DNA of 64,000 nucleotides, from positions 1-64,000 of IMG/VR virus record IMGVR_UViG_3300042691_034899; one strand, written 5' to 3'. The notes under the pieces were generated by a model, which saw only the letters and a list, made by a program, of their open reading frames with translations, had not been told where the DNA came from and searched no databases. Numbering within the stretch: position 1 is the stretch's first letter; the number at the start of each line of letters is the position of its first letter. The position numbers were made by a program, and so were the translations under genes. This document shows positions 1-64,000 of the stretch, piece by piece. This stretch comes from a virus.

Positions 1-406
1 CTCCTAAGTTTTCAAGTAGTGAAATAAAGTACACTGAATAAAAACCTCCAATTACTAGTCCTGGAAGAAGCGAATAAATGACATTTCCTTTTGCCATATA
101 CCAAGATATATGAAGGAGATATGAAGTAGCTATAAAGTAAAGAGGCATTCTCCATATTTTAAAGCTAACAAATCTTTTGTTTACTGCTGCTTTAATTATA
201 CCAGTAGTCCAATCTGCAAACATGAGTGACCATAGTGTCCAAACGGCCAATGGATCATCCCAAATATAGTTTGTTATAAAAGATGTTAAGCTTGCTGTTA
301 CTGCTACAAAAGCATTTATGGTCCAAGACTTTGTTCCTGCTAATGATTCTAAAAAATCTTGGGGGCTTGAAAATCCAATAAATCCTGTTGTTGCTGCTTC
401 TTTCAT
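1..406 (-). CDS. Holin, phage_holin_4-like (partial, C-terminus off window)
   Basis: The reading frame opens at ATG 404-406 and runs off the left edge, giving 135 residues without a stop. It shows four hydrophobic segments at about residues 28-48, 52-72, 86-104 and 109-131. A D-W-T-T-G-I motif at about 65-70 in the second segment matches the D-x-x-T-G signature of the phage holin 4 family. Members oligomerise in the inner membrane to release endolysin. It is the last visible gene of the leftward virion module, a usual place for a late lysis gene. The glucosaminidase endolysin lies far away near 46.2 kb. Family assignment rests on topology plus this motif. Confidence 0.7.
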   Translation of the reverse strand, partial: MKEAATTGFIGFSSPQDFLESLAGTKSWTINAFVAVTASLTSFITNYIWDDPLAVWTLWSLMFADWTTGIIKAAVNKRFVSFKIWRMPLYFIATSYLLHISWYMAKGNVIYSLLPGLVIGGFYSVYFISLLENLG

Positions 407-484
407 TTTTTATTTGAAGTGTAGTTGTGTGTAAATTTCAGTAATTTATTTTTATTATCCTAAAAGATTGAAATATACAAGATT

Positions 485-1636
485 TTACGTATTGTAAGAT
501 GCTAATAGTGCTCCCATATCTGTAACTGAAATTATTGCTGTTCCCGTTGTGTTATCCACTGGTACTCCCACTGCCACTGATGATGCTGATGGAACTTTTA
601 ATGTTCCTGTTAATGCACCACTTGCGTAAGTTGTGCCATCTCTAACATCTGTTACTGCTGGGTTTCCAAGTGCTGTTCCAGCAGAGTATAGGGTTTTATT
701 GGTTGCAACTACATCTGTTTGAAAAGTTATTTGTGTAGGCAATGAATTACTAAGTCTTGTTCTTGTACATGAAATTGGATAACATTCATTGACACAAATT
801 ATTTGACCGCTAATAGTCAATAATCCAGTAGATGATATTGCTAGAACTCTTGCATTATTTGATTGAGTTATACCATTTACTGTTATAGTTGACCCAACGC
901 CTCCAGCTATTGCAACACCTGATGTAGATGCTGGAGCAGAACTAACAGTTCCTGTAACATTTAGTATTCCACCAGTTGCAACACCAAATCCTTGTGTACT
1001 TTCTGACCCCTTTATATTCCCAGTTATATTTACTGTTGATGTTATAGCGCCTCCATTATTACTTATATATCCCCATGAATCAGTTCTAACAAAAGTCATA
1101 TTTCCTACCCAATTTAAAGTTGCAGATACAGCAGTAATATTAATACCATTTTGAGTAGTAATAGCACTAACATGACCACCACTGCCGTTTAGATTGAATA
1201 TACCATTGGCAGTAATGGCAACTACAGTATTATTAATTGCCCAATTTGAATTTAACGTTAGCGTTCCTGTTCCTGATAATCTAACAACAGCATTTAAGGT
1301 GTTAGGGTTACCTCCAGAACCAGATATATTTGTTGAAGTAACTGTTGCTGAATTTGGAGAAGCTAATGTAAAATCTATAAGCGTTGTTGTGCCTGAGTTA
1401 TTTACAAGTCCTGTACCCGTTGCATTTACACTTACTCCATTTGTAAGTACAAAAATTCCTCCAGCAACAGCTGGCGCTCCAGCCGTATTTCTTAAACTTA
1501 ATACTGTAACATTTTGGTCTACTGTTACAGTAAAATTATTTGCATAAACATCATCTGCTGAAGTAGGTAATGTTCCTCCATTCCATGTAGCTGTACTGCT
1601 CCAGTTACCGTTTGCTACGGCATATCTTAGTGCCAT
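485..1636 (-). CDS. Beta-rich virion or adhesin-like protein
   Basis: 383 residues, rich in Thr, Ser, Asn and Gly with almost no charge, as in beta-helical or beta-sandwich phage surface proteins. The N-terminus (about residues 8-50: NGNWSSTATWNGG, then a P-x-x-x-D-D-V segment and V-T-V-D-Q-N-V) resembles the start of G8-like repeats in Bacteroidota adhesins. The rest reads as short beta repeats. Position next to the holin at the end of the virion operon suggests a tail fibre or receptor-binding component. The start overlaps the upstream stop by one base. Function is inferred from composition and context. Confidence 0.5.
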   Translation of the reverse strand: MALRYAVANGNWSSTATWNGGTLPTSADDVYANNFTVTVDQNVTVLSLRNTAGAPAVAGGIFVLTNGVSVNATGTGLVNNSGTTTLIDFTLASPNSATVTSTNISGSGGNPNTLNAVVRLSGTGTLTLNSNWAINNTVVAITANGIFNLNGSGGHVSAITTQNGINITAVSATLNWVGNMTFVRTDSWGYISNNGGAITSTVNITGNIKGSESTQGFGVATGGILNVTGTVSSAPASTSGVAIAGGVGSTITVNGITQSNNARVLAISSTGLLTISGQIICVNECYPISCTRTRLSNSLPTQITFQTDVVATNKTLYSAGTALGNPAVTDVRDGTTYASGALTGTLKVPSASSVAVGVPVDNTTGTAIISVTDMGALLASYNT

Positions 1637-1830
1637 TACTGATTGATTTCATTTGATGATTCAACAAATAACTTAGCCTCGTCAAAACACTCTTGAAGTG
1701 TAAGTCCTGTCTTTACATCTGATTTAATAGTAACTTGGTTGCCTTCATTGTCAACATACCATGACCTCATTACTAAGGCATTCATTCCGCCTCCCGTTGA
1801 GTTTTGAACTATTGAATATTGTGTCTCCAT
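1636..1830 (-). CDS. Small hypothetical protein in virion operon
   Basis: 64 residues, not recognised. It is slightly acidic with no membrane segment. It sits between the adhesin-like gene (one-base stop/start overlap) and another small virion-region gene two bases upstream, so it is almost certainly co-translated with them. It could be an accessory or chaperone of the neighbouring fibre protein, but nothing in the sequence shows that. Confidence 0.5.
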   Translation of the reverse strand: METQYSIVQNSTGGGMNALVMRSWYVDNEGNQVTIKSDVKTGLTLQECFDEAKLFVESSNEINQ

Positions 1831-1832
1831 AA

Positions 1833-2120
1833 TTATACGTAAGTTAATGAATATCTATTTGTCCATGCACCTGTTGCTTGTAATGTTATTGGTGAGCCAG
1901 GAGTTGTAAAGTCAACTCTTTTTATTGTCCAAGTTCCTGAATCCAATGTGCCTACTGGTGCTGTTCCTGAGTATTGATAAGGATAAACATAATCACTTCT
2001 TCTTTCGTAGTTGGTTCCGCCTCCACCTCCTCCAGTAGTTTTAACCTTTCCATCTGAGCCGATAATAACTATGGAGGAGTTTCCATAGCTATTACCGTTA
2101 GTATCTATTTTAGATATCAT
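1833..2120 (-). CDS. Small virion-region protein with Gly run
   Basis: 95 residues, not recognised. A run of six glycines at about residues 31-36 separates a short N-terminus from a Tyr/Thr-rich beta-type C-terminal half, like a linker in a fibre or decoration protein. Its C-terminal GAWTNRYSLTY segment is similar in style to the GAWTNSEITFSF segment of the gene at 5438-5803, hinting at a shared beta fold. It overlaps the upstream gene by four bases. Confidence 0.5.
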   Translation of the reverse strand: MISKIDTNGNSYGNSSIVIIGSDGKVKTTGGGGGGTNYERRSDYVYPYQYSGTAPVGTLDSGTWTIKRVDFTTPGSPITLQATGAWTNRYSLTYV

Positions 2121-2413
2121 ATCTCAGTTAGTTCAATTAAGAAAGTTGTATTTGGTGTAGTTGTTTCTACTACTAGTTTGTCTTTTTGGTTTATTGTATA
2201 TGGAGTATTATCAAATACTGTATCTCCTGGATCTAGATTTAGTTTTATTATAGATACTTCAGTGTTATCACTGGCATCATATTTTTTTAATTCTAGATCA
2301 TATGCGGCCAAGTTTGTAAACTTTATAAAGTTAACAACGTGGTTTTTCTTAATACTAGATTCAAATAATACATTTGATCCTACAGCTAATGTACCTTGCT
2401 TAGTATAATTCAT
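2117..2413 (-). CDS. Small virion-region protein
   Basis: 98 residues, not recognised. The pattern is alternating hydrophobic and polar residues with conserved-looking turns (LDPGDT, TPYTINQKDKL), consistent with a small beta-barrel structural or decoration protein. It overlaps the next gene by four bases (ATGA-type coupling). The assignment to the virion is from operon position only. Confidence 0.5.
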   Translation of the reverse strand: MNYTKQGTLAVGSNVLFESSIKKNHVVNFIKFTNLAAYDLELKKYDASDNTEVSIIKLNLDPGDTVFDNTPYTINQKDKLVVETTTPNTTFLIELTEI

Positions 2414-2434
2414 TTAGATAAAGTTTTTAAACAA

Positions 2435-4180
2435 TTAGGCTCCTCCTTCACAGCTTGTACAATCTCCATAAGTTATTCCTGAAGCTACTGGTACAAATGG
2501 TAATGGAGAAAAATTAGGAGGGTATCCATATCCTATAACTTCTAAACAACCATTGACTGAATCGTATACCTCTCCTATTCCAAGACTGCCTCCTTGTGCA
2601 ACAATTAAAGTGGTAGTAGCTGTTCCACAATATTGAACTTCATATACTTGACAAGTAATAAATAGAAGTTTTCCTCTACATTCTCGACAACTTAGAAATA
2701 TTCCAGGGCCTCTACCTTGACCTATAAAATCAAAAAATAAATAAGTAGCTACTCCTGTAGTGTCATAAGACATTACTTCCCAACAAACCCCCCAGTTATC
2801 TTTTAATATACTTCCTTCAGGGTATTGCATAAATTGAGCAGGTACGCTTACTACTTCTACTCTATCATTATCACAACAGTTTCTTACAGTTAAGAAATAC
2901 TCTTCAGGACAAGGATTATCTGTTGTACAATTCAAGCAATTATTTTCACTTCCTGTATATACACTATCTACTATTATATCATAGTTAGTTGGTAGTGTAA
3001 TTGCTTCTCCGATTACTTTCCAACAAATACCATTAGTATCTACAAATACATCATTTATATTTAATGGAATTGTTGTAGCAATTGTTTCAAATAACTGACC
3101 ACAACATGATTGAACTTTCCAAAAATCAGGACATGGATTTGCTGTAATACAATCGTCACAATTTCCAGTAATTAAAGTATCTACAGTAATAGATTCTTCA
3201 GATATTGGTGCACTTGATTCATCTACTACACTCCAGCATAATCCATTGTTATCCACAAAGGTATCTCCTACAACTAACCCAGGTAAAGATCCAGAAACAA
3301 ATTCAACACCTGCAATACAACAAGATGATATAGTAAGATTTAACGGACACTCATTTGCCGCTTGACATTCTACACAAGAATCATAAGTATCTACAAAGTT
3401 TCTAGTAAAGTTTGTTACATCATTTGATGCAGATATTACTTCCCAACAGTTACCTTCATCATCTACATGGAAACTACCTACTTGTAATCCAGGTATGTTA
3501 ACTAGTTCTGTAATGATAGGTTCACAACAGTTTTTAATAATAAAGTTAGATTCTGATGTTTTTACAGAACAAGGTCTTTCTATGTCTAATGTATAAGATA
3601 CTGTTACTAAGTTTGTTTCAAGTGGAGGAACCTCACATTCTCCTGGACAGGAAACATCTACAATAAATCCTACAAGAAGTCTTGTCTCATGTATGTCAAA
3701 GTTAGATCCTAAAGTAACACTTGTTTCAAAACATACTTGACCTTTTTCATCAACTAAGAATGATTCTACTGGTATAAATGTAAAAGCTGGAGTTAAACTA
3801 CTTTGATTATATGTACAATCAAAATGAAATACACCTATTTTAAATGTTATTATAAAACCTCCAGCTATATAATCATCTGCATTATTAAAAAATGCTGTAC
3901 CAGAAAATGTAATTATATCATCTGGAATTAAATTAATAGGAATTGGTACACCAGCTGTTTTATCTTGTATCTTAACTTCTGGAGCTAATGAAGAATTTAG
4001 ATAATCATAAGCAAATCTTGACCATGTAGCTTGCCCGTCTGGACCATTATTACCACCATAATAAAGAACAGGATCAGGTGTTCCTACATTTATAGATGGT
4101 GACATAAAAAATGAATGTGCCGCTATCTTAGTAAACTCTGGTTTACATTCATTAGGATTTATAAAAATTTGTGTGCTCAT
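2435..4180 (-). CDS. Cysteine-rich tandem-repeat virion protein
   Basis: 581 residues. From about residue 215 to the end it has five tandem units of about 70 residues. Each has the skeleton [N/S]-C-C, then about 25 residues, D-x-x-G-x-C-W-x-V, then about 30 residues, C-x-x-C. The fifth unit is degenerate (Y-C-G and G-C-L-E-V). The N-terminal 200 residues are beta-rich with few cysteines. The gene sits among virion genes, so a baseplate, fibre or surface protein is likely. The paired cysteines could bind metal or form disulfides in the extracellular particle. No known family was recognised. Confidence 0.6.
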   Translation of the reverse strand: MSTQIFINPNECKPEFTKIAAHSFFMSPSINVGTPDPVLYYGGNNGPDGQATWSRFAYDYLNSSLAPEVKIQDKTAGVPIPINLIPDDIITFSGTAFFNNADDYIAGGFIITFKIGVFHFDCTYNQSSLTPAFTFIPVESFLVDEKGQVCFETSVTLGSNFDIHETRLLVGFIVDVSCPGECEVPPLETNLVTVSYTLDIERPCSVKTSESNFIIKNCCEPIITELVNIPGLQVGSFHVDDEGNCWEVISASNDVTNFTRNFVDTYDSCVECQAANECPLNLTISSCCIAGVEFVSGSLPGLVVGDTFVDNNGLCWSVVDESSAPISEESITVDTLITGNCDDCITANPCPDFWKVQSCCGQLFETIATTIPLNINDVFVDTNGICWKVIGEAITLPTNYDIIVDSVYTGSENNCLNCTTDNPCPEEYFLTVRNCCDNDRVEVVSVPAQFMQYPEGSILKDNWGVCWEVMSYDTTGVATYLFFDFIGQGRGPGIFLSCRECRGKLLFITCQVYEVQYCGTATTTLIVAQGGSLGIGEVYDSVNGCLEVIGYGYPPNFSPLPFVPVASGITYGDCTSCEGGA

Positions 4181-4190
4181 AATGTTTTAT

Positions 4191-5438
4191 TTATCTACTT
4201 ATTTCTTCCCAATCTATTGAAGCATATGCTCCTAATGTTCCTCCTGTAGCATCAATAGCCATTTCAATAACTATTTCAAAAGCTGTACCTGTAAAAATAT
4301 TTCTTTCTAATTGAGCTGCAAACAAAGCTTCTTTTAGTATGTCCATACTTGGAGAACCTTGATTAGATGAGTTTATATATCCTTGTGCTAATACTCTACC
4401 GCCTGTGGTTGATGTACCTGTAAGATTATATTCAACAGAAGAATCAGCTGCAGCAGGAGCCCAAGCTCCACCAGTTATTGCAGTTCCATTTAAAATTCTC
4501 CAGGCATAATTTTTACCATTACCTAATCCTAACAATGAAACAGCAGTAAGAATAACAACAGCATCTAATCTAGTAGATCTTAATCTAATACCTACAATAG
4601 GATAAAATGTTCCTGCTGCAGGAAATGTTACTGGAGTAAGTATTGGTGTACCAATAGCTTGTTGTGCTCCTCTTAACTCATATCCTCCTTCAGATATTAC
4701 AGTAGAACAAACTTGCTTTAATGTAGCTGCAGTTGCTGTTCCTTCATTAGTTATTTCACATCTTAATGGTAATGAAGCAGTAGTAATATAGGTAGATGCA
4801 ATTAAGTTAGCATGATTAAATCTATGACAAAGTATAAAGTTTCCATCTATTACAAATCCTAATCTTACAGTTCCTTCACCTAACCACTCAATATCCATAA
4901 ATAGAATCTGAGCTTTGGTTATATCTAAAGTTACCCCAGATGGCCCATTTCCGTCTAGTGTATCTACATTCCAAACAGCTTGAGGTACAATACTTTCAGT
5001 TATCGCACCTGTAACTGAACTTCTTTCTACAAAACTTAAAATATTATCTCTTAACTGAATGTAGATACCATTATCTGTTCCATAGTACCCAACTCTTTGT
5101 CTTAATCCTGTTTGAGCAGGAGCCATTACAAATGTATTAAACACTAGTAAAGACTTACCTGGTTGATAAGAGAATACTTTTGCAGTCTCTCTTACTATTT
5201 GAGATCCACCTGTACTAGTTACATTTAGATTTACTAATCCTTCATTTGAACTAAATACAGCTGTTGCACCACTTGTAGCAAGTGTATTCCATAAACCATT
5301 ATCTCTATATCTATGAGAAGAATCAAATAGAGTTAAAGGTTGTGATACTCTTAGTCTTCCAAAGGCATCAGCCAACATAGGAAGATTTGTAAGAATATTA
5401 GAATTAGAATTTCCTGATGTTGATATTACTGTGCTCAT
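4191..5438 (-). CDS. Phage virion structural protein (FGRLRVS type)
   Basis: 415 residues. Residues about 25-46 contain A-F-G-R-L-R-V-S-x-P-x-T-L-F-D-S, the hallmark opening of a structural protein found in many marine and Bacteroidota phages. The rest is beta-rich with Thr/Gly/Ser bias and ends in an I-D-W-E-E motif. It is probably part of the tail or a fibre-associated component. The neighbours on both sides are virion-type genes, and its start codon shares a base with the stop of the upstream gene at 5438. Confidence 0.6.
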   Translation of the reverse strand: MSTVISTSGNSNSNILTNLPMLADAFGRLRVSQPLTLFDSSHRYRDNGLWNTLATSGATAVFSSNEGLVNLNVTSTGGSQIVRETAKVFSYQPGKSLLVFNTFVMAPAQTGLRQRVGYYGTDNGIYIQLRDNILSFVERSSVTGAITESIVPQAVWNVDTLDGNGPSGVTLDITKAQILFMDIEWLGEGTVRLGFVIDGNFILCHRFNHANLIASTYITTASLPLRCEITNEGTATAATLKQVCSTVISEGGYELRGAQQAIGTPILTPVTFPAAGTFYPIVGIRLRSTRLDAVVILTAVSLLGLGNGKNYAWRILNGTAITGGAWAPAAADSSVEYNLTGTSTTGGRVLAQGYINSSNQGSPSMDILKEALFAAQLERNIFTGTAFEIVIEMAIDATGGTLGAYASIDWEEISR

Positions 5439-5803
5439 TATGCAGTTATCCAGCTAATTAGTAATTCTGTTCCTGCGCCGCTTGCGGTTATTGAATTTTC
5501 TGCAAAATAATTATTCATTGCACTTGCGTCATAATTAACTATTTCACCTGGTTTAATTGTTGTGCCTAACACAGTTCCGTTTCCAGTACCTACATTAGCT
5601 ACAGAAAAACTAAATGTGATTTCTGAATTAGTCCAAGCACCTGTTACTCTTTCAGCATTAGGTATTCTTGCTTGAGGAGATAGTAGAGTAGTAAATGTAG
5701 CTTCTAAATTTGTTACTGAATCTGTAATACAGCACAGTTTATTTTTTAATTCTTGAAGTCGAATTCTTATAACAGAATCTGTACCTCTTCCTGGTCCTGA
5801 CAT
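5438..5803 (-). CDS. Small virion-region protein
   Basis: 121 residues, not recognised. A short helical N-terminus (residues 10-40) precedes a beta-rich C-terminus with GAWTNSEITFSF and a Gly-rich tail. It lies just after the terminator at 5831-5867 and just before the FGRLRVS protein. It may be an attachment or adaptor domain for the fibre genes that follow. Confidence 0.5.
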   Translation of the reverse strand: MSGPGRGTDSVIRIRLQELKNKLCCITDSVTNLEATFTTLLSPQARIPNAERVTGAWTNSEITFSFSVANVGTGNGTVLGTTIKPGEIVNYDASAMNNYFAENSITASGAGTELLISWITA

Positions 5804-5830
5804 AATTAAAATTGTTGTATTAATAAAAAA

Positions 5831-5867
5831 GGTGGAAGGACAAGCTTATTTAGCAAGTCCCTCCACC
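5831..5867 (-). terminator. Terminator after 670-aa structural gene
   Basis: GGTGGA at 5831-5836 pairs with TCCACC at 5862-5867. The stem continues after one mismatch with four further pairs around a loop containing TTATTTA. In the leftward RNA the stem is followed by six U. It separates the highly expressed capsid/structural gene upstream from the fibre genes. Confidence 0.75.
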
Positions 5868-5883
5868 ATTTATTTAAGTTAAA

Positions 5884-7896
5884 TTACGCTCCGAATGCTT
5901 GAACTGATGGAACACCTGCGTTAGCCGCTAAGTTGTTCAACAAGTCCTCAATAGCTTGGTGTCTACCTACTTCAACAAAGATATCGTAGTTGATGTCCTC
6001 ATTGATTCGACCAGCGAAACTTTGAGTGTGGTTGAAGTGACTAACTTTCAAAGTATATTGGATGTATTGTTTAGACTCATCCTCCATGTTTGAAGTTTCA
6101 CCACGTAACAATCTACCAAGATAATCTTTTCTGTAGTTAAGTCCTCGGAAGTATGCACGACCTTCGTTCTCAAACGCTCTTAAGTTACCTGCTAGGTGAG
6201 TTCTAGGGATCCATCTAGATAAGTACTTAGGCTCGTAACGTCCTTTTGGAAGACGGCCAATACCTTCACGGATCTCTTCAGGGTATCCTGCAGCCACTCG
6301 AATTTGAGTAGAAGTTTCAGTGAAACCTACCAAGTCACGAAGTGCCTCATCTCCTTGAAGGATGAATTCTCTTGACTTGAATCGGATACCACACAAACAG
6401 TTTCCAGAAGGAAGAACAGATGGTGTAGTTACTAATTCCCACTTGAATGTATCAAAGCTTTCAGGAGCTGAAGTTACATAGTAATCTTTGAAGATTGGAT
6501 CACACTCGTCACAAACGATGTTAGAAATAACTGTAGTTATGTAACGTGTTTGACAAGCTTGACGATCTTCCTCATCAGTTTCAGGATTAATTGCGATTTC
6601 AACAACTGAGTCATAGTTAGCTTGTAATTCAGCTAATCTATCATCTCCACACTCATTGTCTGGAAGGACGATTGTGTAAATTTGCTCAATTACATTACAA
6701 GTACCACAAAGTGTCCAAGAAGTTTCAGAGATAGAATCGTTTTCACAAATAGCAGATACTTTAAATGGCTTGCTGAATGTTGCTGTTCCATTTACTGCTG
6801 GCGAATTTAAAAAAGTTGTTATTTCAGCATCAGTTAGTGGATCGTTAACTACAAATGTATAATATCCAACACCGTCACTTTGACCATCTGCTTTGATTAC
6901 TGTTCCTGCAACAAGTCCTGGAATTGTAATTGCTGTAAAGTTTCCAGATAAATCTGCGCCATCATCTTCTAATGTAACTGCGTACACATATCCTCCAGGA
7001 ACTCCAGTGTAACCTGCTGGACAATCTTCACAACCTTTAATCAAAGATGCAATAGTTTGTACAAAATCATCTGGTGCTCCAGCTGATTCTGGAAGTAAAA
7101 TTTGATAAGTAGATGTTGAACCTACTCGGTTTGTACGAGCAACTTTTGCATTGTATTGTGCAGCAACAAGTGCTAATGCCTCATCAGTTCCTGTATCACA
7201 TACATCTAAACAGTAGTAATCGTAAGCAATCTCATCAAGAGTTGCTGGAGTATCGCAGCTAAATACTGGAGTGATGTCGATCAATTGATCAACAGTTAGT
7301 CCACCAGAAAGTTGCTTTCTCTTCAAACGCTCAATAGCCTCTAATGTGATTGTTTTACAATCAACTGTTGAACACTCATCACAGTCTTCACAGTTGTTGA
7401 AAGGATCACATTCTGGAACTTCTACATTGATGTTAACTACTTCGCTATCTCCTGAACCTCCACGGAATGCTACTGCACCTCCTTTAAGTTCTAAAGATAA
7501 ACGGAAGTATGCATCACCTGTTAAAAAGTTGAATGCAGTATTAGCGTTAAAACCATCATAACCGATGATAACTTCGTCCAAAGACTGCTCAGTTCGGTCA
7601 GGTGCGCTAACTGTAAGTCCTACGATGTCATTCAAAGAGAATGGCATAGTTGACTCATCTTTATTTGTGTAAGAGCGGTTAGGTTCTCTATCAGAAACTC
7701 CAAGTCTAAGAACGAAATCTTTTGCGTCCTTAGCTTTTCCGTTTGCAGATGCGACAACTTTAGCTCCATTTACAGTGGTAACTGATTGGTCAATCAAGGC
7801 CAACTGGCCTTTTGCCAAGTCAAGGGAACCTCCTGTAGTTTTAACAGCACCGTTAATTACGAAAAACGGTCTGTCAAATGCTCTGTTTAATCCCAT
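5884..7896 (-). CDS. Large virion structural protein
   Basis: 670 residues, not assignable to a family by eye. The opening (MGLNRAFDRPFFVINGAVK) and GGSLDLAKGQLALID resemble proteins of tail or sheath type in Bacteroidota phages. A cysteine cluster follows at about residues 160-185 (C-D-P-F-N-N-C-E-D-C-D-E-C) with scattered Cys pairs after it. Base composition is more GC-rich than the neighbours, as for the capsid gene, which suggests selection for high expression. It is followed by its own terminator. A main tail or tube component is the most likely role. Confidence 0.5.
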   Translation of the reverse strand: MGLNRAFDRPFFVINGAVKTTGGSLDLAKGQLALIDQSVTTVNGAKVVASANGKAKDAKDFVLRLGVSDREPNRSYTNKDESTMPFSLNDIVGLTVSAPDRTEQSLDEVIIGYDGFNANTAFNFLTGDAYFRLSLELKGGAVAFRGGSGDSEVVNINVEVPECDPFNNCEDCDECSTVDCKTITLEAIERLKRKQLSGGLTVDQLIDITPVFSCDTPATLDEIAYDYYCLDVCDTGTDEALALVAAQYNAKVARTNRVGSTSTYQILLPESAGAPDDFVQTIASLIKGCEDCPAGYTGVPGGYVYAVTLEDDGADLSGNFTAITIPGLVAGTVIKADGQSDGVGYYTFVVNDPLTDAEITTFLNSPAVNGTATFSKPFKVSAICENDSISETSWTLCGTCNVIEQIYTIVLPDNECGDDRLAELQANYDSVVEIAINPETDEEDRQACQTRYITTVISNIVCDECDPIFKDYYVTSAPESFDTFKWELVTTPSVLPSGNCLCGIRFKSREFILQGDEALRDLVGFTETSTQIRVAAGYPEEIREGIGRLPKGRYEPKYLSRWIPRTHLAGNLRAFENEGRAYFRGLNYRKDYLGRLLRGETSNMEDESKQYIQYTLKVSHFNHTQSFAGRINEDINYDIFVEVGRHQAIEDLLNNLAANAGVPSVQAFGA

Positions 7897-7928
7897 TGTT
7901 TTGTGTTTAAATTATTATTTATTGTTTA

Positions 7929-8597
7929 TTAGATTTCTGAAAATAATCGATTGCTATCAACTTGGTATCTTTGCGTATCTTCATTAATAGCTGCGAATTC
8001 TTTTGACATTGCGATTAAGATTTTGTTTACAACCTTATCATCAAATTCTGGATCTATACTTTGAGAAGGTGATCCATCCATGTGGATGTATCCAGATATG
8101 TCAACTTGTTTTGGGTATCTGTAGTAAGACAGATTTGCTTTATCAATGCTGAAGTCTTTTTTGTATACTGCTATCTTATTAGATGCTGTTGTGTAAAATG
8201 TCTCAGCCCATTCTACAGAAGGAGAGTTGAATTCATCATAGTACTTCTCCTCTAAATCTTCGTTTTTTATCTCCCAAGTTTTTAATTGAACTAATCCACA
8301 ATTTTTACTACTTGCAAATACAGTTAGATTGGATAGATCAAAATAATCTTTTGGGAGTTCGAAATCTTCGTGTCTTTGCTCTGTTGCTACTTTTACTAGG
8401 GCTTTATCTAGAACTAAAAGTGGTGCAACATATCTTATAACATCCTCGTTTCTTTTTTCTAATATCCAGCTTAGATATCTATTTGAGATGTCGTTAAATA
8501 GAAGTATAAATCTTGGTTTGTCTACGTTTATATTGTTATTAGTCAAGTTTCTGTTTACCTGATTAACAAACCTTAAATATGCTTCCTCAATCTTCAT
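7929..8597 (-). CDS. Predicted head-tail connector or adaptor protein
   Basis: 222 residues. The layout (an all-alpha N-terminal part, a central Y-Y-R-Y-P segment, then I-D-P-E-F-D-D-K-V-V-N-K-I-L-I and a helical C-terminus) resembles head-completion or adaptor proteins encoded downstream of the capsid gene in podovirus-like genomes. It overlaps the upstream gene by 11 bases. The role is inferred from order: capsid, unknown, this gene, large structural protein. Confidence 0.4.
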   Translation of the reverse strand: MKIEEAYLRFVNQVNRNLTNNNINVDKPRFILLFNDISNRYLSWILEKRNEDVIRYVAPLLVLDKALVKVATEQRHEDFELPKDYFDLSNLTVFASSKNCGLVQLKTWEIKNEDLEEKYYDEFNSPSVEWAETFYTTASNKIAVYKKDFSIDKANLSYYRYPKQVDISGYIHMDGSPSQSIDPEFDDKVVNKILIAMSKEFAAINEDTQRYQVDSNRLFSEI

Positions 8598-9555
8598 TCT
8601 CTAATAGAAGTGCCTTTTTGACATCTTTTAATTCTTCTGTTCTTGCGATATTAGTAGCGGCTGCTCTTAAGTCTGGACCTATTTCGTAATCTTCATAGTA
8701 GTAAACACCATTTGGATTTTTAGTCACTTTATTGTTTCTTGAGTATGCCTCTTTTAATCTTATATAAATAGCTATCTTTGATCTTCCAACATCGTCTGAT
8801 GTCTCTTCAATTAGTCTTAGGAAAGTGTCTACATTTTTTAAACCTTCACCTGAAGACAAGAACTGATCAAAAATACCTCTAAATGAATCGTCTTCAATTT
8901 CTGGTGATACAACTAAATTTCCGTAATTTAGCATCTCTATCAACCTTGGTCTATCTGTTCTTAGTAGGTTTTCAAAGATTCCAACTGCTTTAAATTTCTT
9001 AGCAGATTTCTCATCTTTTTTCTTAGTATCTTCTGTTATATCTAAACAAACATAAGCAGAGTTACTGTATCTTGAGTCTCCTTCTGACCCCTTTGGTGTT
9101 AACTGTCTTGTTAACAATGCGAAGTAAAGAGTTAAAACGTCTTCTGGATTTTCTGTATTAAACACTTGACCTGTATAAATACTGAAATTTAAGCCTTCCC
9201 AAAAACTATCGTCACCGTGACTAAGCGCATTAGGATCTCCTACTGATTGCTTATATGGATCGATAACGTTCTTTTCTAACCTCTTAAGTTTATCGTGAAC
9301 GATTTCTTTCGGAATTCCTGCATAACAAGGTGAATACTCATAGAATCCTGTATCCCAAACACCTGTTTTAGCAGATTTTTGAATATATCTACACTGGAAA
9401 GTTTCCTTAATCCCATCTGATGGAAGTTTAGTAACTCCAGCTTGGATAAATCCTGATGGTGCAGATAAATCTTCTTTATCTCTTACAACATATATTGAAT
9501 CTTTATATATGTTGAATCCGTCTACGTCAAAGAGCAAATTTCCTTTACTACTCAT
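8587..9555 (-). CDS. Virion-module protein of unknown function
   Basis: 322 residues, not recognised. Mixed alpha/beta composition, charged, with no signal or membrane segment. It lies immediately downstream of the capsid terminator and overlaps the connector-like gene. The position suggests a head-completion, portal-associated or neck protein. Confidence 0.45.
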   Translation of the reverse strand: MSSKGNLLFDVDGFNIYKDSIYVVRDKEDLSAPSGFIQAGVTKLPSDGIKETFQCRYIQKSAKTGVWDTGFYEYSPCYAGIPKEIVHDKLKRLEKNVIDPYKQSVGDPNALSHGDDSFWEGLNFSIYTGQVFNTENPEDVLTLYFALLTRQLTPKGSEGDSRYSNSAYVCLDITEDTKKKDEKSAKKFKAVGIFENLLRTDRPRLIEMLNYGNLVVSPEIEDDSFRGIFDQFLSSGEGLKNVDTFLRLIEETSDDVGRSKIAIYIRLKEAYSRNNKVTKNPNGVYYYEDYEIGPDLRAAATNIARTEELKDVKKALLLENED

Positions 9556-9636
9556 AAATTGGCTTTTTATTAGTTTGATACGAATTTAGTTAAAAATATC
9601 AGACCAACAAAAAAGATTAGATTTTATTTGATAAAA

Positions 9637-9658
9637 TGGGGGAGTCTTTCATCCCCCA
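9637..9658 (-). terminator. Terminator after major capsid gene
   Basis: TGGGGGA (9637-9643) and TCCCCCA (9652-9658) form a perfect 7-bp stem with an 8-base loop. In the leftward RNA it is followed by UUUUAU. It lies just beyond the capsid stop codon, probably limiting read-through so that capsid mRNA is the most abundant. Confidence 0.8.
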
Positions 9659-9679
9659 CTTACCAAATTTATCTATTTA

Positions 9680-11365
9680 TTACAACATAAGTTCGATAAC
9701 AACGTATCGAGTTGTGTCAAGTACTAGAGCTCCTGACTGAGAAGTTGCCCAGAAAGTTTTACCCATGTACTTCAAGCTGCTCATAACATTTGTAGTCTGA
9801 GATCCATCAGCCATTCTACCTTGCTCATAACCATAAACAACGTGTGCTCCTTCTGGTTTAATGTAGTAGATGTTTGATTTCATTGAACCACCTTCAACAA
9901 GAGCTGCATTTTTAACTTTAGAAGTTACATTGCTATACTCAGGATTAGATGCGTCCCAGATAACCATTGAGTGAGAAGTGTGTGCTTTACCTTCACCGTA
10001 CATTCCTGCACTGAATCGGTCAGCAAGTGGTTGGTAATCCAAAGATGGATCATGCTCAACGATCACTCGTCCAATTCCAGGGATCAATACAGAGTTGATA
10101 ACAACTGCTTGCATTTCAAGTTCATCCAAGTTTCCTTTGAACACTGGCTTGATTTGAGCGTCTGTACCGATCATTCCTGCTGGAAGACCATTCAATTGTT
10201 GTACTGCTTCTTCACGGAAGATTTGCATTACGTTTTGGTATGCGTACCATCCTGCTTTGAACTTAATAGTTCGCTCTCTTACTGGAATTGTAGAATTCTT
10301 GTAAATGTAAGAAGCTGCTTCGTGGATGTGATCTACAGTAATTGAACCTGGCTTAGAGTACTTGATCAATTTACCTCTACGGATTTGATGCCATACACCT
10401 TCGTTTACTCTTTTGATACCATTAGAAGTTTGAATAGTTGCAGCTTTAGCAAACAATAAAGAGTAACACTCCATCATTGCAAGTTCCATAAGTGCAAGGT
10501 ATTCAAGAGTTGTACCGATCATCATTGAGTTAGTATCAAGGTTGTTACCTTGTTTGTTAGCAATGAAGAACATCTCACGGCTCTTACCTCCTAAATAATC
10601 TAATTTTTGTTGAACGCTATCCATCATATCTGATGTAAATTGGTTCAAACCTGGAGATTTCATTTTTGCAGCTTTTGCAGTCATGAAAGTCTCAACACCA
10701 CGAGGTGATCCAAGGATAAACTCATTAGTGATAGATCCAGCAGGATTCTTGATCATGTTGATTCCAGAGAAAGCTGTATCATACTCAGCAAGAGCGTGAC
10801 CAATTTTCATCCACTGGATACCAGCGATCAATTTGTCTTTAGGGAACCACTTACGGTTATCGTTTGTCATGTATACAACATAGTGCAAGAAGTTCTCACC
10901 TACTCGCTCTACTTCATGATCACTTGATACCATAACTTGCTCACCGTACTGAGGATCGTAAGAAAGGATGTCACCTTTAGTAAATTCTTGGCTAAGTACT
11001 ACTTCGAATACACCACCGTCAATACCTGGGTAATCATACTTGCTTGAAGTGTCTTGTGCTGTGTAGCAACGTACTTCAGTTCGAGTTACAGGTAAATCAT
11101 AAGTAATTGATTCTCCTTCTGCTACTTCCATTACAGCTGAATCTGCGAAAAGATCCTTCATAAATGGAATGTCAATTTGGTGCGTAGTCTTGAATAGATT
11201 GATCATACCTAGGTGCTTTCTGTGAGATTGCCCCTCGTCATCCATCAAATACGCAGAAACCTTAGCAGCGTCAACCCAACCTTGAGTCTTAAGCTCCTTT
11301 GCACTAGTAAAACCAATTACAGCATCGCCGTTAATGGTTTCTCTGATGTCAAATCTGTTTTGCAT
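9680..11365 (-). CDS. Major capsid protein
   Basis: 561 residues. Order (portal, scaffold-like, this gene, terminator, connector-like), GC-richer codon use and a strong following terminator all fit the major capsid protein. The sequence is a mixed alpha/beta protein with a long central helix region and a C-terminal beta part, compatible with an HK97-type fold, although this cannot be proven by eye. It is longer than the typical 300-500 residues, so an insertion or retained N-terminal arm is possible. Confidence 0.75.
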   Translation of the reverse strand: MQNRFDIRETINGDAVIGFTSAKELKTQGWVDAAKVSAYLMDDEGQSHRKHLGMINLFKTTHQIDIPFMKDLFADSAVMEVAEGESITYDLPVTRTEVRCYTAQDTSSKYDYPGIDGGVFEVVLSQEFTKGDILSYDPQYGEQVMVSSDHEVERVGENFLHYVVYMTNDNRKWFPKDKLIAGIQWMKIGHALAEYDTAFSGINMIKNPAGSITNEFILGSPRGVETFMTAKAAKMKSPGLNQFTSDMMDSVQQKLDYLGGKSREMFFIANKQGNNLDTNSMMIGTTLEYLALMELAMMECYSLLFAKAATIQTSNGIKRVNEGVWHQIRRGKLIKYSKPGSITVDHIHEAASYIYKNSTIPVRERTIKFKAGWYAYQNVMQIFREEAVQQLNGLPAGMIGTDAQIKPVFKGNLDELEMQAVVINSVLIPGIGRVIVEHDPSLDYQPLADRFSAGMYGEGKAHTSHSMVIWDASNPEYSNVTSKVKNAALVEGGSMKSNIYYIKPEGAHVVYGYEQGRMADGSQTTNVMSSLKYMGKTFWATSQSGALVLDTTRYVVIELML

Positions 11366-11388
11366 TTGTTATTTATTTGTTTAAGTTA

Positions 11389-12597
11389 TTATTTTGCTGA
11401 AGCTATTGTTTCAAGAGGGATCAGCCCGTCTCCTCCAAATCTATTTGTATTTTCTTTTAGTGTTGGTCCAGAAGTTGATCTTGCAGAACCAGTAACTATT
11501 TTCAATTTCTTAGCAGTATTAAGTTTTGTGGTCTTCACTGCTTCATTTGTAACTTGATTAATGTACTCTTGTTCATCAAGTAAAAATAAAGCTAACCTAG
11601 CTGCTTTCTTAGGATCTTCTCTTAATGAATAATAGATTCTATCAATTTCGAATCTTCCGTTTTCATCTTCTTTTGTAGCTAACTGAACAATTTTGTTTTT
11701 AACAACTTCATTTAGTTCAAAATCAGAGAGATTATCCTTTATCTCTTTTTTATAATTTTTCAACAAAGCTTTTCGCTTTTCAGCATTTTCGATAGCCATT
11801 TGTTTTGCTCTATCGACTTGCTGTTGCATTGCTGCACGAAGTTCTTGCTCTGCTTTTAAAGCTATGTCTTCAAGTTCTCCATCTGCTTTGTATGATCGGA
11901 TAAGTCTGTGGATAGTATCTTCATCCTGACCTCCTGCTACCATTCGTAAGTAGATTGCTCTTATTTGCCCTTCCTCAGTTGTTAGATCTAATTCATCTAA
12001 TGGATCTGAGAATGACTCTTTAACTTTCATTAGTTCATTGATGTCTCCACCGTTCCTGTCGATATCAATTAAATCTCTAGTAAAGTCTGAGATACCTTTT
12101 ACTGAAATCTTGTCTTTGGAAGCTTCTTCTTTGATTTCTTCCATTTTACTTTTTACGATTTCTCTAAAAGTATCTTCATCAATTTCAAGTTCATTTAGCG
12201 AAACTTCAACTTCATTTCCTTCCTCGTCTTCTTGAATCAATGTATCAATTGAATCTCCGAACATAGTTTTTAAAGTGTTTTTATACACTTCTGAACTAGA
12301 AGAAGAGAACTTGTAATCATCCTTACTATTTAAGGATTCTACACCGTTGCTAAGCTGAGAAGCAATGATTGATCCTGCGCTTTGATTTTTATCGGCAGAC
12401 TCATCACTATCATCAGACTCGTTTTCTACAGCTTTCTTAGCATCAGAAAGATTGAAGAAATTCATGTCAGGTCCTTCTGAACTTATCGCTTTCTCTAAAT
12501 CTTCGGTAGATTTTTTCAACTCGTTTGTTGAATCACCTCCAATGTTGTCTGACATCAAATCAGCCAGACTTACAATTTTTGCGCTTTCGTTACTCAT
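11389..12597 (-). CDS. Scaffold-like acidic coiled-coil protein
   Basis: 402 residues, strongly acidic, Ser/Asp/Glu-rich in the first 170 residues and predicted helical from about 200 to 350 with many A-E-Q-E-L and K-Q-M-A type heptads. It ends in a short basic tail. This composition and its place between portal and capsid are typical of a head scaffold. A promoter-like sequence abuts the start codon (12599-12630). If transcription begins at the spacing used elsewhere, the next Met (residue 15) may be the true start. Confidence 0.6.
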   Translation of the reverse strand: MSNESAKIVSLADLMSDNIGGDSTNELKKSTEDLEKAISSEGPDMNFFNLSDAKKAVENESDDSDESADKNQSAGSIIASQLSNGVESLNSKDDYKFSSSSSEVYKNTLKTMFGDSIDTLIQEDEEGNEVEVSLNELEIDEDTFREIVKSKMEEIKEEASKDKISVKGISDFTRDLIDIDRNGGDINELMKVKESFSDPLDELDLTTEEGQIRAIYLRMVAGGQDEDTIHRLIRSYKADGELEDIALKAEQELRAAMQQQVDRAKQMAIENAEKRKALLKNYKKEIKDNLSDFELNEVVKNKIVQLATKEDENGRFEIDRIYYSLREDPKKAARLALFLLDEQEYINQVTNEAVKTTKLNTAKKLKIVTGSARSTSGPTLKENTNRFGGDGLIPLETIASAK

Positions 12598-12598
12598 G

Positions 12599-12630
12599 CA
12601 AATTTATTTTATGGTTTTTAATTTTACAAA
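12599..12630 (-). promoter_or_regulatory. Bacteroidota-type promoter for scaffold-capsid genes
   Basis: On the minus strand TTTG (12630-12627), 20 bases, then TAAATTTG (12606-12599). Only one base separates it from the ATG of the scaffold-like gene, so the predicted first RNA base is inside the annotated start region. Confidence 0.65.
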
Positions 12631-12684
12631 TTCATTGTAATTATATGATATTTCAATCTAAATAATTAGAAAATATTATATAAT

Positions 12685-15453
12685 TTAATTTTTGTTTATC
12701 TCGGCTATGTACTCTTTGCTTTTTCTGTCCATAACTCTCTCTTGAATCTTTTGAGCCTCTAGCTTGAGTTTCTCCATCTTCAATGCCATTTCAGAATTCA
12801 TTTTCTTTTCCTTCTGATTGTAATCTCTTGTCGCTACTTCGTTTTTAAAATTAAGCTCGTTCTCTTTCATAGCAAGATCTGCTTGCTTATTAATCTGCTC
12901 GAATCCAGCTGCATCAGATTGTTTATCTGAAGCTCTACCAAGAGCATTAATTCTTTGCTTATTAAGTTCGTTTTCTCTATCTCTTTGTTTACTTTCTTCT
13001 TCTCTATCAAACTTAGCTTGTTCAGCTTGCTCTTGCATTTGAGCTTTTTGCATTTCAGCTTGCTGTTGTTGCTGGAATTGCGCTTGCTCTTGCTCTGCTC
13101 TTCTTTCTTGAGCCATTCTTGCTATTTCAACAGCTTCAGAGAATTCATCAGATCCGATTAACTTAGCTATTTCTAAAGTATCGGTTCCTAATGTATTTGT
13201 TTGTAGTAAATAAGTTTTGAATTGCTCAAGCTCTTTCCTCTTCTTAGAATCAGAAGATGCTATAAGTCCTATTCTTCTAAATGGAAACTCTGGATCAGTG
13301 AACTTTAAATACTCTATACTTGCGTCAGATTTCGTATAATATAGGGTAATATCTTTTTTATTAGATTGACAATACTGTGCTACAGATAAATGTAATTCAT
13401 ATGTAGCTTTTATATACTGTTCAAAGTTTTCGTAGATTTCAGAAATCTGTGCGAAAGTAGCTTCTTGACTTTGTTTAACTCCTTCAGCAGTTTCGTATTT
13501 TGTAGGAGCTTGAAGAATCTGTGGATTTATACCAATAATCTCGTAAGCTTTTCTTTGAGAAAATTCTGCTAATCTAATTCTATCATTTAACTGACTTGAA
13601 TAAGATAAGTTATAGCTTGATACTTGATTAAAGTTTGTAGGATTTCTTTGCCCATCTTGAGATGTTGCAATAGGTAAGATTCCAGTATCCTTTGCAATAT
13701 TACGCATTGCGATAAGGGCTTCTTGAGCATCTCCCCATCCATCAAATTCAGATGGGATCATTGCTGTATCAAGTAAGAAGAATACACCAATCTCTTTTTC
13801 AAGCATAGAGTATATCTGATTCATACAAAGATTATACTTTGCTTGGTATGGCTCTATCTTCTTAGCTTGTGACTGTCCAATATATCCTGCAACTGGAAGC
13901 CATCTATCAAATTCACTTTCTCCTTTAATCTGATGTTCAGAAGGTCTACAATATAAATATAATGGTCTAACTAAATTCTCTGATTGAATTTTAACTCCTT
14001 CATATACAACTGGCCTATAAGTCCACTGAAGCGTATTAGGTTTAAAATCAGTTACTATCTTTACAAGTTGAGTCTTGTAAGTTTGTTTAATGTTATTATC
14101 TTTTAAAAATTGTGGAAGAATGTCCTCTGTAACTTCCTCAGTTATAATCCTTCCTGTTTCAGAATCTTCATACGTAAGATAACCCCAAAGTTCGTAAGCT
14201 CTGAAATATACTTCAGTTACTTGACAAAGATCAAGTCTTTGCTTAAAGTCATCTCGCATTATTCTTGCGTAGTAACTATATCTACCATGGTAATCTCCCA
14301 TTAATCTTGGAAGGAATCTATCTCTTTCAGATGTAGTTCCATCTGGGTTGAATATAGTCTGAATACCCATAGGTACTCCAGTTTCTTCCTGAAGTCCTAA
14401 ATAGAAGTTATAATCAAAGTAGTTTGCAAATGGGACTCTTACTTGTTTATTAAAGTTACTTTGAATAGACTCTTCAACTGTACCTGTATAGTAACCATCT
14501 CCTACAAAGCTTTTCCATGCTTCATTTCCACCTAATAGTTCTTTCTGATCCTTTGCACTTATCTCGTGACCGTATCTTCTAATAACTTCAGCAGGTGTCC
14601 AGAAGTTCAACCTTCCAACATATTCACCTTTATGCACCATTTCAGCCTCAACCTCTCTTGAGAAAAATGTATTTTTTGCACTCCAGGATTCTGGCTCATA
14701 ATCATCGTATCCCATTCTAAAATGCCTAAAGCATCTACCAGATGTTAAATGATCTTTTAATTCTTGCCTTTCTAGTTTTGAAAAATTAAATCTTTCTTTG
14801 TCTCTTTCAAGAGTAGCTTCTCCCCATTGCATACCAATGGTCTTAAACTTTTTCTTAGAAGATTGTACTGTATCTTTTGGAGTAAACTCTTCAGTAGCTC
14901 TTTGAAGCTGCTCCATATATTGTGCTTGCTCTTCTTCAGATTCAAATTCTTTTCCTTCTTTTGAGAATCCGTTTTTAGCAAGATGCATATCAACTGTATT
15001 CTGAATAACCTTTTTAATAAGGTCCTGAATTTCGTTGTTTTTATGTCTTAAGAAATCATTCTCGGCAACTTCTCCTGTATCTGTTACGTGGAATTTTGGC
15101 TGCATAGAACTATAATAACCAACTAACGCATTGATTACTATTCCAATAATATCGTAATGTTTTAAGAAAGATGGGACACCTACTCCATCAAGAAGACTCT
15201 GAATATCCTTCATGTGAGGTGCGACTTCAGATAACTCCTGGTAGGACAATTTGCCATCTACCATTCTGTAAAGATCTATAAACTGAAGGTTGTCTTTAAA
15301 CTGCTCAATAGCCTCAAATTCAAAAGAATCTAGAACAGCTTCTTGCCACTCCTTAGACTCTTTTACCTTTTTAGGTACAGTCATAGGAGGCAAGTTATCT
15401 GACTTGTATATTCTAGAAAAAATAGTTGTCGGACTAGATCCAATATATCCCAT
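12685..15453 (-). CDS. Portal protein
   Basis: 922 residues. Located directly downstream of the terminase and upstream of the scaffold-like gene. The body (about 1-760) has the pattern of large podovirus-like portals, including E-G-V-K-Q-S-Q-E-A-T near residue 660. Residues about 790-915 form a Gln/Glu/Lys-rich coiled coil that would build a long C-terminal barrel. It forms the dodecameric DNA gate of the capsid. The start at 15453 is supported by a promoter exactly four bases upstream of the ATG, which implies a leaderless mRNA. Confidence 0.8.
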   Translation of the reverse strand: MGYIGSSPTTIFSRIYKSDNLPPMTVPKKVKESKEWQEAVLDSFEFEAIEQFKDNLQFIDLYRMVDGKLSYQELSEVAPHMKDIQSLLDGVGVPSFLKHYDIIGIVINALVGYYSSMQPKFHVTDTGEVAENDFLRHKNNEIQDLIKKVIQNTVDMHLAKNGFSKEGKEFESEEEQAQYMEQLQRATEEFTPKDTVQSSKKKFKTIGMQWGEATLERDKERFNFSKLERQELKDHLTSGRCFRHFRMGYDDYEPESWSAKNTFFSREVEAEMVHKGEYVGRLNFWTPAEVIRRYGHEISAKDQKELLGGNEAWKSFVGDGYYTGTVEESIQSNFNKQVRVPFANYFDYNFYLGLQEETGVPMGIQTIFNPDGTTSERDRFLPRLMGDYHGRYSYYARIMRDDFKQRLDLCQVTEVYFRAYELWGYLTYEDSETGRIITEEVTEDILPQFLKDNNIKQTYKTQLVKIVTDFKPNTLQWTYRPVVYEGVKIQSENLVRPLYLYCRPSEHQIKGESEFDRWLPVAGYIGQSQAKKIEPYQAKYNLCMNQIYSMLEKEIGVFFLLDTAMIPSEFDGWGDAQEALIAMRNIAKDTGILPIATSQDGQRNPTNFNQVSSYNLSYSSQLNDRIRLAEFSQRKAYEIIGINPQILQAPTKYETAEGVKQSQEATFAQISEIYENFEQYIKATYELHLSVAQYCQSNKKDITLYYTKSDASIEYLKFTDPEFPFRRIGLIASSDSKKRKELEQFKTYLLQTNTLGTDTLEIAKLIGSDEFSEAVEIARMAQERRAEQEQAQFQQQQQAEMQKAQMQEQAEQAKFDREEESKQRDRENELNKQRINALGRASDKQSDAAGFEQINKQADLAMKENELNFKNEVATRDYNQKEKKMNSEMALKMEKLKLEAQKIQERVMDRKSKEYIAEINKN

Positions 15454-15457
15454 TCTA

Positions 15458-15489
15458 CAAATATCGTTAATTAGTATAAGAAATTCAAA
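15458..15489 (-). promoter_or_regulatory. Promoter for leaderless portal mRNA
   Basis: Minus strand: TTTG (15489-15486), 20 bases, GATATTTG (15465-15458), then exactly four bases before the portal ATG. The -7 box has one mismatch to TAnnTTTG. Confidence 0.6.
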
Positions 15490-15509
15490 AAAATTAGAAA
15501 TTGTATAAT

Positions 15510-17573
15510 CTAATACTTCTTACCTCTTGTCATTCCATATCTATTGTTTCCAAGTAAAAGCTCTCTTTTCCTCTCTTCTTTCTGATCAAACTTTTCCCTC
15601 TTTATCTGTTTTTCTGGAAGTATGTTTAATTTATCAAGCTCTCTAGCGTAAACTAAAGCGTGAGAAAATGCTGTAATGCGGTCAAAGTTACCTCCTTTAT
15701 ACCAGTTTGACATTTCCTTAAGTAAATCAATATCATCTATAAACTCAACGCCAAGTTTTATTATTGGGTTGCCATCGTCATCTATACCAACTGTATGCTC
15801 TTCCTTACAATAATCTACAAGTACATTGAATCTATACTGATTATTACCTGCATTTGGATAGAGACCAAACTTAGAGTTTAATGATGGCTTCTTCTTACTT
15901 GTAAGCCCTGAAAAAGATATAGCTGGAGCAAGAATATCATACTCTCTTCCTTTTTGTTCCAAGTACTGCTTGAAACTCATATCTATACTTTCCATTAAAC
16001 ACTCTGCATTCCATACATCAGAAAGCTTTTCACATATCTGATTGAAATCTCTTTGTCTATCTGGTCTTGATGTATAAGCTGCAGCTATAGTTTCACAAGG
16101 TTCATTGGGGGATAAATTTCTTCTTTTAATTACGTAAAAAGATCCTAATGAGTCTGTTTCAGAAGTGTCTAATTTATAGGAGTCAAGCCCTGATACAAAC
16201 GTACCCCTAGGTGGTGGCCCGTCTTCTGGGAAATGAGAAAACAATACAACTGGAGCGTCAATATTACCTCCTGGATGAGATACAGATGCTCTTTTTTTAT
16301 TTACTAGCTCATATTTAAACTTACCTGCATTATCTCTAAATACTCCTATATCTTTTCCAATCTTACCAGTGTCTTCTAGATATCTTATGTGTCTATCTAT
16401 TACTGAAACTGGAAATGGGTTATTGCTATTTGTCAAGAAACAATCAGCTGTTTCAAGAGGATAGTACATCTGGTTTTTCTGCCGATCCTCTTCTTTTTTT
16501 AATGATTTATTTCTATGTTTTATTACCTCTGTTGCTTCTGTCCAATTGGTTACATTTATTTTGATAGAGTCTAGATCTTTACTTTGTATTCCTAAAAATT
16601 CAGATAATTTTTTATTTTCCTTTTCAACTGATAAACGATAACTCATTTGACCTGGAACAAACATTGCAAAATTACTCTTCTTACTCCTTGTCCATGTTAT
16701 GGCCTCTTCAGGCACACTTCTGTCAAGTCTATCCCAATTCATCATCAGTAGATCATAGGCTTCTGGATCAGATAAAATATCTTTTGCGTCTTGAGAAAGC
16801 TCTTTATTACCACCTGTTCCTGATAGTAAATGCACAAGTTTCTGACCATACTGAGTTCTAAATGAAGGCAAAGCAGCATTTAATGGTCCCTTACAATCGA
16901 ACTTACCTATCTCATCCATAATGTAGCCTACAGGAGATAAACCAGCACTTTTTTCAGATTCCTTCTTACTACCCCTATTTACGTTTCTTATAGCGATTTG
17001 AGAATGCACATATCTGTGACCAGTCTTTTCTTTAAGTCCAAATTCTACAAATGAATCCCAATCAGTTACAAGCCTAGGAAGTTGAAGTGCAGGATGTACG
17101 TTATTGAAATGTCTTTCTAGAAGTGCGGATATTGCTTGTAAGTCACCGTCTGATCCTCCGACTATCGATGTAACACCATTTGTTCGAATTGTATTTAGCC
17201 AGGAAGTTAAAGAGGCTAACGATGTTGATTTAGCAAAACCACGAGTTCCGAAAAGACAAAGTCCTTTTCCTTCTTTTTCCGCTTGCTGATAACTTTCAAC
17301 TACATACATGAAGTTGTCATCAAGTGGTGGACACATTATCTTCTCTTCTTTATTCTTTAGTGGAATAGGGGTCTTAAAATAATTTAAATGGTAATACAAC
17401 CAAGGGTGTACGAAAAAACCTCCTATGTATACACCATTGGTTATTTTTGATTTTTCTTCCTCAAAAAATTTTATAACATCTGAGGATTGTTCAAAATAAT
17501 GCTTTCTTGGGTTATACACAGGAGGCTTATTCATATTTATGAACATCTCCTTACTACTGAGAATACTTGACAT
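15510..17573 (-). CDS. terL: Terminase large subunit
   Basis: 687 residues. Walker A G-T-R-G-F-A-K-S-T is at residues 109-117 and Walker B V-G-Y-I-M-D-E at about 215-221. A nuclease-domain aspartate motif (G-L-D-S-Y-K-L-D) lies in the second half near residue 455. This is the ATP-driven DNA packaging motor and headful nuclease. It is the first large gene of the virion operon. The small subunit is not obvious; the DNA-binding-like genes upstream (19366-19800 or 17580-18065) are candidates. Confidence 0.9.
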   Translation of the reverse strand: MSSILSSKEMFINMNKPPVYNPRKHYFEQSSDVIKFFEEEKSKITNGVYIGGFFVHPWLYYHLNYFKTPIPLKNKEEKIMCPPLDDNFMYVVESYQQAEKEGKGLCLFGTRGFAKSTSLASLTSWLNTIRTNGVTSIVGGSDGDLQAISALLERHFNNVHPALQLPRLVTDWDSFVEFGLKEKTGHRYVHSQIAIRNVNRGSKKESEKSAGLSPVGYIMDEIGKFDCKGPLNAALPSFRTQYGQKLVHLLSGTGGNKELSQDAKDILSDPEAYDLLMMNWDRLDRSVPEEAITWTRSKKSNFAMFVPGQMSYRLSVEKENKKLSEFLGIQSKDLDSIKINVTNWTEATEVIKHRNKSLKKEEDRQKNQMYYPLETADCFLTNSNNPFPVSVIDRHIRYLEDTGKIGKDIGVFRDNAGKFKYELVNKKRASVSHPGGNIDAPVVLFSHFPEDGPPPRGTFVSGLDSYKLDTSETDSLGSFYVIKRRNLSPNEPCETIAAAYTSRPDRQRDFNQICEKLSDVWNAECLMESIDMSFKQYLEQKGREYDILAPAISFSGLTSKKKPSLNSKFGLYPNAGNNQYRFNVLVDYCKEEHTVGIDDDGNPIIKLGVEFIDDIDLLKEMSNWYKGGNFDRITAFSHALVYARELDKLNILPEKQIKREKFDQKEERKRELLLGNNRYGMTRGKKY

Positions 17574-17579
17574 AGAGTA

Positions 17580-18065
17580 CTACTGTAAGTTTTCGTACAT
17601 TTCTTTCAAGCTATCGTTAGATGCTTTTCTTGTTTCAAGAGCTTCTGTAATTACTTTCTTAAAGTCTTCATCTGAGAAAACAACATCTCCAGAATCATTT
17701 ACAATAAAGATATCTGACTTCTGATTAGAAATGTTTTTCATAGCTTCTTTTTTATTTTCGTCTAGTCCTAAATCAATATCAAAAATATTTGACATAGTAT
17801 TTAACTCTATAAGAGTATTTAAGATATGTTGAAGATTTTGTTCCATAAGGAATGAGTAATAATGTAAATCCATTAATCGGATTAAATCCGATTTTACATC
17901 TTCATAACTTCCAGATGGATTACTCTTTTTGTGAGATTTTACAACTTCACGAGTTTTCATAAACTCTTCACGATCTGTAAAAATTCTTTTTTCAAACTTC
18001 TCTACTCTATTCAAGAGATCATTAACTCTTGACTTTAAATAGGTTTCAACTGACTCGTTTTTCAT
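17580..18065 (-). CDS. Helical protein upstream of terminase
   Basis: 161 residues, highly charged and predicted almost wholly helical with heptads over residues 1-45 and 65-100. Not recognised. Size, helicity and position six bases upstream of terL make it a possible small terminase subunit, but no DNA-binding motif is clear. Confidence 0.45.
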   Translation of the reverse strand: MKNESVETYLKSRVNDLLNRVEKFEKRIFTDREEFMKTREVVKSHKKSNPSGSYEDVKSDLIRLMDLHYYSFLMEQNLQHILNTLIELNTMSNIFDIDLGLDENKKEAMKNISNQKSDIFIVNDSGDVVFSDEDFKKVITEALETRKASNDSLKEMYENLQ

Positions 18066-18085
18066 ATTTGGTTTTTATTTATTTA

Positions 18086-18307
18086 CTATTCAGACTCTTC
18101 TTTGATTGCTTTATCAATTGCAGAGTATATTTGCTGATCTGTTATATTTAATATTGCTTGTCTTGTACTTGTGTCTACTCCAGCTTTATTTAACTGTGTA
18201 AATATGCTAAAGAGTACTTCTCCTATTGTATAGTTTGGCAACCTGTCAGTATATTCAGATAGCTTATCTATAAAAAGAGGTTTATAATTCATGTTACTAG
18301 TTGCCAT
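18086..18307 (-). CDS. Small hypothetical protein
   Basis: 73 residues, helical, acidic C-terminus (K-E-E-S-E). Overlaps the upstream zinc protein gene by 11 bases, so it is translated from the same RNA. No family recognised. Confidence 0.5.
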   Translation of the reverse strand: MATSNMNYKPLFIDKLSEYTDRLPNYTIGEVLFSIFTQLNKAGVDTSTRQAILNITDQQIYSAIDKAIKEESE

Positions 18308-18956
18308 TTTTGTAAATCTTAAATAGAATTGTAATTGTTTTTGTGTTTATTCCAAGATTGTATGTTACGTACATATTCTTTTGAGTCCAAGTATTTTCTG
18401 AAAACTTTAGAGTTGATATATCAATATTGAACTGTGATGTTTCTTCATCTATCACTTCAATACTTCCTACCGTACAAGAGCATCCTGCGTTGTAAGATTT
18501 AACATCAAAACCTCCCTTTCTTTTTAGTTGAAATGAAAATGAAACTTTTGGACTAGACGTTGGATTAAGTTCATATATCAAGTTAGTGCCTTCTAAATAT
18601 ACTGAACCCATGTCATCAGTGATATTTGTAATTGACAGTTTTTTATCGGACAATGACTCTACCTCTAAGGCAACCCAATTTGGACTTAGGCCTATACTTG
18701 CTTTTCCACAAGTCTCTTGTTTTACAGCACACTTACGTTCAATACAACATCCACATGCTGTACAGTGATTACTATTATCACAAATACCTGTAGATATTTT
18801 TATCTTATCAGCTATCTTTAAAGTGTCGTTAGATATATTCTTTGAATTGTACTCACAAGAGTTGCATGTTTCAATTCTATCCTGATACCACTTCTCATCT
18901 ACTGGAAGCTCCTCAAGGAATGCTTTTACAATTGTTTTTGCTTTTTTTAAATTCAT
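18297..18956 (-). CDS. Zinc-ribbon plus DUF1573-like protein
   Basis: 219 residues in two parts. Residues about 30-85 carry C-x-x-C, C-x5-C-x-x-C-G-C-C and further cysteines, a multi-Cys cluster seen in phage proteins that chelate zinc or iron. Residues about 105-219 are beta-rich with N-A-G-C-S-C-T-V, similar to the N-x-G-C-G-C-T motif of DUF1573 Ig-like domains. It has no signal peptide. Operon position suggests a virion or assembly role. Domain calls are by pattern only. Confidence 0.5.
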   Translation of the reverse strand: MNLKKAKTIVKAFLEELPVDEKWYQDRIETCNSCEYNSKNISNDTLKIADKIKISTGICDNSNHCTACGCCIERKCAVKQETCGKASIGLSPNWVALEVESLSDKKLSITNITDDMGSVYLEGTNLIYELNPTSSPKVSFSFQLKRKGGFDVKSYNAGCSCTVGSIEVIDEETSQFNIDISTLKFSENTWTQKNMYVTYNLGINTKTITILFKIYKNGN

Positions 18957-18965
18957 TTTAATTTG

Positions 18966-19382
18966 TTATTGTGCGTTTTGCCATTCTTCTAATTCCCTAA
19001 GAGACTTCCCTTTACTGAAATAAGTGCTGAATAGTTTAGACCGTTTTCTATGTCTATTGTATCCAGATATTCCTTCAAACTCTCTACCAAATTTCTCTAA
19101 CCTTTTTCTATTTACTCCGATCATCTTTGTCTTATGCTTAGACAACTCCTCTTCTTTATCTTTATAGTATGTGTAGTCTCTTTCTACTTTTGTCCAATTT
19201 AAGTACATTCTACCAACACTTGGAATATTTACAGTAAGAACTTCTGGATCCATTGTAAGTTTTTTTATCCAATGTACCATAAAATCAACATGATCTTCAA
19301 TCAGTTCTTTTGGCATGTTAAGCTCTTTTGCAACAATTTCTGCAATATCACTTGTAAAAGCTATATCAGTTGGCCTTTGCAT
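18966..19382 (-). CDS. HU/IHF-like DNA-binding protein (predicted)
   Basis: 138 residues. Residues 8-58 follow the HU/IHF dimerisation pattern: a helix I-A-E-I-V-A-K-E-L-x-M, a second helix, then V-N-I-P-S-V-G-R-M-Y-L where HU has the G-F-G-x-F turn. The C-terminal half is strongly basic, which could replace the DNA-binding arms. Such IHF-like proteins occur in the structural module of Bacteroidota phages. It overlaps the upstream gene by 17 bases. Confidence 0.45.
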   Translation of the reverse strand: MQRPTDIAFTSDIAEIVAKELNMPKELIEDHVDFMVHWIKKLTMDPEVLTVNIPSVGRMYLNWTKVERDYTYYKDKEEELSKHKTKMIGVNRKRLEKFGREFEGISGYNRHRKRSKLFSTYFSKGKSLRELEEWQNAQ

Positions 19383-19800
19383 TTGTACTATTTACAACTT
19401 GAAATAAAAACATCATGTTTGAATCACCACTGCTATGGACGTATTCCTGTAGCTTCACTAAATCTTTATGCAAATGATTAATCCTTGTATTCATAGGATC
19501 CTTTACAAGATAGTCGTTGTGACGCAGTTCTAAATTCATTGAATTTATAGCAGGTTTTTTCACATTTAAGATTTTAGCTGCCTTTTCTTTAGTTGAGCTA
19601 TTGTACCCATACTTTATGTACAATGCTAAGAGCAATATTAACTTCTCTCTTAGTACATTTGATGTTACTCCACACACTCTTCTATGACAAGAGAATAAAT
19701 AAATTATTTTCTTTAGGCCATCAATCTCGTCATCTTTTACTATATCTGGTGCTAGATATATATTTGGGCCAGTGTTTTTACGTTCTATTTGATCTTCCAA
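19366..19800 (-). CDS. Winged-helix-like DNA-binding protein
   Basis: 144 residues. Residues about 50-100 read as a helix-turn-helix (L-L-L-A-L-Y-I-K-Y-G-Y, then T-K-E-K-A-A-K-I-L-N-V-K-K-P-A-I) followed by a wing-like N-D-Y-L-V-K-D. It is the first gene of the leftward virion operon, so a late regulator or small terminase subunit is possible. No strong promoter box was found upstream in the 120-base divergent gap. Confidence 0.45.
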   Translation of the reverse strand: MEDQIERKNTGPNIYLAPDIVKDDEIDGLKKIIYLFSCHRRVCGVTSNVLREKLILLLALYIKYGYNSSTKEKAAKILNVKKPAINSMNLELRHNDYLVKDPMNTRINHLHKDLVKLQEYVHSSGDSNMMFLFQVVNSTNAKAN

Positions 19801-19909
19801 TTGAGTTAGTTTTTAGAAAATTTGCATAAAGAAATATAATATTTTCTAATTATCCAAATAAATAACAATTTTTAACATTATTTTTACATAAAAATACAAA
19901 CATAAGAAT

Positions 19910-19917
19910 TAATTTTG
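19910..19917 (+). promoter_or_regulatory. -7 box four bases before ATG
   Basis: TAATTTTG followed by exactly four bases and the ATG at 19922. The -33 box is weak. The arrangement predicts a leaderless transcript. Confidence 0.5.
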
Positions 19918-19921
19918 ATAT

Positions 19922-20152
19922 ATGGAAGAAATAATTCAAACTGAAGAAGAATATTTTTACAAAATCTTCAATACGATATCGGAAAGTATAATTACTGATG
20001 AGTACTTTGATAAAAATGATAAGCTACTAAGTAGTATATCAAGTTCCCTATATGACATTAATATCATAACTGAAGGTAAAATGCCGCCAGAGCTTGGTAG
20101 AAGAGTTATTGAAGAGGTATTCTCAAATGTATTCAAACACGGTATACGTTAA
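19922..20152 (+). CDS. Small acidic protein, first rightward gene
   Basis: 76 residues, acidic and helical, not recognised. It is the first rightward gene after the divergent gap at 19.8-19.9 kb and starts four bases after a -7 box. It is followed by the candidate RNA rather than by another gene. An early regulatory or host-takeover peptide is possible but not shown. Confidence 0.5.
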   Translation: MEEIIQTEEEYFYKIFNTISESIITDEYFDKNDKLLSSISSSLYDINIITEGKMPPELGRRVIEEVFSNVFKHGIR

Positions 20153-20168
20153 ATTTTTCCAAAAAGTA

Positions 20169-20200
20169 TTTGCAGATATTTACTTTTCTGTTTATATTTG
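20169..20200 (+). promoter_or_regulatory. Strong promoter for candidate ncRNA
   Basis: TTTG (20169-20172), 20 bases, TATATTTG (20193-20200): a full match to the Bacteroidota consensus. No reading frame follows for almost 400 bases, so its product is best explained as a non-coding RNA. Confidence 0.75.
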
Positions 20201-20206
20201 CGGTTA

Positions 20207-20552
20207 TATTCGTAAAAAAGTATAAAAAACATAGTGTGTTTTAGATTCAGTTTTGACACGTACAACTCAAAACTACGACTAATAGGGAACTATTCGGCAA
20301 AATAAAAAGCTCAGCTCTGCAACGCCTGCAACTGAGTCCAGCAGACCTTCGGGGGGATCGCCAGAATAGATACAAAAAAGCCATAGCAATTTGAAATTTT
20401 TAAAAATTGCTGAATAAATAAGAAATTGGTACTGGTAGTAGAGTGTCCCTTATTGGTTTAGTAACATAGTTTCTATGTGAAAATCTGGCGGGAGGGATTC
20501 TGCTGGTAATAAGGCGAAGCTATGCATTATAGGTAAATTTTTCGTAAAATTT
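20207..20552 (+). ncRNA. Candidate structured non-coding RNA upstream of recA
   Basis: No usable ORF, own promoter, and many compatible stems: AGTTTTGA/TCAAAACT (20249-20256/20267-20274); AATAG-GGAA-CTATT with a GNRA loop (20281-20294); CTCAG/CTGAG (20310-20314/20332-20336) holding a TGCA/TGCA hairpin; CC-UUCG-GG (20346-20353); a long-range helix CCAGCAGA/TCTGCTGG (20338-20345/20499-20506) continued by CGCCAGA/TCTGGCG (20359-20365/20484-20490); and inside it AGCAATTT/AAATTGCT, AATAAG/CTTATT and ACATAG/CTATGT. An A/T hairpin at 20535-20552 may end it before the recA promoter. It does not match tmRNA, RNase P, 6S or a group I intron core that I could see. Confidence 0.65.
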
Positions 20553-20573
20553 TAATTACTCGAAAAGTTTCAT

Positions 20574-20581
20574 TAAATTTG
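20574..20581 (+). promoter_or_regulatory. recA promoter -7 box
   Basis: TAAATTTG 14 bases before the recA ATG, with a poor -33 region (TTTT-A). It implies recA is transcribed separately from the RNA upstream. Confidence 0.5.
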
Positions 20582-20595
20582 TAAAAAACCATAAA

Positions 20596-21573
20596 ATGAG
20601 TATATCTAAAGAATCTTTAAGTAAGCTTCAAAAACTATTTGGAAAAGAAGCAGTTATGACTTTAAACGAGTCGATTAATCTTGACATTGAACTCCTATCA
20701 TCTGGATCTCTATTCTTGAACCACGCTTTAGGCGGAGGATTCCCTATGGGAAGAATCATTGAGATAGCTGGCCCAGAGTCTTCAGGAAAAACAACTCTAG
20801 CTATTCACGCTATTTCAGAAGCGCAAAAAGTTGGAAAGAACTGTGCGATGATTGATGCTGAGCATGCATTCGATAAAGTCTATGCAGAAAACTTAGGCGT
20901 GAATACAGACGAGCTTCTAATCTCTCAACCTGATACAGGAGAACAAGCTCTTGACATAGTGGAAGCAATGATTGATACTGGAGAGGTTCAGCTAATTGTA
21001 ATTGACTCTACCTCATCCCTTGTACCTAGAGCAGAGCTAGAAGGTGAAATGGGTGACTCAGCTGTAGGACTACAAGCTAGGCTATTATCAAAAGCTTTAA
21101 GAAAGTTGACAGGAAAAGCAAAGAAAAATAATTGTCTTCTTATTTTCATATCTCAGTTGAGAGAAAAAATTGGAGTTATGTACGGATCGCCAGAAGTTAT
21201 CGGAGTTGGTAATGCGCTTAAATTCTATGCCTCTCAGCGGATTATTGTAAGAAAGTCTACTCAAGTTAGTGGAAAAGATGGCAACGGACCAGAGGGCAAT
21301 CTAACTAAAGCTAAAGTTATTAAGAATAAAATCGCTCCTCCATTTAGAGAAGCTGAGTACACAATCAAATACGGAAAAGGTATTGACAAAGATGGCGAGC
21401 TTATTGACTTAGGAGTTGAAATGAATATCATAGAAAAATCTGGATCTTGGTATTCTTACCAAGGATCTAAATTAGGTCAAGGTAAAGAGAATTCACTTGC
21501 TTTACTTTTAGACAATCCAGAGCTTATGGAAGAGATTAGAGGACTTGTTGAAAAGGGACTTGCCAATCAATAA
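20596..21573 (+). CDS. recA: RecA recombinase
   Basis: 325 residues, slightly shorter than bacterial RecA. Walker [10 protein letters not shown] is at residues 59-67, Walker B is L-I-V-I-D-S near 133-138, and the L2 region has F-I-S-Q-L-R. The N-terminal helix domain is present but the C-terminal lobe is trimmed. It forms ATP-dependent filaments on single-stranded DNA for strand exchange and recombination-dependent replication. It heads a rightward block with nuclease, SSB-like and chaperonin genes. Confidence 0.97.
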
Positions 21574-21584
21574 ATCAAATCTAT

Positions 21585-22013
21585 ATGTGGATATTTGAAA
21601 ATAAACCTGTAAATTCTATTGATGATATAGACCCAAAAGCAATTGGGTTTATATACATCATAGTAGATGAAGATGGTAGGGAGTATGTTGGGCAGAAGTC
21701 TTTATATTCAAAAAGAAAGCGAAAGTTTGGTAAGAGAGAAGCTGCAGCTATCACTGATAAGAGAAAGAAGACTTATGAGTATATTGTAAAAGAATCTGAT
21801 TGGCTTACTTATACTGGATCAAACAAAGAACTTAATGAAAAAATAAAAGAGGGTATTAAGTTTACAAAGCACATCCTAAAACTTTGCTACAATAAGAAGC
21901 AATTATCTTACTATGAAACAAAATATCTTATGATTAGAGAATCAATTGAGCCTGGGAATATGTCATACAATGGAAATATCTTAGGTAAGTTTTATCCTAA
22001 AGATTTACTATGA
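21585..22013 (+). CDS. GIY-YIG endonuclease (Seg-like)
   Basis: 142 residues. Residues 21-41 contain G-F-I-Y-I-I and, 11 residues later, Y-V-G-Q-K-S-L, the two halves of the GIY-YIG active site. Following segments W-L-T-Y-T-G-S and Y-Y-E-T-K-Y match phage GIY-YIG proteins related to T4 Seg enzymes. It may be a free-standing homing endonuclease or a DNA-processing nuclease. No intron was seen nearby. It overlaps the next gene by four bases. Confidence 0.8.
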   Translation: MWIFENKPVNSIDDIDPKAIGFIYIIVDEDGREYVGQKSLYSKRKRKFGKREAAAITDKRKKTYEYIVKESDWLTYTGSNKELNEKIKEGIKFTKHILKLCYNKKQLSYYETKYLMIRESIEPGNMSYNGNILGKFYPKDLL

Positions 22014-22204
22014 CAAAAACAGAATACCAATCTATAAGAGGGGAGCAAGACTTTCTCTGCAGGTACTTTAACAAGATGTCAAAAAATGACTTAGATAATA
22101 GAGTTTTTAGTACTATGCTTTCTATGTGGATAATGCAGATTGGCTTACATCCACAGCAAGGTGTTCAGCAAATTTTAAATTTTTTAGATAAGAAGTATGA
22201 ATAA
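22010..22204 (+). CDS. Small hypothetical protein
   Basis: 64 residues, not recognised. Helical, with an ATGA overlap to the GIY-YIG gene, so translationally coupled. The composition is that of a small soluble protein. Confidence 0.5.
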   Translation: MTKTEYQSIRGEQDFLCRYFNKMSKNDLDNRVFSTMLSMWIMQIGLHPQQGVQQILNFLDKKYE

Positions 22205-22218
22205 TCTAAAAGTTTTAC

Positions 22219-22226
22219 TATATTTG
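22219..22226 (+). promoter_or_regulatory. -7 box for SSB-like gene
   Basis: TATATTTG, 41 bases before the ATG. The leader contains AAAGGAAA eight bases before the start, one of the few Shine-Dalgarno-like sites in the window. Confidence 0.55.
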
Positions 22227-22267
22227 TCTTGTTAAACAATTTATTTATTAATTAAAAGGAAAGCGTT

Positions 22268-23056
22268 ATGGCTAACAAGTATTTACAAATTGAGTTTAAA
22301 TCTGGAAATTTATTTGAGTATTCAAAAGAACAAAAAGAAGGATTTGAAGAACACAAAAATTCTAAAGGAAATGTTTCCTACAGAAAGTATTACAAGGAAG
22401 GTATTTTTGGAGTGTACAAAGGTACAACCCTAAGAGATACTGATTTTGGAAAAGAGGTTTCAATCTTTATGGTTGATGGTAATGGAGACAATAACTTTAT
22501 TAACTTCCCACTTTTTGATCAAAGTAAGAATATCGCAGCTTATGCTGAATCTTTGATTACAGTACTTCCATCTATGGAGCAAAATTATGTTTATAGAATT
22601 TTCCCATATACAATGGAAAAAGAAGGATCAAAGTATAAGTCTTACGGAGTATCTGTAAAACATGCAGACATTACAGATAAAACTGTAAGAGAAGATTTTC
22701 CTCTAGCTAGACTTACCTATACTTATACAAATAAGTCTGGAGAACTTGTAAATGGGGATGTTCCAGCTGTTGTTTGGAAAGAAAATTTTGACGGTTCGAA
22801 AATTAAAGATCAGTTTGAAAAGAATAAATTCTTACATGAGGTTTTAGTAAAGTATGCATCAGAATCTGTAAAAGTAAGTAATAAAGTTACAGGAGGAGAA
22901 GCTCCAAGACCTTATGGTCAGCAGGCTACTAAAGCTCCAACTGAACAGCCTAAGAAAGAAGAAGTTTCAGAATCTGTTAAAGGAACTGTTGCATATGAGC
23001 AAGAGCAACCTAAAGTTGAAAACCAAAAATCTAGTAAAGTAGATTTACCATTTTAA
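22268..23056 (+). CDS. Single-stranded DNA-binding-like protein
   Basis: 262 residues. The N-terminal 175 residues are beta-rich, compatible with an OB fold. The C-terminal 70 residues are low-complexity (Gln, Pro, Lys, Glu) and end in K-V-D-L-P-F, like the acidic P-F tip that SSB proteins use to recruit partners. It is located beside recA with its own promoter and a terminator after it, as expected for an abundant replication protein. Assignment is by architecture rather than a family motif. Confidence 0.6.
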   Translation: MANKYLQIEFKSGNLFEYSKEQKEGFEEHKNSKGNVSYRKYYKEGIFGVYKGTTLRDTDFGKEVSIFMVDGNGDNNFINFPLFDQSKNIAAYAESLITVLPSMEQNYVYRIFPYTMEKEGSKYKSYGVSVKHADITDKTVREDFPLARLTYTYTNKSGELVNGDVPAVVWKENFDGSKIKDQFEKNKFLHEVLVKYASESVKVSNKVTGGEAPRPYGQQATKAPTEQPKKEEVSESVKGTVAYEQEQPKVENQKSSKVDLPF

Positions 23057-23063
23057 GTCAAAC

Positions 23064-23083
23064 GCCCCAGCTTTTGTTGGGGC
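23064..23083 (+). terminator. Terminator after SSB-like gene
   Basis: GCCCCA (23064-23069) pairs with TGGGGC (23078-23083) around an 8-base loop, followed by TAAATTTTTAT. Rho-independent style. Confidence 0.75.
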
Positions 23084-23098
23084 TAAATTTTTATATAT

Positions 23099-23503
23099 AT
23101 GAAAGCAATCATTTTATTAGTAATCCTTTCTTTAGGATTCCAAGCATTTAGTCAAGTTAATATAGCTTATGGTAAGGCTGGAGATGAAGAGTATATTAAG
23201 CCATATAAGTCTTCTTTTGTAGATTCAAAAGTAGATTTTATTATCGATGATTCAGAGACAATGGTATATTGTAACTTTAGCAATCCAATAATGAATCCAT
23301 TTGAAGATATGTATTGGAGAATTGAGGCATCAGAGACAAATGAGTTTTTTGATATTTACAGAGTAACATCTCAAAGTGGAAAAGAACTGTTCTTATACTT
23401 CTACAGAGATCAACATGGAGTCCTTCTATTAGATAAATCTACAGATAACTTTACATCTATTATCGGAGAAGACTTAAGTTATAAAATAAAAATAAAATCA
23501 TAG
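23099..23503 (+). CDS. Exported small protein with signal peptide
   Basis: 134 residues. Residues 1-18 form a clear Sec signal (MK, hydrophobic core I-I-L-L-V-I-L-S-L-G-F, A-F-S-Q cleavage site). The mature part is beta-rich and acidic, with no cysteines for a lipid anchor, so it is probably periplasmic. Not recognised. A phage-encoded envelope protein of this kind may modify entry or exclude other phages, but that is only inference. Confidence 0.6.
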   Translation: MKAIILLVILSLGFQAFSQVNIAYGKAGDEEYIKPYKSSFVDSKVDFIIDDSETMVYCNFSNPIMNPFEDMYWRIEASETNEFFDIYRVTSQSGKELFLYFYRDQHGVLLLDKSTDNFTSIIGEDLSYKIKIKS

Positions 23504-23504
23504 T

Positions 23505-23732
23505 ATGGCAAGCGATCAAGCTAGGCAAATTTTTTCTGCAAACTTAAAGTTAATTAAATCTAGCCTTCCAAAAACTTGTACTTATTTATCATCTTATAAA
23601 ACAAAAGAAGGTAAGTATTTAGTTAAAGCTAGAATTAAAGGTAACGATCATTTCTTTTCTGTTCCTGAAGAACTAAAATTTTCTCCTGCAGATTTAAGGC
23701 AACTTAAAAATGTCATACTAGAAAAGTGCTAA
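23505..23732 (+). CDS. Small basic hypothetical protein
   Basis: 75 residues, Lys-rich, alpha/beta, not recognised. It starts one base after the upstream stop and is part of the tightly packed run 23099-25507. Confidence 0.5.
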   Translation: MASDQARQIFSANLKLIKSSLPKTCTYLSSYKTKEGKYLVKARIKGNDHFFSVPEELKFSPADLRQLKNVILEKC

Positions 23733-23735
23733 AGT

Positions 23736-23933
23736 ATGTCAATTAACGAAATCAAAGCCATATATGAATCCTTATTAGAAAATGGAGATCTATTTGTGTT
23801 ATTTAGTAATATGACTGGATCATGGGATTCTGATAAGGCAAAGTTTAAAAAACTATATGATCAAAATCAGAAAATGATTGACAATGATTTTTTAGATCTT
23901 GATGAAGGCTTTGACATTTTTGAAGACTATTAA
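23736..23933 (+). CDS. Small acidic hypothetical protein
   Basis: 65 residues, acidic with C-terminal D-E-G-F-D-I-F-E-D-Y. It lies two bases before the phosphoesterase-like gene. No family recognised. Confidence 0.5.
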   Translation: MSINEIKAIYESLLENGDLFVLFSNMTGSWDSDKAKFKKLYDQNQKMIDNDFLDLDEGFDIFEDY

Positions 23934-23935
23934 TT

Positions 23936-25507
23936 ATGAGAAAATATCATAAATATGACAACGATCTAATTGAGGATCTTTGTAAAAAACAACCTGAAGA
24001 CAACTTCAATTTAACAGATGTAGCTAAAAGGTATTGTAAAAAGAAGGATATAGACTTCTCTGTCTATATAGCTAGAAGCATTCAAAAAATTGTTGCAAAT
24101 AATAACTTTAATGTTTCAAACGTAAAACCTTTAAAATCTAAAGCTTATACAGCAGCTGTAAAAAGAAAGTTTAAAAGTAAGAAATCAAACTATATTGTTA
24201 CTTGGGCTCAAGCTCATACTCCAATAGATGAAAATCTATGGAACAATATCAAAGTATACGCTGAATATCACAATGCTGATATTATAGTTATGCCAGGAAC
24301 TTACCTAAATAATAATTCAGTTTTCACAAAACGAGTTGAGGTATGGGATTCTGAATTAGTTGATTACTTATACGCTACAGAAGCATCTGTACACAATCAT
24401 CTAACAATGATACCAGATGCTGATATTATACCAACTGCAGAAAGACCACTACTTGGATTATTTAGTGTAACTGGAATTGAAAGCTGTATCATTGGACATC
24501 CAAGACAACACATGGACATTGTACCTACAATGAAAAATTCAAGAAGGAAGTTCATGTTTACAACTGGGTCAATTACTGTTCCTAATTACAGAAAGTCAAG
24601 AGTAGGTAAGAAGGCTAAAGTCCATCACAAGATGGGTTTTCTTTTTGTTGAAAATCTAAATGAGGATAATTTTACAGCTAGACACGTACATGCAGATGAC
24701 GATGGTTCATTTACAGATCTAGTATTTTCAGTTTCAAATGGTAAAGTATCATTTGAGAAGAGCTGGGAAGCAATGGTATTTGGTGATACTCATTTATCAA
24801 AAGAGGATCCAAAAATGCTAGAAGAATCAAAAAGGTTGTGTAAATTAGCAAACTGTAAAAGAACAATATGGCATGACCTTGCAGATGGGTACTCTATAAA
24901 TCCACATCAAGAGAAAGACTATGTTGAACAAGTTGTAAAAGCAAAGAAAGGTTTAAACAGTCTTGAAGAAGAACTAAATAGAAGTGTGGAGTTCTTAAAT
25001 GGATGGTTAGATTATAATCCAGTAATAATTCCAAGTAATCACAACGATTGGATTGACAAATGGGTTAGATTCAATAGAGGATCAAAAGATATTAACAATG
25101 CTATGATATTCAATAGATTTCAAAATATTCTATTTGAAGAGAAGGCTCCAAAAGGACTCTATGCATATGTTCTAGAAGAGACTTTTGGAGATAGTATTAC
25201 TTGTTTATCAAGAGATGATTCTTATGAAGTTTGTGGAATAGAGCTTAATAATCATGGAGATCTTGGATCTAATGGAGCAAAAGGAACTCCAACAACATTT
25301 GCAAAACTTAACACTCCAGTTGTATCAGGAGATAAGCATTACCCATATACACTAGATAATGCACATGGAGTTGGTCTATCATCTGTACTAGATCACAAGT
25401 ATAATAGAGGTATGTCTAGTTGGGCTCAGAGTAATGGTATAATTTTACCAAACGGAAGATTCCAACACTTACTTTATTTCGATGGTAAATTCACTAATTT
25501 AATTTAA
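23936..25507 (+). CDS. T5 A1-like metallophosphoesterase family protein
   Basis: 523 residues. After a helical N-terminus (1-80) come W-A-Q-A-H-T-P, a conserved V-M-P-G-T-Y segment, I-P-T-A-E-R-P-L-L-G, G-H-P-R-Q-H-M and T-T-G-S-I-T. Calcineurin-type metal motifs follow: G-D-T-H near 283-286, H-D-L-A-D-G-Y-S-I-N-P-H near 313-324, S-N-H-N-D near 367-371 and later H-G-D-L. This pattern is that of phage proteins related to T5 A1, a metal-dependent enzyme needed for host DNA degradation and completion of DNA entry. The role in this phage is inferred. Confidence 0.55.
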   Translation: MRKYHKYDNDLIEDLCKKQPEDNFNLTDVAKRYCKKKDIDFSVYIARSIQKIVANNNFNVSNVKPLKSKAYTAAVKRKFKSKKSNYIVTWAQAHTPIDENLWNNIKVYAEYHNADIIVMPGTYLNNNSVFTKRVEVWDSELVDYLYATEASVHNHLTMIPDADIIPTAERPLLGLFSVTGIESCIIGHPRQHMDIVPTMKNSRRKFMFTTGSITVPNYRKSRVGKKAKVHHKMGFLFVENLNEDNFTARHVHADDDGSFTDLVFSVSNGKVSFEKSWEAMVFGDTHLSKEDPKMLEESKRLCKLANCKRTIWHDLADGYSINPHQEKDYVEQVVKAKKGLNSLEEELNRSVEFLNGWLDYNPVIIPSNHNDWIDKWVRFNRGSKDINNAMIFNRFQNILFEEKAPKGLYAYVLEETFGDSITCLSRDDSYEVCGIELNNHGDLGSNGAKGTPTTFAKLNTPVVSGDKHYPYTLDNAHGVGLSSVLDHKYNRGMSSWAQSNGIILPNGRFQHLLYFDGKFTNLI

Positions 25508-25518
25508 ATAAAACCAAT

Positions 25519-27108
25519 ATGTCAAAACAAATTATTTTTAACAAGGAAGCAAGAGAAAAGCTTTTATCAGGTGCTGATAAATTAGCTGATGCCGTAAGAG
25601 TTACCCTTGGAGCTAAGGGTAGAAATGTTATGATTGGAGAAGGCATGCACTCAGCGTTTGTTACTAATGATGGTGTAACAGTTGCTAGAGCTGTAGAACT
25701 TGATGATCCAATTGAAAATATTGGTGCGTATTTCTTAAAAGAAGCTGCATCAAAAACAGAGGAAATGGCAGGAGATGGTACAACTACTTGTACAATACTA
25801 ACTCATTCGATGCTTAAATTAGGGATGAAGTATCTAGCCGCCGATGCAAATCCGATGGATTTAAAAAGAGGAATGCACAAAACGCTAGAAAAACTTGTGT
25901 CAATGATTGATAAAGATTCTAAGAAGATCAGTATTAATAGTGATGAGTTACGACATGTAGCCACAATATCTGCTAACAATGATCCATTTATTGGAGACTT
26001 AATTGCAGAAGCTATTCATAGAGTAGGTAAATCTGGTATTGTATCTGTTGAGCAATCAACAAATATGGAAACTAGAATTGAAGTTGTTGAGGGTACTGAA
26101 TTTGACAAGGGTTACATTCACCCCTACTTTATGACAAATGTAGAGAAGGAAAGAGCCGAGTTAGATAATGTATATGTCTTAGTTACTGATCACAAGATTT
26201 TTAGTATGCGTGAACTTCTTCCTATACTAGAAAAAGTTGGAAGAAGCAAACCCCTATTGATTATCTCTGACGAGATTGACTCTAATGTTGTTCCAACTAT
26301 TATCTTGAATCACACACAGGGTATTGTAAATGTATGCTGTGTAAAAGCTCCAGGATTTGGAGACACAAGAGTAAGTATGCTTGAAGACATTGCAGCTATT
26401 ACAGGTGCAGAACTTATCTCATCAAGTAAGAGTATGAAACTTGAGGATGTTACATTAGAAATGCTTGGGTATGCTACTAAGGTTAACGTATCAAAAGATA
26501 GAACTACAATCATTGATGGCAACGGAGATGCAGATATTATTGAAGCAAGAATCAAACAAATAGAAAGCCTTATTCAAACTGAGGACGATGCATATGCAAA
26601 AGATAAACTTCAAGAAAGATTGGGTAGACTAACTGGAGGAGCTGCAGTCTTATTTGTTGGAGGGACAACAGAGACAGAAATGGAAGAGAAGAAGTATAGA
26701 GTAGATGATGCTTTATCTGCTACTAAAGCTGCTCTTGAAGAGGGTATTGTTCCAGGTGGTGGAGTAGAACTTGCTGTAGTTGGTCACAAATTCAATAAGG
26801 AAGCCTCAGACATCTTTTTAAATGACGATGAAAGACTTGGTGCAGAAATAGTTTTAAAGTCTCTTAGAGAGCCTCTATATCAAATTCTTAAGAATGCTGG
26901 AATCAGTGGAGATAAAATCTATACTGATATCTGCGAAAGTGAAAGTGGAAAGATGGGTTATGATCTAAATAAGGATCAGTATGTTGACATGCTAGAAGCA
27001 GGTATTGTAGATCCAGCAAAAGTAACTAAAGCTGCATTGATGAATTCAACATCAATTGCATCAATGATATTAACAACAGAAGCTATAATCGCTAAAAAAC
27101 CAGAATAG
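25519..27108 (+). CDS. groEL: Chaperonin GroEL (Hsp60)
   Basis: 529 residues, close to full length. V-T-L-G-A-K-G-R-N-V and T-N-D-G-V-T-V-A in the N-terminal equatorial part, the ATPase motif G-D-G-T-T-T at 85-90, and G-I-V-P-G-G-G-V-E-L near 405-414 are intact. The C-terminus ends I-I-A-K-K-P-E and lacks the Gly-Gly-Met repeat tail of bacterial GroEL. It folds proteins inside a double ring with GroES, whose gene follows directly. The probable use is folding of capsid or other phage proteins. Confidence 0.96.
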   Translation: MSKQIIFNKEAREKLLSGADKLADAVRVTLGAKGRNVMIGEGMHSAFVTNDGVTVARAVELDDPIENIGAYFLKEAASKTEEMAGDGTTTCTILTHSMLKLGMKYLAADANPMDLKRGMHKTLEKLVSMIDKDSKKISINSDELRHVATISANNDPFIGDLIAEAIHRVGKSGIVSVEQSTNMETRIEVVEGTEFDKGYIHPYFMTNVEKERAELDNVYVLVTDHKIFSMRELLPILEKVGRSKPLLIISDEIDSNVVPTIILNHTQGIVNVCCVKAPGFGDTRVSMLEDIAAITGAELISSSKSMKLEDVTLEMLGYATKVNVSKDRTTIIDGNGDADIIEARIKQIESLIQTEDDAYAKDKLQERLGRLTGGAAVLFVGGTTETEMEEKKYRVDDALSATKAALEEGIVPGGGVELAVVGHKFNKEASDIFLNDDERLGAEIVLKSLREPLYQILKNAGISGDKIYTDICESESGKMGYDLNKDQYVDMLEAGIVDPAKVTKAALMNSTSIASMILTTEAIIAKKPE

Positions 27109-27357
27109 ATGAGAGCAATAAAAAATAAGTTAATTGTAAAAGTACAATTGGAAGCAGAGAAATCTGAGTCAGGAATTATAGTTGATACAGAAAAGAAACC
27201 AGATAGAGGTATTGTAACCTCAATTGGAAAAGAGGTCACAGATGAGATCAAAGTTGGTGACACAGTTGTCTTTAGTCAATTCGCTGGAAAAGCGGAGAAG
27301 ATAGGAGAAGATAACTATGTCCTACTTAATGAGGGCGAGGTGTATTACGCAATATAA
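27109..27357 (+). CDS. groES: Co-chaperonin GroES
   Basis: 82 residues against about 95 for bacterial GroES. Mobile-loop region E-A-E-K-S-E-S-G-I-I-V is at about 15-25 and the roof/hairpin K-P-D-R-G near 30-34; V-G-D-T-V-V-F precedes the C-terminal strand. It starts at the base after the groEL stop. It caps the GroEL ring; the divergent loop suggests it is tuned to the phage GroEL. Confidence 0.9.
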   Translation: MRAIKNKLIVKVQLEAEKSESGIIVDTEKKPDRGIVTSIGKEVTDEIKVGDTVVFSQFAGKAEKIGEDNYVLLNEGEVYYAI

Positions 27358-27443
27358 TGGATGCTATTGCAGTAATCTTACTAGTTATACTAGCTGCAAT
27401 ATTCGGCAGCAAGAGAAGGATCAATAATAGAAAAAACTTTTAG
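27357..27443 (+). CDS. 28-residue membrane peptide
   Basis: ATG overlaps the groES stop (TAATG) and the stop abuts the next ATG at 27444. The product is one hydrophobic helix (A-I-A-V-I-L-L-V-I-L-A-A-I-F-G) followed by a basic tail (K-R-R-I-N-N-R-K-N-F). The tight coupling on both sides supports it being translated. Function unknown. Confidence 0.5.
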   Translation: MDAIAVILLVILAAIFGSKRRINNRKNF

Positions 27444-27680
27444 ATGGATATTAAAAAATTGGCAGAAGAGTTTACAAAAAAGCCAGGCAATTCAGTAGTA
27501 TCAGCAGAGATGCTTGTAAACTTCTATAAGTTTATTGAATCTCAAAATGTTGAGGATGAGATGTTAGCATCTAAATTAGGATTAACCTACACAGGGGTAG
27601 CCGACTATTGGGTTATGAGCGGCTCTCCTAGTAGGATTGTTTATGAGTTTACAGGTTTTGGATTTAGAGAGATTAAATAA
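27444..27680 (+). CDS. Small hypothetical protein
   Basis: 78 residues, not recognised. Helical first half, aromatic-rich second half (Y-W-V-M-S-G-S-P). Starts directly after the small membrane peptide and two bases before the guanylate kinase gene. Confidence 0.5.
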   Translation: MDIKKLAEEFTKKPGNSVVSAEMLVNFYKFIESQNVEDEMLASKLGLTYTGVADYWVMSGSPSRIVYEFTGFGFREIK

Positions 27681-27682
27681 AA

Positions 27683-28210
27683 ATGAGAAAGCTTAAGAAG
27701 CGAATTATTATTTGCGGACATGCAGCATCTGGTAAAGATTATCTAGCTGCTGAGTTTATAAATCAAGGATATAAAAAAGATATAAGCAAGACCACTAGGC
27801 CAATGAGATCTGGTGAAAAACCTGGAGTTACTTATAAGTTTGTATCGTATAATGATTTTAAAAATAGTATCTCAAAAGGGGATTTCTTTGAGTACCTAAA
27901 TTTTAACGGCTGGTACTATGGTACTACACTTGACAGTTGGAATACATCTGATATTTTTATCATGGCTCCATCTGCTATAAAAAAATTACCTAAAGAAGAT
28001 AGAGAAGAAAGTGTAGTACTATTCATAGATATCGATAGGTCCGAAAGATTAAATAGAATATCTAAGAGATCTGATGCTGATTCTGTAACGAGAAGATTAC
28101 TTGCTGACGATGATGATTTCAATGGCTTTATAAGCTATGATTATAGGGAGACTTCTCCTAACTTTAATAGTAAATCTATAGTTGAGTTTTTAATACGTAT
28201 AGCTTCATGA
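27683..28210 (+). CDS. gmk: Guanylate kinase-like enzyme
   Basis: 175 residues. P-loop G-H-A-A-S-G-K-D is at 12-19 and the GMP-binding signature T-T-R-P-M-R-S-G-E near 37-45, followed by Y-K-F-V and F-x-E-Y. It converts GMP/dGMP to GDP/dGDP, feeding dGTP synthesis together with NrdAB and ThyA. It is shorter than cellular enzymes (about 200). The P-loop ends in Asp instead of Ser/Thr, a variation seen in some phage nucleotide kinases. Overlaps the next gene by four bases. Confidence 0.8.
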   Translation: MRKLKKRIIICGHAASGKDYLAAEFINQGYKKDISKTTRPMRSGEKPGVTYKFVSYNDFKNSISKGDFFEYLNFNGWYYGTTLDSWNTSDIFIMAPSAIKKLPKEDREESVVLFIDIDRSERLNRISKRSDADSVTRRLLADDDDFNGFISYDYRETSPNFNSKSIVEFLIRIAS

Positions 28211-28395
28211 TAATTAATGTAATTACTAATTCTGATAAAAAAGAAAACCTGGACACACTATTATATGAAATGTATCCAGGTTGTAAAATACTAAGTAGTA
28301 GTATTATAAAGGTTGAGTATCACAAAGAATACAAGTATTCAAAGTCTTTTAAAGTACAAAAGGATGGGTTACTCATTTTCCATGATAGAGATTAA
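28207..28395 (+). CDS. Small hypothetical protein, end of rightward block
   Basis: 62 residues, not recognised. Its 3' end overlaps by 27 bases the 3' end of the leftward gene 28369-28665, so the two operons meet tail to tail with no terminator between them. Confidence 0.45.
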   Translation: MIINVITNSDKKENLDTLLYEMYPGCKILSSSIIKVEYHKEYKYSKSFKVQKDGLLIFHDRD

Positions 28396-28665
28396 ATCTC
28401 TTGCCTCAGCAGCTTTTTCAAACATCTCGTTTTCAACAAAATATTTTTGAGCATTCTCAAGAACATCTTTGATCATATCTGTATGGATGTAAACTTTACC
28501 GAGAACTTCTTCTCCAAAATCAAAATCTACAAGTAGAAGTATCTCTTCTTCTGATCCATTTTCAATAAATTCTCTACATTTTTCCAATCCTTTTTCGTGG
28601 ATTAATGACCTGTTATTCTCAAGCCATTTTTCAATTACATCACTTACGTCTTCTTCGTCTTTCAT
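28369..28665 (-). CDS. Acidic protein with UVR-like C-terminal motif
   Basis: 98 residues, strongly acidic. The C-terminal stretch E-M-F-E-K-A-A-E-A-R-D-L-I-S matches the helix pattern of the UVR motif (E-x-A-A-x-x-R-D-x-I) that mediates UvrB-UvrC contacts and occurs in other partner proteins. The rest is not recognised. It ends the leftward operon. Confidence 0.5.
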   Translation of the reverse strand: MKDEEDVSDVIEKWLENNRSLIHEKGLEKCREFIENGSEEEILLLVDFDFGEEVLGKVYIHTDMIKDVLENAQKYFVENEMFEKAAEARDLISIMENE

Positions 28666-28666
28666 C

Positions 28667-28930
28667 TTACTTCATTAAATTATGCATAGAGTGCTTTATT
28701 TTATCGATCATTACTTTTACTAGAATCCTGTATATGAAAAGTATAGCAACGCAAATAATAGATGAAGTAATTCCAATTTTTGTTGCATAAGGGAACTCCC
28801 AAACTGCTAATACTAAACTTAAAATTGATAGTATAAAGAATCCTAACTGAGTGTATATCAACCACTTGAATCTTTCAGCGACATAATTTTCAGCGTGATG
28901 CTTAATCATATATTCAATAAAATCTCTCAT
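28667..28930 (-). CDS. Two-helix membrane protein
   Basis: 87 residues from ATG 28930. Two hydrophobic segments (L-G-F-F-I-L-S-I-L-S-L-V-L-A-V and I-T-S-S-I-I-C-V-A-I-L-F-I-Y) are joined by a short loop, with basic flanks. An upstream TTG at 28951 is in frame but lies inside the promoter box at 28949-28956, so the ATG is preferred. Function unknown. Confidence 0.55.
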   Translation of the reverse strand: MRDFIEYMIKHHAENYVAERFKWLIYTQLGFFILSILSLVLAVWEFPYATKIGITSSIICVAILFIYRILVKVMIDKIKHSMHNLMK

Positions 28931-28948
28931 AAAAAATGTATATATGTA

Positions 28949-28979
28949 CAAATATACAAAATATTTTTTAATTAGACAA
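28949..28979 (-). promoter_or_regulatory. Internal promoter for membrane-protein gene
   Basis: Minus strand TTG (28979-28977), 20 bases, TATATTTG (28956-28949); it lies 18 bases before the ATG at 28930 and inside or next to the end of the thioesterase gene. Confidence 0.6.
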
Positions 28980-29366
28980 CATAGAAGAGACTCTAGACCT
29001 AGATTTCTCCCCTATTGGAATTGGATAACCACCCTCATCTATATGTACAAATTTAATATGTGTTTTTAGAACCACAACTTGTTTACCTGTATATACATTA
29101 TGAGCTCTTGCCTCCATGTATAAATTTATAGAAGAGTTACCTATTGATTGTGGATAACCGTATATTTTAATTAGCTGTCCTTCACGAGCTGGCTTTTCAA
29201 AATTACATTTATCAATTGATACTGTAACCATTCTAGGTGTATCACAAAGCTGCATTGCATAACCTGCTGCTGAAGCATCAATCCATGCTAAAAGTTTTCC
29301 ACCGAATAGGTTACCATGAAAACCTAAATCGGATTTTTTAATTGGGTGTGAGTTTAATAATTCCAT
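28968..29366 (-). CDS. Acyl-CoA thioesterase, hotdog fold (YciA-like)
   Basis: 132 residues. G-F-H-G-N-L-F-G-G-K-L-L-A-W-I-D-A-S-A near residues 15-33 is the hotdog active-site helix of the YciA/BFIT acyl-CoA thioesterases (N-x-x-G-x-x-x-G-G, D). It is followed by V-T-V-S-I-D-K-C-N-F-E-K-P and G-Y-P-Q-S-I-G-N-S-S. It hydrolyses acyl-CoA to free acid and CoA. Start ATG overlaps the thyA stop (TAATG), so it is coupled to dTMP synthesis. A lipid-metabolism enzyme is unusual in a phage. Confidence 0.8.
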   Translation of the reverse strand: MELLNSHPIKKSDLGFHGNLFGGKLLAWIDASAAGYAMQLCDTPRMVTVSIDKCNFEKPAREGQLIKIYGYPQSIGNSSINLYMEARAHNVYTGKQVVVLKTHIKFVHIDEGGYPIPIGEKSRSRVSSMLSN

Positions 29367-30400
29367 TAATTTGATAAAGGTGCTTTAATATGTGGATGTG
29401 ATTTATAATCTTCAATCAGAAAATCTTGTACCTCAATATATTCTATTTGTCCTAGTATGTCTGAATCGGGATTCCAGAATTCATCATTAATAGTTAATGA
29501 ACATAATGAATAAGGTTCCCTACTGATTTGTTCTTTAGCTTGATCTACGTGGTTTAAGTATAAATGTGTATCACCTAAATTACCAATTAATTCATCAGGA
29601 ACCATGTTAACTTCTTTTGCAATTATTTCAAGAAGCAGCCCATATGACGCTATATTAAATGGCAAACCAAGAAATGTATCTACCGAACGTTGATTCCACA
29701 TTAGAGAAATAGCTCTGTATTTTCCTGGATTAGTAATCTTTTCCTCTCTAGTTGTTGGTCTTGTATAAAATTGAAAATCAGTATGACATGGTGGAAGTGT
29801 CATTTGGCCCAATTCACCAACATTCCAAGCCGAAACTTTATTACGTCTAGAATCTGGATCTGTTTTAAGTAAGTGGATTGAGTTTGCGATTTGATCATAC
29901 TTTGGGACTTTTTTAAAATCGGTCTCCATTCCATGATTCCATCCAGTAGGTACTTTATGGAACCCTCCCCAACTTCTCCATTGAGCTCCATAAATAGGAC
30001 CTAATTCACCCCACTTCTTAGCAAACTCTTCATCAAGCTTTATCGCTTTTTCGAAGTCTTCTTTTGACAACTTTGGTATTGTACTAAATGGTGAAGTTTC
30101 ATTTGCTTTATCATTCCATTCACAATACTTCTTATATGCATCCCCCATCCAGATGTTACAATCATTCTCAATAAGGTACTTAATGTTTGTATCTCCACGT
30201 AAGAACCAAAGAAGCTCTGCTACTACACCTTTCCAATAAACTTTTTTTGTAGTTAAGATTGGGAACCCTTCTGACATCTTGTGTCTAATCTGTCTTCCAA
30301 ATACTGATAAGGTTCCAGTACCAGTTCGGTCTTCTTTCCTAATACCATTATCTAGGATATCCTGTAAAAGTTCTTGGTACTGTTTATCTAGATTGTTCAT
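29366..30400 (-). CDS. thyA: Thymidylate synthase
   Basis: 344 residues versus about 264 in E. coli ThyA; extra material lies at about residues 85-125 and 145-165. R-T-G-T-G is at 25-29, the catalytic Cys is C205 in L-P-P-C-H-T-D-F, and N-Q-R-S-V-D-x-F-L-G-L-P-F-N is intact. It methylates dUMP to dTMP with methylene-tetrahydrofolate. With NrdAB and Gmk it makes the phage largely independent in dNTP supply. Confidence 0.97.
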   Translation of the reverse strand: MNNLDKQYQELLQDILDNGIRKEDRTGTGTLSVFGRQIRHKMSEGFPILTTKKVYWKGVVAELLWFLRGDTNIKYLIENDCNIWMGDAYKKYCEWNDKANETSPFSTIPKLSKEDFEKAIKLDEEFAKKWGELGPIYGAQWRSWGGFHKVPTGWNHGMETDFKKVPKYDQIANSIHLLKTDPDSRRNKVSAWNVGELGQMTLPPCHTDFQFYTRPTTREEKITNPGKYRAISLMWNQRSVDTFLGLPFNIASYGLLLEIIAKEVNMVPDELIGNLGDTHLYLNHVDQAKEQISREPYSLCSLTINDEFWNPDSDILGQIEYIEVQDFLIEDYKSHPHIKAPLSN

Positions 30401-30977
30401 TAAGCTCGCATATTATTTGGTCAGATGATTTATCTTTTCTGTGTGAAAAATGTATATGAGAATCAACAGTCATATTTGATCTGTTAGGATTCTTCTTCCA
30501 TTTCTCATGTCTTATAACTTGTATTATATCAAATGCAATTCTGCAGGAGTCATCAACAGATGGGTTATAGATCCCCCAAGATCCATGAAGTGGCATAGTA
30601 ATATCATTGATCAAAATGTTTCTTGGCCGCAATAAAGCTCTATCCGCATCATCTCTAATCTGATGATACCTTGAATAGTCAGTACTCAACTTAACATCTT
30701 TAAGTTTTATCCAAGCTTTCTCTTCCACCCAATGTCCATCTTTACCAACACTTCCATTAATCAATGCTTTACCATTTTTAATTTCAAGTATCTCACCTTG
30801 AGGAGTCCTATCACCCACCTCTGGTTTTTTAGTTGGCCTACATAAAGACTCAATAAAACTTTGAAATGTTGGATGATCTTTTATTCTTTCGAACTGACCA
30901 GCTCCAATCCTAGAATAGAAATCAAGAGCATCCTGTACAATCCAGAGCTGCTCATCTGTTAGTTTTAAAGTATTCAT
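30384..30977 (-). CDS. Conserved phage protein, unknown function
   Basis: 197 residues. N-terminal L-T-D-E-Q-L-W-I-V-Q-D-A-L-D-F-Y-S-R-I-G, a central small beta domain (about 50-95) and a C-terminal S-V-D-D-S-C-R-I-A-F-D-I-I-Q-V-I-R-H-E form a pattern I associate with a widespread uncharacterised phage family found near nucleotide-metabolism genes. It overlaps thyA by 17 bases. Confidence 0.5.
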   Translation of the reverse strand: MNTLKLTDEQLWIVQDALDFYSRIGAGQFERIKDHPTFQSFIESLCRPTKKPEVGDRTPQGEILEIKNGKALINGSVGKDGHWVEEKAWIKLKDVKLSTDYSRYHQIRDDADRALLRPRNILINDITMPLHGSWGIYNPSVDDSCRIAFDIIQVIRHEKWKKNPNRSNMTVDSHIHFSHRKDKSSDQIICELNEQSR

Positions 30978-31192
30978 CAGTTTATTTTTCTAAATCTTGG
31001 TACAGGAAATTCCTCACTCACTACCTCATTCCAATGACTGTAAGGTCTTGCAAATACTTGTTCTGATTTATCCGATGTATAGATTACAAGCTCTTCGTTT
31101 GTTTCTGTATGCTTACTCATACAAATAATTTGGTATACACCACCTTTATAGTGTAACCATTTCTCTAAGGGTTGTGGAATACTACCTTCCAT
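30977..31192 (-). CDS. DUF1653-family protein
   Basis: 71 residues. W-L-H-Y-K-G-G-V-Y-Q-I, then H-T-E-T-N-E-E-L-V-I-Y, F-A-R-P-Y-S and V-P-R-F match the DUF1653 layout (H-Y-K-G, h-t-E-t-x-E-x-l-V-V-Y, R-P, R-F). The family is a small beta domain of unknown function common in bacteria and phages. Confidence 0.75.
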   Translation of the reverse strand: MEGSIPQPLEKWLHYKGGVYQIICMSKHTETNEELVIYTSDKSEQVFARPYSHWNEVVSEEFPVPRFRKIN

Positions 31193-31289
31193 ACTTTTTT
31201 CTTAAGTATGCTGCATATCTAGATTGCTTTCTTCCGTTAATAAAAAACCAACCCCAGTTCATTTCAAACCATTTAATAAGTGCTTTCAT
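31185..31289 (-). CDS. 34-residue Trp/Arg-rich peptide
   Basis: ATG at 31289-31287 overlaps the stop of the upstream gene (ATGA), and its own stop lies just inside the next gene. The product is short, aromatic in the first half (W-F-E-M-N-W-G-W-F-F) and basic in the second. The coupling supports translation. Function unknown. Confidence 0.4.
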
Positions 31290-31507
31290 AATATTACTCC
31301 TTTAACTTTTTTATACTTGGCCACATCATCAATCATATATAGTTTTGATTCATGAGTTCCATACCATGACTCTTGATGAACATTTAAATACACATCTCTT
31401 TCTTCAGATATAACTGGATAGCTATGCCCTCCTTCATATCCGTCTACAAATACATGTAGATCTGGATCTAATCTATTTAATTCTTCGATAAGTTCTCTTA
31501 CAGTCAT
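31286..31507 (-). CDS. Small conserved phage protein
   Basis: 73 residues. V-R-E-L-I-E-E-L-N-x-L-x-P-D-L-x-V-F-V-D at the N-terminus is the pattern of a family common in phages and genomic islands, with no known function. It shares one base with the stop of the 43-residue gene upstream. Confidence 0.55.
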   Translation of the reverse strand: MTVRELIEELNRLDPDLHVFVDGYEGGHSYPVISEERDVYLNVHQESWYGTHESKLYMIDDVAKYKKVKGVIL

Positions 31508-31638
31508 CAGTCACCTTCTTCATTGTTAATACCTCGTACTTTCGAAAGCTGAAATTTTATACTTTCTCGCATAGAAAATTCTTTAATGAACCTTAGAAAT
31601 CTATGTTTACTTCCGCATCCAAATGTAGTCCTTTTCAT
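31507..31638 (-). CDS. 43-residue basic protein
   Basis: ATG at 31638-31636; the stop overlaps the next start (TGATG). Arg/Lys-rich (K-H-R-F-L-R-F-I-K-E-F) with no cysteine pairs. Not recognised. It lies 13 bases downstream of the secreted-protein gene. Confidence 0.4.
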   Translation of the reverse strand: MKRTTFGCGSKHRFLRFIKEFSMRESIKFQLSKVRGINNEEGD

Positions 31639-31651
31639 CTTTATTTCAAAA

Positions 31652-32719
31652 TTATTTTCTAAATTTTTTCATTGTGCCATCTTCAAAGATCTTAATGTAC
31701 ACACCTTCTCCAAGTTCACCATGCACTTCTCTTCCAAGCATGTCTACAATCTTTATAACTTTTTTAACTTCAATTCTTGTATTATTTATAACAACAACTC
31801 CTATGATATCCATCGCTCCATCAAAGTCCCACTGTTTCAATCTGTAGTAATTAAGTTTCCCCTGTTCGAAATTGTGATCATTAAACAAGTACTCAGAAAC
31901 TTCATTAGAGAACCCAACACTTTTCACATCTCCAATATATCTCCACTGATCTCCATCAGTACTAGTCTCAATACTAAAGTAATCACTGTTATGTTCAGTA
32001 GCAGTACTCCACAAAAGTACATTTACTCCATCCTTGTTAAGTCCGCTATACTCCATCATCTCTACTGGAAGCGAAGGATCAGCAGTCTCAATAAGTTCGA
32101 TGTTATCAATCCACCACTCTTCACCAGTTGAATTGGCCCTTACAAATATTCTACCTGCAAGCTGAGTTATTCCAGGAGTGAATACAAGAGTGATTGTAGA
32201 ATACCCATCACCAGTAGTTGTTCTGTTACCACCACCAGCTGGGGTATAAGTATTAAGCGAACTATTTCGAACCTTGATTACTGATCCAGCAGGGTTGTAA
32301 TTCCAATATGCATTACTAAAACCTGTCACTCTGATTTCATTTGTATAACTAGTTCCTCCATTTGTACTAACTGATAGCTCCATGTAATCAGTACCATCAA
32401 CTCCAGCAGTAGCAACAGTCGGCCCAGAGAACCTATAAGATCCTAACCTAAATCTAAGTGCATACTCAGATGAAGCAGTAAGCCCAGTCACATTTGGTAA
32501 AACATAAATATTAGATTCCACACTAGAGGATCCATTACCAGCTCCATAAATAGCAGCACTTAAATCTGGAGATACAGATACATTCATAAAGTACCCAGTA
32601 GTAGGAGAGTTCATAGCCCAATAACATGGCCAACTAAATGTTTCTATGTTATCAAATAACACAGTAGTCTGCCCCATAACAGAGAGGGGCATAAGTAGAG
32701 TTAGTAATAATTTTTTCAT
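31652..32719 (-). CDS. Secreted protein with T9SS-type C-terminal domain
   Basis: 355 residues. Residues 1-17 form a Sec signal ending V-M-G-Q. About 20-210 is a beta-sandwich of jelly-roll type (W-W-I-D-N-I-E-L ending). About 218-305 is the Bacteroidota module L-P-V-E-M-M-E, W-S-T-A-T-E-H-N-S-D-Y-F, Y-Y-R-L-K-Q-W-D-F-D-G. About 310-355 has V-K-I-V-D-M-L-G-R-E-V and G-V-Y-I-K-I-F-E-D-G-T, ending K-K-F-R-K, the pattern of a type A sorting domain for the type IX secretion system. The product is expected on the host surface or outside the cell. It sits in the phage operon between phage genes. Confidence 0.75.
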   Translation of the reverse strand: MKKLLLTLLMPLSVMGQTTVLFDNIETFSWPCYWAMNSPTTGYFMNVSVSPDLSAAIYGAGNGSSSVESNIYVLPNVTGLTASSEYALRFRLGSYRFSGPTVATAGVDGTDYMELSVSTNGGTSYTNEIRVTGFSNAYWNYNPAGSVIKVRNSSLNTYTPAGGGNRTTTGDGYSTITLVFTPGITQLAGRIFVRANSTGEEWWIDNIELIETADPSLPVEMMEYSGLNKDGVNVLLWSTATEHNSDYFSIETSTDGDQWRYIGDVKSVGFSNEVSEYLFNDHNFEQGKLNYYRLKQWDFDGAMDIIGVVVINNTRIEVKKVIKIVDMLGREVHGELGEGVYIKIFEDGTMKKFRK

Positions 32720-33090
32720 TCTTCAATTAGTGTTAATTCAACCCCAGATGCGAGGTAATAATAAAATAAATTTTGCAACTGATCAACAGTGCTTACAACT
32801 TTCCTATTTGGACCAACAAAGGTTCTTCTACCATCAGCCAGTAGAAGCTCAAAATCATGATCACCAAATCTGACAAACTCACTTTGATTACATCCATTAT
32901 AAATAGACCCACCAAACTCTTCTATCCATTCCCAATCAAGAGGCATCTTAGAAAACTCCTCACACACTCCCTCAACATAATCTCCATCTAAAGTATACCC
33001 ACATACAATAGACTCACTTACACTGAAGACCTCAACAACAACTCCTTTAAAAACAATAAGGTTACCAACCCTAAGATCCATACATAACAT
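32716..33090 (-). CDS. Bacteroidota phage/prophage family protein
   Basis: 124 residues. D-L-R-V-G-N-L-I near the start, a central beta region, and a C-terminal V-D-Q-L-Q-N-L-F-Y-Y-Y-L-A-S-G-V-E-L fit an uncharacterised family repeated in Bacteroidota phages and integrated elements (R-I-G-N ... L-Q-N-L-Y-x-A-L). It overlaps the next gene by four bases and the upstream gene by 20. Confidence 0.55.
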   Translation of the reverse strand: MLCMDLRVGNLIVFKGVVVEVFSVSESIVCGYTLDGDYVEGVCEEFSKMPLDWEWIEEFGGSIYNGCNQSEFVRFGDHDFELLLADGRRTFVGPNRKVVSTVDQLQNLFYYYLASGVELTLIEE

Positions 33091-33247
33091 CCCTAAGTAG
33101 TTTTATCTTAATATCCAATACATCAATACAACCCTTATGATAATCCATAGACTCTCTACATAGGGTAGTCCTAAACCTATCTACATGGTATTCCCTTGTC
33201 TGTATATAACCATCAAGTAGTTCTTTCAAATCCTCCAAACTTTTCAT
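33071..33247 (-). CDS. Small helical protein, first gene of leftward operon
   Basis: 58 residues from ATG 33247, charged and helical (K-S-L-E-D-L-K-E-L-L-D-G). A longer frame from GTG 33295 adds a hydrophobic stretch, but that stretch contains the promoter at 33253-33284, so the internal ATG, five bases after the -7 box, is preferred. Confidence 0.5.
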   Translation of the reverse strand: MKSLEDLKELLDGYIQTREYHVDRFRTTLCRESMDYHKGCIDVLDIKIKLLRDVMYGS

Positions 33248-33252
33248 AGCCA

Positions 33253-33284
33253 CAAATCTAACAAAAAGAATCAATACAAACAAA
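33253..33284 (-). promoter_or_regulatory. Promoter of the thyA/T9SS leftward operon
   Basis: Minus strand TTTG (33284-33281), 20 bases, TAGATTTG (33260-33253), then five bases to the ATG at 33247. It predicts an almost leaderless operon mRNA. Confidence 0.7.
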
Positions 33285-33577
33285 TAAATTAACACCTATC
33301 TAATTTAATCCCCCCTCCCCAACCATAAGTATAAACACCTACCCCCCATTACACAATTTGCGTTACACAAAATGTAGAATAATATCCTATAGGGAATAAA
33401 CTATTTCCAGATGATGACCCCAGATGTTGCTTAGACTTTTTTTGGGAGGGGTTAAAAATCAAAATACAAAATCGACCATACCTGCGTAACCACTATACCC
33501 CCCCATGCCCCGTAGCTTGGGAGTTTTTGGGGCGCACCCCTATACAAAAAATAAAGAACATACGCAAGTTTTGAGCC

Positions 33578-33612
33578 CAAAAGTTTTGAAAAAGTTTTGT
33601 TCAAAAGTTTTA
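33578..33612 (+). repeat. CAAAAGTTTT direct repeats
   Basis: CAAAAGTTTTG (33578-33588) and CAAAAGTTTTA (33602-33612) start 24 bases apart, separated by another AAAAAGTTTTG. AGCCC flanks the set on both sides. Possible protein-binding iterons. Confidence 0.45.
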
Positions 33613-33651
33613 GCCCATTTTCTTGGATCTTACGTATATTTTTACTAAAGA

Positions 33652-33682
33652 GTATACCTAGCAGTATACTAGTAGTGTATAC
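33652..33682 (+). repeat. Three GTATAC palindromes
   Basis: GTATAC occurs at 33652-33657, 33664-33669 and 33677-33682, starts 12 and 13 bases apart, close to one helical turn. The spacing would place bound proteins on nearly one face of the DNA. Confidence 0.5.
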
Positions 33683-33695
33683 AAAAAACTTTCCT

Positions 33696-33707
33696 AACTT
33701 GCAAGTT
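33696..33707. promoter_or_regulatory. AACTTGCAAGTT palindrome, candidate operator
   Basis: Perfect 12-base palindrome. Its half-site ACTTGC recurs at the -33 position of all three promoters that follow and of the promoter upstream of nrdB. Confidence 0.45.
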
Positions 33708-33771
33708 TTTGGGGCTTAACTTACTAACACACAATTGTTAATAACTACATGTAATTATTTTTACAAATTAC

Positions 33772-33801
33772 TTGCTATATTAATTATAATAACTATATTT
33801 G
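33772..33801 (+). promoter_or_regulatory. Tandem promoter P1
   Basis: TTG (33772-33774), 19 bases, TATATTTG (33794-33801). The upstream part reads TTTACAAATTACTTGC, similar to P2 and P3. Confidence 0.65.
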
Positions 33802-33861
33802 TATGTGGTCAAAGGACAACGAAACGAATTGAAATAATTGAAAAAAAAGTTTACAAAAAAC

Positions 33862-33892
33862 TTGCACAATTGAAATTGTTTACTTATCTTTA
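33862..33892 (+). promoter_or_regulatory. Tandem promoter P2
   Basis: TTG (33862-33864), 20 bases, TATCTTTA (33885-33892). The -33 box lies in a repeat of about 33 bases (33837-33871) shared with P3 and contains TTTACAAAAAACTTGC. Confidence 0.65.
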
Positions 33893-33948
33893 CAATATGA
33901 AACAAAGATAAAGGGACAAAAAAAGATTGAAAAAAGTTTACAAAAAAC

Positions 33949-33979
33949 TTGCACAATTAAAAAAAGTTTTGTATCTTTG
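33949..33979 (+). promoter_or_regulatory. Tandem promoter P3
   Basis: TTG (33949-33951), 20 bases, TATCTTTG (33972-33979), 26 bases before the ATG at 34006. The upstream repeat (33926-33958) is nearly identical to that of P2. Confidence 0.75.
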
Positions 33980-34005
33980 ATAAGTAGAAAATAAAACAAG
34001 TAGTA

Positions 34006-34227
34006 ATGGAAAATTCAACAACGATTTTCCTCCCTAATAAGGAATGCCTAATCGGGAGGGCTAAGGTTACCAAAGTTGGTAAACTTCACAAAGGTAAACG
34101 AACGGTAAAAATTCAGACTGTTCGTGAGAATTTAGAGGGGCAGTTTTTGTACCTAGCTAACAAAGATCGTAGGCGAATTGATCAACAGAATTCTAGGGCT
34201 GAAAAAAGAGCTATGAGAATTAAGTAA
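34006..34227 (+). CDS. Small basic protein, first gene of accessory array
   Basis: 73 residues, strongly basic in the C-terminal half (K-D-R-R-R-I-D-Q-Q-N-S-R-A-E-K-R-A). The N-terminal half is beta-like with K-V-T-K-V-G-K-L-H-K-G-K-R. It is driven by the three tandem promoters, so probably expressed early and strongly. A nucleic-acid-binding or host-takeover protein is possible. Confidence 0.55.
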   Translation: MENSTTIFLPNKECLIGRAKVTKVGKLHKGKRTVKIQTVRENLEGQFLYLANKDRRRIDQQNSRAEKRAMRIK

Positions 34228-34366
34228 TGTTGCAAACATATTGCAAAGTATATGCTACCCTAGTTAGGTAATTGGGAGGGGTACGTTAGAGCCTGAACGT
34301 TAAAAAAGGATTGTAGACAAATGTTAATGTGCATACTGTGTCTTGTTGTGAACAGATATAGTAGGT

Positions 34367-34383
34367 CTATTCGAGTCGAATAG
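34367..34383. promoter_or_regulatory. 17-base palindrome, candidate operator
   Basis: CTATTCGA, one central G, TCGAATAG: a perfect inverted repeat in the 205-base gap before the gene at 34433. It has no T-run, so an operator is more likely than a terminator. Confidence 0.5.
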
Positions 34384-34432
34384 GTTTAGGTACATGATAC
34401 GCTCAAACATTAACACACAAAAACTCTTTATT

Positions 34433-34834
34433 ATGAAAAATGTAGGAATTACTTTAGTGCAAGGTGAAGCTAAGTTACACTTCAACACGGAATTATCAAG
34501 CAGAAATTTCACTGAAATTTCAGGTACACTAAGCGGACGTATACTCGCTTTAATGTATCGCAAGAAAAAGTACAATATCAATCTAGGTGGATTTTCTTTC
34601 GCCCGTAAATTCGATGTTCGTATTGAAATTGATGGCATGGCTTCCGATGGTACGAACACAATTGCCAATGGTTTAGTGCAGTTTGGGATCACCATTCAGA
34701 ACAATGAGAAATCGTTCGAGAAATTCCATGGCTTTATTGGTGAATTGGTTGAGGATATCTTGACAGGACGTAACGTTTTGGAGGGTACATTGGACGAAAT
34801 ATTGGACGCATACGGAATCCAATTGATCAAGTAA
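34433..34834 (+). CDS. Hypothetical protein
   Basis: 133 residues from ATG 34433 (an in-frame ATG at 34394 would add 13). Beta-rich first half (G-E-A-K-L-H-F-N, I-S-G-T-L-S-G-R), amphipathic helix at the end. Not recognised. A 17-base palindrome lies just upstream, suggesting regulated expression. Confidence 0.5.
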   Translation: MKNVGITLVQGEAKLHFNTELSSRNFTEISGTLSGRILALMYRKKKYNINLGGFSFARKFDVRIEIDGMASDGTNTIANGLVQFGITIQNNEKSFEKFHGFIGELVEDILTGRNVLEGTLDEILDAYGIQLIK

Positions 34835-34884
34835 TCACAGACAAAATCCCCCTCTATTAATCGGAGGGGGTAAACTCTAGTCAC

Positions 34885-35058
34885 ATGAAAACGTACACAA
34901 ACATATTACAGACTTTTATTATTCTATGTATATGCTCACACGTATACCTAGTACATGAGGGGGCAGACAAGTATTTATATACACTAATTACGTTTCTGTT
35001 AATGCTATGTATTGTTTTATTACCAATCTTAAACAAAAAAGATCATGCAAGTAATTGA
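34885..35058 (+). CDS. 57-residue two-helix membrane protein
   Basis: Opens at ATG 34885 and overlaps the next gene by 14 bases. Two hydrophobic segments (L-Q-T-F-I-I-L-C-I-C and L-I-T-F-L-L-M-L-C-I-V-L-L-P-I-L) flank a charged loop H-E-G-A-D-K. Not recognised; inner-membrane location predicted. Confidence 0.5.
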   Translation: MKTYTNILQTFIILCICSHVYLVHEGADKYLYTLITFLLMLCIVLLPILNKKDHASN

Positions 35059-35383
35059 AAAATTGGAAAAGGCTGTATTCAATACGGCAATAGACAGCAA
35101 TACCATTTCAGGTACATTGTTGGGCAAAGATGTAGAGGTAGATTTACGCACAAAGTTTACCCAACATACAGACTATGTTAAAAAATTCGATCTATTCGTT
35201 CAGGTTATTTTAACCGTGAAGATCGATGGAGAGGTAGTTGTTGTTTGGGGTAGTGAATCAATTGATGATATCAATACTATTGTCAAATGGTTTCTGAAAA
35301 AACATTCAGATGCGGTTAAAAATGAGTATAGTATTAAAGATTGGAAACGATATGAGGGGCAAAGATTCTTTGATTCAATTTAA
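35045..35383 (+). CDS. Hypothetical protein
   Basis: 112 residues, not recognised. The N-terminal pattern (I-S-G-T-L-L-G-K-D-V-E-V-D-L) resembles I-S-G-T-L-S-G-R in the gene at 34433, so the two may be distant paralogues. Alpha/beta, soluble. Confidence 0.5.
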   Translation: MQVIEKLEKAVFNTAIDSNTISGTLLGKDVEVDLRTKFTQHTDYVKKFDLFVQVILTVKIDGEVVVVWGSESIDDINTIVKWFLKKHSDAVKNEYSIKDWKRYEGQRFFDSI

Positions 35384-35389
35384 TTACAT

Positions 35390-35500
35390 ATGGACAAGAT
35401 AAGAAACCAAAGAGAAAGTGTATATTGGATAATACTTTCTATACTAATGGGTGGACTGTTAGGAATATTAATCTTTAATGGTTTAATCAATCTAAAATAG
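35390..35500 (+). CDS. 36-residue membrane peptide
   Basis: ATG 35390 to TAG 35500. One hydrophobic helix (W-I-I-L-S-I-L-M-G-G-L-L-G-I-L-I-F) after a charged N-terminus. It fills the gap between two genes, with four bases before the next ATG. Confidence 0.45.
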   Translation: MDKIRNQRESVYWIILSILMGGLLGILIFNGLINLK

Positions 35501-35504
35501 GATC

Positions 35505-35729
35505 ATGTTAGAAGCTATATACATAGAACAAGCTTATCAAGAATTGAAGGAGCTTCTGTTCGATGCAAGAAAAGAATTGATCGAGGGTATAGACCATTAC
35601 TGCTCAATGAATCAGGATCAAGACTCAGAGCAAATAGCTATTGCCCTAGCAGAACTAAGTGATCGTATTGAATTAAGCGAGAAAAGGTTTAATCAATTAA
35701 AACAAAAGAGGGCAATTGCCTTTAGTTAG
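35505..35729 (+). CDS. Small helical protein
   Basis: 74 residues, acidic, predicted two-helix coiled coil. Not recognised. Followed by about 270 bases without a gene. Confidence 0.5.
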   Translation: MLEAIYIEQAYQELKELLFDARKELIEGIDHYCSMNQDQDSEQIAIALAELSDRIELSEKRFNQLKQKRAIAFS

Positions 35730-35826
35730 GAATCCAATAATACAAACATACTGTAATTGTCTCCCATGGCAAGGGCATTTTATGCTGAAATGGGGTACAA
35801 AATTGCATGTTAGGATTCCAATAATA
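35728..35826 (+). repeat. AGGAATCCAATAATA direct repeats in a gene-free gap
   Basis: AGGAATCCAATAATA (35728-35742) and AGGATTCCAATAATA (35812-35826) differ at one base and are 84 bases apart. The gap 35730-35999 has no supportable gene and no strong terminator. A weak promoter-like TTG-N18-TATACTG occurs at 35945-35972. Confidence 0.45.
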
Positions 35827-35999
35827 GAACATTTTGTGTAAAACTTTTGTGTTGGTTGTGTTTTTGTGTGAAGGTGGGAGGGGGTGGTAATGCTCTGATT
35901 ATCAGTCAATTATCCCCCCTCAATGGGCTAAAAATAAAAAACACTTGTAAATAACAAATTTTTACTATACTGTTATAAGTAGCTTTTAAATTAAAAATT

Positions 36000-36164
36000 A
36001 TGAATTATTGGTTAAAAACAAAAATAGTTTCTAATTGGAGTTTTTTTGGGAAATCAAAAACATTTGTATATCGTAACTTTAAAAATAAAACAGTTACAAT
36101 AGATTTTGGAAATGGTGGAAGATGTACTACTTATGATTATAATGGGAAATGGATAGTAGGATAA
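36000..36164 (+). CDS. 54-residue hypothetical protein
   Basis: ATG 36000 to TAA 36164. Small, basic and aromatic beta-type sequence (V-T-I-D-F-G-N-G-G-R). Not recognised. Confidence 0.45.
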   Translation: MNYWLKTKIVSNWSFFGKSKTFVYRNFKNKTVTIDFGNGGRCTTYDYNGKWIVG

Positions 36165-36189
36165 ATAAAAATGATGCTACATTTATACT

Positions 36190-36342
36190 ATGAAACTAAT
36201 TACATTCAATACTAACGATCCCCTACAAATTAAAAGGGCTGAACGTTTAAAGACTAAGTACGAAAACCTAGGTTATTCCCTTGTGAATACCTCTGTTAAT
36301 TCTGTTACTGGTATATGTGTTATTACTTATAAATACATTTAG
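36190..36342 (+). CDS. 50-residue hypothetical protein
   Basis: ATG 36190 to TAG 36342, two bases before the next ATG. Alpha/beta small domain: L-I-T-F-N-T, a basic helix I-K-R-A-E-R-L-K-T-K-Y and a C-terminal strand. TACATTTA lies exactly four bases before its ATG. Confidence 0.5.
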   Translation: MKLITFNTNDPLQIKRAERLKTKYENLGYSLVNTSVNSVTGICVITYKYI

Positions 36343-36344
36343 AT

Positions 36345-36542
36345 ATGAAATACTTTCTTATTGTTATTAGCCTATTGGTTGGTTGGTTATTTAGTTGGTG
36401 GTACTATTCCCCTAGCTATGCATATACAGACTATTTCCTAGAGGTACATGAAGACTATGTTATACTAGAATCTGTACATGGTAGAGTCTATTCAGGTAGC
36501 TATTCAGATATAGATAGTTTAGTACTAGTAGATAACTTATAG
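36345..36542 (+). CDS. Signal-anchored small protein
   Basis: 65 residues. An N-terminal hydrophobic stretch (F-L-I-V-I-S-L-L-V-G-W-L-F) is followed by an acidic, Tyr/Ser-rich region. Probably anchored in the inner membrane or exported. Confidence 0.5.
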   Translation: MKYFLIVISLLVGWLFSWWYYSPSYAYTDYFLEVHEDYVILESVHGRVYSGSYSDIDSLVLVDNL

Positions 36543-36576
36543 TTGCACAGGTTTAATTTTTAAAATCAAAGATCCC

Positions 36577-37020
36577 ATGCCGAATATTTCAGAGGTAGAA
36601 ATTACCTACAAGACAAAAGTAAAAGCTTCCGAAAGAGAGAAGGTAGCTACATCGCAAAGGGCATTCGATGTTCTTCGCCCATTCTTTGAAGACGTAATAG
36701 AGTATAGGGAAAAGTTTTGTGTACTATTACTTAACCGTCAGAATCAAGTACTAGGTGTACACACAATTTCCGTTGGTGGTACGTCTTCAACTGTTGCAGA
36801 TTCAAAGATCATCTTTCAGGGTATATTGTTGGCTAATGCTTCTGCTATTATTCTTGCTCACAATCATCCATCGGGATGCCTTAGACCTTCTGACAATGAT
36901 AAGTCACTGACTAAAAAAATTGTTGATGGTTGCAAGTTATTTGACATTAGTTGTTTGGATCATTTAATCATTACGGATGAAAGTTTTTATTCTTTTGCCG
37001 ATCAAGGTTTAATGCAATGA
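36577..37020 (+). CDS. radC: RadC-family JAB/MPN protein
   Basis: 147 residues, equal to the JAB domain without the N-terminal HhH part of cellular RadC. The metal motif H-N-H-P-S-G is at 95-100, followed by P-S-x-x-D. S-V-G-G-T and H-L-I-I-T-D are also typical. The biochemical role is unsettled; such proteins are common on mobile elements and in phages. It overlaps the next gene by ATGA. Confidence 0.93.
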   Translation: MPNISEVEITYKTKVKASEREKVATSQRAFDVLRPFFEDVIEYREKFCVLLLNRQNQVLGVHTISVGGTSSTVADSKIIFQGILLANASAIILAHNHPSGCLRPSDNDKSLTKKIVDGCKLFDISCLDHLIITDESFYSFADQGLMQ

Positions 37021-37172
37021 GTAATCGAGAATCATTTGAGAAGTGGATCGCTGATGGTAATGTTGTCAGATTAAATGGCTTCTTTGCCACTCAGGATGCT
37101 CTCTACTGCAATAAAATTGAATCCATGAGGGATTTATACAAATACTTTTTAAAAGAGTTTATATACGTTTAA
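37017..37172 (+). CDS. 51-residue hypothetical protein
   Basis: ATG overlaps the radC stop. Small amphipathic protein (F-E-K-W-I-A-D-G-N-V-V, C-N-K-I-E-S-M-R-D-L-Y-K-Y-F). The coupling suggests it is made with RadC. Confidence 0.45.
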   Translation: MSNRESFEKWIADGNVVRLNGFFATQDALYCNKIESMRDLYKYFLKEFIYV

Positions 37173-37183
37173 AATTAAAAGTT

Positions 37184-37468
37184 ATGAATGGGATAACTAA
37201 TGTTGATGTAATCAATGTTGCTAATGATATAGGTATAGATGTTACAGATGATCATATCAGTGAGGTATTAAGAAGGTTTGATTCCGAAGCTAACAATGAT
37301 CCAACCGCAACATGGGATTTGATTGTTGAAAATATACTGTATAGTATTATTGCAAACTGTTTGAATTGTGGACACTCACAAACTTTATCGGAAGAGAATG
37401 TCAAGATTGATAATCTGGGTAGGCATTTGATCTGTGAACAATGTGAAAGTTCATTTGATGTTGATTAA
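37184..37468 (+). CDS. Small protein with C-terminal zinc ribbon
   Basis: 94 residues. The C-terminal 35 residues have C-L-N-C and C-E-Q-C about 30 residues apart, a zinc ribbon. The N-terminal part is a helical domain (I-S-E-V-L-R-R-F-D-S-E, W-D-L-I-V-E-N-I-L-Y) common in small phage proteins. Confidence 0.55.
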   Translation: MNGITNVDVINVANDIGIDVTDDHISEVLRRFDSEANNDPTATWDLIVENILYSIIANCLNCGHSQTLSEENVKIDNLGRHLICEQCESSFDVD

Positions 37469-37479
37469 AAAATAATTCT

Positions 37480-37487
37480 TATCTTTG
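37480..37487 (+). promoter_or_regulatory. -7 box TATCTTTG
   Basis: Perfect TAnnTTTG 25 bases before ATG 37513; a TTTG lies at 37454-37457 with a 22-base spacer, slightly long. Confidence 0.5.
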
Positions 37488-37512
37488 TATTGTCTAATTA
37501 AAAACATAACAC

Positions 37513-37737
37513 ATGAAAAAAGATTTTAAAATTCAGGCTTATATCATCGGATATGGTATAGCTATTTTGTTTGCTCTCTTGCCAGTTATTTGTAGTGCTA
37601 GTCCTCAAATTGATGGGGGTAAGAACAAGAAGTCAGGCTATAACTACAAGAAACATTACAAGAAATCTGCAAAGAATCGTAGGAAGAGTCTACGTAATAT
37701 GCATTGGACTGGTGAAGGTTGTGGAATTAATAAGTAA
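37513..37737 (+). CDS. Exported basic protein
   Basis: 74 residues. Residues 8-30 form a signal sequence (G-Y-G-I-A-I-L-F-A-L-L-P-V-I-C-S-A-S). The mature part is Lys/Tyr/Arg-rich (Y-N-Y-K-K-H-Y-K-K-S-A-K). Not recognised. A strongly basic exported peptide might bind the envelope. Confidence 0.55.
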   Translation: MKKDFKIQAYIIGYGIAILFALLPVICSASPQIDGGKNKKSGYNYKKHYKKSAKNRRKSLRNMHWTGEGCGINK

Positions 37738-37744
37738 TAAGATC

Positions 37745-38050
37745 ATGAGACAAATTACTAAAGAATCGGTTAATGCTTTCTTAGAGGTTAAGCCGTTCAA
37801 TAAACAAAACATGAAGGTTGAAGTACTACCAAACGTCACTATACTAAAGTTATTCGGTAATGCTATTGCCTATCGTTACAATGATCCTGAACGTACATTG
37901 TCAATAACTAATTGTGGGTGGCAGACTAACACTACTAAGGAACGTTTGAATGCTTTACTTTCAGCATTAAACATGGGTGGTATCAGTCAACGCAATTGGA
38001 ATTGGTATCTAAACGGTAAGGAATGGGATGGAAGTCTAATTGATTTATAA
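37745..38050 (+). CDS. Hypothetical protein
   Basis: 101 residues from ATG 37745. Beta-rich with a C-terminal R-N-W-N-W-Y-L-N-G-K-E-W-D-G segment. Not recognised, but the N-W-x-W-Y-x-x-G motif is typical of small phage accessory proteins. Confidence 0.55.
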   Translation: MRQITKESVNAFLEVKPFNKQNMKVEVLPNVTILKLFGNAIAYRYNDPERTLSITNCGWQTNTTKERLNALLSALNMGGISQRNWNWYLNGKEWDGSLIDL

Positions 38051-38063
38051 AGTAGTAATTGTT

Positions 38064-38633
38064 ATGAGACGTTTTGAATTATCAGATGGTAGGATCATTA
38101 AGATTTTTAATGATGTTAACCCCGATAACCCTAGGCATTGGGATAACCTTACACAAATGGTTTGCTTTCATGGGAGATATAACGTAGGAGATAAGACCTC
38201 TTACAGATCATCTGACTATAACGGTTGGGATGAATTGGAAAAAGATCTTATCAAGAATGAAGATCCAGCGATCATTGAACCTTTGTATATGTACGATCAT
38301 TCAGGTGCATCTATTAGTACAACACCCTTTAATTGTTCATGGGATAGCGGTCAGATTGGTTTTGTTTTTATCAAGAAAGATTCTGTTAGGAAACAACTTG
38401 GTGTGAATAGGGTAACAAAAAAGATAGTAGATAGATTGTCTAAATGTTTACTAGGTGAAGTTGAAACGTACAATCAGTATATTAGCGGTGAAGTTTTTGA
38501 GTATACTATCTTTGATAAGAACGGAGATATTGAGGATCATTGCGGCGGATTCTTTGGGTACGATATTCAAAGTAACGGAATACTTGACAACCTTTCGAGG
38601 GAAGATAGCGATCTACTAATTAAGCAATTATAA
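38064..38633 (+). CDS. Conserved phage protein of unknown function
   Basis: 189 residues from ATG 38064 (an in-frame ATG at 38040 overlaps the previous gene). The layout N-P-D-N-P-R-x-W-D-N-L, M-x-C-F-H-G-R-Y-x-x-G-D, Y-D-H-S-G-A-S-I-S and W-D-S-G-Q-I-G-F-V-F is that of a recurrent phage family with no known function. Confidence 0.6.
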   Translation: MRRFELSDGRIIKIFNDVNPDNPRHWDNLTQMVCFHGRYNVGDKTSYRSSDYNGWDELEKDLIKNEDPAIIEPLYMYDHSGASISTTPFNCSWDSGQIGFVFIKKDSVRKQLGVNRVTKKIVDRLSKCLLGEVETYNQYISGEVFEYTIFDKNGDIEDHCGGFFGYDIQSNGILDNLSREDSDLLIKQL

Positions 38634-38650
38634 TATAAACGGTGATAGTG

Positions 38651-38830
38651 ATGGGCTTGGAGAAGGTACTATGCGAAGGTTGTGATGGTGAAGGTGTAAT
38701 TAGCATCGGGCCAAAATGTAGTTATCCTGCTTCTATGTGTTGTGGTGGATGTTATGAAGATGTTGATTGTGAAGACTGCAACGGATCAGGATACATTTAT
38801 GTTGAATCTTATGATGAAGATTATGAATAA
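38651..38830 (+). CDS. DnaJ-type zinc-finger protein
   Basis: 59 residues. C-E-G-C-D-G-E-G and C-E-D-C-N-G-S-G are the two C-x-x-C-x-G-x-G modules of a DnaJ-type zinc finger, with C-C-G-G-C between them. It has no J domain, so it is not a full co-chaperone. It overlaps the next gene by eight bases. Confidence 0.7.
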   Translation: MGLEKVLCEGCDGEGVISIGPKCSYPASMCCGGCYEDVDCEDCNGSGYIYVESYDEDYE

Positions 38831-39008
38831 AGAACTTTTAAATCGTATTCAGCACGATATAAAACAAGCTGAAGCAAGAAGAGACGCATTCGAGAAAGGT
38901 ACAAGAGAGTATGGTTTCAATCAAGGTATTGTTGCCGCTTTGAAGACTGTCCTCTTTGATATGCGAGAACTAGGTTTAATAGAAACAAAAGATTTAAATT
39001 TAAAGTAA
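38823..39008 (+). CDS. Small helical protein
   Basis: 61 residues from ATG 38823. Helical with R-R-D-A-F-E-K-G-T-x-E-Y-G-F-N-Q-G. Not recognised. Its stop shares a base with the next start. Confidence 0.5.
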   Translation: MNKELLNRIQHDIKQAEARRDAFEKGTREYGFNQGIVAALKTVLFDMRELGLIETKDLNLK

Positions 39009-39205
39009 TGGAAAACGTAACAGTAAACATACTAGAGTTAGCTTCAGAGTTAGCACATCAGAAGTTAGTTGACAATTGGTCTGATTCTATAAAGATTTTT
39101 GAAGATGATCAAGCTACCGTAACCAACTATACAGATCAGGCTCAGGATATATTCAATGATTATTACGATCATTACTTTGAACTAATTAAATCTATTTCAG
39201 AATAA
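39008..39205 (+). CDS. Small acidic protein
   Basis: 65 residues, acidic and helical, not recognised. Followed by a strong promoter. Confidence 0.5.
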   Translation: MENVTVNILELASELAHQKLVDNWSDSIKIFEDDQATVTNYTDQAQDIFNDYYDHYFELIKSISE

Positions 39206-39218
39206 TTATTGCAAAATA

Positions 39219-39250
39219 TTTGTATAGTATTAAAACTTTAATTACATTTG
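39219..39250 (+). promoter_or_regulatory. Promoter for leaderless mRNA at 39255
   Basis: TTTG (39219-39222), 20 bases, TACATTTG (39243-39250), four bases, ATG 39255. Both boxes match consensus. Confidence 0.75.
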
Positions 39251-39254
39251 TCAC

Positions 39255-39959
39255 ATGAGAAAGGTTTTTAAATCAGGTGAAAATATTCACATATTCAGAT
39301 TAGGATCTACAACAAACAAAAAGATTTGTGCTGATCCAAAAGAAAAGATTGTGCAGACGTATGCATTTTCTATACAACAGTTTGAATACGTTGTGAATGG
39401 TGGTGCAAGTCTAAAGGAATTCTTTGATCTTGCAAATAGTAATTGTATTGATTGTCCTATGCGATCTTATGGTAAATGTTATACCCATAAGTTTACACAA
39501 GCAAGAGGTTTTCTATCTATGCTCAGATCAATTGGTAAAGAGTTTAATTCTATAGGTGATGTCCCTAGCTACGATCAATCTATTCACGATACAATTGTAG
39601 CAATGTGTACAGACAAGTATGTTAGATTCGGTACGTATGGTGAGCCAGTCTTGCATGGTATTAACCTAGCATCTGATATTGTTGGTGTTGCTAAATCTTG
39701 GACGGGTTACACTCATCAATGGATCAGGAATCCTGAATTCAAAGGGATGTTTATGGCATCTGTTCATACACCACAAATGGAACAGAAAGCTATGGGATTT
39801 GGTTGGAGATCATTCATATCTATTGACAGTCACGTTGATAACTATGTTAATTGTCCAGCTTCTGAAGAGGGAGGCAAGAAGGCTTCATGTGATAAGTGTG
39901 GCTTGTGTAGCGGATCAAATGGTAAAGGTAAAAAGAGTATTTATATTTTAACACATTAG
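39255..39959 (+). CDS. Phage Gp88-like cysteine protein
   Basis: 234 residues. Conserved-looking elements are C-I-D-C-P-M-R-S-Y-G-K-C-Y-T-H near 75-90, R-F-G-T-Y-G-E-P near 128-135, T-G-Y-T-H-Q-W near 155-160, and a C-terminal cysteine set C-P-A, C-D-K-C-G-L-C. This order matches the phage gene-88 type family of unknown function. The cysteines could hold metal. It has its own promoter and a predicted leaderless mRNA. Confidence 0.55.
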   Translation: MRKVFKSGENIHIFRLGSTTNKKICADPKEKIVQTYAFSIQQFEYVVNGGASLKEFFDLANSNCIDCPMRSYGKCYTHKFTQARGFLSMLRSIGKEFNSIGDVPSYDQSIHDTIVAMCTDKYVRFGTYGEPVLHGINLASDIVGVAKSWTGYTHQWIRNPEFKGMFMASVHTPQMEQKAMGFGWRSFISIDSHVDNYVNCPASEEGGKKASCDKCGLCSGSNGKGKKSIYILTH

Positions 39960-39960
39960 T

Positions 39961-40143
39961 ATGAAAGCAAGTGTAAGAGAAGTAATGGAAGATTACGGAT
40001 TCGATTCCATTCAGGATTTGATCGAATCATTTATGTTCGAATCAATTGTGCCAGCATGTTGCTCACATGGTTGTGAAGTTGAGCCTGATGGTAAGTGTGA
40101 ACATGGTTATAATTCAATATTAATAGAAGTAGGAATAGTATGA
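39961..40143 (+). CDS. Small conserved Cys-rich protein
   Basis: 60 residues. V-M-E-D-Y-G-F-D-S-I-Q-D-L-I-E, then V-P-A-C-C-S-H-G-C-E-V-E-P-D-G-K-C-E-H-G is a family found in many phages beside the preceding gene type. Probably binds zinc. Overlaps the next gene by four bases. Confidence 0.6.
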   Translation: MKASVREVMEDYGFDSIQDLIESFMFESIVPACCSHGCEVEPDGKCEHGYNSILIEVGIV

Positions 40144-40658
40144 AACAGAAGAAAGCATTAAGAACATCAGGTTCGTTTTTCAATTGGTTAATGAGTAACA
40201 ACGAATCAGTTCCAAAGGTTGGTGAATGGGCAACGATTTGCCATTGGTCAGACAGAGACGTATGTAAAGTAGTTGAGGTATCAGATGATCTTAAACGTGT
40301 GAAGATCGAACACTACTCAACTGTAGCACATGAGTCAGCTAAAGAGATCGGAATGGGGCATCAGAATTGGGTGCATACACCAAACGGTAACTTTCAGACA
40401 CTTGTTTATCGAAACGGTGGATGGAGAATTGAAGGAAGCCAAGTTGTATTCACAAAGGAATTCATTGCAAAAGCAGAGAGTGAAGGGAACGAATGGATGT
40501 TGTCAAAGTCATTGACCGAAGATCAAAAATCTGAAATTTATAATGATGATTATCGTCCGCAAAATGTAGTTGAGGGTATAACAAGACTTAAGAAAACATA
40601 TAGTAAAATAAATATATTGTTCGGCGAGTGTAACTACCACTACGATTGGTCTTTCTAA
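40140..40658 (+). CDS. Hypothetical protein
   Basis: 172 residues, not recognised. It begins with a basic segment and contains P-K-V-G-E-W-A-T-I-C-H-W-S-D and a beta-rich middle. Co-translated with the Cys-rich protein upstream. Confidence 0.5.
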   Translation: MKQKKALRTSGSFFNWLMSNNESVPKVGEWATICHWSDRDVCKVVEVSDDLKRVKIEHYSTVAHESAKEIGMGHQNWVHTPNGNFQTLVYRNGGWRIEGSQVVFTKEFIAKAESEGNEWMLSKSLTEDQKSEIYNDDYRPQNVVEGITRLKKTYSKINILFGECNYHYDWSF

Positions 40659-40690
40659 AATAGTAAGTAATAATAAATAAAAATAAAATC

Positions 40691-41233
40691 ATGGCAAGTA
40701 AAATAACACAACAGCAACAACAAATTATTGATCTAATGATTAATGAATTTCAAAAGATTAATTTATCTAAGCCTAAAGGTTCAGGCTTAGTTGATTGGAA
40801 TAGTATCAACAGTGAACTAGATGAGTGGAATTCTTTTGAGAAGAGTATTGAGATAAAGAATCAACAAATGTTAGCTTTGATTGAATCTGAAATAGCCTCT
40901 ACACATGGCAAATTAGTAGATGAGTTAAGTGATATTTTTAGTTATATTAAAACTCCATCAGTAGAAAGAGGAATTGATTATGGTTGGCATTGGTATCTCC
41001 GCCATAAAGAATGGGGTGATGATTGTATTCAAATCTACCTTAGTGTAATTCGTGGAGCGCATTGGTCTAAGTGTAATAATTTTAAAATAGAAGAGATAAA
41101 AGGGTTTGAATATAGCGGATATGTAAAGAGGGGTATTCATAGTGTTAAGATTCCAGAGTACTCTACGATAGAGGAACTATTCAAATTTGATTCAGTAATT
41201 GACAGAATTAAATATGTTATATCAAACAAATAA
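40691..41233 (+). CDS. Hypothetical protein
   Basis: 180 residues. Gln-rich helical N-terminus, then G-W-H-W-Y-L-R-H-K-E-W-G-D-D near 105-118, recalling the W-x-W-Y-L-N-G-K-E-W of the gene at 37745. Not recognised. Confidence 0.5.
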   Translation: MASKITQQQQQIIDLMINEFQKINLSKPKGSGLVDWNSINSELDEWNSFEKSIEIKNQQMLALIESEIASTHGKLVDELSDIFSYIKTPSVERGIDYGWHWYLRHKEWGDDCIQIYLSVIRGAHWSKCNNFKIEEIKGFEYSGYVKRGIHSVKIPEYSTIEELFKFDSVIDRIKYVISNK

Positions 41234-41237
41234 AATC

Positions 41238-41444
41238 ATGGAAAAAGAAACAAGAGTATATGGTATAGATTCCAGCAGAATTTACGATGGGATTACGTTA
41301 ACTAGACTACAAGATCATGAACTAAGTGATGAAGAGTTTATGAGTTTAAGCGAGGCACATGGATTAGTATGGAGCTTAAAAGGTTTCGCCCACGCTTACA
41401 ATATCGATGACATTAGTTATGATGTATACATAAGATTCATTTAA
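41238..41444 (+). CDS. Small hypothetical protein
   Basis: 68 residues from ATG 41238. Acidic, with L-S-D-E-E-F-M-S-L-S-E-A-H-G. Not recognised. Confidence 0.5.
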   Translation: MEKETRVYGIDSSRIYDGITLTRLQDHELSDEEFMSLSEAHGLVWSLKGFAHAYNIDDISYDVYIRFI

Positions 41445-41453
41445 AATAAAGTC

Positions 41454-41672
41454 ATGCAATTAGTAACTGTATATTACAATGATATCTTTATCTCTGTAAC
41501 AAGGGATGACGAACCATTTGAAGTGTATGAGAATTGTCCATACGTAAATCTTCCAATTGAAATAGCTGAAGATATAGCTAGTGAAAAAATTAATAGCCAT
41601 GAGTGGGAATCTTATTTGATTCCTGAGTTAACAACAAGAAAAATAATTTACCATGAGGATAGCAACGGTTAA
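41454..41672 (+). CDS. Small hypothetical protein
   Basis: 72 residues, acidic, alpha/beta. Overlaps the next gene by 20 bases. Not recognised. Confidence 0.5.
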   Translation: MQLVTVYYNDIFISVTRDDEPFEVYENCPYVNLPIEIAEDIASEKINSHEWESYLIPELTTRKIIYHEDSNG

Positions 41673-41847
41673 AGAATTAAAAGAAATCTTATCAAGTCTG
41701 AATGACAACGATGATGTTGTTATTGAAACAATAGATGAGAATGGAGACGCAATTGATTTGTATCCTATGTATGTGGATGTAATCGAAGTCTCTGATGGGT
41801 TCAATGAGGTAAGGCTATGCCAAATGAGCCAAGAGTTTTTTAAATAG
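41653..41847 (+). CDS. Small conserved-type protein
   Basis: 64 residues. T-V-K-E-L-K-E-I-L-S-S-L-N-D-N-D-D-V-V-I-E matches the start of small phage proteins like that at 31286 (helix then D-x-x-V-x-V). It could be a distant relative. Function unknown. Confidence 0.5.
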   Translation: MRIATVKELKEILSSLNDNDDVVIETIDENGDAIDLYPMYVDVIEVSDGFNEVRLCQMSQEFFK

Positions 41848-41859
41848 TAAACTAGAAAC

Positions 41860-42060
41860 ATGAAGACGTTTGTAATCGTAGATGAATTTGATAATCATTG
41901 CTTTAGTAATCATGAGTTTAATTCATACGAAGATGCTTGGGATTTTTTATACGTTAAGTTTCCAGTCATTCGAAATGAAGATGGGACTCAAGATGACAGA
42001 GAAGAGGAATTAGATTCATATTTTGTAATATTAAAAACAAGTAACAATGAAAACAATTGA
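41860..42060 (+). CDS. Small acidic protein
   Basis: 66 residues, acidic (E-D-G-T-Q-D-D-R-E-E-E-L-D), not recognised. Overlaps by 14 bases the first of three tandem paralogues. Confidence 0.5.
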   Translation: MKTFVIVDEFDNHCFSNHEFNSYEDAWDFLYVKFPVIRNEDGTQDDREEELDSYFVILKTSNNENN

Positions 42061-42403
42061 AGAAAAAAACAGAATGATTTCTGAGTTTATGGGATACGAA
42101 ACTTATGAACATACGAATAGTATATCCATAAGAATAACGGAAGGAAACGAATTTAATTCCTCAGATATTGGACACGTACATACAAAATTCCACACATCTT
42201 GGGATTGGTTGATGCCAGTAATTGAGAAGATAGAAAGGTTGGGATTTACTGTAGAGAAAAACTTTCAACCTATAGATAACGATTGGCAATGTCTAGTAGT
42301 AAAAGGTAACGATATATTGTTTCAGGAATTTAACGAGCAGTCAATACAAGCTATGCACTATGTGGTTGTTGAATTTATCGAAATGTATAACCAAAAAAAC
42401 TAG
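42047..42403 (+). CDS. MKTIEE-family protein, copy 1
   Basis: 118 residues. It opens M-K-T-I-E-E-K-N-R-M-I-S-E-F-M-G and has T-S-W-D-W-L-M-P-V-I-E-K-I and a C-terminal V-V-E-F-I-E-M-Y-N-Q-K-N. This family is frequent in Bacteroidota phages and prophages, with no known function. It is the first of three tandem copies whose first 30 or so bases are nearly identical. Confidence 0.65.
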   Translation: MKTIEEKNRMISEFMGYETYEHTNSISIRITEGNEFNSSDIGHVHTKFHTSWDWLMPVIEKIERLGFTVEKNFQPIDNDWQCLVVKGNDILFQEFNEQSIQAMHYVVVEFIEMYNQKN

Positions 42404-42407
42404 AAGT

Positions 42408-42716
42408 ATGAAAACAATTGAAGAAAAAAACAGAATGATTTCTGAGTTTATGGGTATGCAAGAGACTAAAATAGGATGGTATGACGCTGAAGAAAACCTG
42501 CCACTCGAATATACAACTGATAATACATTTGACGAGTTGTTATTTAATAAGTCTTGGGATTGGTTGATGCCAGTAGTAGCTAAAATAACAAGGGATGAAG
42601 AATTCATTGATGATGATTTTAGAGAATCCGTATTAGATGTTGTTGGATTTGGTCGTATAGATGATACCTATAGAGTAGTAGTAGAATTCATCGAAATGTA
42701 TAACCAACAAAACTAG
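42408..42716 (+). CDS. MKTIEE-family protein, copy 2
   Basis: 102 residues from ATG 42408. Same N-terminus as copy 1 (M-K-T-I-E-E-K-N-R-M-I-S-E-F-M-G), S-W-D-W-L-M-P-V-V-A-K-I and V-V-E-F-I-E-M-Y-N-Q-Q-N. The middle is shorter and unlike the other copies. Confidence 0.65.
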   Translation: MKTIEEKNRMISEFMGMQETKIGWYDAEENLPLEYTTDNTFDELLFNKSWDWLMPVVAKITRDEEFIDDDFRESVLDVVGFGRIDDTYRVVVEFIEMYNQQN

Positions 42717-42720
42717 AAAC

Positions 42721-43077
42721 ATGAAAACAATTGAAGAAAAAAACAGAATGATTGCAGAGTTTATGGGGTTCATAAAGGATGATGAGAATTTATACCTTAT
42801 AAACGACTACAGACTCAGAAGTGAGTCAGAGTATCAAGCAACTTACGTTAGTGAAATGAAATTCCACATCTCATGGGATTGGCTTATGCCAGTAGTTGAG
42901 AAGATTGAGAACATTGGATTCAGCGTGAAGATTCAGCGACTTAAGACAAGCATTCACCCTCTAGTTGAAGACAAGGAGTTGTTTGGTTTTGTGTGCGGTG
43001 ATGTATCTAAGAAACTTGAAATTACATACGACACGATTGTGCAATTCATCGAATTTTATAACCAAAAAAACAAGTAA
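42721..43077 (+). CDS. MKTIEE-family protein, copy 3
   Basis: 118 residues. Starts M-K-T-I-E-E-K-N-R-M-I-A-E-F-M-G, contains S-W-D-W-L-M-P-V-V-E-K-I and ends I-V-Q-F-I-E-F-Y-N-Q-K-N-K. The variable middle again differs, so the copies diverge in the centre while keeping both ends. Confidence 0.65.
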   Translation: MKTIEEKNRMIAEFMGFIKDDENLYLINDYRLRSESEYQATYVSEMKFHISWDWLMPVVEKIENIGFSVKIQRLKTSIHPLVEDKELFGFVCGDVSKKLEITYDTIVQFIEFYNQKNK

Positions 43078-43079
43078 CC

Positions 43080-43259
43080 ATGAGAATTACAGAACAACCA
43101 ATTACAGCAGATAACTTGTTTGAGCAAATGGCTCTTATGACTAAAAAGAAACTTGTTGAGCAAGGGGTATTGCCTTCTGATGCTGACAAGATTGCTATTG
43201 AGTTTGTAAAAGAACGTGGAGAAAAAGTTATTAAAAACGTAGTTAACAAAGACAAGTAA
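43080..43259 (+). CDS. 59-residue hypothetical protein
   Basis: ATG 43080, stop overlaps the next ATG (TAATG). Helical, basic C-terminus. Not recognised. Close packing supports translation. Confidence 0.5.
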   Translation: MRITEQPITADNLFEQMALMTKKKLVEQGVLPSDADKIAIEFVKERGEKVIKNVVNKDK

Positions 43260-43516
43260 TGACAGCAGAACAGCAAGCAGAAAAACTAATTGATGAAGCG
43301 TATCAATATGCACCATCTTCAGGAGGAACAAAAGAAGCAATTTCTATAATGATTGCAATTTGGTGTGCAGAAAAAATAGCATCAAGTATTGGTTTTTCTG
43401 TTAATGATGAATATTGGTCTGATGTAATTAAATACCTAAACAACAAGAATAGTATTAACCAAAAAACAAGTAACCATGAAGAGATTCAGAACACTATACC
43501 TGATAGAACATGCTGA
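43259..43516 (+). CDS. Small hypothetical protein
   Basis: 85 residues. Helical N-terminus (A-E-K-L-I-D-E-A-Y-Q-Y), hydrophobic middle (I-S-I-M-I-A-I-W-C-A-E-K-I). Overlaps the next gene by 41 bases, so one of the two ends or starts may be off. Confidence 0.45.
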   Translation: MTAEQQAEKLIDEAYQYAPSSGGTKEAISIMIAIWCAEKIASSIGFSVNDEYWSDVIKYLNNKNSINQKTSNHEEIQNTIPDRTC

Positions 43517-43712
43517 TCACATGTATGGAACAATGCATGTATGTGCATTAACTAGACGAGCAAGTCTTAAGTACTTCATATGTATTCAAGGAGAGATCCA
43601 TGAATTTGGAGATGACGATAGCTACAAAGTATGGGAGAATAACATATTGAATGTTGTTGAGAAAGCTAGAGAAATTTGTGAGAAAAATAACTTTGACCTC
43701 TGGTCTTATTAA
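43476..43712 (+). CDS. Small hypothetical protein
   Basis: 78 residues, beta-alpha, with H-M-Y-G-T-M-H-V-C-A-L and a C-terminal helix. Not recognised. Confidence 0.5.
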   Translation: MKRFRTLYLIEHADHMYGTMHVCALTRRASLKYFICIQGEIHEFGDDDSYKVWENNILNVVEKAREICEKNNFDLWSY

Positions 43713-43715
43713 ACT

Positions 43716-43883
43716 ATGGAAATGAGTGAAAAAAATTTGATCAGAACACTATTGTTCTACAGTGAGATGCTGTCAGACAAAAGAAAATCAGAAGAGTTTC
43801 AAAAAGAAATGGAAAACTTAGGATTGACGTTCGACTATTATGTTCGGGCGATGGAACAAGCAAGAGAATATTTAAACAAATAG
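43716..43883 (+). CDS. 55-residue helical protein
   Basis: ATG 43716 to TAG 43883, filling the gap between two genes. Charged and helical (S-D-K-R-K-S-E-E-F-Q-K-E-M-E-N). Not recognised. Confidence 0.45.
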   Translation: MEMSEKNLIRTLLFYSEMLSDKRKSEEFQKEMENLGLTFDYYVRAMEQAREYLNK

Positions 43884-43885
43884 TT

Positions 43886-44122
43886 ATGGAAACAAGTAGA
43901 GAAATTGCAATTGCTAACGCAAAGTTAGTATTGAAACAAGCAGGTTATTTCGTTGACAATCTTTGGCACATTGATGACGTTAAACTACGTTACAATTGTA
44001 CAGACAATGATCAGGCCCAGGATATTTTAAATGGTGCGTTAACCAATGATGCCACTATGGGGCAAATATGGTTTGCAATTGATATGGTTGCACAAGATGA
44101 AGGTTTAACTCTAAAAGATTAG
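43886..44122 (+). CDS. Small conserved phage protein
   Basis: 78 residues. N-L-W-H-I-D-D-V, Y-N-C-T-D-N-D-Q-A-Q-D-I-L-N-G-A-L and M-G-Q-I-W-F-A-I fit a family of small Bacteroidota phage proteins of unknown function. Confidence 0.55.
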   Translation: METSREIAIANAKLVLKQAGYFVDNLWHIDDVKLRYNCTDNDQAQDILNGALTNDATMGQIWFAIDMVAQDEGLTLKD

Positions 44123-44124
44123 TT

Positions 44125-44307
44125 ATGAAAGATAATATCTATCACGTATCCGTATTGCCATACAGACATGGTATATACAAAGTTGCCGTTGAGATGAACA
44201 ACGGTATGAAAGTTACATTAGTAGTAACAGACATGGAGATCATTGATCAATGGAAGGATGGTAACCAAGAGCCTTTATATGAATATATTTTAAGACGAGT
44301 ACAATGA
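44125..44307 (+). CDS. Small hypothetical protein
   Basis: 60 residues, beta-rich with a short C-terminal helix. Overlaps the next gene by four bases. Not recognised. Confidence 0.5.
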   Translation: MKDNIYHVSVLPYRHGIYKVAVEMNNGMKVTLVVTDMEIIDQWKDGNQEPLYEYILRRVQ

Positions 44308-44690
44308 GTAGAGCATTCAAAGTAAGATTCCATCTAGGACTAGGTGATAACTTTATGAAATGGCGTGTAGAGAATATGAATACAAATGAGGTTCAGTTCT
44401 TTGATCCTCAAGTTTACTCCATAAAAATGAATGACTGTAAGCTACACAATCAAAGAGGATCTGCTGAAAAGATCTTTGATGGCGGATATAAAACAGTATG
44501 CGCATGGATCATGGCATCTAGGATTCAGCTATTGATTGGTGATTCTGGAGACAATATTCCAGTCAGCAAAAGGCTTATGTATAATCCTAGAGTTACACCT
44601 AATTGGACTGACAGTAAGAATACTAACATCGACAAGAAAGAGTTTAAGTCTCTTGTTACTTGTGGTAAAAAATTATTTATAAATGGCTGA
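44304..44690 (+). CDS. Conserved phage protein
   Basis: 128 residues. V-R-F-H-L-G-L-G-D-N-F-M-K-W, M-N-D-C-K-L-H-N-Q and T-V-C-A-W-I match a recurrent phage family of unknown function. Basic C-terminus. Overlaps the next gene by eight bases. Confidence 0.55.
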   Translation: MSRAFKVRFHLGLGDNFMKWRVENMNTNEVQFFDPQVYSIKMNDCKLHNQRGSAEKIFDGGYKTVCAWIMASRIQLLIGDSGDNIPVSKRLMYNPRVTPNWTDSKNTNIDKKEFKSLVTCGKKLFING

Positions 44691-45003
44691 TATTAAAAAA
44701 TTAGTAGCAGAGAAGATTCAAAATGATCTGCGAGAAAACAATACAGATAGTCTATATGACCTTCTAGTATACATAGAATATTCAGATCTGCTTAAGTTTA
44801 TACCAAAAGATTTGTGGCATAAATTCAGCAAAGGTTTTTGTTGTGATGCTTGTCAGGAGTCAGTATTTCCATGGGATGTCTTTAGGGGTGTAGAAGGAAA
44901 AGATTTATGTGTTACTTGTCTGTTCGAAGTTAAAACACCAACTGACCTTAGACTTGGTAAACTGTTAAACGATGATAGTGATGGGGATGAGACGAAGGGG
45001 TAG
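44683..45003 (+). CDS. Small protein with zinc site
   Basis: 106 residues. Helical N-terminal half, then C-C-D-A-C and C-V-T-C about 25 residues apart, a zinc-ribbon spacing. Acidic C-terminus. Not recognised beyond that. Confidence 0.5.
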   Translation: MADIKKLVAEKIQNDLRENNTDSLYDLLVYIEYSDLLKFIPKDLWHKFSKGFCCDACQESVFPWDVFRGVEGKDLCVTCLFEVKTPTDLRLGKLLNDDSDGDETKG

Positions 45004-45004
45004 A

Positions 45005-45184
45005 ATGACTAGAACGATGCTACTATTAAAAGCTTTACAAATACTATTAGCATTAGAAGGTATCTTTATATTAGTAAATGCGATTAAGCTATCTGGTAAT
45101 CAATTCTTTCAGGTATTTATAGGATCTGGGACTATTATAGTAGCAGCACTATTTTCAAAAATAAAAGGTTTAGAAGATGACTAG
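45005..45184 (+). CDS. Two-helix membrane protein
   Basis: 59 residues from ATG 45005, one base after the upstream stop. Hydrophobic segments L-L-A-L-E-G-I-F-I-L-V and F-I-G-S-G-T-I-I-V-A-A-L-F. Overlaps denV by eight bases. Confidence 0.5.
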   Translation: MTRTMLLLKALQILLALEGIFILVNAIKLSGNQFFQVFIGSGTIIVAALFSKIKGLEDD

Positions 45185-45545
45185 AATAAACTGTGGTATA
45201 CCACCAAAGACTCTGCACAATAAGCATTTGATTGCTGAGCATAGAGAGATAAAAAGAATACCTAATGTAATAAAGTCTGGTAGGTATTCACTTAAAAATC
45301 AGCCTCTTATATTTACACTCGGTGAAGGTCACGTTAAATTTTTCTATGATAAATTAGAGTTCCTAAGAAAAAGATACATATCTTTGTATGACGAATGCAT
45401 AGCTAGAGGTTTTAACGTAACCAACTACATTGATGCGTGGGATAACATTCCTGATAAATTCATGAATGACTATTCACCTACGTCCAATGATACAAGAATT
45501 GTGCAAGAAAGAATTAACGAAAGAATTAAAAACTTTAAGCAATGA
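45177..45545 (+). CDS. denV: T4 endonuclease V-like pyrimidine dimer glycosylase
   Basis: 122 residues versus 138 in T4 DenV. M-T-R-I-N at the start keeps the catalytic Thr2, followed by H-L-I-A-E-H-R-E with the active-site Glu region. L-G-E-G-H-V-K-F-F-Y-D-K-L-E-F-L-R-K-R and Y-D-E-C-I-A-R-G-F follow T4 DenV closely. It excises cyclobutane pyrimidine dimers and nicks the abasic site. The C-terminus lacks the last aromatic stretch of T4 DenV that contacts the lesion, so activity may differ. Confidence 0.95.
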   Translation: MTRINCGIPPKTLHNKHLIAEHREIKRIPNVIKSGRYSLKNQPLIFTLGEGHVKFFYDKLEFLRKRYISLYDECIARGFNVTNYIDAWDNIPDKFMNDYSPTSNDTRIVQERINERIKNFKQ

Positions 45546-45808
45546 GTTATCCAGAAATAGTACAGAACATTATTGATAATACTGGCGATACATACTCAGA
45601 ATGTAAGCAAGCGATAATGGATCTAAATAGAAATGGTTGGACAGCAGAAATGGATTTAAGTGGAGAGTTGTACCATGTAAGGCCAATGTTTGTAAAGGTT
45701 GAAATTCCTTATGTAGAGAATGAAGACACTGGAGAGTTGTCTATCTCTTTAAAAGCATTAGAAGAAATTATTGAAGAAGAAATTAAAAAAGTAAAAAGAA
45801 TATTATGA
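45542..45808 (+). CDS. Small acidic protein
   Basis: 88 residues, acidic, with a C-terminal charged helix (E-E-I-I-E-E-E-I-K-K-V-K). Overlaps denV and the next gene by four bases each. Not recognised. Confidence 0.5.
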   Translation: MSYPEIVQNIIDNTGDTYSECKQAIMDLNRNGWTAEMDLSGELYHVRPMFVKVEIPYVENEDTGELSISLKALEEIIEEEIKKVKRIL

Positions 45809-46053
45809 CAGAGATTTTAGATAGAAGAGTTTACTATTCAATGAAGGATAGGAGAATATCCACATTGGACTTACATTCAGCTTTGGAAAAAGTTGGTGTA
45901 GACATTCCAAAAAGAACATTGCAATATCATCTTGACAATGATTTCAGAACCACAACTGATGAAAGGTTAAAGTATGTAGCAACGTACATGATCAGGAATT
46001 ACGATAATTTGATTGAAGAACTAAAAAATAAAGTAGAAAAACATGGAGCCTAA
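45805..46053 (+). CDS. Helix-turn-helix-like small protein
   Basis: 82 residues. S-T-L-D-L-H-S-A-L-E-K-V-G-V-D-I-P-K-R-T-L is a helix-turn-helix-like arrangement resembling small XRE or AlpA-like regulators. A regulatory role is inferred. Confidence 0.45.
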   Translation: MTEILDRRVYYSMKDRRISTLDLHSALEKVGVDIPKRTLQYHLDNDFRTTTDERLKYVATYMIRNYDNLIEELKNKVEKHGA

Positions 46054-46141
46054 TTTAATTCAGAAGATTGCGATGGCCGTAATATACGTACCATTTTTAA
46101 TACTTGTTATTGATCAATTACTTAAAAAACTAAAAGGATGA
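46043..46141 (+). CDS. 32-residue membrane peptide before endolysin
   Basis: ATG 46043; the stop overlaps the endolysin ATG (ATGA). One hydrophobic helix (I-A-M-A-V-I-Y-V-P-F-L-I-L-V-I) with a basic tail (K-K-L-K-G). Coupled to a cell-wall hydrolase, it could be a small holin-like or pinholin peptide. Confidence 0.45.
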   Translation: MEPNLIQKIAMAVIYVPFLILVIDQLLKKLKG

Positions 46142-46656
46142 AAAATTTAAATACTAATAATATCGTAAAGCTGGTTACGATAATCTTTATGATTATAATA
46201 ACAGTACTGTATGTAACTGAAGACAAAGAGAAAGTTAAGGTTATAGTAATTCAAAAAGAGGCTGTTAAAGATACAGTTGAGCATAACATTATATCAAAGG
46301 AGTCACTGATGAATTGTTTAAATGATTTCAAGGTAAAGTTTCCTCATATTGTATTGGCGCAAGCTGTTCTTGAGTCTGGTCATTTTAAATCTGATGTATT
46401 CCTTAGTCACAATAATCTTTTTGGAATGAAGATAGCAGGATCTAGACCTACAACAGCATTAAACAGTGGATCTGGATATGCAAAGTATGAAAGCTGGATG
46501 ATGTCTGTACTTGACTATGCTTTATTTCAGTCAGCATTTATGAGAAAGATAAATACTGAGGCAGAGTACTTTAAGTATTTAGCAAAGAATTATGCTCAGG
46601 ATCCTGGGTACATTAGTAAACTAAAAGAGATAGCATCAGAATGGAATCAGCACTAG
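46138..46656 (+). CDS. Glucosaminidase endolysin with signal anchor
   Basis: 172 residues. A transmembrane segment at about 9-27 is followed by a short linker. From about 53 comes the glucosaminidase domain, with A-Q-A-V-L-E-S-G-H (catalytic Glu near 79), N-N-L-F-G-M-K and Y-A-Q-D-P-G-Y. It cleaves N-acetylglucosaminyl bonds in peptidoglycan. The anchor suggests Sec-dependent export rather than release through a large holin pore. Confidence 0.85.
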   Translation: MKNLNTNNIVKLVTIIFMIIITVLYVTEDKEKVKVIVIQKEAVKDTVEHNIISKESLMNCLNDFKVKFPHIVLAQAVLESGHFKSDVFLSHNNLFGMKIAGSRPTTALNSGSGYAKYESWMMSVLDYALFQSAFMRKINTEAEYFKYLAKNYAQDPGYISKLKEIASEWNQH

Positions 46657-46889
46657 ACTTTTTCAGAAGAGGGGAATCAATACTTAGAATTGAACTCCAA
46701 GATAATGAGATTACACTTGGTGAGTATGCTGTTAAGCACTCTATGCTTTACCAAAAGGCTAAAGAGATGGATAAAGAGCAAAGAGAAAAAATATTTAAAC
46801 AAGCACAAGAATGTTCGGTTAAAGCTGACGGTGTTTATTTTAAATATGAATTTTTTGAGCAATTAGATGAAACCTTTAAATCAGAATAG
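46641..46889 (+). CDS. Small hypothetical protein ending in FKSE
   Basis: 82 residues, charged, helical. Its last codons (T-F-K-S-E-stop) are formed by the repeated gene-junction element at 46871-46893. Not recognised. Overlaps the endolysin by 16 bases. Confidence 0.5.
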   Translation: MESALDFFRRGESILRIELQDNEITLGEYAVKHSMLYQKAKEMDKEQREKIFKQAQECSVKADGVYFKYEFFEQLDETFKSE

Positions 46890-46890
46890 T

Positions 46891-47160
46891 ATGAAACAGT
46901 TTATTTTAATAATCCTAACATTCATATTGTTTGGATGTTCTAAAGAACCTAAACAGGTTTATGATACAGAGATTAAGACTTATAGAATTAGTCATAAAGA
47001 AGAAGAGCATCATAAGCTTTCCAATGCTTACTATATACACTTTCAAACTCCAACTTCAACTGAGAGAGCTGAGGTTAGCCAATCAAACTATAATAAGTAT
47101 AAAGTAGGCGATACTATTCAAGTGTTAATTAAGTATTGGGAAAAACCTAAAAAGAAGTGA
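46891..47160 (+). CDS. Small lipoprotein (possible spanin)
   Basis: 89 residues from ATG 46891. N-terminal hydrophobic stretch then L-F-G-C, a lipobox with Cys near residue 17. The mature part is charged with H-K-E-E-E-H-H-K and ends in K-P-K-K-K. Placed two genes after the endolysin, an outer-membrane spanin-like lysis role is plausible. An upstream in-frame ATG at 46867 reads through the junction element. Confidence 0.6.
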   Translation: MKQFILIILTFILFGCSKEPKQVYDTEIKTYRISHKEEEHHKLSNAYYIHFQTPTSTERAEVSQSNYNKYKVGDTIQVLIKYWEKPKKK

Positions 47161-47161
47161 T

Positions 47162-47407
47162 ATGGCAAATAAACAGCAGACAGCAGTAGAATGGTTGGAG
47201 CAAGAACTTTTAAAACCTAATATAGTTATATCTACTATAATTGATAAAGCCAAAGCAATGGAGAAGGAGCAATGTTTAAAGATGTTGCCTTATGATTTGA
47301 ATGAGTTGGCTGAAAAAGCTTGTCCTGATGTAATATCTTCTGCTCATTCAGCATATAAAGCAGGCTTCCAAAAAGCAATTGAGTTATTAACCTTTAAATC
47401 AGAATAA
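47162..47407 (+). CDS. QTAVEWLE-family protein, copy 1
   Basis: 81 residues. Q-T-A-V-E-W-L-E-Q-E-L near the start and I-D-K-A-K-A-M-E-K-E-Q in the middle define a small family very common in Bacteroidota phages and prophages. Function unknown. Ends in T-F-K-S-E from the junction element. Confidence 0.65.
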   Translation: MANKQQTAVEWLEQELLKPNIVISTIIDKAKAMEKEQCLKMLPYDLNELAEKACPDVISSAHSAYKAGFQKAIELLTFKSE

Positions 47408-47456
47408 CCACAGAGTATCATCAATGACACTTTGTTAACCTTTAAATCAGAATAAA

Positions 47457-47600
47457 ATGGAAATAGCAATAGGAATATTGATTGTAATGATGGTAATGTT
47501 GATGATATGGGGTGTAAAACTCCATTTACAAATTAAAAATAAGCTAGAACAGTTAAAAGATTTTGACACATGGAAAGAGTGGAAAAACAAACAGCAGTAG
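47457..47600 (+). CDS. 47-residue single-helix membrane protein
   Basis: ATG 47457 directly after the third junction element. Hydrophobic N-terminus (I-G-I-L-I-V-M-M-V-M-L-M-I-W), then a charged helix. Overlaps the next gene by 31 bases. Possibly a lysis or envelope peptide. Confidence 0.45.
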   Translation: MEIAIGILIVMMVMLMIWGVKLHLQIKNKLEQLKDFDTWKEWKNKQQ

Positions 47601-47797
47601 AATGGTTGATAGAAATGTTGGTGCAAGAATGTGGATTAGATGACACTGGAGATTCAGCAATTTTTGTTATAGAACAAGCCAAAGCAATAGAAAAAGAAAA
47701 TATAAAAAATGCATTCTTAGATGGCTTTAGTTCTTTAGCAAATAATAAACATCAATACTCAGAAGATTACTACAATGAAACCTTTAAATCAGAATAA
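47570..47797 (+). CDS. QTAVEWLE-family protein, copy 2
   Basis: 75 residues. K-Q-T-A-V-E-W-L-I-E-M-L, I-E-Q-A-K-A-I-E-K-E-N and a C-terminal Y-Y-N-E-T-F-K-S-E. Paralogue of the gene at 47162. Confidence 0.65.
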   Translation: MERVEKQTAVEWLIEMLVQECGLDDTGDSAIFVIEQAKAIEKENIKNAFLDGFSSLANNKHQYSEDYYNETFKSE

Positions 47798-47798
47798 G

Positions 47799-47975
47799 AT
47801 GACACAAGAGATGGATAAATTCCTTGACAAGCTAGATAAATTATGTTGGGAATATCACATTGAAATTAAACCCACACATCCAGTACCTAATGATGAACAT
47901 CCAACTATATCCATTATAAATGGTGATGAAGTTGTAAAATTCTTATACATTGATGGAGAGGGGATAGGTAAATAA
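47799..47975 (+). CDS. Small acidic protein
   Basis: 58 residues from ATG 47799, right after a junction element (in-frame ATG at 47775 reads M-K-P-L-N-Q-N-K first). Acidic with P-V-P-N-D-E-H-P-T. Not recognised. Confidence 0.45.
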   Translation: MTQEMDKFLDKLDKLCWEYHIEIKPTHPVPNDEHPTISIINGDEVVKFLYIDGEGIGK

Positions 47976-47993
47976 AATTTAAATCAGAATAAG

Positions 47994-48215
47994 ATGACAG
48001 TACATTCTAAAAAATTTAGAGTAGTAGAGAACAGATATGCTTTTGGTAAATATCATGTCCTATATAAAAAAGGTTTCTTCTCCAGATGGAAGTACATAAG
48101 AGCTAGTCACATAGGCTTACTAGAAGATCCAAAGCATAATCCCATATGGTCTTGGACAAGTGAAGAAGCAGCTAGGGAGTTTATTAATAAAAATTTAGCT
48201 AAGGTATGTTACTAG
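47994..48215 (+). CDS. Small basic protein
   Basis: 73 residues from ATG 47994, after a junction element. Aromatic and basic (F-F-S-R-W-K-Y-I-R-A-S), C-terminal S-E-E-A-A-R-E-F-I-N-K. Similar small proteins with W-x-x-E-x-A-x-x-F-I endings are common in phages; function unknown. Confidence 0.5.
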   Translation: MTVHSKKFRVVENRYAFGKYHVLYKKGFFSRWKYIRASHIGLLEDPKHNPIWSWTSEEAAREFINKNLAKVCY

Positions 48216-48220
48216 AACAA

Positions 48221-48517
48221 ATGAAAACGATAAAAGATAAGGTATTACTTTTACTAGAAAAGAATCCTCATCTAAGAGACAGTGACTTTAAACTTATTGC
48301 AAACTATTACTTCTTTGAAGTAGGCCATGAAAAGATGGCAAAGCTATCTGCAATGGAGTTCCTTGATCTCTTTGCAAAAGGCTCTCTGTCTCATTCCGAA
48401 AGTATTAGAAGAGTCAGACAAAAGATTCAAGAAGACAATCCTCATCTAAGAGGAGAGAGTTATAAGATAAGAAAAAGTGACTCGAAAGTTGTAAGAAATA
48501 ACATAAAAGATTTGTAA
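48221..48517 (+). CDS. Phage protein with C-terminal HTH-like repeat
   Basis: 98 residues from ATG 48221 (in-frame alternative at 48206). P-H-L-R-D-S-D-F-K-L-I at the N-terminus and S-I-R-R-V-R-Q-K-I-Q-E-D-N-P-H-L-R-G at the C-terminus fit a phage family with a short DNA-binding-like motif. Function unknown. Confidence 0.5.
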   Translation: MKTIKDKVLLLLEKNPHLRDSDFKLIANYYFFEVGHEKMAKLSAMEFLDLFAKGSLSHSESIRRVRQKIQEDNPHLRGESYKIRKSDSKVVRNNIKDL

Positions 48518-48542
48518 TTAATCTGCAAATTTATTACATTTG
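48511..48542 (+). promoter_or_regulatory. Promoter for leaderless mRNA at 48547
   Basis: TTTG (48511-48514), 20 bases, TACATTTG (48535-48542), four bases, ATG 48547. Confidence 0.75.
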
Positions 48543-48546
48543 TACC

Positions 48547-49125
48547 ATGAACAAATCAGAAAAACTAATACCCATAATCATTAATGCTAATGATGAAGGA
48601 AAGGCAATTAAGGCTCTTGTAGAAGTTGTAGAAACACTACATTTATCTCAAAACTATTTCCATTTAGTAGATCTAAAGGATAGGCTAAACGAGTTTAAAC
48701 TTAAGTTTAAATCAATAACAGATAGATATAGACAGATACCAAGCCCCAGGCCATACAATTCTCTACATGAATTAAGAATGGAGCTGAGTTTCTTGTCTAG
48801 AGATTTCTCTGATGAATTAGCGTTTGAAGTTAACAAATCAAAGATATACCACGAGGAACGTAAGACTGAAGCTAGGGCTACTGGAATGCTTGAGCTGGCT
48901 AGTGATGAGAGTTTTCAATCTAAAGTTAAGGCTTCATCGGCTTCTGCTCTAAGAGATCTAGTAGGTGCTTCAAGTGTTTATCAAGAATTTATATCACTAG
49001 CTTCTGTATCATACGGGCTTTATCAAGAGTTCCATAAAGTTGGAGATTCTATGAAATTATTCAATGATGCCTTAGCAAGTGAGTGTAGGGAAGTACAGTA
49101 CCACGATATGAAAGATGCAAAATAA
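48547..49125 (+). CDS. Helical protein before nuclease pair
   Basis: 192 residues, helical, mixed charge, not recognised. It has its own strong promoter and leads the block exonuclease, PD-(D/E)XK nuclease, so it may be their DNA-binding or recombination partner. That is inference from order. Confidence 0.5.
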   Translation: MNKSEKLIPIIINANDEGKAIKALVEVVETLHLSQNYFHLVDLKDRLNEFKLKFKSITDRYRQIPSPRPYNSLHELRMELSFLSRDFSDELAFEVNKSKIYHEERKTEARATGMLELASDESFQSKVKASSASALRDLVGASSVYQEFISLASVSYGLYQEFHKVGDSMKLFNDALASECREVQYHDMKDAK

Positions 49126-49137
49126 AAACCAAACCAA

Positions 49138-50130
49138 ATGAAAGTTTTAAGTAAAATAGATAGTAAGCACTTTGTTGCTATCGACATCGAAACAGTTAGA
49201 ATAGCTGAAACATTTTCTGAACTTCCTGAAGAATTTCAGGATGCATGGGAATACAAAAACAAACAAGATGGAGAGATTCCAACTCAAGAAGAATTAGCAG
49301 ACCTTTGGAAAAGGACATCTAGCTTATACGCTGAGTTCTCAAAAGTATGCGTAGTCAGTCTTGCATTTCTAGATAAGTCTGGAGAGAGTCTTATGTGTAA
49401 AAGCTTCTCAAATACCTCTGAGAAAGAATTACTTAAAGAGTTGTCAGAATTTCTTGACAGAATTTCAAGTAGCAGCCCACATTACAGATTAATCGGGCAC
49501 GCATCGAAGTTTTTTGATTACCCATTCCTTGGAAAGCGGTACATAATTAACCAACTTCCAATACCAAGAATACTTGATGATAGTGATAAAAAGCCATGGG
49601 AAACACTTAACACATGCACAAACACGCTATGGAAGTTAGGAGGAACTGGAGCTGGATCTTCACTACAAGCTTTATGCGTATCACTCAATATTCCTATATC
49701 TAAGGTTGATATGGTTGGAGATGAGGTTGGCCGAGAGTACTTTAAAGGTAATATAGAAGGTATAACAGATTACTGCAATAAAGATGCTATAGCTACATTT
49801 AATGTACTTAGAAGGTTTAAGTATGAGAATATCTTTACTTTTGATGAAGTTGTTTACTTAGATAATACCAAAGAAGAAGCAGCAGTAGAGTCTGGAAATG
49901 AGCTTCACAAGTTAGCTATTTCTAAAGAGTTTACTGATGATATTAAAGAAGCTCTAATAAATAGATTCAAAGGAAAGAAAGTCACTAAGAAAGAGTTGGA
50001 TATGCTTCAGGATATGCTTGAGAATCTATACATAAACAATAAGATGTTTAAGAGTGATGCTCAACCAATTAAAGAAGCAAAGAGGGCTGAGGTTAAGGAG
50101 TTTATTAAAGTTTTAAAATCAAGTAAATGA
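49138..50130 (+). CDS. 3'-5' exonuclease, DnaQ/PolB-exo type
   Basis: 330 residues. Exo I A-I-D-I-E-T (D16, E18), Exo II L-I-G-H-A-S-K-F-F-D-Y-P near 125, and Exo III Y-C-N-K-D-A near 215 form the RNase H-like DEDD site. C-terminal 100 residues are helical and lysine-rich, perhaps DNA-binding. It overlaps the PD-(D/E)XK nuclease gene by four bases, suggesting joint end-processing for recombination or replication. Confidence 0.85.
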   Translation: MKVLSKIDSKHFVAIDIETVRIAETFSELPEEFQDAWEYKNKQDGEIPTQEELADLWKRTSSLYAEFSKVCVVSLAFLDKSGESLMCKSFSNTSEKELLKELSEFLDRISSSSPHYRLIGHASKFFDYPFLGKRYIINQLPIPRILDDSDKKPWETLNTCTNTLWKLGGTGAGSSLQALCVSLNIPISKVDMVGDEVGREYFKGNIEGITDYCNKDAIATFNVLRRFKYENIFTFDEVVYLDNTKEEAAVESGNELHKLAISKEFTDDIKEALINRFKGKKVTKKELDMLQDMLENLYINNKMFKSDAQPIKEAKRAEVKEFIKVLKSSK

Positions 50131-50843
50131 AGTCAAAAGTAGTTTTACCAAGAGTTTATAATAATCCTAGTGGATCGGATAAATTCGAAAAATTTGTAGG
50201 CTTACCAAAAATAAGCTATAGCCAGATCGATAGTTGGAATAATCCTGATTATAAAGGAGAGTACTTCGAAAGTTACTTCCTTGGGATAGGTGATTCTGGA
50301 AATATATTTACACACTTTGGAAGTCTAGTAGGAGAATGGTTTGAGAAAGGTCAAGATGAGTCTGGAGAATTATCTGAATCTGATATTGAAGTGCTATCTA
50401 GTATTGGAAGGCCAGCTAATTGTGAATACGAAAGAGAAGTAGTAATCGTAAGGCCTCTTGGATATGCCATTCAAGGATTTATCGATAGGGCAAGAACGAT
50501 TGTAGATGAGTCTGATAAAAAGCAAATTGAAGTAATTGACTTTAAGACTGGGAACATTGAAAAGAAATCAAGCTTCTATGGGGGAAATGACTACCAACAG
50601 ACAACTTTATATACATTTGGTTTGATTGAAGAGGGTGAAGATGTCGTATGGTCTGGAGTTGTTATGCTTGGGAGAAATGGGAATGGATCTGAGAAATCAC
50701 CGCTTAGATTGAATGGAGATGTTTTAAGCATTGAAACGCCTTATTCAGAAGATAGAATTGATTTATTCTTTAACAAATGTGATAAGACTGTTGAGGAAAT
50801 TAGTGAATACTATAAATTTTACAATAAATTTTTTGTAGATTAA
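50127..50843 (+). CDS. PD-(D/E)XK nuclease, Cas4/RecB-like
   Basis: 238 residues. I-S-Y-S-Q-I-D-S-W near 30, G-F-I-D-R-A near 118, V-I-D-F-K-T-G near 136-142 (D and K of the active site) and Q-Q-T-T-L-Y near 153 follow the RecB/Cas4 nuclease order. No cysteine cluster for an iron-sulfur site, so it is not a full Cas4. Likely works with the exonuclease and RecA. Confidence 0.85.
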   Translation: MKSKVVLPRVYNNPSGSDKFEKFVGLPKISYSQIDSWNNPDYKGEYFESYFLGIGDSGNIFTHFGSLVGEWFEKGQDESGELSESDIEVLSSIGRPANCEYEREVVIVRPLGYAIQGFIDRARTIVDESDKKQIEVIDFKTGNIEKKSSFYGGNDYQQTTLYTFGLIEEGEDVVWSGVVMLGRNGNGSEKSPLRLNGDVLSIETPYSEDRIDLFFNKCDKTVEEISEYYKFYNKFFVD

Positions 50844-50862
50844 AAAATAATAACTAAATTTG
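50832..50862 (+). promoter_or_regulatory. Promoter for gene at 50877
   Basis: TTTG (50832-50835), 19 bases, TAAATTTG (50855-50862), 14 bases before the ATG. Confidence 0.65.
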
Positions 50863-50876
50863 ATAAAAATTAAAAT

Positions 50877-51308
50877 ATGGAAAATCAAGAACAAATGAGT
50901 CAAGAGCAATTGCAAGAGGCAATGCTACAAGAAAGAGCAGAAATGGATCAAAAATATGATGAGCTTTTTGATCAATTAGAAAAAGGAGGTTACTTTAAAC
51001 AAACCTACGGTAAAGATAGTAGGGTTACAATTCCAGGATCTATATTCAATTCGTTTATTTACTTCTGCCACTTACAAGCAAAGCACTTACATTCAGTTCA
51101 AAGTGTATTAAATGTAATTCAACAAACAGTAACTGGTCTTGGGAACAATGTATCAGATATGACAATCCGTTTAATGGAGCAGCATAAAGAAAATGTTGAC
51201 GCTGGATACACAATTACAATGGATCAGATGGATGAGGAAGATGCTCAGGAAAATATTAAAGAGATCATCATTGATGAGAAGCCAAAACGTAAAAAACGCA
51301 AACAATAA
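50877..51308 (+). CDS. Gln-rich helical protein with basic tail
   Basis: 143 residues. Gln/Glu-rich start (S-Q-E-Q-L-Q-E-A-M), helical middle, and a C-terminal tail K-P-K-R-K-K-R-K-Q. Own promoter and terminator, so a single-gene unit that may be abundant. Not recognised; the tail suggests nucleic-acid binding. Confidence 0.55.
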   Translation: MENQEQMSQEQLQEAMLQERAEMDQKYDELFDQLEKGGYFKQTYGKDSRVTIPGSIFNSFIYFCHLQAKHLHSVQSVLNVIQQTVTGLGNNVSDMTIRLMEQHKENVDAGYTITMDQMDEEDAQENIKEIIIDEKPKRKKRKQ

Positions 51309-51339
51309 TAAGAAGCTATATTTTTCTTAGGTAAGTAAG

Positions 51340-51367
51340 GCTGCCTACCAATTTGTGGGCAGCTTTT
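51340..51367 (+). terminator. Terminator before the tRNA cluster
   Basis: GCTGCCTAC (51340-51348) pairs with GTGGGCAGC (51355-51363) over 9 bp with one G-U, followed by four T. Confidence 0.75.
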
Positions 51368-51372
51368 CATTT

Positions 51373-51446
51373 GGTCCCGTAGCTCAGCTGGATAGAGCAA
51401 CTGCCTTCTAAGCAGTAGGTCACACGTTCGAATCGTGTCGGGATCA
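51373..51446 (+). tRNA. tRNA-Arg (anticodon TCT)
   Basis: Full cloverleaf: acceptor GGTCCCG/CGGGATC, anticodon stem ACTGC/GCAGT with loop CTTCTAA (TCT at 51407-51409), T-loop TTCGAAT. No CCA is encoded. It reads AGA codons, which are frequent in this AT-rich phage. Confidence 0.95.
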
Positions 51447-51612
51447 CAGCAGTTACTTGATGTCCTGTAGTACAGTAACAACCATTGGCATGTAGGGCAT
51501 TGCACGAATGGTGGCGCAAGGTAAGATGTACTTGCAACGGTGGAGTGCCGAAGACGTTATGAAACGATATGTGTGAGTGATCATGCATTGGGCTCAAATC
51601 TCCACCACTTTT
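51447..51612 (+). other. Structured spacer between tRNA genes
   Basis: 166 bases, no ORF. Contains GTTACT/AGTAAC (51452-51457/51474-51479), ACCATT/AATGGT (51481-51486/51507-51512) and a 7-bp GGTGGAG/CTCCACC (51539-51545/51600-51606) enclosing 54 bases. TTGGGCTC (51588-51595) is complementary to GAGCCCAA in the T-arm of the following tRNA. Size recalls a tRNA, but no cloverleaf can be drawn. Confidence 0.35.
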
Positions 51613-51686
51613 GGATCTGTAACTCAGTTGGTTAGAGTGCAACACTCATAATGTTGAAGTCCTTGGTTCGAGCCCAAGCCGATCCA
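51613..51686 (+). tRNA. tRNA-Met (anticodon CAT)
   Basis: Acceptor GGATCTG/CCGATCC with one mismatch (T6-C67), anticodon stem CAACA/TGTTG with loop CTCATAA (CAT at 51647-51649), T-arm CTTGG-TTCGAGC-CCAAG. No CCA encoded. CAT could be elongator Met or a lysidine-modified Ile2 tRNA; sequence alone does not settle it. Confidence 0.9.
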
Positions 51687-51689
51687 CAA

Positions 51690-52005
51690 AATACCTACCA
51701 CGCTTCTGGATTGTGGTGTCCATGGTCGAGCGTACCAGGGTAGGTCTTTTGCCCCACCAACAAAACGATGTTGGAATCCTCAAGTGATACTGTTACTTGA
51801 GTTTGAACCCCCCTGTGGATAGTATCTACAGGTCAAGTACCATCAGGCATCCCAACGAACTGCTCACTTGTATGGTCTTTTCCGATACTGGGAAATTGGA
51901 TTGCTGTAATATCTGGCTGACGAGCCACACTTACTCAACCATATAACCATTATCATCCCCTAGTAAGACTGTCTGATCAACAGAAACTGCTAGGGTTTTT
52001 GTTTT
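51690..52005 (+). ncRNA. Candidate structured RNA downstream of tRNA-Met
   Basis: No supportable ORF in about 320 bases. Hairpins: ACCTACC/GGTAGGT (51693-51699/51739-51745), CCAAC/GTTGG (51757-51761/51770-51774), CTCAAGT/ACTTGAG (51779-51785/51795-51801), an 8-bp stem at 51812-51832, and a long terminator hairpin at 51958-51995 followed by TTTTTGTTTT. No known family recognised. It may be the processed tail of the tRNA transcript or a separate RNA. Confidence 0.5.
51958..52005 (+). terminator. Terminator of tRNA/RNA region
   Basis: CCCTAG (51958-51963) pairs with CTAGGG (51990-51995); inside it CTGT/ACAG (51969-51972/51980-51983) forms a second stem. T-rich tract TTTTTGTTTT follows. Confidence 0.65.
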
Positions 52006-52010
52006 AATTA

Positions 52011-52018
52011 TATATTTG
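52011..52018 (+). promoter_or_regulatory. -7 box before phosphoesterase gene
   Basis: TATATTTG 18 bases before ATG 52037. No good -33 box. Confidence 0.45.
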
Positions 52019-52036
52019 ATTTCAAATAATAAGTAT

Positions 52037-52555
52037 ATGAGTGTAGTACGTTTTATTGCCGATTTACATTTTGGTCATGAGAATATGGCTAAGAAACGAA
52101 GCTTTGCATCAGCAGAAAAACATGATGAATTTATTGTTCATAAGTGGAACAGTACTGTACACAAACGTGATCTTACCTATATACTAGGTGATGTTACAAT
52201 GGAAAAGGCTAATTATTCTATACTCGATAGATTAAATGGTCGGAAAATAGTCGTGGGCGGAAATCACGACAAACCTAATCATTCTCGTAAAATGCTAGAG
52301 CATGTTGATTATATTGCTGGTATGGTACAGTATAAAGGCCTCTTTTTAACTCACTGTCCAGTTCATCCAATGGAGATGGATTATCGGATTAAATACAATA
52401 TTCATGGTCACATACATGAGAAGTTAGTTGAACGTGATGTTAAGTTATTTGGCATTACTATATTTAAACAAGTAGATCGTAGGTACATATGTGTATCATG
52501 CGAGCATGTTGATTACACACCAAAGACTCTAGCTGAGTTAGGTATAAACAGATAA
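52037..52555 (+). CDS. Calcineurin-like metallophosphoesterase 1
   Basis: 172 residues from ATG 52037 (an in-frame TTG at 52016 lies inside the -7 box). Motifs D-L-H-F-G-H-E-N near 9-16, L-G-D-V, G-N-H-D-K-P near 68-73, T-H-C-P and H-G-H-I-H form a complete bimetal site. Such small phage phosphoesterases can act on nucleotides or nucleic-acid ends. Substrate unknown. Confidence 0.85.
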   Translation: MSVVRFIADLHFGHENMAKKRSFASAEKHDEFIVHKWNSTVHKRDLTYILGDVTMEKANYSILDRLNGRKIVVGGNHDKPNHSRKMLEHVDYIAGMVQYKGLFLTHCPVHPMEMDYRIKYNIHGHIHEKLVERDVKLFGITIFKQVDRRYICVSCEHVDYTPKTLAELGINR

Positions 52556-52559
52556 TGAA

Positions 52560-52931
52560 ATGAAAATAGAACAAGTTAAAATACCAATGGACATTATTCC
52601 ACCTTCACGAGTAAAACTGGTAAAGAGTAACGGTGAAACACATTACGGAACTCAATTTAAATTTGTTGAGTGGAATGGTGATGAAATAGGTAGTCGAGCA
52701 AAGCAGATGCATGATGAGCCACAAATCGGTTACAGTGTTATAATTGATCCACAATACCTATCGTTTACTTGGCTTACTACACCTATCACAGAAATTATCA
52801 GTGATACTTCTGATAACGGATCTCGAAGCATTCATTTTAAAACTAAGAACTCAGAGTATAAATTACTTGTAGAGGAAGATGATATGGCTTTATGGGATAA
52901 TACATTGTTGGACGGATTAGAAGATTTGTAA
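52560..52931 (+). CDS. Hypothetical protein
   Basis: 123 residues, beta-rich, acidic, not recognised. Stop and next start share one base. Lies between two phosphoesterase genes. Confidence 0.5.
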   Translation: MKIEQVKIPMDIIPPSRVKLVKSNGETHYGTQFKFVEWNGDEIGSRAKQMHDEPQIGYSVIIDPQYLSFTWLTTPITEIISDTSDNGSRSIHFKTKNSEYKLLVEEDDMALWDNTLLDGLEDL

Positions 52932-53131
52932 TGGCAAAGATTAAGATAGAATGTGAAATAGAATTCAATGAAGACTCATGGTATAGTCATGCAGATGAAG
53001 AGGAATTAGAATGGTTTATTTCCGTTTTAAACGATAAAGAGAATACTATGGTAATACTTCACTCAAATGATGTGGGTGATACTATTGGACAGACTAATAA
53101 ATTTAAATGGAAAATACTTAAATCAGAATAA
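52931..53131 (+). CDS. Small acidic protein ending in KSE
   Basis: 66 residues. I-K-I-E-C-E-I-E-F-N-E-D-S-W-Y at the N-terminus. The C-terminal L-K-S-E-stop is formed by a junction element copy (53118-53135). Not recognised. Confidence 0.5.
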   Translation: MAKIKIECEIEFNEDSWYSHADEEELEWFISVLNDKENTMVILHSNDVGDTIGQTNKFKWKILKSE

Positions 53132-53364
53132 GATGAAAATAAAAGAATGGTTATATGATGTTTGCTATGATAAGCATGGTCAATACTTATGGAATAAAGA
53201 AAAAGATGGTTCTCAAATGATAGGAGAAGTCAGAGGATGGGGAGCAATACAAAAGCTTTTTAAAACAGAAGAAGAAGCAAGTAAATTTCAAGATGAAGTA
53301 GGTGAATTTATAGCACAAGCTATTAGGGAAAAAGTTGAACGGGATTTTAAATCAGAATAGTATG
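53118..53364 (+). repeat. TTAAATCAGAATA junction element, two distant copies
   Basis: Copies at 53118-53135 and 53344-53364 flank the gene at 53133-53360. Each forms the K-S-E end of the upstream gene and ends at the ATG of the next. They lie 5-6 kb from the five copies near 47 kb. Confidence 0.75.
53133..53360 (+). CDS. Small hypothetical protein between junction elements
   Basis: 75 residues from ATG 53133. Aromatic start (W-L-Y-D-V-C-Y-D), helical end E-R-D-F-K-S-E. Flanked on both sides by the repeated junction element, so it may be a mobile cassette-like unit. Confidence 0.5.
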   Translation: MKIKEWLYDVCYDKHGQYLWNKEKDGSQMIGEVRGWGAIQKLFKTEEEASKFQDEVGEFIAQAIREKVERDFKSE

Positions 53365-54051
53365 AAAGTAATTGTCACAGCGATATCAGATACTCATACA
53401 AAACATAATCAAGTGTTTAAGGACTTACACAAGGGTCATATACTAATTCATGGAGGAGATTTTATGAATTCAGGGTACGAAGTTAATGAGGCATATGAAT
53501 TCTTTGATTCTTTTGATTCAGTAAAAGGCTACACTCATAAGTTTCTTATTGCTGGAAATCACGATAGAGCAATGGAGATTAATAATGAGAAGATGGTAGC
53601 ACTACTAAACCATTTTTCATCAATTACCTATCTTCAGGATAAGTCTGTCTATATTGCTGATCTAGGTGTAAAGGTATATGGATCTCCTTGGCAGCCAGAG
53701 TTCTTTAGTTGGGCTTTTAATCTTCCAAGAAACGGTAAAGAGCTACAAGAAAAATGGGATGCAATACCAGAAGATACGGATATATTAATAACTCATGGGC
53801 CTCCATTTGGGTATCTGGACATTCCAGGAGGGCAAAGTATTAGGACTGGTTGTGAAATATTACGAGATAAAGTTGATAAGATTAAACCAAAAATTCATAT
53901 CTTTGGACACATTCATGGAAGTGCAGGTTATCACTTTAATGGTCATACCCATTTTATAAATGCAGCTGTACTAAATGAAAGGTACGTTTATACAAATCTT
54001 CCTCAAACATTTGAGTGGGATAATATTACAAATGAAGTAAAATTTTTATAA
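53362..54051 (+). CDS. Calcineurin-like metallophosphoesterase 2
   Basis: 229 residues from ATG 53362. I-S-D-T-H near 8-12, G-G-D-F near 31, G-N-H-D-R near 65-69, T-H-G-P-P near 140 and F-G-H-I-H near 180 build the bimetal site. Closer to the MPPED/YfcE type of phosphodiesterase than the first one. Substrate unknown. Confidence 0.9.
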   Translation: MKVIVTAISDTHTKHNQVFKDLHKGHILIHGGDFMNSGYEVNEAYEFFDSFDSVKGYTHKFLIAGNHDRAMEINNEKMVALLNHFSSITYLQDKSVYIADLGVKVYGSPWQPEFFSWAFNLPRNGKELQEKWDAIPEDTDILITHGPPFGYLDIPGGQSIRTGCEILRDKVDKIKPKIHIFGHIHGSAGYHFNGHTHFINAAVLNERYVYTNLPQTFEWDNITNEVKFL

Positions 54052-54067
54052 CTTAAAAACAAACAAA

Positions 54068-54430
54068 ATGAAAAAGCTAATTTTAATTGCAACATTATCT
54101 ATTAACCTTTTTAACTCTAACGCTCAATCTCAGCTAGGAGTAGTAACCGTATCAAAACAAGATAAGACTGTTCCAGTTGGTTATTGGTATGTAATGGACG
54201 ATAGAAATTTAAAAAACCAAATGTTCTTCTACGATAAAACAGAAGACGTAATCAAAACTCTAACTGCAATGCTTGATGAGTATGATCAAAATTTTAACGC
54301 ACCATTTGGAAAAGATTTAGAAGGAGATGATTACTGGATTATAACTCATCCAACTGGTAATATTGTTTATCTATACTTTGTGACTGAGCCTGGATCAGAG
54401 TATTCATTCATAACATCGGCAACACGATGA
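54068..54430 (+). CDS. Exported small protein
   Basis: 120 residues. Signal sequence at 1-19 (L-I-L-I-A-T-L-S-I-N-L-F, S-N-A-Q). The mature part is acidic and beta-rich with Y-W-I-I-T-H-P-T-G-N. Similar in size and style to the exported protein at 23099, but no clear homology. Overlaps the next gene by four bases. Confidence 0.6.
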   Translation: MKKLILIATLSINLFNSNAQSQLGVVTVSKQDKTVPVGYWYVMDDRNLKNQMFFYDKTEDVIKTLTAMLDEYDQNFNAPFGKDLEGDDYWIITHPTGNIVYLYFVTEPGSEYSFITSATR

Positions 54431-54681
54431 TAAACGAGATAATAGAACAATACCAAGATGAGACATTCTTGAAGGCTGATGGTTTTGATGAGGCCATTAT
54501 CGGAGTATGTGAAGACTTTAATGCCCCCGTTAGATTGATATATTCTGTCCAGAAATGTTTAGATATTCTAATGAAGGATATGTCATACGAAGAAGCATTA
54601 GAATATTTCAATTTCAATGTTAGTGGTGCTTATGTTGGTGAGAAAACCCCGATATGGTGTTGGGACAATTTTAAAAATTAA
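54427..54681 (+). CDS. Small conserved phage protein
   Basis: 84 residues. Y-E-E-A-L-E-Y-F-N-F-N-V-x-G-A-Y-V-G-E-x-T-P-I-W at the C-terminal half is a pattern of a widespread small phage family. Function unknown. Confidence 0.6.
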   Translation: MINEIIEQYQDETFLKADGFDEAIIGVCEDFNAPVRLIYSVQKCLDILMKDMSYEEALEYFNFNVSGAYVGEKTPIWCWDNFKN

Positions 54682-54699
54682 TTATAATAAACATAAACA

Positions 54700-54891
54700 A
54701 TGAAAATTAAATTCAGTAAAAAGAACCTAAACATTTGGGTGCTATCAGAAGAAGGGGATATTAAATTAATTAAAGTCCCAATCAAGAAAAGATTAGAGTT
54801 CATAAAGATGTTCATTGGAAAAAATGAAATACCAAAAGAGATGGATGTCATTAAGTGGCTAGTAAAAGATAAAGAAGGGTATTACATTTAA
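54700..54891 (+). CDS. Small basic protein
   Basis: 63 residues, Lys-rich, beta then helix. Not recognised. Confidence 0.5.
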   Translation: MKIKFSKKNLNIWVLSEEGDIKLIKVPIKKRLEFIKMFIGKNEIPKEMDVIKWLVKDKEGYYI

Positions 54892-54894
54892 GTT

Positions 54895-55122
54895 ATGGCA
54901 AAAGTTATATTAGAATTTGATCCCATAGAGGAAAGAGATGACATGGAATGTGCTATCAATGGCTGGAAATGGAAGATGGTAGCATGGAACTTTGATCAAC
55001 ATCTTCGTAATGAATTAAAGTACAATGATCATAACTTAACTAAGGAGCAATATGATTTACTTGATAAAACAAGAGAAGCTTTTCGAGGTATGATATCAGA
55101 GGAAGGTTTAATATTTGATTGA
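54895..55122 (+). CDS. Small conserved phage protein
   Basis: 75 residues. L-E-F-D-P-I-E-E-R-D-D-M-E-C-A-I-N-G and F-D-Q-H-L-R-N-E-L-K-Y fit a small family common in large phages. Function unknown. Confidence 0.6.
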   Translation: MAKVILEFDPIEERDDMECAINGWKWKMVAWNFDQHLRNELKYNDHNLTKEQYDLLDKTREAFRGMISEEGLIFD

Positions 55123-55123
55123 T

Positions 55124-55687
55124 ATGTGGAGTAAACTAAAGTTATGGTGGCAATTTGAGGCCAGATGGTACTATAGAGATTTCATATTAGGAATTAAAAA
55201 CCTATGGAAATGGTTTCCAACAATATGGAAAGATCGTGATTGGGATGATCATTTTATCTTTGAAATTTTGAAAGTCAAGCTTGAGAATCAAGCAGCTTAT
55301 ATTGAAAAGAATGATAGACATGTAAGCGCAAAAAGAGATGCTGAACAGATGAAGCTTTGTGTTAATCTAATTAAGCTTATCCAGGATGACTATTATAGAA
55401 TGGAATACCTTGATTATTTTAAAGAAGACTACAAATTTATTCCAACAGATGAAACTAAGAAGTGGTATACAGTAGAGACAACAGCTATTGAGGATAATTT
55501 AATCGAGTATTTTGCAAAGTACCCAAGGCAATACCGTAAAGTAGTCTCAGGAGAGATTGATTTCTTTAAAAAGGCAGAGAAGAATTCGCATGTAATAGCT
55601 CTCGAAATTGGTCTGCATAATCAAGAGAAGGCTAAGTGGTTACTATTCAAACTACTAAATAATAACATTGAAAACTGGTGGGAATAA
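55124..55687 (+). CDS. Conserved Trp-rich phage protein
   Basis: 187 residues from ATG 55124. Many tryptophans in the first 45 residues (W-W-Q-F-E-A-R-W-Y-Y, L-W-K-W-F-P-T-I-W-K-D-R-D-W-D) followed by a helical body. This family recurs in myovirus-type genomes with no assigned function. Stop overlaps the next ATG (TAATG). Confidence 0.6.
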   Translation: MWSKLKLWWQFEARWYYRDFILGIKNLWKWFPTIWKDRDWDDHFIFEILKVKLENQAAYIEKNDRHVSAKRDAEQMKLCVNLIKLIQDDYYRMEYLDYFKEDYKFIPTDETKKWYTVETTAIEDNLIEYFAKYPRQYRKVVSGEIDFFKKAEKNSHVIALEIGLHNQEKAKWLLFKLLNNNIENWWE

Positions 55688-56007
55688 TGAAATTTAAAGT
55701 TGGAGACAAGGTAGTGTGCATTGATGATAATTTTGATACATCTAAACCTAATTTCGAAAAGATATTTCCAAATCTTCCAGTAAAAGATTCTGTATACACG
55801 ATCAGAGAATACCAAGAGCCTTCAATCAAATTAGTTGAGGTTGTTAATCCTACTTCATTAATTAATCTGGATGGTATTATAATAGAGGATGAGGGAGCAT
55901 TTCATGAAAAAAGATTTGCACCAGTTTTGTCTAAGGGTATGAGTATCGAAGCGGAAATTTCTAAGATGATTAAGAAAAAGAAAAGTAAAAAATTAGTTGC
56001 CAGTTAA
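55687..56007 (+). CDS. Small KOW/SH3-like protein
   Basis: 106 residues from ATG 55687. F-K-V-G-D-K-V-V-C-I-D-D is a KOW or SH3-like barrel opening. The C-terminus is strongly basic (K-K-K-K-S-K-K). Could bind RNA or DNA; no family confirmed. Confidence 0.5.
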   Translation: MKFKVGDKVVCIDDNFDTSKPNFEKIFPNLPVKDSVYTIREYQEPSIKLVEVVNPTSLINLDGIIIEDEGAFHEKRFAPVLSKGMSIEAEISKMIKKKKSKKLVAS

Positions 56008-56026
56008 AATCTTTTAATTAGATTTG
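55997..56026 (+). promoter_or_regulatory. Promoter for DUF4494 gene
   Basis: TTG (55997-55999), 19 bases, TAGATTTG (56019-56026), 22 bases before the ATG at 56049. Confidence 0.6.
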
Positions 56027-56048
56027 CTCAAATTTAAAAACCAAATAT

Positions 56049-56486
56049 ATGAATAATCAATTTATCTGTAAGGTCCGTTACACAAAGGATCTTGAAAACG
56101 GTACTCTTAAGAGAGTATCAGAATCTTTTCTTGTGCATGCATTCACATTCGGTGGTGCTGAAGAAGAAATCTACAAACACTTAGGCGAAACTATTAAAGG
56201 AGAATTTATAGTTGAGGCTATTACAAAAGTTCAATTCATGGACATCTTTGAATCCGAAGATTTAGGTGATTACTTTGAGGTTAAGATCAAGCATACTTTG
56301 TCTGATGAGGACTCTGGAAAAGATAAGAAAACTGTATATACTTATCTAACTTCCGCAAAAGATGCGAAGAAAGCTTACGATACTGTAATGGGTGAAGTAT
56401 CTAGCTTACTATTTGAGCCTGAGGTATCTGTAGTTAAGGAATCAAAGATTATGGAAGTGTTTCAGCCATCTGAAGTAGAAGCATAA
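56049..56486 (+). CDS. DUF4494-family protein
   Basis: 145 residues. C-K-V-R-Y-T-K, K-R-V-S-E-S-F-L-V-H-A-F-T-F-G-G-A-E, G-E-F-I-V-E-A-I-T-K-V and the C-terminal K-I-M-E-V-F match the DUF4494 layout, a family almost confined to Bacteroidota and their phages. Function unknown. It has its own promoter. Confidence 0.75.
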   Translation: MNNQFICKVRYTKDLENGTLKRVSESFLVHAFTFGGAEEEIYKHLGETIKGEFIVEAITKVQFMDIFESEDLGDYFEVKIKHTLSDEDSGKDKKTVYTYLTSAKDAKKAYDTVMGEVSSLLFEPEVSVVKESKIMEVFQPSEVEA

Positions 56487-56506
56487 TTTTAAATGTTCTA
56501 ATTTAC

Positions 56507-56537
56507 TTGCAGGATTCATACCTTGTACGTATCTTTA
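56507..56537 (+). promoter_or_regulatory. Promoter upstream of nrdB
   Basis: ACTTGC with TTG at 56507-56509, 20 bases, TATCTTTA (56530-56537). Same box pair as tandem promoter P2. The predicted RNA starts at the hairpin 56541-56567. Confidence 0.65.
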
Positions 56538-56540
56538 TAG

Positions 56541-56573
56541 TCCGACTTTTTTCTAAACGAAGTCGGATTTTTT
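56541..56573 (+). terminator. Leader hairpin with U-tract before nrdB
   Basis: TCCGACTT (56541-56548) pairs with AAGTCGGA (56560-56567), 8 bp, followed by six T. It would stop read-through from the DUF4494 gene. As the promoter just upstream starts RNA at this hairpin, it could also act as an attenuator or a 5' stabilising stem. Confidence 0.65.
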
Positions 56574-56592
56574 AACCTTTAAACTTTAAAAA

Positions 56593-57570
56593 ATGGGGAT
56601 TTTTGATAAGAGAGTTAGTTACAAACCTTTCGAGTATTCTCACATAACAGATCCGTTGATCGATGCTATGTGGGCGAGTCATTGGACTCACAATGAATTT
56701 AATTTTAAGAACGATGTTCAGGACTTTAAGACAAGGCTTACTGATCAAGAAAGAGGAGTAGTAAAGAGAGCTATTCTTTTGACTTCTCAAGTAGAGGTAG
56801 CTGTAAAATCTTATTGGTCTAACATTGGAAGAGTTCTTCCAAAGCCTGAGATATCTGACTTAGGTGCAGTGTTCGGTGGTGTTGAAGTGATTCATTCAAG
56901 AGCCTATGCAGAGATTTTGTCTAAGCTAGGATTAGAAAATGAATTTGATACACTATTCTCAGAGCCAGTTGTAAAAGGTAGAGTGGATTATCTTTCTAAG
57001 TATGTGAATAAAATCTACAAAGATGACAAGAAGAATATAGTATATTCATTAATCTTATTCACATTATTTACGGAGTACTGCGCTTTATTCTCTCAGTTCT
57101 ACACCATACTTGGGTTCAATAGATTTAGAGGTATACTAAAAGATGTATCTAACATTGTACAGTATACTTCAAAAGAAGAGAATCTACATGCTGAAGGTGG
57201 TATGGCATTGATTAATCAAATACGTGAAGAGCATCCAGAAGTATTTGATGAAGAGCTTACTAGTAAAATTTACTCAGAAGTTCAAGAAGCGTTCACGGCT
57301 GAGTCTAATCTTATTGATTGGATTTTGCAAGGGTACGAAAATGAATTCCTATCTCAAGATATACTAGAGGGGTATATTAAAAGAAGGATGAATGAATGCC
57401 TATCAAAAATAGGTTTTGAAAAACAATTTGAAATTCCTTCCAATATTATTGAGGAAACTAATTGGATGGAGGAAGAGGTATATGCTTCAGCTATGACAGA
57501 TTTCTTTCATAAGAAGCCTATAGACTATGCGAAAAAAACAAAAGTATTTAACGAAGAAGAATTATTTTAA
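56593..57570 (+). CDS. nrdB: Ribonucleotide reductase beta subunit, class I
   Basis: 325 residues. Likely metal ligands: E68 (usually Asp), E98 and H101 in V-E-V-I-H-S-R-A-Y, E161, E196 and H199 in E-E-N-L-H. The radical Tyr position is kept at Y105. It makes the tyrosyl radical used by NrdA to reduce ribonucleotides. nrdA follows after one base. Confidence 0.95.
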   Translation: MGIFDKRVSYKPFEYSHITDPLIDAMWASHWTHNEFNFKNDVQDFKTRLTDQERGVVKRAILLTSQVEVAVKSYWSNIGRVLPKPEISDLGAVFGGVEVIHSRAYAEILSKLGLENEFDTLFSEPVVKGRVDYLSKYVNKIYKDDKKNIVYSLILFTLFTEYCALFSQFYTILGFNRFRGILKDVSNIVQYTSKEENLHAEGGMALINQIREEHPEVFDEELTSKIYSEVQEAFTAESNLIDWILQGYENEFLSQDILEGYIKRRMNECLSKIGFEKQFEIPSNIIEETNWMEEEVYASAMTDFFHKKPIDYAKKTKVFNEEELF

Positions 57571-57571
57571 A

Positions 57572-59218
57572 ATGGAAAACTTTTATTGGCTTAACGAAGA
57601 ATCAAGAAAATTTTTAAATGAAGGCTATCTTTTACCTGGTGTTACTCCAGAAGATAGAATCAGACAAATAGCTGATACAGCTGAACGAATAATGGGTATT
57701 AACGGATTCTCAGATAAGTTCTACGGATATATGGCAAAGGGCTTTTACTCTTTAGCTACTCCAGTATGGATGAACTTTGGACTAGACAGAGGCCTACCTA
57801 TATCGTGTTATGGGATTGACATTCAAGATGACACAGCGGATATTGTAAGAGCTGCTGCTGAGATTGGAATGCTTACAAAACATGGTGGGGGTACTGCTGG
57901 ATTCTTTGGCAAACTTCGTCACAGAGGAGCTCTAATTAAAAGCAATGGGGTATCTAATGGTCCTATATCTTTTATGGAGTTGTTCCAATCAGCTACGAAT
58001 GTTATCACACAAGGTCAAGCAAGGAGAGGTTACTTTGCTGCTTACCTAAACATTGATCATCCAGACATTGAGGAGTTCCTGAAGTGTAGAGAAGAAGGTC
58101 ACCCAATCCAAGACATAGCATTAGCTGTAACTATCCCAGACTATTGGATGCAAGAGATGATTGATGGAGATAAAGGCAAGAGAGCTATAATGGCAAAGGT
58201 ACACAAGAAGAGATCTGAAACTGGATTCCCTTACATATTCTTTTCTGATAATGTAGATAAAGATAAGCCTCAAGTGTATAAGGATAAAGACTTAAAGATT
58301 AATCACAGTCAAATGTGTTCTGAGATAATCGAGTACACTGATGATGAAAAAACATTTGTTTGTTGTTTATCCTCTTTGAACTTAGTTCATTGGGATGAGA
58401 TTAAAGAGACAGATGCAATTGAAACTCTAACTATATTCCTTGATGCTGTATATACAGAGTTTATTGAAAAGGCAGAAGGTATACCATTCTTTGAGAAGGC
58501 CGTAAAATTTGCAAAGGAACATAGAAGTATTGGTCTTGGTGTTTTAGGATGGCATAGTTTCTTGCAATCTAAAATGATTCCTTTTGAAGGTATGGAAGCT
58601 ATGTATCTCAATGCGGAAATCTTCAAGACTATTAATGAAAGAAGCTTAGAGACAAGTAAAAAACTAGCCATATTTTATGGAGAGCCTGAGATGCTTAAAG
58701 GATACGATGAGAGATTCACAACAAGAGTTGCTATTGCTCCTACTACTTCATCAAGTTTTATCTTAGGTCAGGTGTCTCCATCAATTGAGCCGTTGCATTC
58801 TAATTACTTTTTGAAAGACTTAGCTAAAGGTAAATTCTCGTATAAGAATCCTTACTTAGAAGAGCTACTTAAAAACAAAGGACTAGATACTCCAGAAACT
58901 TGGAAAAGTATTATGGTTAAGGGTGGATCTGTTCAGCACCTAGAGGGTCTGACAAAAGAAGAGAAGGATGTATTCAAAACATTCGGAGAGATAAGTCAGA
59001 TGGAAATTGTAAAACAAGCAGCTCAAAGACAGAAATGGATAGATCAGGCTCAGTCATTGAATCTTATGATTCATCCAGACGTTCCGTTAAAGGATGTTAA
59101 TGCTTTGCTTATTGAAGCTTGGAAGCTTGGACTTAAAACACTATATTACCAAAGGAGTGTAAATATTGCACAACAAGTATCAAGAGATATTTTGTCTTGT
59201 GCATCTTGCGAGGCGTAA
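57572..59218 (+). CDS. nrdA: Ribonucleotide reductase alpha subunit, class I (short)
   Basis: 548 residues from ATG 57572, about 200 fewer than E. coli NrdA; no N-terminal ATP-cone, so probably no dATP feedback. Cysteines: C79 (S-C-Y-G), C249 in S-Q-M-C-S-E-I, C264/C265 in C-C-L-S-S-L-N, and a C-terminal C-A-S-C pair. Where most enzymes have Asn two residues before the radical Cys, this one has Gln247. P-T-T-S-S-S shows the phosphate site. Confidence 0.95.
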   Translation: MENFYWLNEESRKFLNEGYLLPGVTPEDRIRQIADTAERIMGINGFSDKFYGYMAKGFYSLATPVWMNFGLDRGLPISCYGIDIQDDTADIVRAAAEIGMLTKHGGGTAGFFGKLRHRGALIKSNGVSNGPISFMELFQSATNVITQGQARRGYFAAYLNIDHPDIEEFLKCREEGHPIQDIALAVTIPDYWMQEMIDGDKGKRAIMAKVHKKRSETGFPYIFFSDNVDKDKPQVYKDKDLKINHSQMCSEIIEYTDDEKTFVCCLSSLNLVHWDEIKETDAIETLTIFLDAVYTEFIEKAEGIPFFEKAVKFAKEHRSIGLGVLGWHSFLQSKMIPFEGMEAMYLNAEIFKTINERSLETSKKLAIFYGEPEMLKGYDERFTTRVAIAPTTSSSFILGQVSPSIEPLHSNYFLKDLAKGKFSYKNPYLEELLKNKGLDTPETWKSIMVKGGSVQHLEGLTKEEKDVFKTFGEISQMEIVKQAAQRQKWIDQAQSLNLMIHPDVPLKDVNALLIEAWKLGLKTLYYQRSVNIAQQVSRDILSCASCEA

Positions 59219-59240
59219 CTCACCTCCAAATTCCCCCAGG

Positions 59241-59269
59241 AGCCCTCACATTTTGTGGGGGCTTTTTTT
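59241..59269 (+). terminator. Terminator after nrdA
   Basis: AGCCCTCAC (59241-59249) pairs with GTGGGGGCT (59255-59263), 9 bp with one G-U, followed by a run of seven T. Strong. Confidence 0.85.
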
Positions 59270-59297
59270 GTTTAGCCAAATTTTTTCATTATATTTG
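59267..59297 (+). promoter_or_regulatory. Promoter for leaderless mRNA at 59302
   Basis: TTTG (59267-59270, end of the terminator T-run), 19 bases, TATATTTG (59290-59297), four bases, ATG 59302. Confidence 0.75.
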
Positions 59298-59301
59298 CAA
59301 T

Positions 59302-59850
59302 ATGCTAGACAAGAAAGTACAAGACCACATTGATTTGGTCATACCTCCAGCAAAAAAGGAGTTAAAGTTTATAAAAGAACAAAACTGGTCTGAGATATCG
59401 CATCTTGGTAAGAGGGAAAGTATGTATAACCTTCAGTCAATTCTTAATGAAAGGAACATAAATGCTTTGGTAAAACTGTACAACCTTGCAGAAGAAGATT
59501 TAGGTCATCCAGAAGTTAGGAAGTCTATAAAGATTCTTTTGGAATTCTACTACATACTAGAAAAAAGGTATCAAAATGTTGACAAGAAGTTTGACTGGAC
59601 AAAGTTTGATCAAAGTGAAAAGGACATTGAAAAGAAGATGGCCGATGAGATTGAATTTCAATCAGGAGTTCTGAAAGACCTATCAAGATTTAAAGAGAAC
59701 TTACGTAAAATAAATTTCGGTGAGGAGTCTAACGATTTAGATATTCCTATTCACTCAGATAAACCAATACCAGTTATTATGGCAGAGTCTGTCGAAGCTA
59801 GGTATCCAGAGATAAGGGAATTTATTAACAAAAAGCTGACTCAAAAATGA
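59302..59850 (+). CDS. Helical protein before helicase
   Basis: 182 residues from ATG 59302, fixed by the promoter four bases upstream and the terminator before it. Helical, charged. Not recognised. Overlaps the helicase gene by four bases, so a helicase partner or loader is possible. Confidence 0.55.
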   Translation: MLDKKVQDHIDLVIPPAKKELKFIKEQNWSEISHLGKRESMYNLQSILNERNINALVKLYNLAEEDLGHPEVRKSIKILLEFYYILEKRYQNVDKKFDWTKFDQSEKDIEKKMADEIEFQSGVLKDLSRFKENLRKINFGEESNDLDIPIHSDKPIPVIMAESVEARYPEIREFINKKLTQK

Positions 59851-61259
59851 TGCAATTAAGAGACTACCAACGGTCAGCTGTCAATGCTGCGATGAAGTAT
59901 ATTAGTTCAGCTAGTAAATCCCCAGCTATAATAGTAGCTCCAACTGGAGCTGGGAAGAGTTGGGAGATAGCTGGTATTGCAAAAAATTATCCTGATCCAA
60001 TATTGATACTACAGCCTTCTATAGAATTATTGAAGCAGAACTATGATAAGTTTATGCTGATGGGTGGTGAGGCTAGTATATTTTCTGCAGGAGCAAAAGA
60101 AAAGGTAATCAGCCATGTTACCTATGCGACCATTGGAAGTGTCAAGTCAAAGGTAGCTGAACTTAAAAAAGCTGGAGTAAGTCTTGTAATTATAGATGAA
60201 TGTCACCATGGTGTAAGCCCTGAGCCTAGTTCTGAATTCTCAAAATTTATAAGAGCCTTGAATCCCAAAAAAGTTATTGGGCTTACAGCAACTCCTTTCA
60301 GACTTAAGAGTACAATGGAAGGGAGTAAGTTATCTATGCTGAATAGAGTTCGACCTGGGTACTTTAAAGAATTCATTCATGTAACTCAGATCAAAGAAAT
60401 GATTGACCTTGGATACTGGTGTCCATCTATTGAAGAGGAATGGACTATGGACGAGGGAACTCTAAAATTAAATACCAACGGTACAGAGTTTACAGAGGAC
60501 AGTATAAAAAGAGCTGTAGAAGCAAACGGTATAAACAACAAAATCTATCTTCGAGTCAAAGAGTTATTGCATCAGAACAACAGAAACAGTATTCTTGTAT
60601 TTGTGGACTCTGTTTTATCGTGTGAGAAATTCTGCCAATGGATTCCAAATAGTGCATACTTATCGAGTGATACCAAAGATAAAGACAGAGAAAGAATCGT
60701 AAGGGAATTCAAGGAAGGTAAGATAAAAGTTGTATTCAACTACGGAATACTAAGCACTGGATTCGATTTTCCTGGTCTTGACTGTATTATAATGGGAAGG
60801 CCTACAAACTCTTTGTCTGCATTTTATCAGATATACGGAAGAGGTGTGAGAACAATGGATGGAAAGAAAGACTTTTTATTTATTGATTACTGTAACAACT
60901 TCAATAGATTAGCTCATCCAAGAGACATAACCATCGAAAACTATGAAGGTTATGGATGGGGTGTGTTTACAAAAGAAAGATTAGTAACTGGAGTTCCATT
61001 GGATGGACCAGTAGTTACAAGAGAAGATCTAAATAATAAATCAAAAGGGAGTGATGGATCTATTGTCTTCCCGTTCGGAAAGAATAAAAACAAAAAAGTT
61101 GTAGACGTATATAAGAAAGATCCATCTTACATAAACTGGCTCTTAAAACAAGACTGGTTAGACAATGGATTTAAAAAGAAGGTGGAGGACATAGTTAAAA
61201 GTATGACACTTAATGCTATTGCTCCTATAAAACCTAAATCTGTAGGGTATTCTGGATAG
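59847..61259 (+). CDS. SF2 DEAD-like helicase with ExoX-like C-terminus
   Basis: 470 residues. Walker A A-P-T-G-A-G-K-S at 31-38, D-E-C-H at 117-120, motif III G-L-T-A-T-P-F-R near 145, and Q-I-Y-G-R-G-V-R (motif VI) near 330. After about residue 405 comes F-P-F-G-K-N-K-N-K-K-V, V-Y-K-K-D-P-S-Y-I-N-W-L-L-K, matching the short domain found at the C-terminus of exodeoxyribonuclease X-like proteins. It probably unwinds DNA at replication or repair forks. Confidence 0.9.
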   Translation: MMQLRDYQRSAVNAAMKYISSASKSPAIIVAPTGAGKSWEIAGIAKNYPDPILILQPSIELLKQNYDKFMLMGGEASIFSAGAKEKVISHVTYATIGSVKSKVAELKKAGVSLVIIDECHHGVSPEPSSEFSKFIRALNPKKVIGLTATPFRLKSTMEGSKLSMLNRVRPGYFKEFIHVTQIKEMIDLGYWCPSIEEEWTMDEGTLKLNTNGTEFTEDSIKRAVEANGINNKIYLRVKELLHQNNRNSILVFVDSVLSCEKFCQWIPNSAYLSSDTKDKDRERIVREFKEGKIKVVFNYGILSTGFDFPGLDCIIMGRPTNSLSAFYQIYGRGVRTMDGKKDFLFIDYCNNFNRLAHPRDITIENYEGYGWGVFTKERLVTGVPLDGPVVTREDLNNKSKGSDGSIVFPFGKNKNKKVVDVYKKDPSYINWLLKQDWLDNGFKKKVEDIVKSMTLNAIAPIKPKSVGYSG

Positions 61260-61264
61260 AAAAA

Positions 61265-61283
61265 GCCCCCTAAAATTGGGGGC
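61265..61283 (-). terminator. Terminator between convergent genes
   Basis: GCCCCC (61265-61270) pairs with GGGGGC (61278-61283). In the leftward RNA it is followed by UUUUUCU, so it serves the polA side; the helicase side has no U-run but may still use the hairpin. Confidence 0.75.
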
Positions 61284-61335
61284 CTAAAACAATGCAGTAA
61301 ACAGATTCTAATAACACAAACAAATATACAAAAAA

Positions 61336-61746
61336 TTATTGGAATATCTCGTTATTTTTTCTTAAGAATTCAAAAAGTTCTTCAGTAACAAGACCCGTTC
61401 CATCTGGATGTGGATCATGCCACAACTCTCCATTCCTATAAATACACACATGGTCAAAGCCTCTATAGCTTTCTCCTATTACTAGGTAGTAACTATTGTC
61501 AAACTGATGACCGTTTAGTGATCCCCAATCATACCCTCTTTCCTGTAGCCATAATGATAAAACAAGAACCCATTTAACATCGGCTTCATCATCTGAAAAA
61601 TGTTCTTGTATTTGAATACAATCTTCGGGGCTTTCTAAGTCCAGGAAACATGCTATAGCTGCAGCGTATGAATTCTCCCTTGTCTTTACATCGTCCCAAA
61701 GGTGATTTAAGACTGAATCTACTCTTGTCTGTACCATCTTCTTCAT
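61336..61746 (-). CDS. Papain/NlpC-like cysteine peptidase (predicted)
   Basis: 136 residues from ATG 61746 (an in-frame GTG at 61761 is also possible). A-A-A-I-A-C-F-L near 32-39 could hold the Cys nucleophile; F-D-H-V-C-I-Y-R-N-G-E-L-W-H-D-P-H-P-D-G-T-G-L near 98-120 fits the His/Asp part of NlpC/P60 or C39-like phage peptidases. A cell-wall or maturation role is possible. Spaced 65 bases from polA on the same strand. Confidence 0.5.
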   Translation of the reverse strand: MKKMVQTRVDSVLNHLWDDVKTRENSYAAAIACFLDLESPEDCIQIQEHFSDDEADVKWVLVLSLWLQERGYDWGSLNGHQFDNSYYLVIGESYRGFDHVCIYRNGELWHDPHPDGTGLVTEELFEFLRKNNEIFQ

Positions 61747-61811
61747 AAGAGAATTTTTCACTAATTTAAAAATCTATATTCACAATTCCAAAAAAGTTAA
61801 TTGATTTGTAA

Positions 61812-63749
61812 TTAGTGTACATCTGCATATGTTTTTCCTACTTGAACGTCTACTTCTAATTTGATTGGATAGTTAAAACAGCTATTCACTTTTTCCATGC
61901 ATTCATGTAGAATCTTCTCAGCCCATTCAGCTTTATCCTCATCTACACAAAGTAAAACTTCATCATGGAACTGAGCTACTGGCTTTAATCCCTCTTGAAT
62001 CATGAAGTATACCCAAAGGTCAAACATCTTTACACCAGCATTCTGATTACATGCAGAGAACCTAATATGATCAGATGTAAGATATAACCATAAGCTACTG
62101 TATGGATTATATACCCATGTCTTATCATCAACAACTTTTGTCATCCTATCTTCAGCATATTGCTTTACAGCCCAGTTCCTATCCCAGTAAGCTTCCAATA
62201 CATTCTTAGCTTCTTTCAGTTGAATACTAGCTGATTCTGATATCTTTGCAGGCCCAGCTCCGTATGTCGCAGCATAATTTACAGTCTTGGCAACAGCTCT
62301 CTTTTTGGATAATCTTATATACTCCTTCTCCATAGATTCTTCTGTAAAGTTTCTATAGATATCTGGACAGTCCTCCGCTTTTCTGCCTTTAGACTTGAAC
62401 CACTTAAAGAATTTAATCTCCTCGCTGTTCAACAATCCAGATCGTTCACCAATATCCAAGTGAGCATCCCATCCCTTTACGTTCATCTGCTCAACGTATT
62501 CTGGATCATAGTTATAGATTGCTATTTGTTTTGTTTTATCTTCCAAAGAGGATACGTCACTACCTATTAGAACTTTTCCAGGAGGAGCTATCATTACGGA
62601 TCTAATGTATTCTCCATACTGAGCTGTTGGCTTTGGTAGATTCACAAATGGATTAGAGTGCTTAAGTCTTATTGTCTTTGCAAATCCATTGCATCTAGCA
62701 GCTGCGTATCCATCTTTATCAGCATACTTCAGAAAAGCTTTTAAGTATCCTGCTCTATGAGAAGCTACTGATAACCCATCAAGAGCTTCTAGTTCAGGCT
62801 TTACCTCTATCAACTTCTTAATGTTAGGGCATAGATTCTTATCGTCATCCCTTAGTTGAGGAACTTTTCCATTTGCTCCATCCTTATAGTACTTAGGATG
62901 CCAACCAAGAGATGTGAGAAAATCTTTCATCTGTTGATCTGAATTTGGATTTGGATCTTCGTACTTAACTATTTCTCTTATTTCTCCATCGTAATCTTGA
63001 GGCAGATCAGCTCTTTCAAGTAAATCAAACCACTTCTCTCCAGCTGCAGATAATGATCCATCCTTTTTGAATATAACAGATGGCTTTTTTCTTATACTGT
63101 ACTTAGGAACTTTAGGCATGATGTTTTGAAGCTGTTCTATCTTTTCAGATATAATACCTTCAAGTATTTCTAAGTTCTTCTCTGCTTGCTTAACATCAAT
63201 AAGGATCTTATTTGCTTCTTGGTAATGAAGGCATTCCATCTTGAATGTAAAATACTTTATTACATTTACAATAGCCTGCTCATCCTCATCATAGAGTTCG
63301 TTTAAAAGGTTAAGCATCTTAACCCAAAGATTAGTATTTATCTTAACATCTTCTTCGCATCGGTGTCTGTACTCTTCGTAAGTTAAACTATTCCAATCTT
63401 CTATCTCTGGCTTTGGTACACCAAATCTTTCACCCCATGCTTCAAGCCCATGCTTTAAATACTCGTTGTATAAGTACCAGCTTATTCCAAGTGTATCTAT
63501 TATCTGAGCATTAAATTCAAATCCTAGCTTCTCCAATGCTGGTTTATCATAGGATACAAAGTTATGTCCGACAATAACATTATCATGATTCCCTACTAGA
63601 TTCTGGATTCTACTTCTGTCTGCTGTGCTTATTATTTGCCAACCCCCATTATCATCTTTATATGCAGCTGATAAAACATGGAGCTTTGTAAGCTCATCTA
63701 ATAAACCATCACATTCGATATCTACAACAAACACTTTATTTAAATCCAT
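61812..63749 (-). CDS. polA: DNA polymerase I (family A) with 3'-5' exonuclease
   Basis: 645 residues. Exonuclease: V-V-D-I-E-C-D-G (D10, E12), G-H-N-F-V-S-Y-D near 75, C-E-E-D near 132. Polymerase: motif A S-D-V-S-S-L-E-D, motif B K-R-A-V-A-K-T-V-N-Y-A-A-T-Y-G, motif C Q-F-H-D-E-V near 610. No 5' nuclease domain, as in T7-like replicative PolA. This is the phage replicase. Own promoter at 63767-63798. Confidence 0.97.
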   Translation of the reverse strand: MDLNKVFVVDIECDGLLDELTKLHVLSAAYKDDNGGWQIISTADRSRIQNLVGNHDNVIVGHNFVSYDKPALEKLGFEFNAQIIDTLGISWYLYNEYLKHGLEAWGERFGVPKPEIEDWNSLTYEEYRHRCEEDVKINTNLWVKMLNLLNELYDEDEQAIVNVIKYFTFKMECLHYQEANKILIDVKQAEKNLEILEGIISEKIEQLQNIMPKVPKYSIRKKPSVIFKKDGSLSAAGEKWFDLLERADLPQDYDGEIREIVKYEDPNPNSDQQMKDFLTSLGWHPKYYKDGANGKVPQLRDDDKNLCPNIKKLIEVKPELEALDGLSVASHRAGYLKAFLKYADKDGYAAARCNGFAKTIRLKHSNPFVNLPKPTAQYGEYIRSVMIAPPGKVLIGSDVSSLEDKTKQIAIYNYDPEYVEQMNVKGWDAHLDIGERSGLLNSEEIKFFKWFKSKGRKAEDCPDIYRNFTEESMEKEYIRLSKKRAVAKTVNYAATYGAGPAKISESASIQLKEAKNVLEAYWDRNWAVKQYAEDRMTKVVDDKTWVYNPYSSLWLYLTSDHIRFSACNQNAGVKMFDLWVYFMIQEGLKPVAQFHDEVLLCVDEDKAEWAEKILHECMEKVNSCFNYPIKLEVDVQVGKTYADVH

Positions 63750-63766
63750 CCTCTATTTATTTTAAA

Positions 63767-63798
63767 CAAAGATAAAAATAAAAAGAGTCATAAACAAA
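63767..63798 (-). promoter_or_regulatory. polA promoter
   Basis: Minus strand TTTG (63798-63795), 20 bases, TATCTTTG (63774-63767), 17 bases before the ATG. The -33 box overlaps the U-run of the terminator at 63796-63826. Confidence 0.75.
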
Positions 63799-63826
63799 AA
63801 ATCCCCCACCAAATTAATGATGAGGG
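63796..63826 (-). terminator. Terminator of the partial leftward gene
   Basis: Minus-strand RNA CCCTCATCA pairs with TGGTGGGGG (plus 63818-63826 and 63803-63811) with two G-U, followed by AUUUUUU. Confidence 0.65.
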
Positions 63827-63869
63827 ACAAATAAGTGAATTGTGTCTACGGTATTTACGCTTAGAAGTC

Positions 63870-64000
63870 TTAGGATTTACGATAAACGACCTCTGCTTCC
63901 CCTGTCTGTAGACCTACCAAATTCCAACCTACATAGCAAACATACATAGTATAATCTGAATAAGCAAATAGATGAAATTTAATCCAATATTTTTGGCTGT
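63870..64000 (-). CDS. C-terminal part of an unknown protein (partial)
   Basis: Frame open from the right edge, ending at TAA 63872-63870, 43 residues: aromatic-rich with Y-W-I-K-F-H-L-F and Y-V-C-Y-V-G-W-N-L-V-G-L and a short C-terminal tail. The terminator at 63796-63826 follows. Too little is visible to assign. Confidence 0.5.
   Translation of the reverse strand, partial: SQKYWIKFHLFAYSDYTMYVCYVGWNLVGLQTGEAEVVYRKS

What the first reader, a model, noticed from the sequence alone, without database searches (positions are those of the whole stretch)
2435..4180. Five tandem cysteine repeats in a virion protein
Units of about 70 residues with C-C, D-x-x-G-x-C-W-x-V and C-x-x-C repeat five times, the last degraded. 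No known family came to mind. Disulfide or metal cross-linking of an extracellular fibre is plausible and repeat number may vary between strains.
Basis: partly seen in the sequence, partly recalled or inferred. Interest (0 to 1): 0.56.

Follow-up and report, generated by a model that had tools for sequence, protein, structure and literature searches.

The report
Cysteine-locked hypervariable phage fibre tip
A phage surface protein carries a row of small, cysteine-pinned domains whose skeleton hardly changes while their outer surface changes unusually fast, which is what one expects of the part of a virus that grips its bacterial host.

Summary
The repeats are real. Window 2435-4180 (minus strand) encodes 581 aa: a TNF/C1q-like beta domain, then five cysteine units (period 69-83 aa). 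Units 1-4 far exceed shuffles; unit 5 is degraded. Each unit folds, by prediction (pLDDT 90.7), into five strands plus a helix bearing CxxC. I found no Pfam, NCBIfam or PDB match. About forty distinct relatives exist, all in uncultured phage contigs. The array is C-terminal, has 4-6 units, and in several relatives sits on a 36-136-repeat collagen-like stalk. Four cysteines per unit are invariant (179 of 179). The other two are present or absent together (150 both, 28 neither, one counting artefact), so they probably form a disulfide. Unit order is fixed (185 of 187 nearest neighbours have the same index). The gene family shows strong diversifying selection. Time-matched orthologues differ at 25% of residues against 5% for neighbouring genes; variation is on the exposed face and helix, never at cysteines. 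The signal is strongest in two sister clades and weaker in the window's own clade. The gene sits in a cassette shared by phages with very different capsids. Best explanation: the host-recognition tip of a virion fibre. Virion location, receptor and cysteine chemistry are inferred.

The parts
2435..4180 (-). Cys-repeat fibre protein, 581 aa (whole gene)
   Evidence: relatives
3569..4147 (-). N-terminal beta domain, residues 12-204, TNF/C1q-like jelly roll by prediction; 6 Cys (12,122,150,178,182,204) invariant in 5 full-length close relatives
   Evidence: best Z 7.2, a level the tool calls common
3347..3568 (-). Unit 1, residues 205-278, 6 Cys; 70% mean identity among 5 relatives
3131..3346 (-). 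Unit 2, residues 279-350, 6 Cys; 74% mean identity
2909..3130 (-). Unit 3, residues 351-424, 6 Cys; the unit modelled alone (pLDDT 90.7)
2651..2908 (-). Unit 4, residues 425-510, 6 Cys; dN/dS about 1.1 against L011
2438..2650 (-). Unit 5, residues 511-581, degraded, 4 Cys (both members of the optional pair missing); 26% mean identity
4191..5438 (-). 415-aa virion structural protein (phrog_1645), adjacent cassette gene
5438..5803 (-). 121-aa conserved cassette gene; homologue upstream of the Cys gene in 22 of 29 relatives with upstream DNA

Best explanation
The protein is a virion fibre or adhesin whose C-terminal array of five cysteine-locked beta domains is the distal, host-contacting part. 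SHOWN by sequence: a repeat family with four invariant cysteines per unit plus an optional pair that comes and goes together; fixed unit order; C-terminal position, on long collagen-like stalks in some relatives; a cassette position shared by phages with very different capsid genes; and amino-acid change far faster than in neighbouring genes at the same synonymous distance, placed on the exposed strand face and the helix and avoiding cysteines and core. PREDICTED: one compact five-strand plus helix fold per unit, behind a trimer-type beta domain. INFERRED: three chains trimerise through the beta domain (or collagen stalk), the units project outward like beads, and cysteines (disulfides, or a four-Cys metal site plus one disulfide) hold each bead rigid so that its surface can be rewritten. 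Units 1-2 would be the proximal structural part and units 4-6 the variable tip. The host is probably a bacterium of the Bacteroidota, judged only from relatedness to Cellulophaga phages.
For: Repeat and fold. Cys pattern over 41 ORFs: 187 units aligned, 179 countable, b/d/e/f present 179 of 179, c and g both present 150, both absent 28, one exception that is a miscount. Architecture: 41 distinct ORFs, array within 9 residues of the C end in 37 of 41 (some of these cut by contig ends), 10 ORFs with 36-136 GxxGxxGxxG hits; collagen confirmed by Pfam in L051, the only stalked one scanned whole (E 3e-232). Diversification: 71 Cys-gene pairs median dN/dS 1.13 (46 of 71 dN>dS) versus 571 other pairs 0.20 (26 of 571); time-matched at 4-fold difference 0.02-0.12: 24.8% aa difference (51 pairs) versus 5.2% (28 pairs); codon positions 1 and 2 change more than 3; exposed/buried alternation and helix peak. 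Mobility: 415-aa neighbour 72-87% identical in L002, L003, L009 records where found MCP, portal and TerL are 24-31%. Recent exchange: Cys gene dS 0.15 versus holin dS 1.28 for window/L011.
Against: The diversifying signal is strong in two sister clades (ratio of aa to 4-fold difference 3.8-3.9, neighbours 0.6-0.7) but only modest in the window's own clade (0.99 versus 0.54, 5 pairs) and the collagen clade (0.86 versus 0.57, 15 pairs). Pairs are not independent. In the clade of short proteins the gene just upstream shows the same signal, so the target may be the cassette. The window protein has no collagen stalk and no identified attachment site. The beta-domain match is at a level (Z about 7) that the tool calls common. 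No sequence or structure match ties a unit to a known binding domain. No virion proteomics.
Confidence: 0.65

Rival explanations
1. Purely structural: cysteine cross-links stiffen or join fibres on the virion, and the array does not bind the host. Rapid change would then reflect relaxed constraint.
For: 34 Cys in 581 aa; paired loss of c and g; all components of the phage Milano tail are described as disulfide-crosslinked (PMC10811340, abstract and outline read).
Against: Relaxed constraint gives dN/dS up to about 1, not pairs with dN well above dS (46 of 71), nor strict buried/exposed alternation and zero change at the core cysteines.
Confidence: 0.15
2. A head (capsid) decoration or head fibre rather than a tail fibre; it may still touch the host or polysaccharide.
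For: It is encoded just after MCP, ring-type and structural genes; the adjacent 415-aa family is filed under 'head and packaging' in PHROGs.
Against: Relatives with long collagen stalks and the host-range-like evolution suggest a tail appendage, but nothing excludes a head fibre.
Confidence: 0.25
3. The four invariant cysteines bind a metal (zinc) and only the optional pair is a disulfide.
For: All four are kept in 179 of 179 countable units and in remote single units, whereas the optional pair is lost together; CxxC lies at the start of a helix in the model; phage proteins fold in the reducing cytoplasm (general knowledge).
Confidence: 0.4
4. The high dN/dS is an artefact: codon bias, an overlapping gene, recombination or an A-targeting diversity-generating retroelement.
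For: Third-position C/G is rarer in the Cys gene (7% versus 13%).
Against: 4-fold-site composition is the same as in controls (saturation 0.52 versus 0.55); alternative frames hold about as many stops as codon-shuffled copies in the 18 genes looked at; share of changes involving A equals controls (about 0.7); no reverse transcriptase in the window's record or in 13 of 13 other IMG/VR records searched, many of them fragments.
Confidence: 0.1

Closest known systems
Collagen-like phage tail fibres with C-terminal C1q/TNF-like heads
   Same: Relatives L016, L017, L050-L063 have Gly-x-y stalks; a beta domain follows, and the variable part is C-terminal.
   Different: The terminal part is an array of 4-6 cysteine units not found in Pfam, NCBIfam or PDB; the window protein itself has no Gly-x-y stretch.
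phrog_2209 (91 aa, unknown function)
   Same: 25-residue match around the '..VDDEGNCWEV' motif, E 1e-4 for the whole protein.
   Different: Only 25 of 91 positions; 1 of 26 single units matches at E 0.017; a search with the family finds only L002 and the window record among 8.
Phage Milano disulfide-locked tail (PMC10811340)
   Same: Use of cysteines in extracellular tail parts.
   Different: There disulfides lock sheath and other tail components; here they appear to lie within small repeated domains. Only the abstract and outline were read.
phage csAssE-Sib and Cellulophaga phages phi17:2/phi4:1 (Lightbulbvirus)
   Same: Nearest named relatives by MCP (34-37%), portal, TerL and gene order.
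   Different: No Cys units (0 of the 2 genomes searched); at the equivalent place csAssE-Sib has another 71-aa repeat with two Cys per unit that does not align (probability 0.1).

Membership tests
Collagen-like tail fibre | Gly-x-y triple-helix stretch in the protein | tested here: not met
   0 GxxGxxGxxG in the window protein; 36-136 in 10 relatives
TNF/C1q-like jelly-roll (N-terminal domain) | Jelly-roll fold matching solved members clearly | tested here: inconclusive
   Z up to 7.2 (phage baseplate 9f4b) and 7.0 (FasL 4msv), model pLDDT 69; below the tool's own trust level
Any Pfam/NCBIfam domain for the Cys unit | Match at a curated cut-off | tested here: not met
   0 families for the protein; only chance-level matches for 26 units
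phrog_2209 | Match over most of the profile | tested here: not met
   25 of 91 positions
Solved fold for the Cys unit | Structural match in PDB | tested here: inconclusive
   Foldseek best E 2.1; VIA best Z 4.1 (PriA), 154 chains compared
DGR-diversified tail protein | Reverse transcriptase nearby and A-specific variation | tested here: not met
   No RVT_1 in the 80.8-kb record; A share equals controls
Receptor-binding protein | Binds host surface | not testable with these tools
   Only evolutionary and architectural evidence
Receptor-binding protein | Faster amino-acid change than other genes | tested here: met
   modest in the window's own clade

The most novel reading that the evidence does not exclude
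A previously undescribed class of hypervariable binding scaffold in phages. It is a small five-strand plus helix domain pinned by four obligatory cysteines (perhaps a metal site) and one optional disulfide, used as an ordered array of 4-6 position-specific beads at the tip of collagen-stalked or short fibres. It is exchanged as a cassette between unrelated phage backbones and diversified by selection without any dedicated mutagenesis system.
Probability: 0.4. Interest if true: 0.75.

Novelty: new variant of a known kind. Interest (0 to 1): 0.57.

Why it matters
Receptor-binding parts of most uncultured phages cannot be recognised by homology. A cysteine signature with invariant core and a fast-changing surface gives a way to find them, to predict which residues face the host, and offers a compact natural scaffold that tolerates heavy surface change. 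It also shows an adhesin cassette moving between phages whose capsid and packaging genes share under a third of their residues.

Tried and rejected
Closer homologues in named phages: none by tblastn for the window protein, for two distant relatives, or for the four-unit-type protein of G021; none in plasmids; none in 84,980 prokaryote genomes with two pattern sets (0 of 107 and 0 of 76 candidate stretches). PDB by sequence gave only chance hits. Fold search of one unit: PDB best Z 4.1 and not convincing; BFVD gave matches with probability 1.00 but E 1e-3 or worse. The one with a readable record, Sulfitobacter phage phiCB2047-B M4PYH5 (identified as SUFG_00037 by its 189-aa length only), lacks the Cys pattern, so at most the fold is shared. 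csAssE-Sib's repeat protein as a homologue: rejected. Overlapping gene, codon bias and DGR as causes of low dS: rejected. A T9SS sorting domain in window 31652-32719 was suspected by eye; Pfam and NCBIfam do not support it.

Literature: ten searches. The seven that looked for such a protein by its cysteine or collagen terms gave no paper whose title or abstract start described it. The library holds open-licence papers only. Only PMC10811340 was opened (abstract and outline).

Caveats on counts: orthologue pairs share ancestry and are not independent. The identity filter was 62-92% or at least 60%. ORFs overlapping the Cys gene were removed but not in 101; one search shows 15 of 17 such pairs with dN/dS above 0.7. 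L004 was left out as first member of a pair. Eight of 187 aligned units were dropped (CxxC not mapped, or cut by a contig end). The alignment for the unit model held 58 of 66 rows printed (eight near-duplicate or weak rows left out by hand); A3 held 26 units. One search's spectrum used at most 25 pairs per group. The printed list was cut; its medians were computed in the script on all pairs.

Full report
OBSERVATION. The minus-strand ORF 2435-4180 encodes 581 aa with 34 cysteines. Five units carry CC, DxxGxCWxV and CxxC, with CC-to-CC spacing of 69, 72, 76 and 83 residues. A profile of four units finds the held-out fifth well above shuffles for U1-U4 (21-38 bits against a maximum of 12); U5 alone is marginal (9.5 bits, 1 of 1964 shuffles reaches it). 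Orthologues make U5 credible: it aligns with unit 5 of relatives.

ANATOMY. Residues 12-204 form a beta domain that resembles TNF/C1q-type jelly rolls and phage fibre heads (best Z 7.2; model pLDDT 69). That level is common by the tool's own note, so I treat it as a lead. It has six cysteines that are invariant among five full-length relatives. A single unit modelled with 58 unit sequences reaches pLDDT 90.7: strands 3-9, 15-20, 29-32, 37-43, 55-59 and helix 65-72, with CxxC in the first turns of the helix. Neither Foldseek nor VIA-align gave a convincing solved relative, and Pfam, NCBIfam and PDB sequence searches gave nothing above chance.

RELATIVES. Scans of IMG/VR gave 10, 15, 7, 20 and 36 confirmed loci, overlapping between scans. 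After removing contained sequences, 41 distinct ORFs remain, the window's own included. The array lies within 9 residues of the end of the ORF in 37 of 41 (some cut by contig ends); in L024, L025, L038 and L065, 61-135 residues follow. Unit number is 4 (ten short 315-aa proteins and others), 5 or 6. Ten ORFs have 36-136 collagen-like tetrads before the beta domain, up to 2298 aa long; the one tested is Pfam Collagen. L010 carries extra N-terminal modules. No relative was found in named phages, plasmids or prokaryote genomes.

CYSTEINES. In 187 aligned units, 179 could be scored. CC first, CW, and both of CxxC are Cys in all 179; a profile search favours such units, so this is partly built in. 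The second Cys of CC and the Cys of '..NPC' are both present in 150, both absent in 28, and discordant once. That case is a miscount in L065, where the next unit's first cysteine was counted. Such joint gain and loss is what a disulfide between these two would give. Remote units, one in a second protein of the same phage (record position 73703) and up to four in a 621-aa protein of the G021 record (two of them found by the profile), keep the four core positions as I read them.

EVOLUTION OF THE ARRAY. In a tree of 187 units, 185 have as nearest neighbour a unit of the same index in another phage, none in the same protein (shuffled indices: mean 37, maximum 60). The units therefore diverged before these phages did and are not homogenised; number changes at the C-terminal end. 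Identity among five full-length relatives is 70% and 74% in units 1-2, 48% and 52% in units 3-4, 26% in unit 5, 48% in the beta domain.

SELECTION. Orthologous pairs of the Cys gene (71 pairs at 62-92% identity) have median dN 0.188, dS 0.167, ratio 1.13; 571 pairs of other genes in the same loci have 0.181, 0.848 and 0.20; dN exceeds dS in 46 of 71 against 26 of 571. At 4-fold sites the clade of short proteins differs at 7.0% (amino acids 26.5%), its neighbours at 30.3% (19.9%). The clade of L026-L066 gives 6.4% (24.4%) against 29.9% (22.1%). The window's clade gives 25.5% (27.2%) against 48.8% (26.8%), and the collagen clade 32.1% (28.3%) against 39.9% (24.4%). Matched for 4-fold difference 0.02-0.12, Cys proteins differ at 24.8% of residues (51 pairs) and other genes at 5.2% (28 pairs). 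Base composition at 4-fold sites is the same in both groups, alternative frames look random, and the substitution spectrum is not A-biased. Within units, change alternates along strands, peaks in the helix including the two x of CxxC (0.64, 0.56), and is zero at the four core Cys. In the window itself, against L011, units 3, 4 and 5 give dN/dS of about 0.25, 1.09 and 0.80, while the holin gives 0.11 with a dS eight times higher. So the Cys gene was probably exchanged recently. Pairs are not independent and I could not run a codon model.

CASSETTE. The gene follows a 121-aa gene (homologue upstream in 22 of 29 relatives with upstream DNA) and a 415-aa structural gene. The latter is 87, 83 and 72% identical in three relatives. 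Two of these records also hold MCP, portal and TerL, at only 24-31%; the third record (G001, 14.9 kb) showed none of the three. The 415-aa family is also about 60-64% identical in the best-matching cyanomyoviruses and in Puniceispirillum phage HMO-2011 (177 records with any match). Nearest named phages by capsid are csAssE-Sib and Cellulophaga phi17:2/phi4:1; csAssE-Sib and phi17:2 were searched and lack the Cys units.

MECHANISM AND VERDICT. I read the protein as a fibre or adhesin whose cysteine-locked beads form a rigid, rewritable contact surface. Location on tail or head, receptor, and metal versus disulfide are open. It is a new variant of a known kind (phage host-recognition fibre) with an uncharacterised domain. 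The literature searches are listed under Tried and rejected; the library is open-licence only.

Noticed in passing
window 4191-5438 (-): 415-aa structural protein (phrog_1645) is about 60-64% identical across phages of unrelated hosts and morphotypes (T4-like cyanophages, HMO-2011, this Cellulophaga-phage relative) while capsid genes are barely alignable: an unusually mobile virion gene.
   Followed up: partly
record G000 73703-73882 (-), outside the window (L069:13704-14399): A 232-aa protein ends in one remote Cys unit with only the four core cysteines (hhalign probability 83%).
   Followed up: partly
L070:5797-7659: A 621-aa protein of the 108.7-kb relative has up to four more remote Cys units of the type CYxLxxCxG..YTTTDLSAYVGQ..CW..C..C, suggesting a wider superfamily of such virion repeats.
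   Followed up: partly
L012:21730-23472 (csAssE-Sib WOZ57256.1): At the equivalent gene position the gut relative carries six to seven 71-aa repeats with two Cys each and a CDFPDMT motif; not alignable with the units here.
   Followed up: partly
OR575929.1 46665-47183: csAssE-Sib has a reverse-transcriptase domain just after its structural and tail-fibre genes, possibly a diversity-generating retroelement.
   Followed up: no
window 485-2413 (-): Four small genes between the Cys gene and the holin are missing in L011 and L005, where the holin follows directly; L011 keeps a start-codon remnant of gene 2117-2413.
   Followed up: partly
window 31652-32719 (-): Secreted-looking protein (signal-peptide-like start; C-terminal end looks by eye like a T9SS sorting domain, recalled), near nucleotide-metabolism genes; no Pfam or NCBIfam support.
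   Followed up: partly
window 25519-27108 (+): The phage encodes a full-length GroEL (TIGR02348 above cut-off), plus thymidylate synthase (29366-30400) and a ribonucleotide reductase alpha subunit (57527-59218).
   Followed up: no
window 36577-37020 (+): Stand-alone RadC-like JAB domain protein (PF04002, E 3e-37).
   Followed up: no
L016:733-1209, L018:1-327, L020:210-692: Another gene of about 160 aa upstream in the cassette also shows dN above dS between relatives (0.12-0.15 against 0.07-0.08).
   Followed up: no
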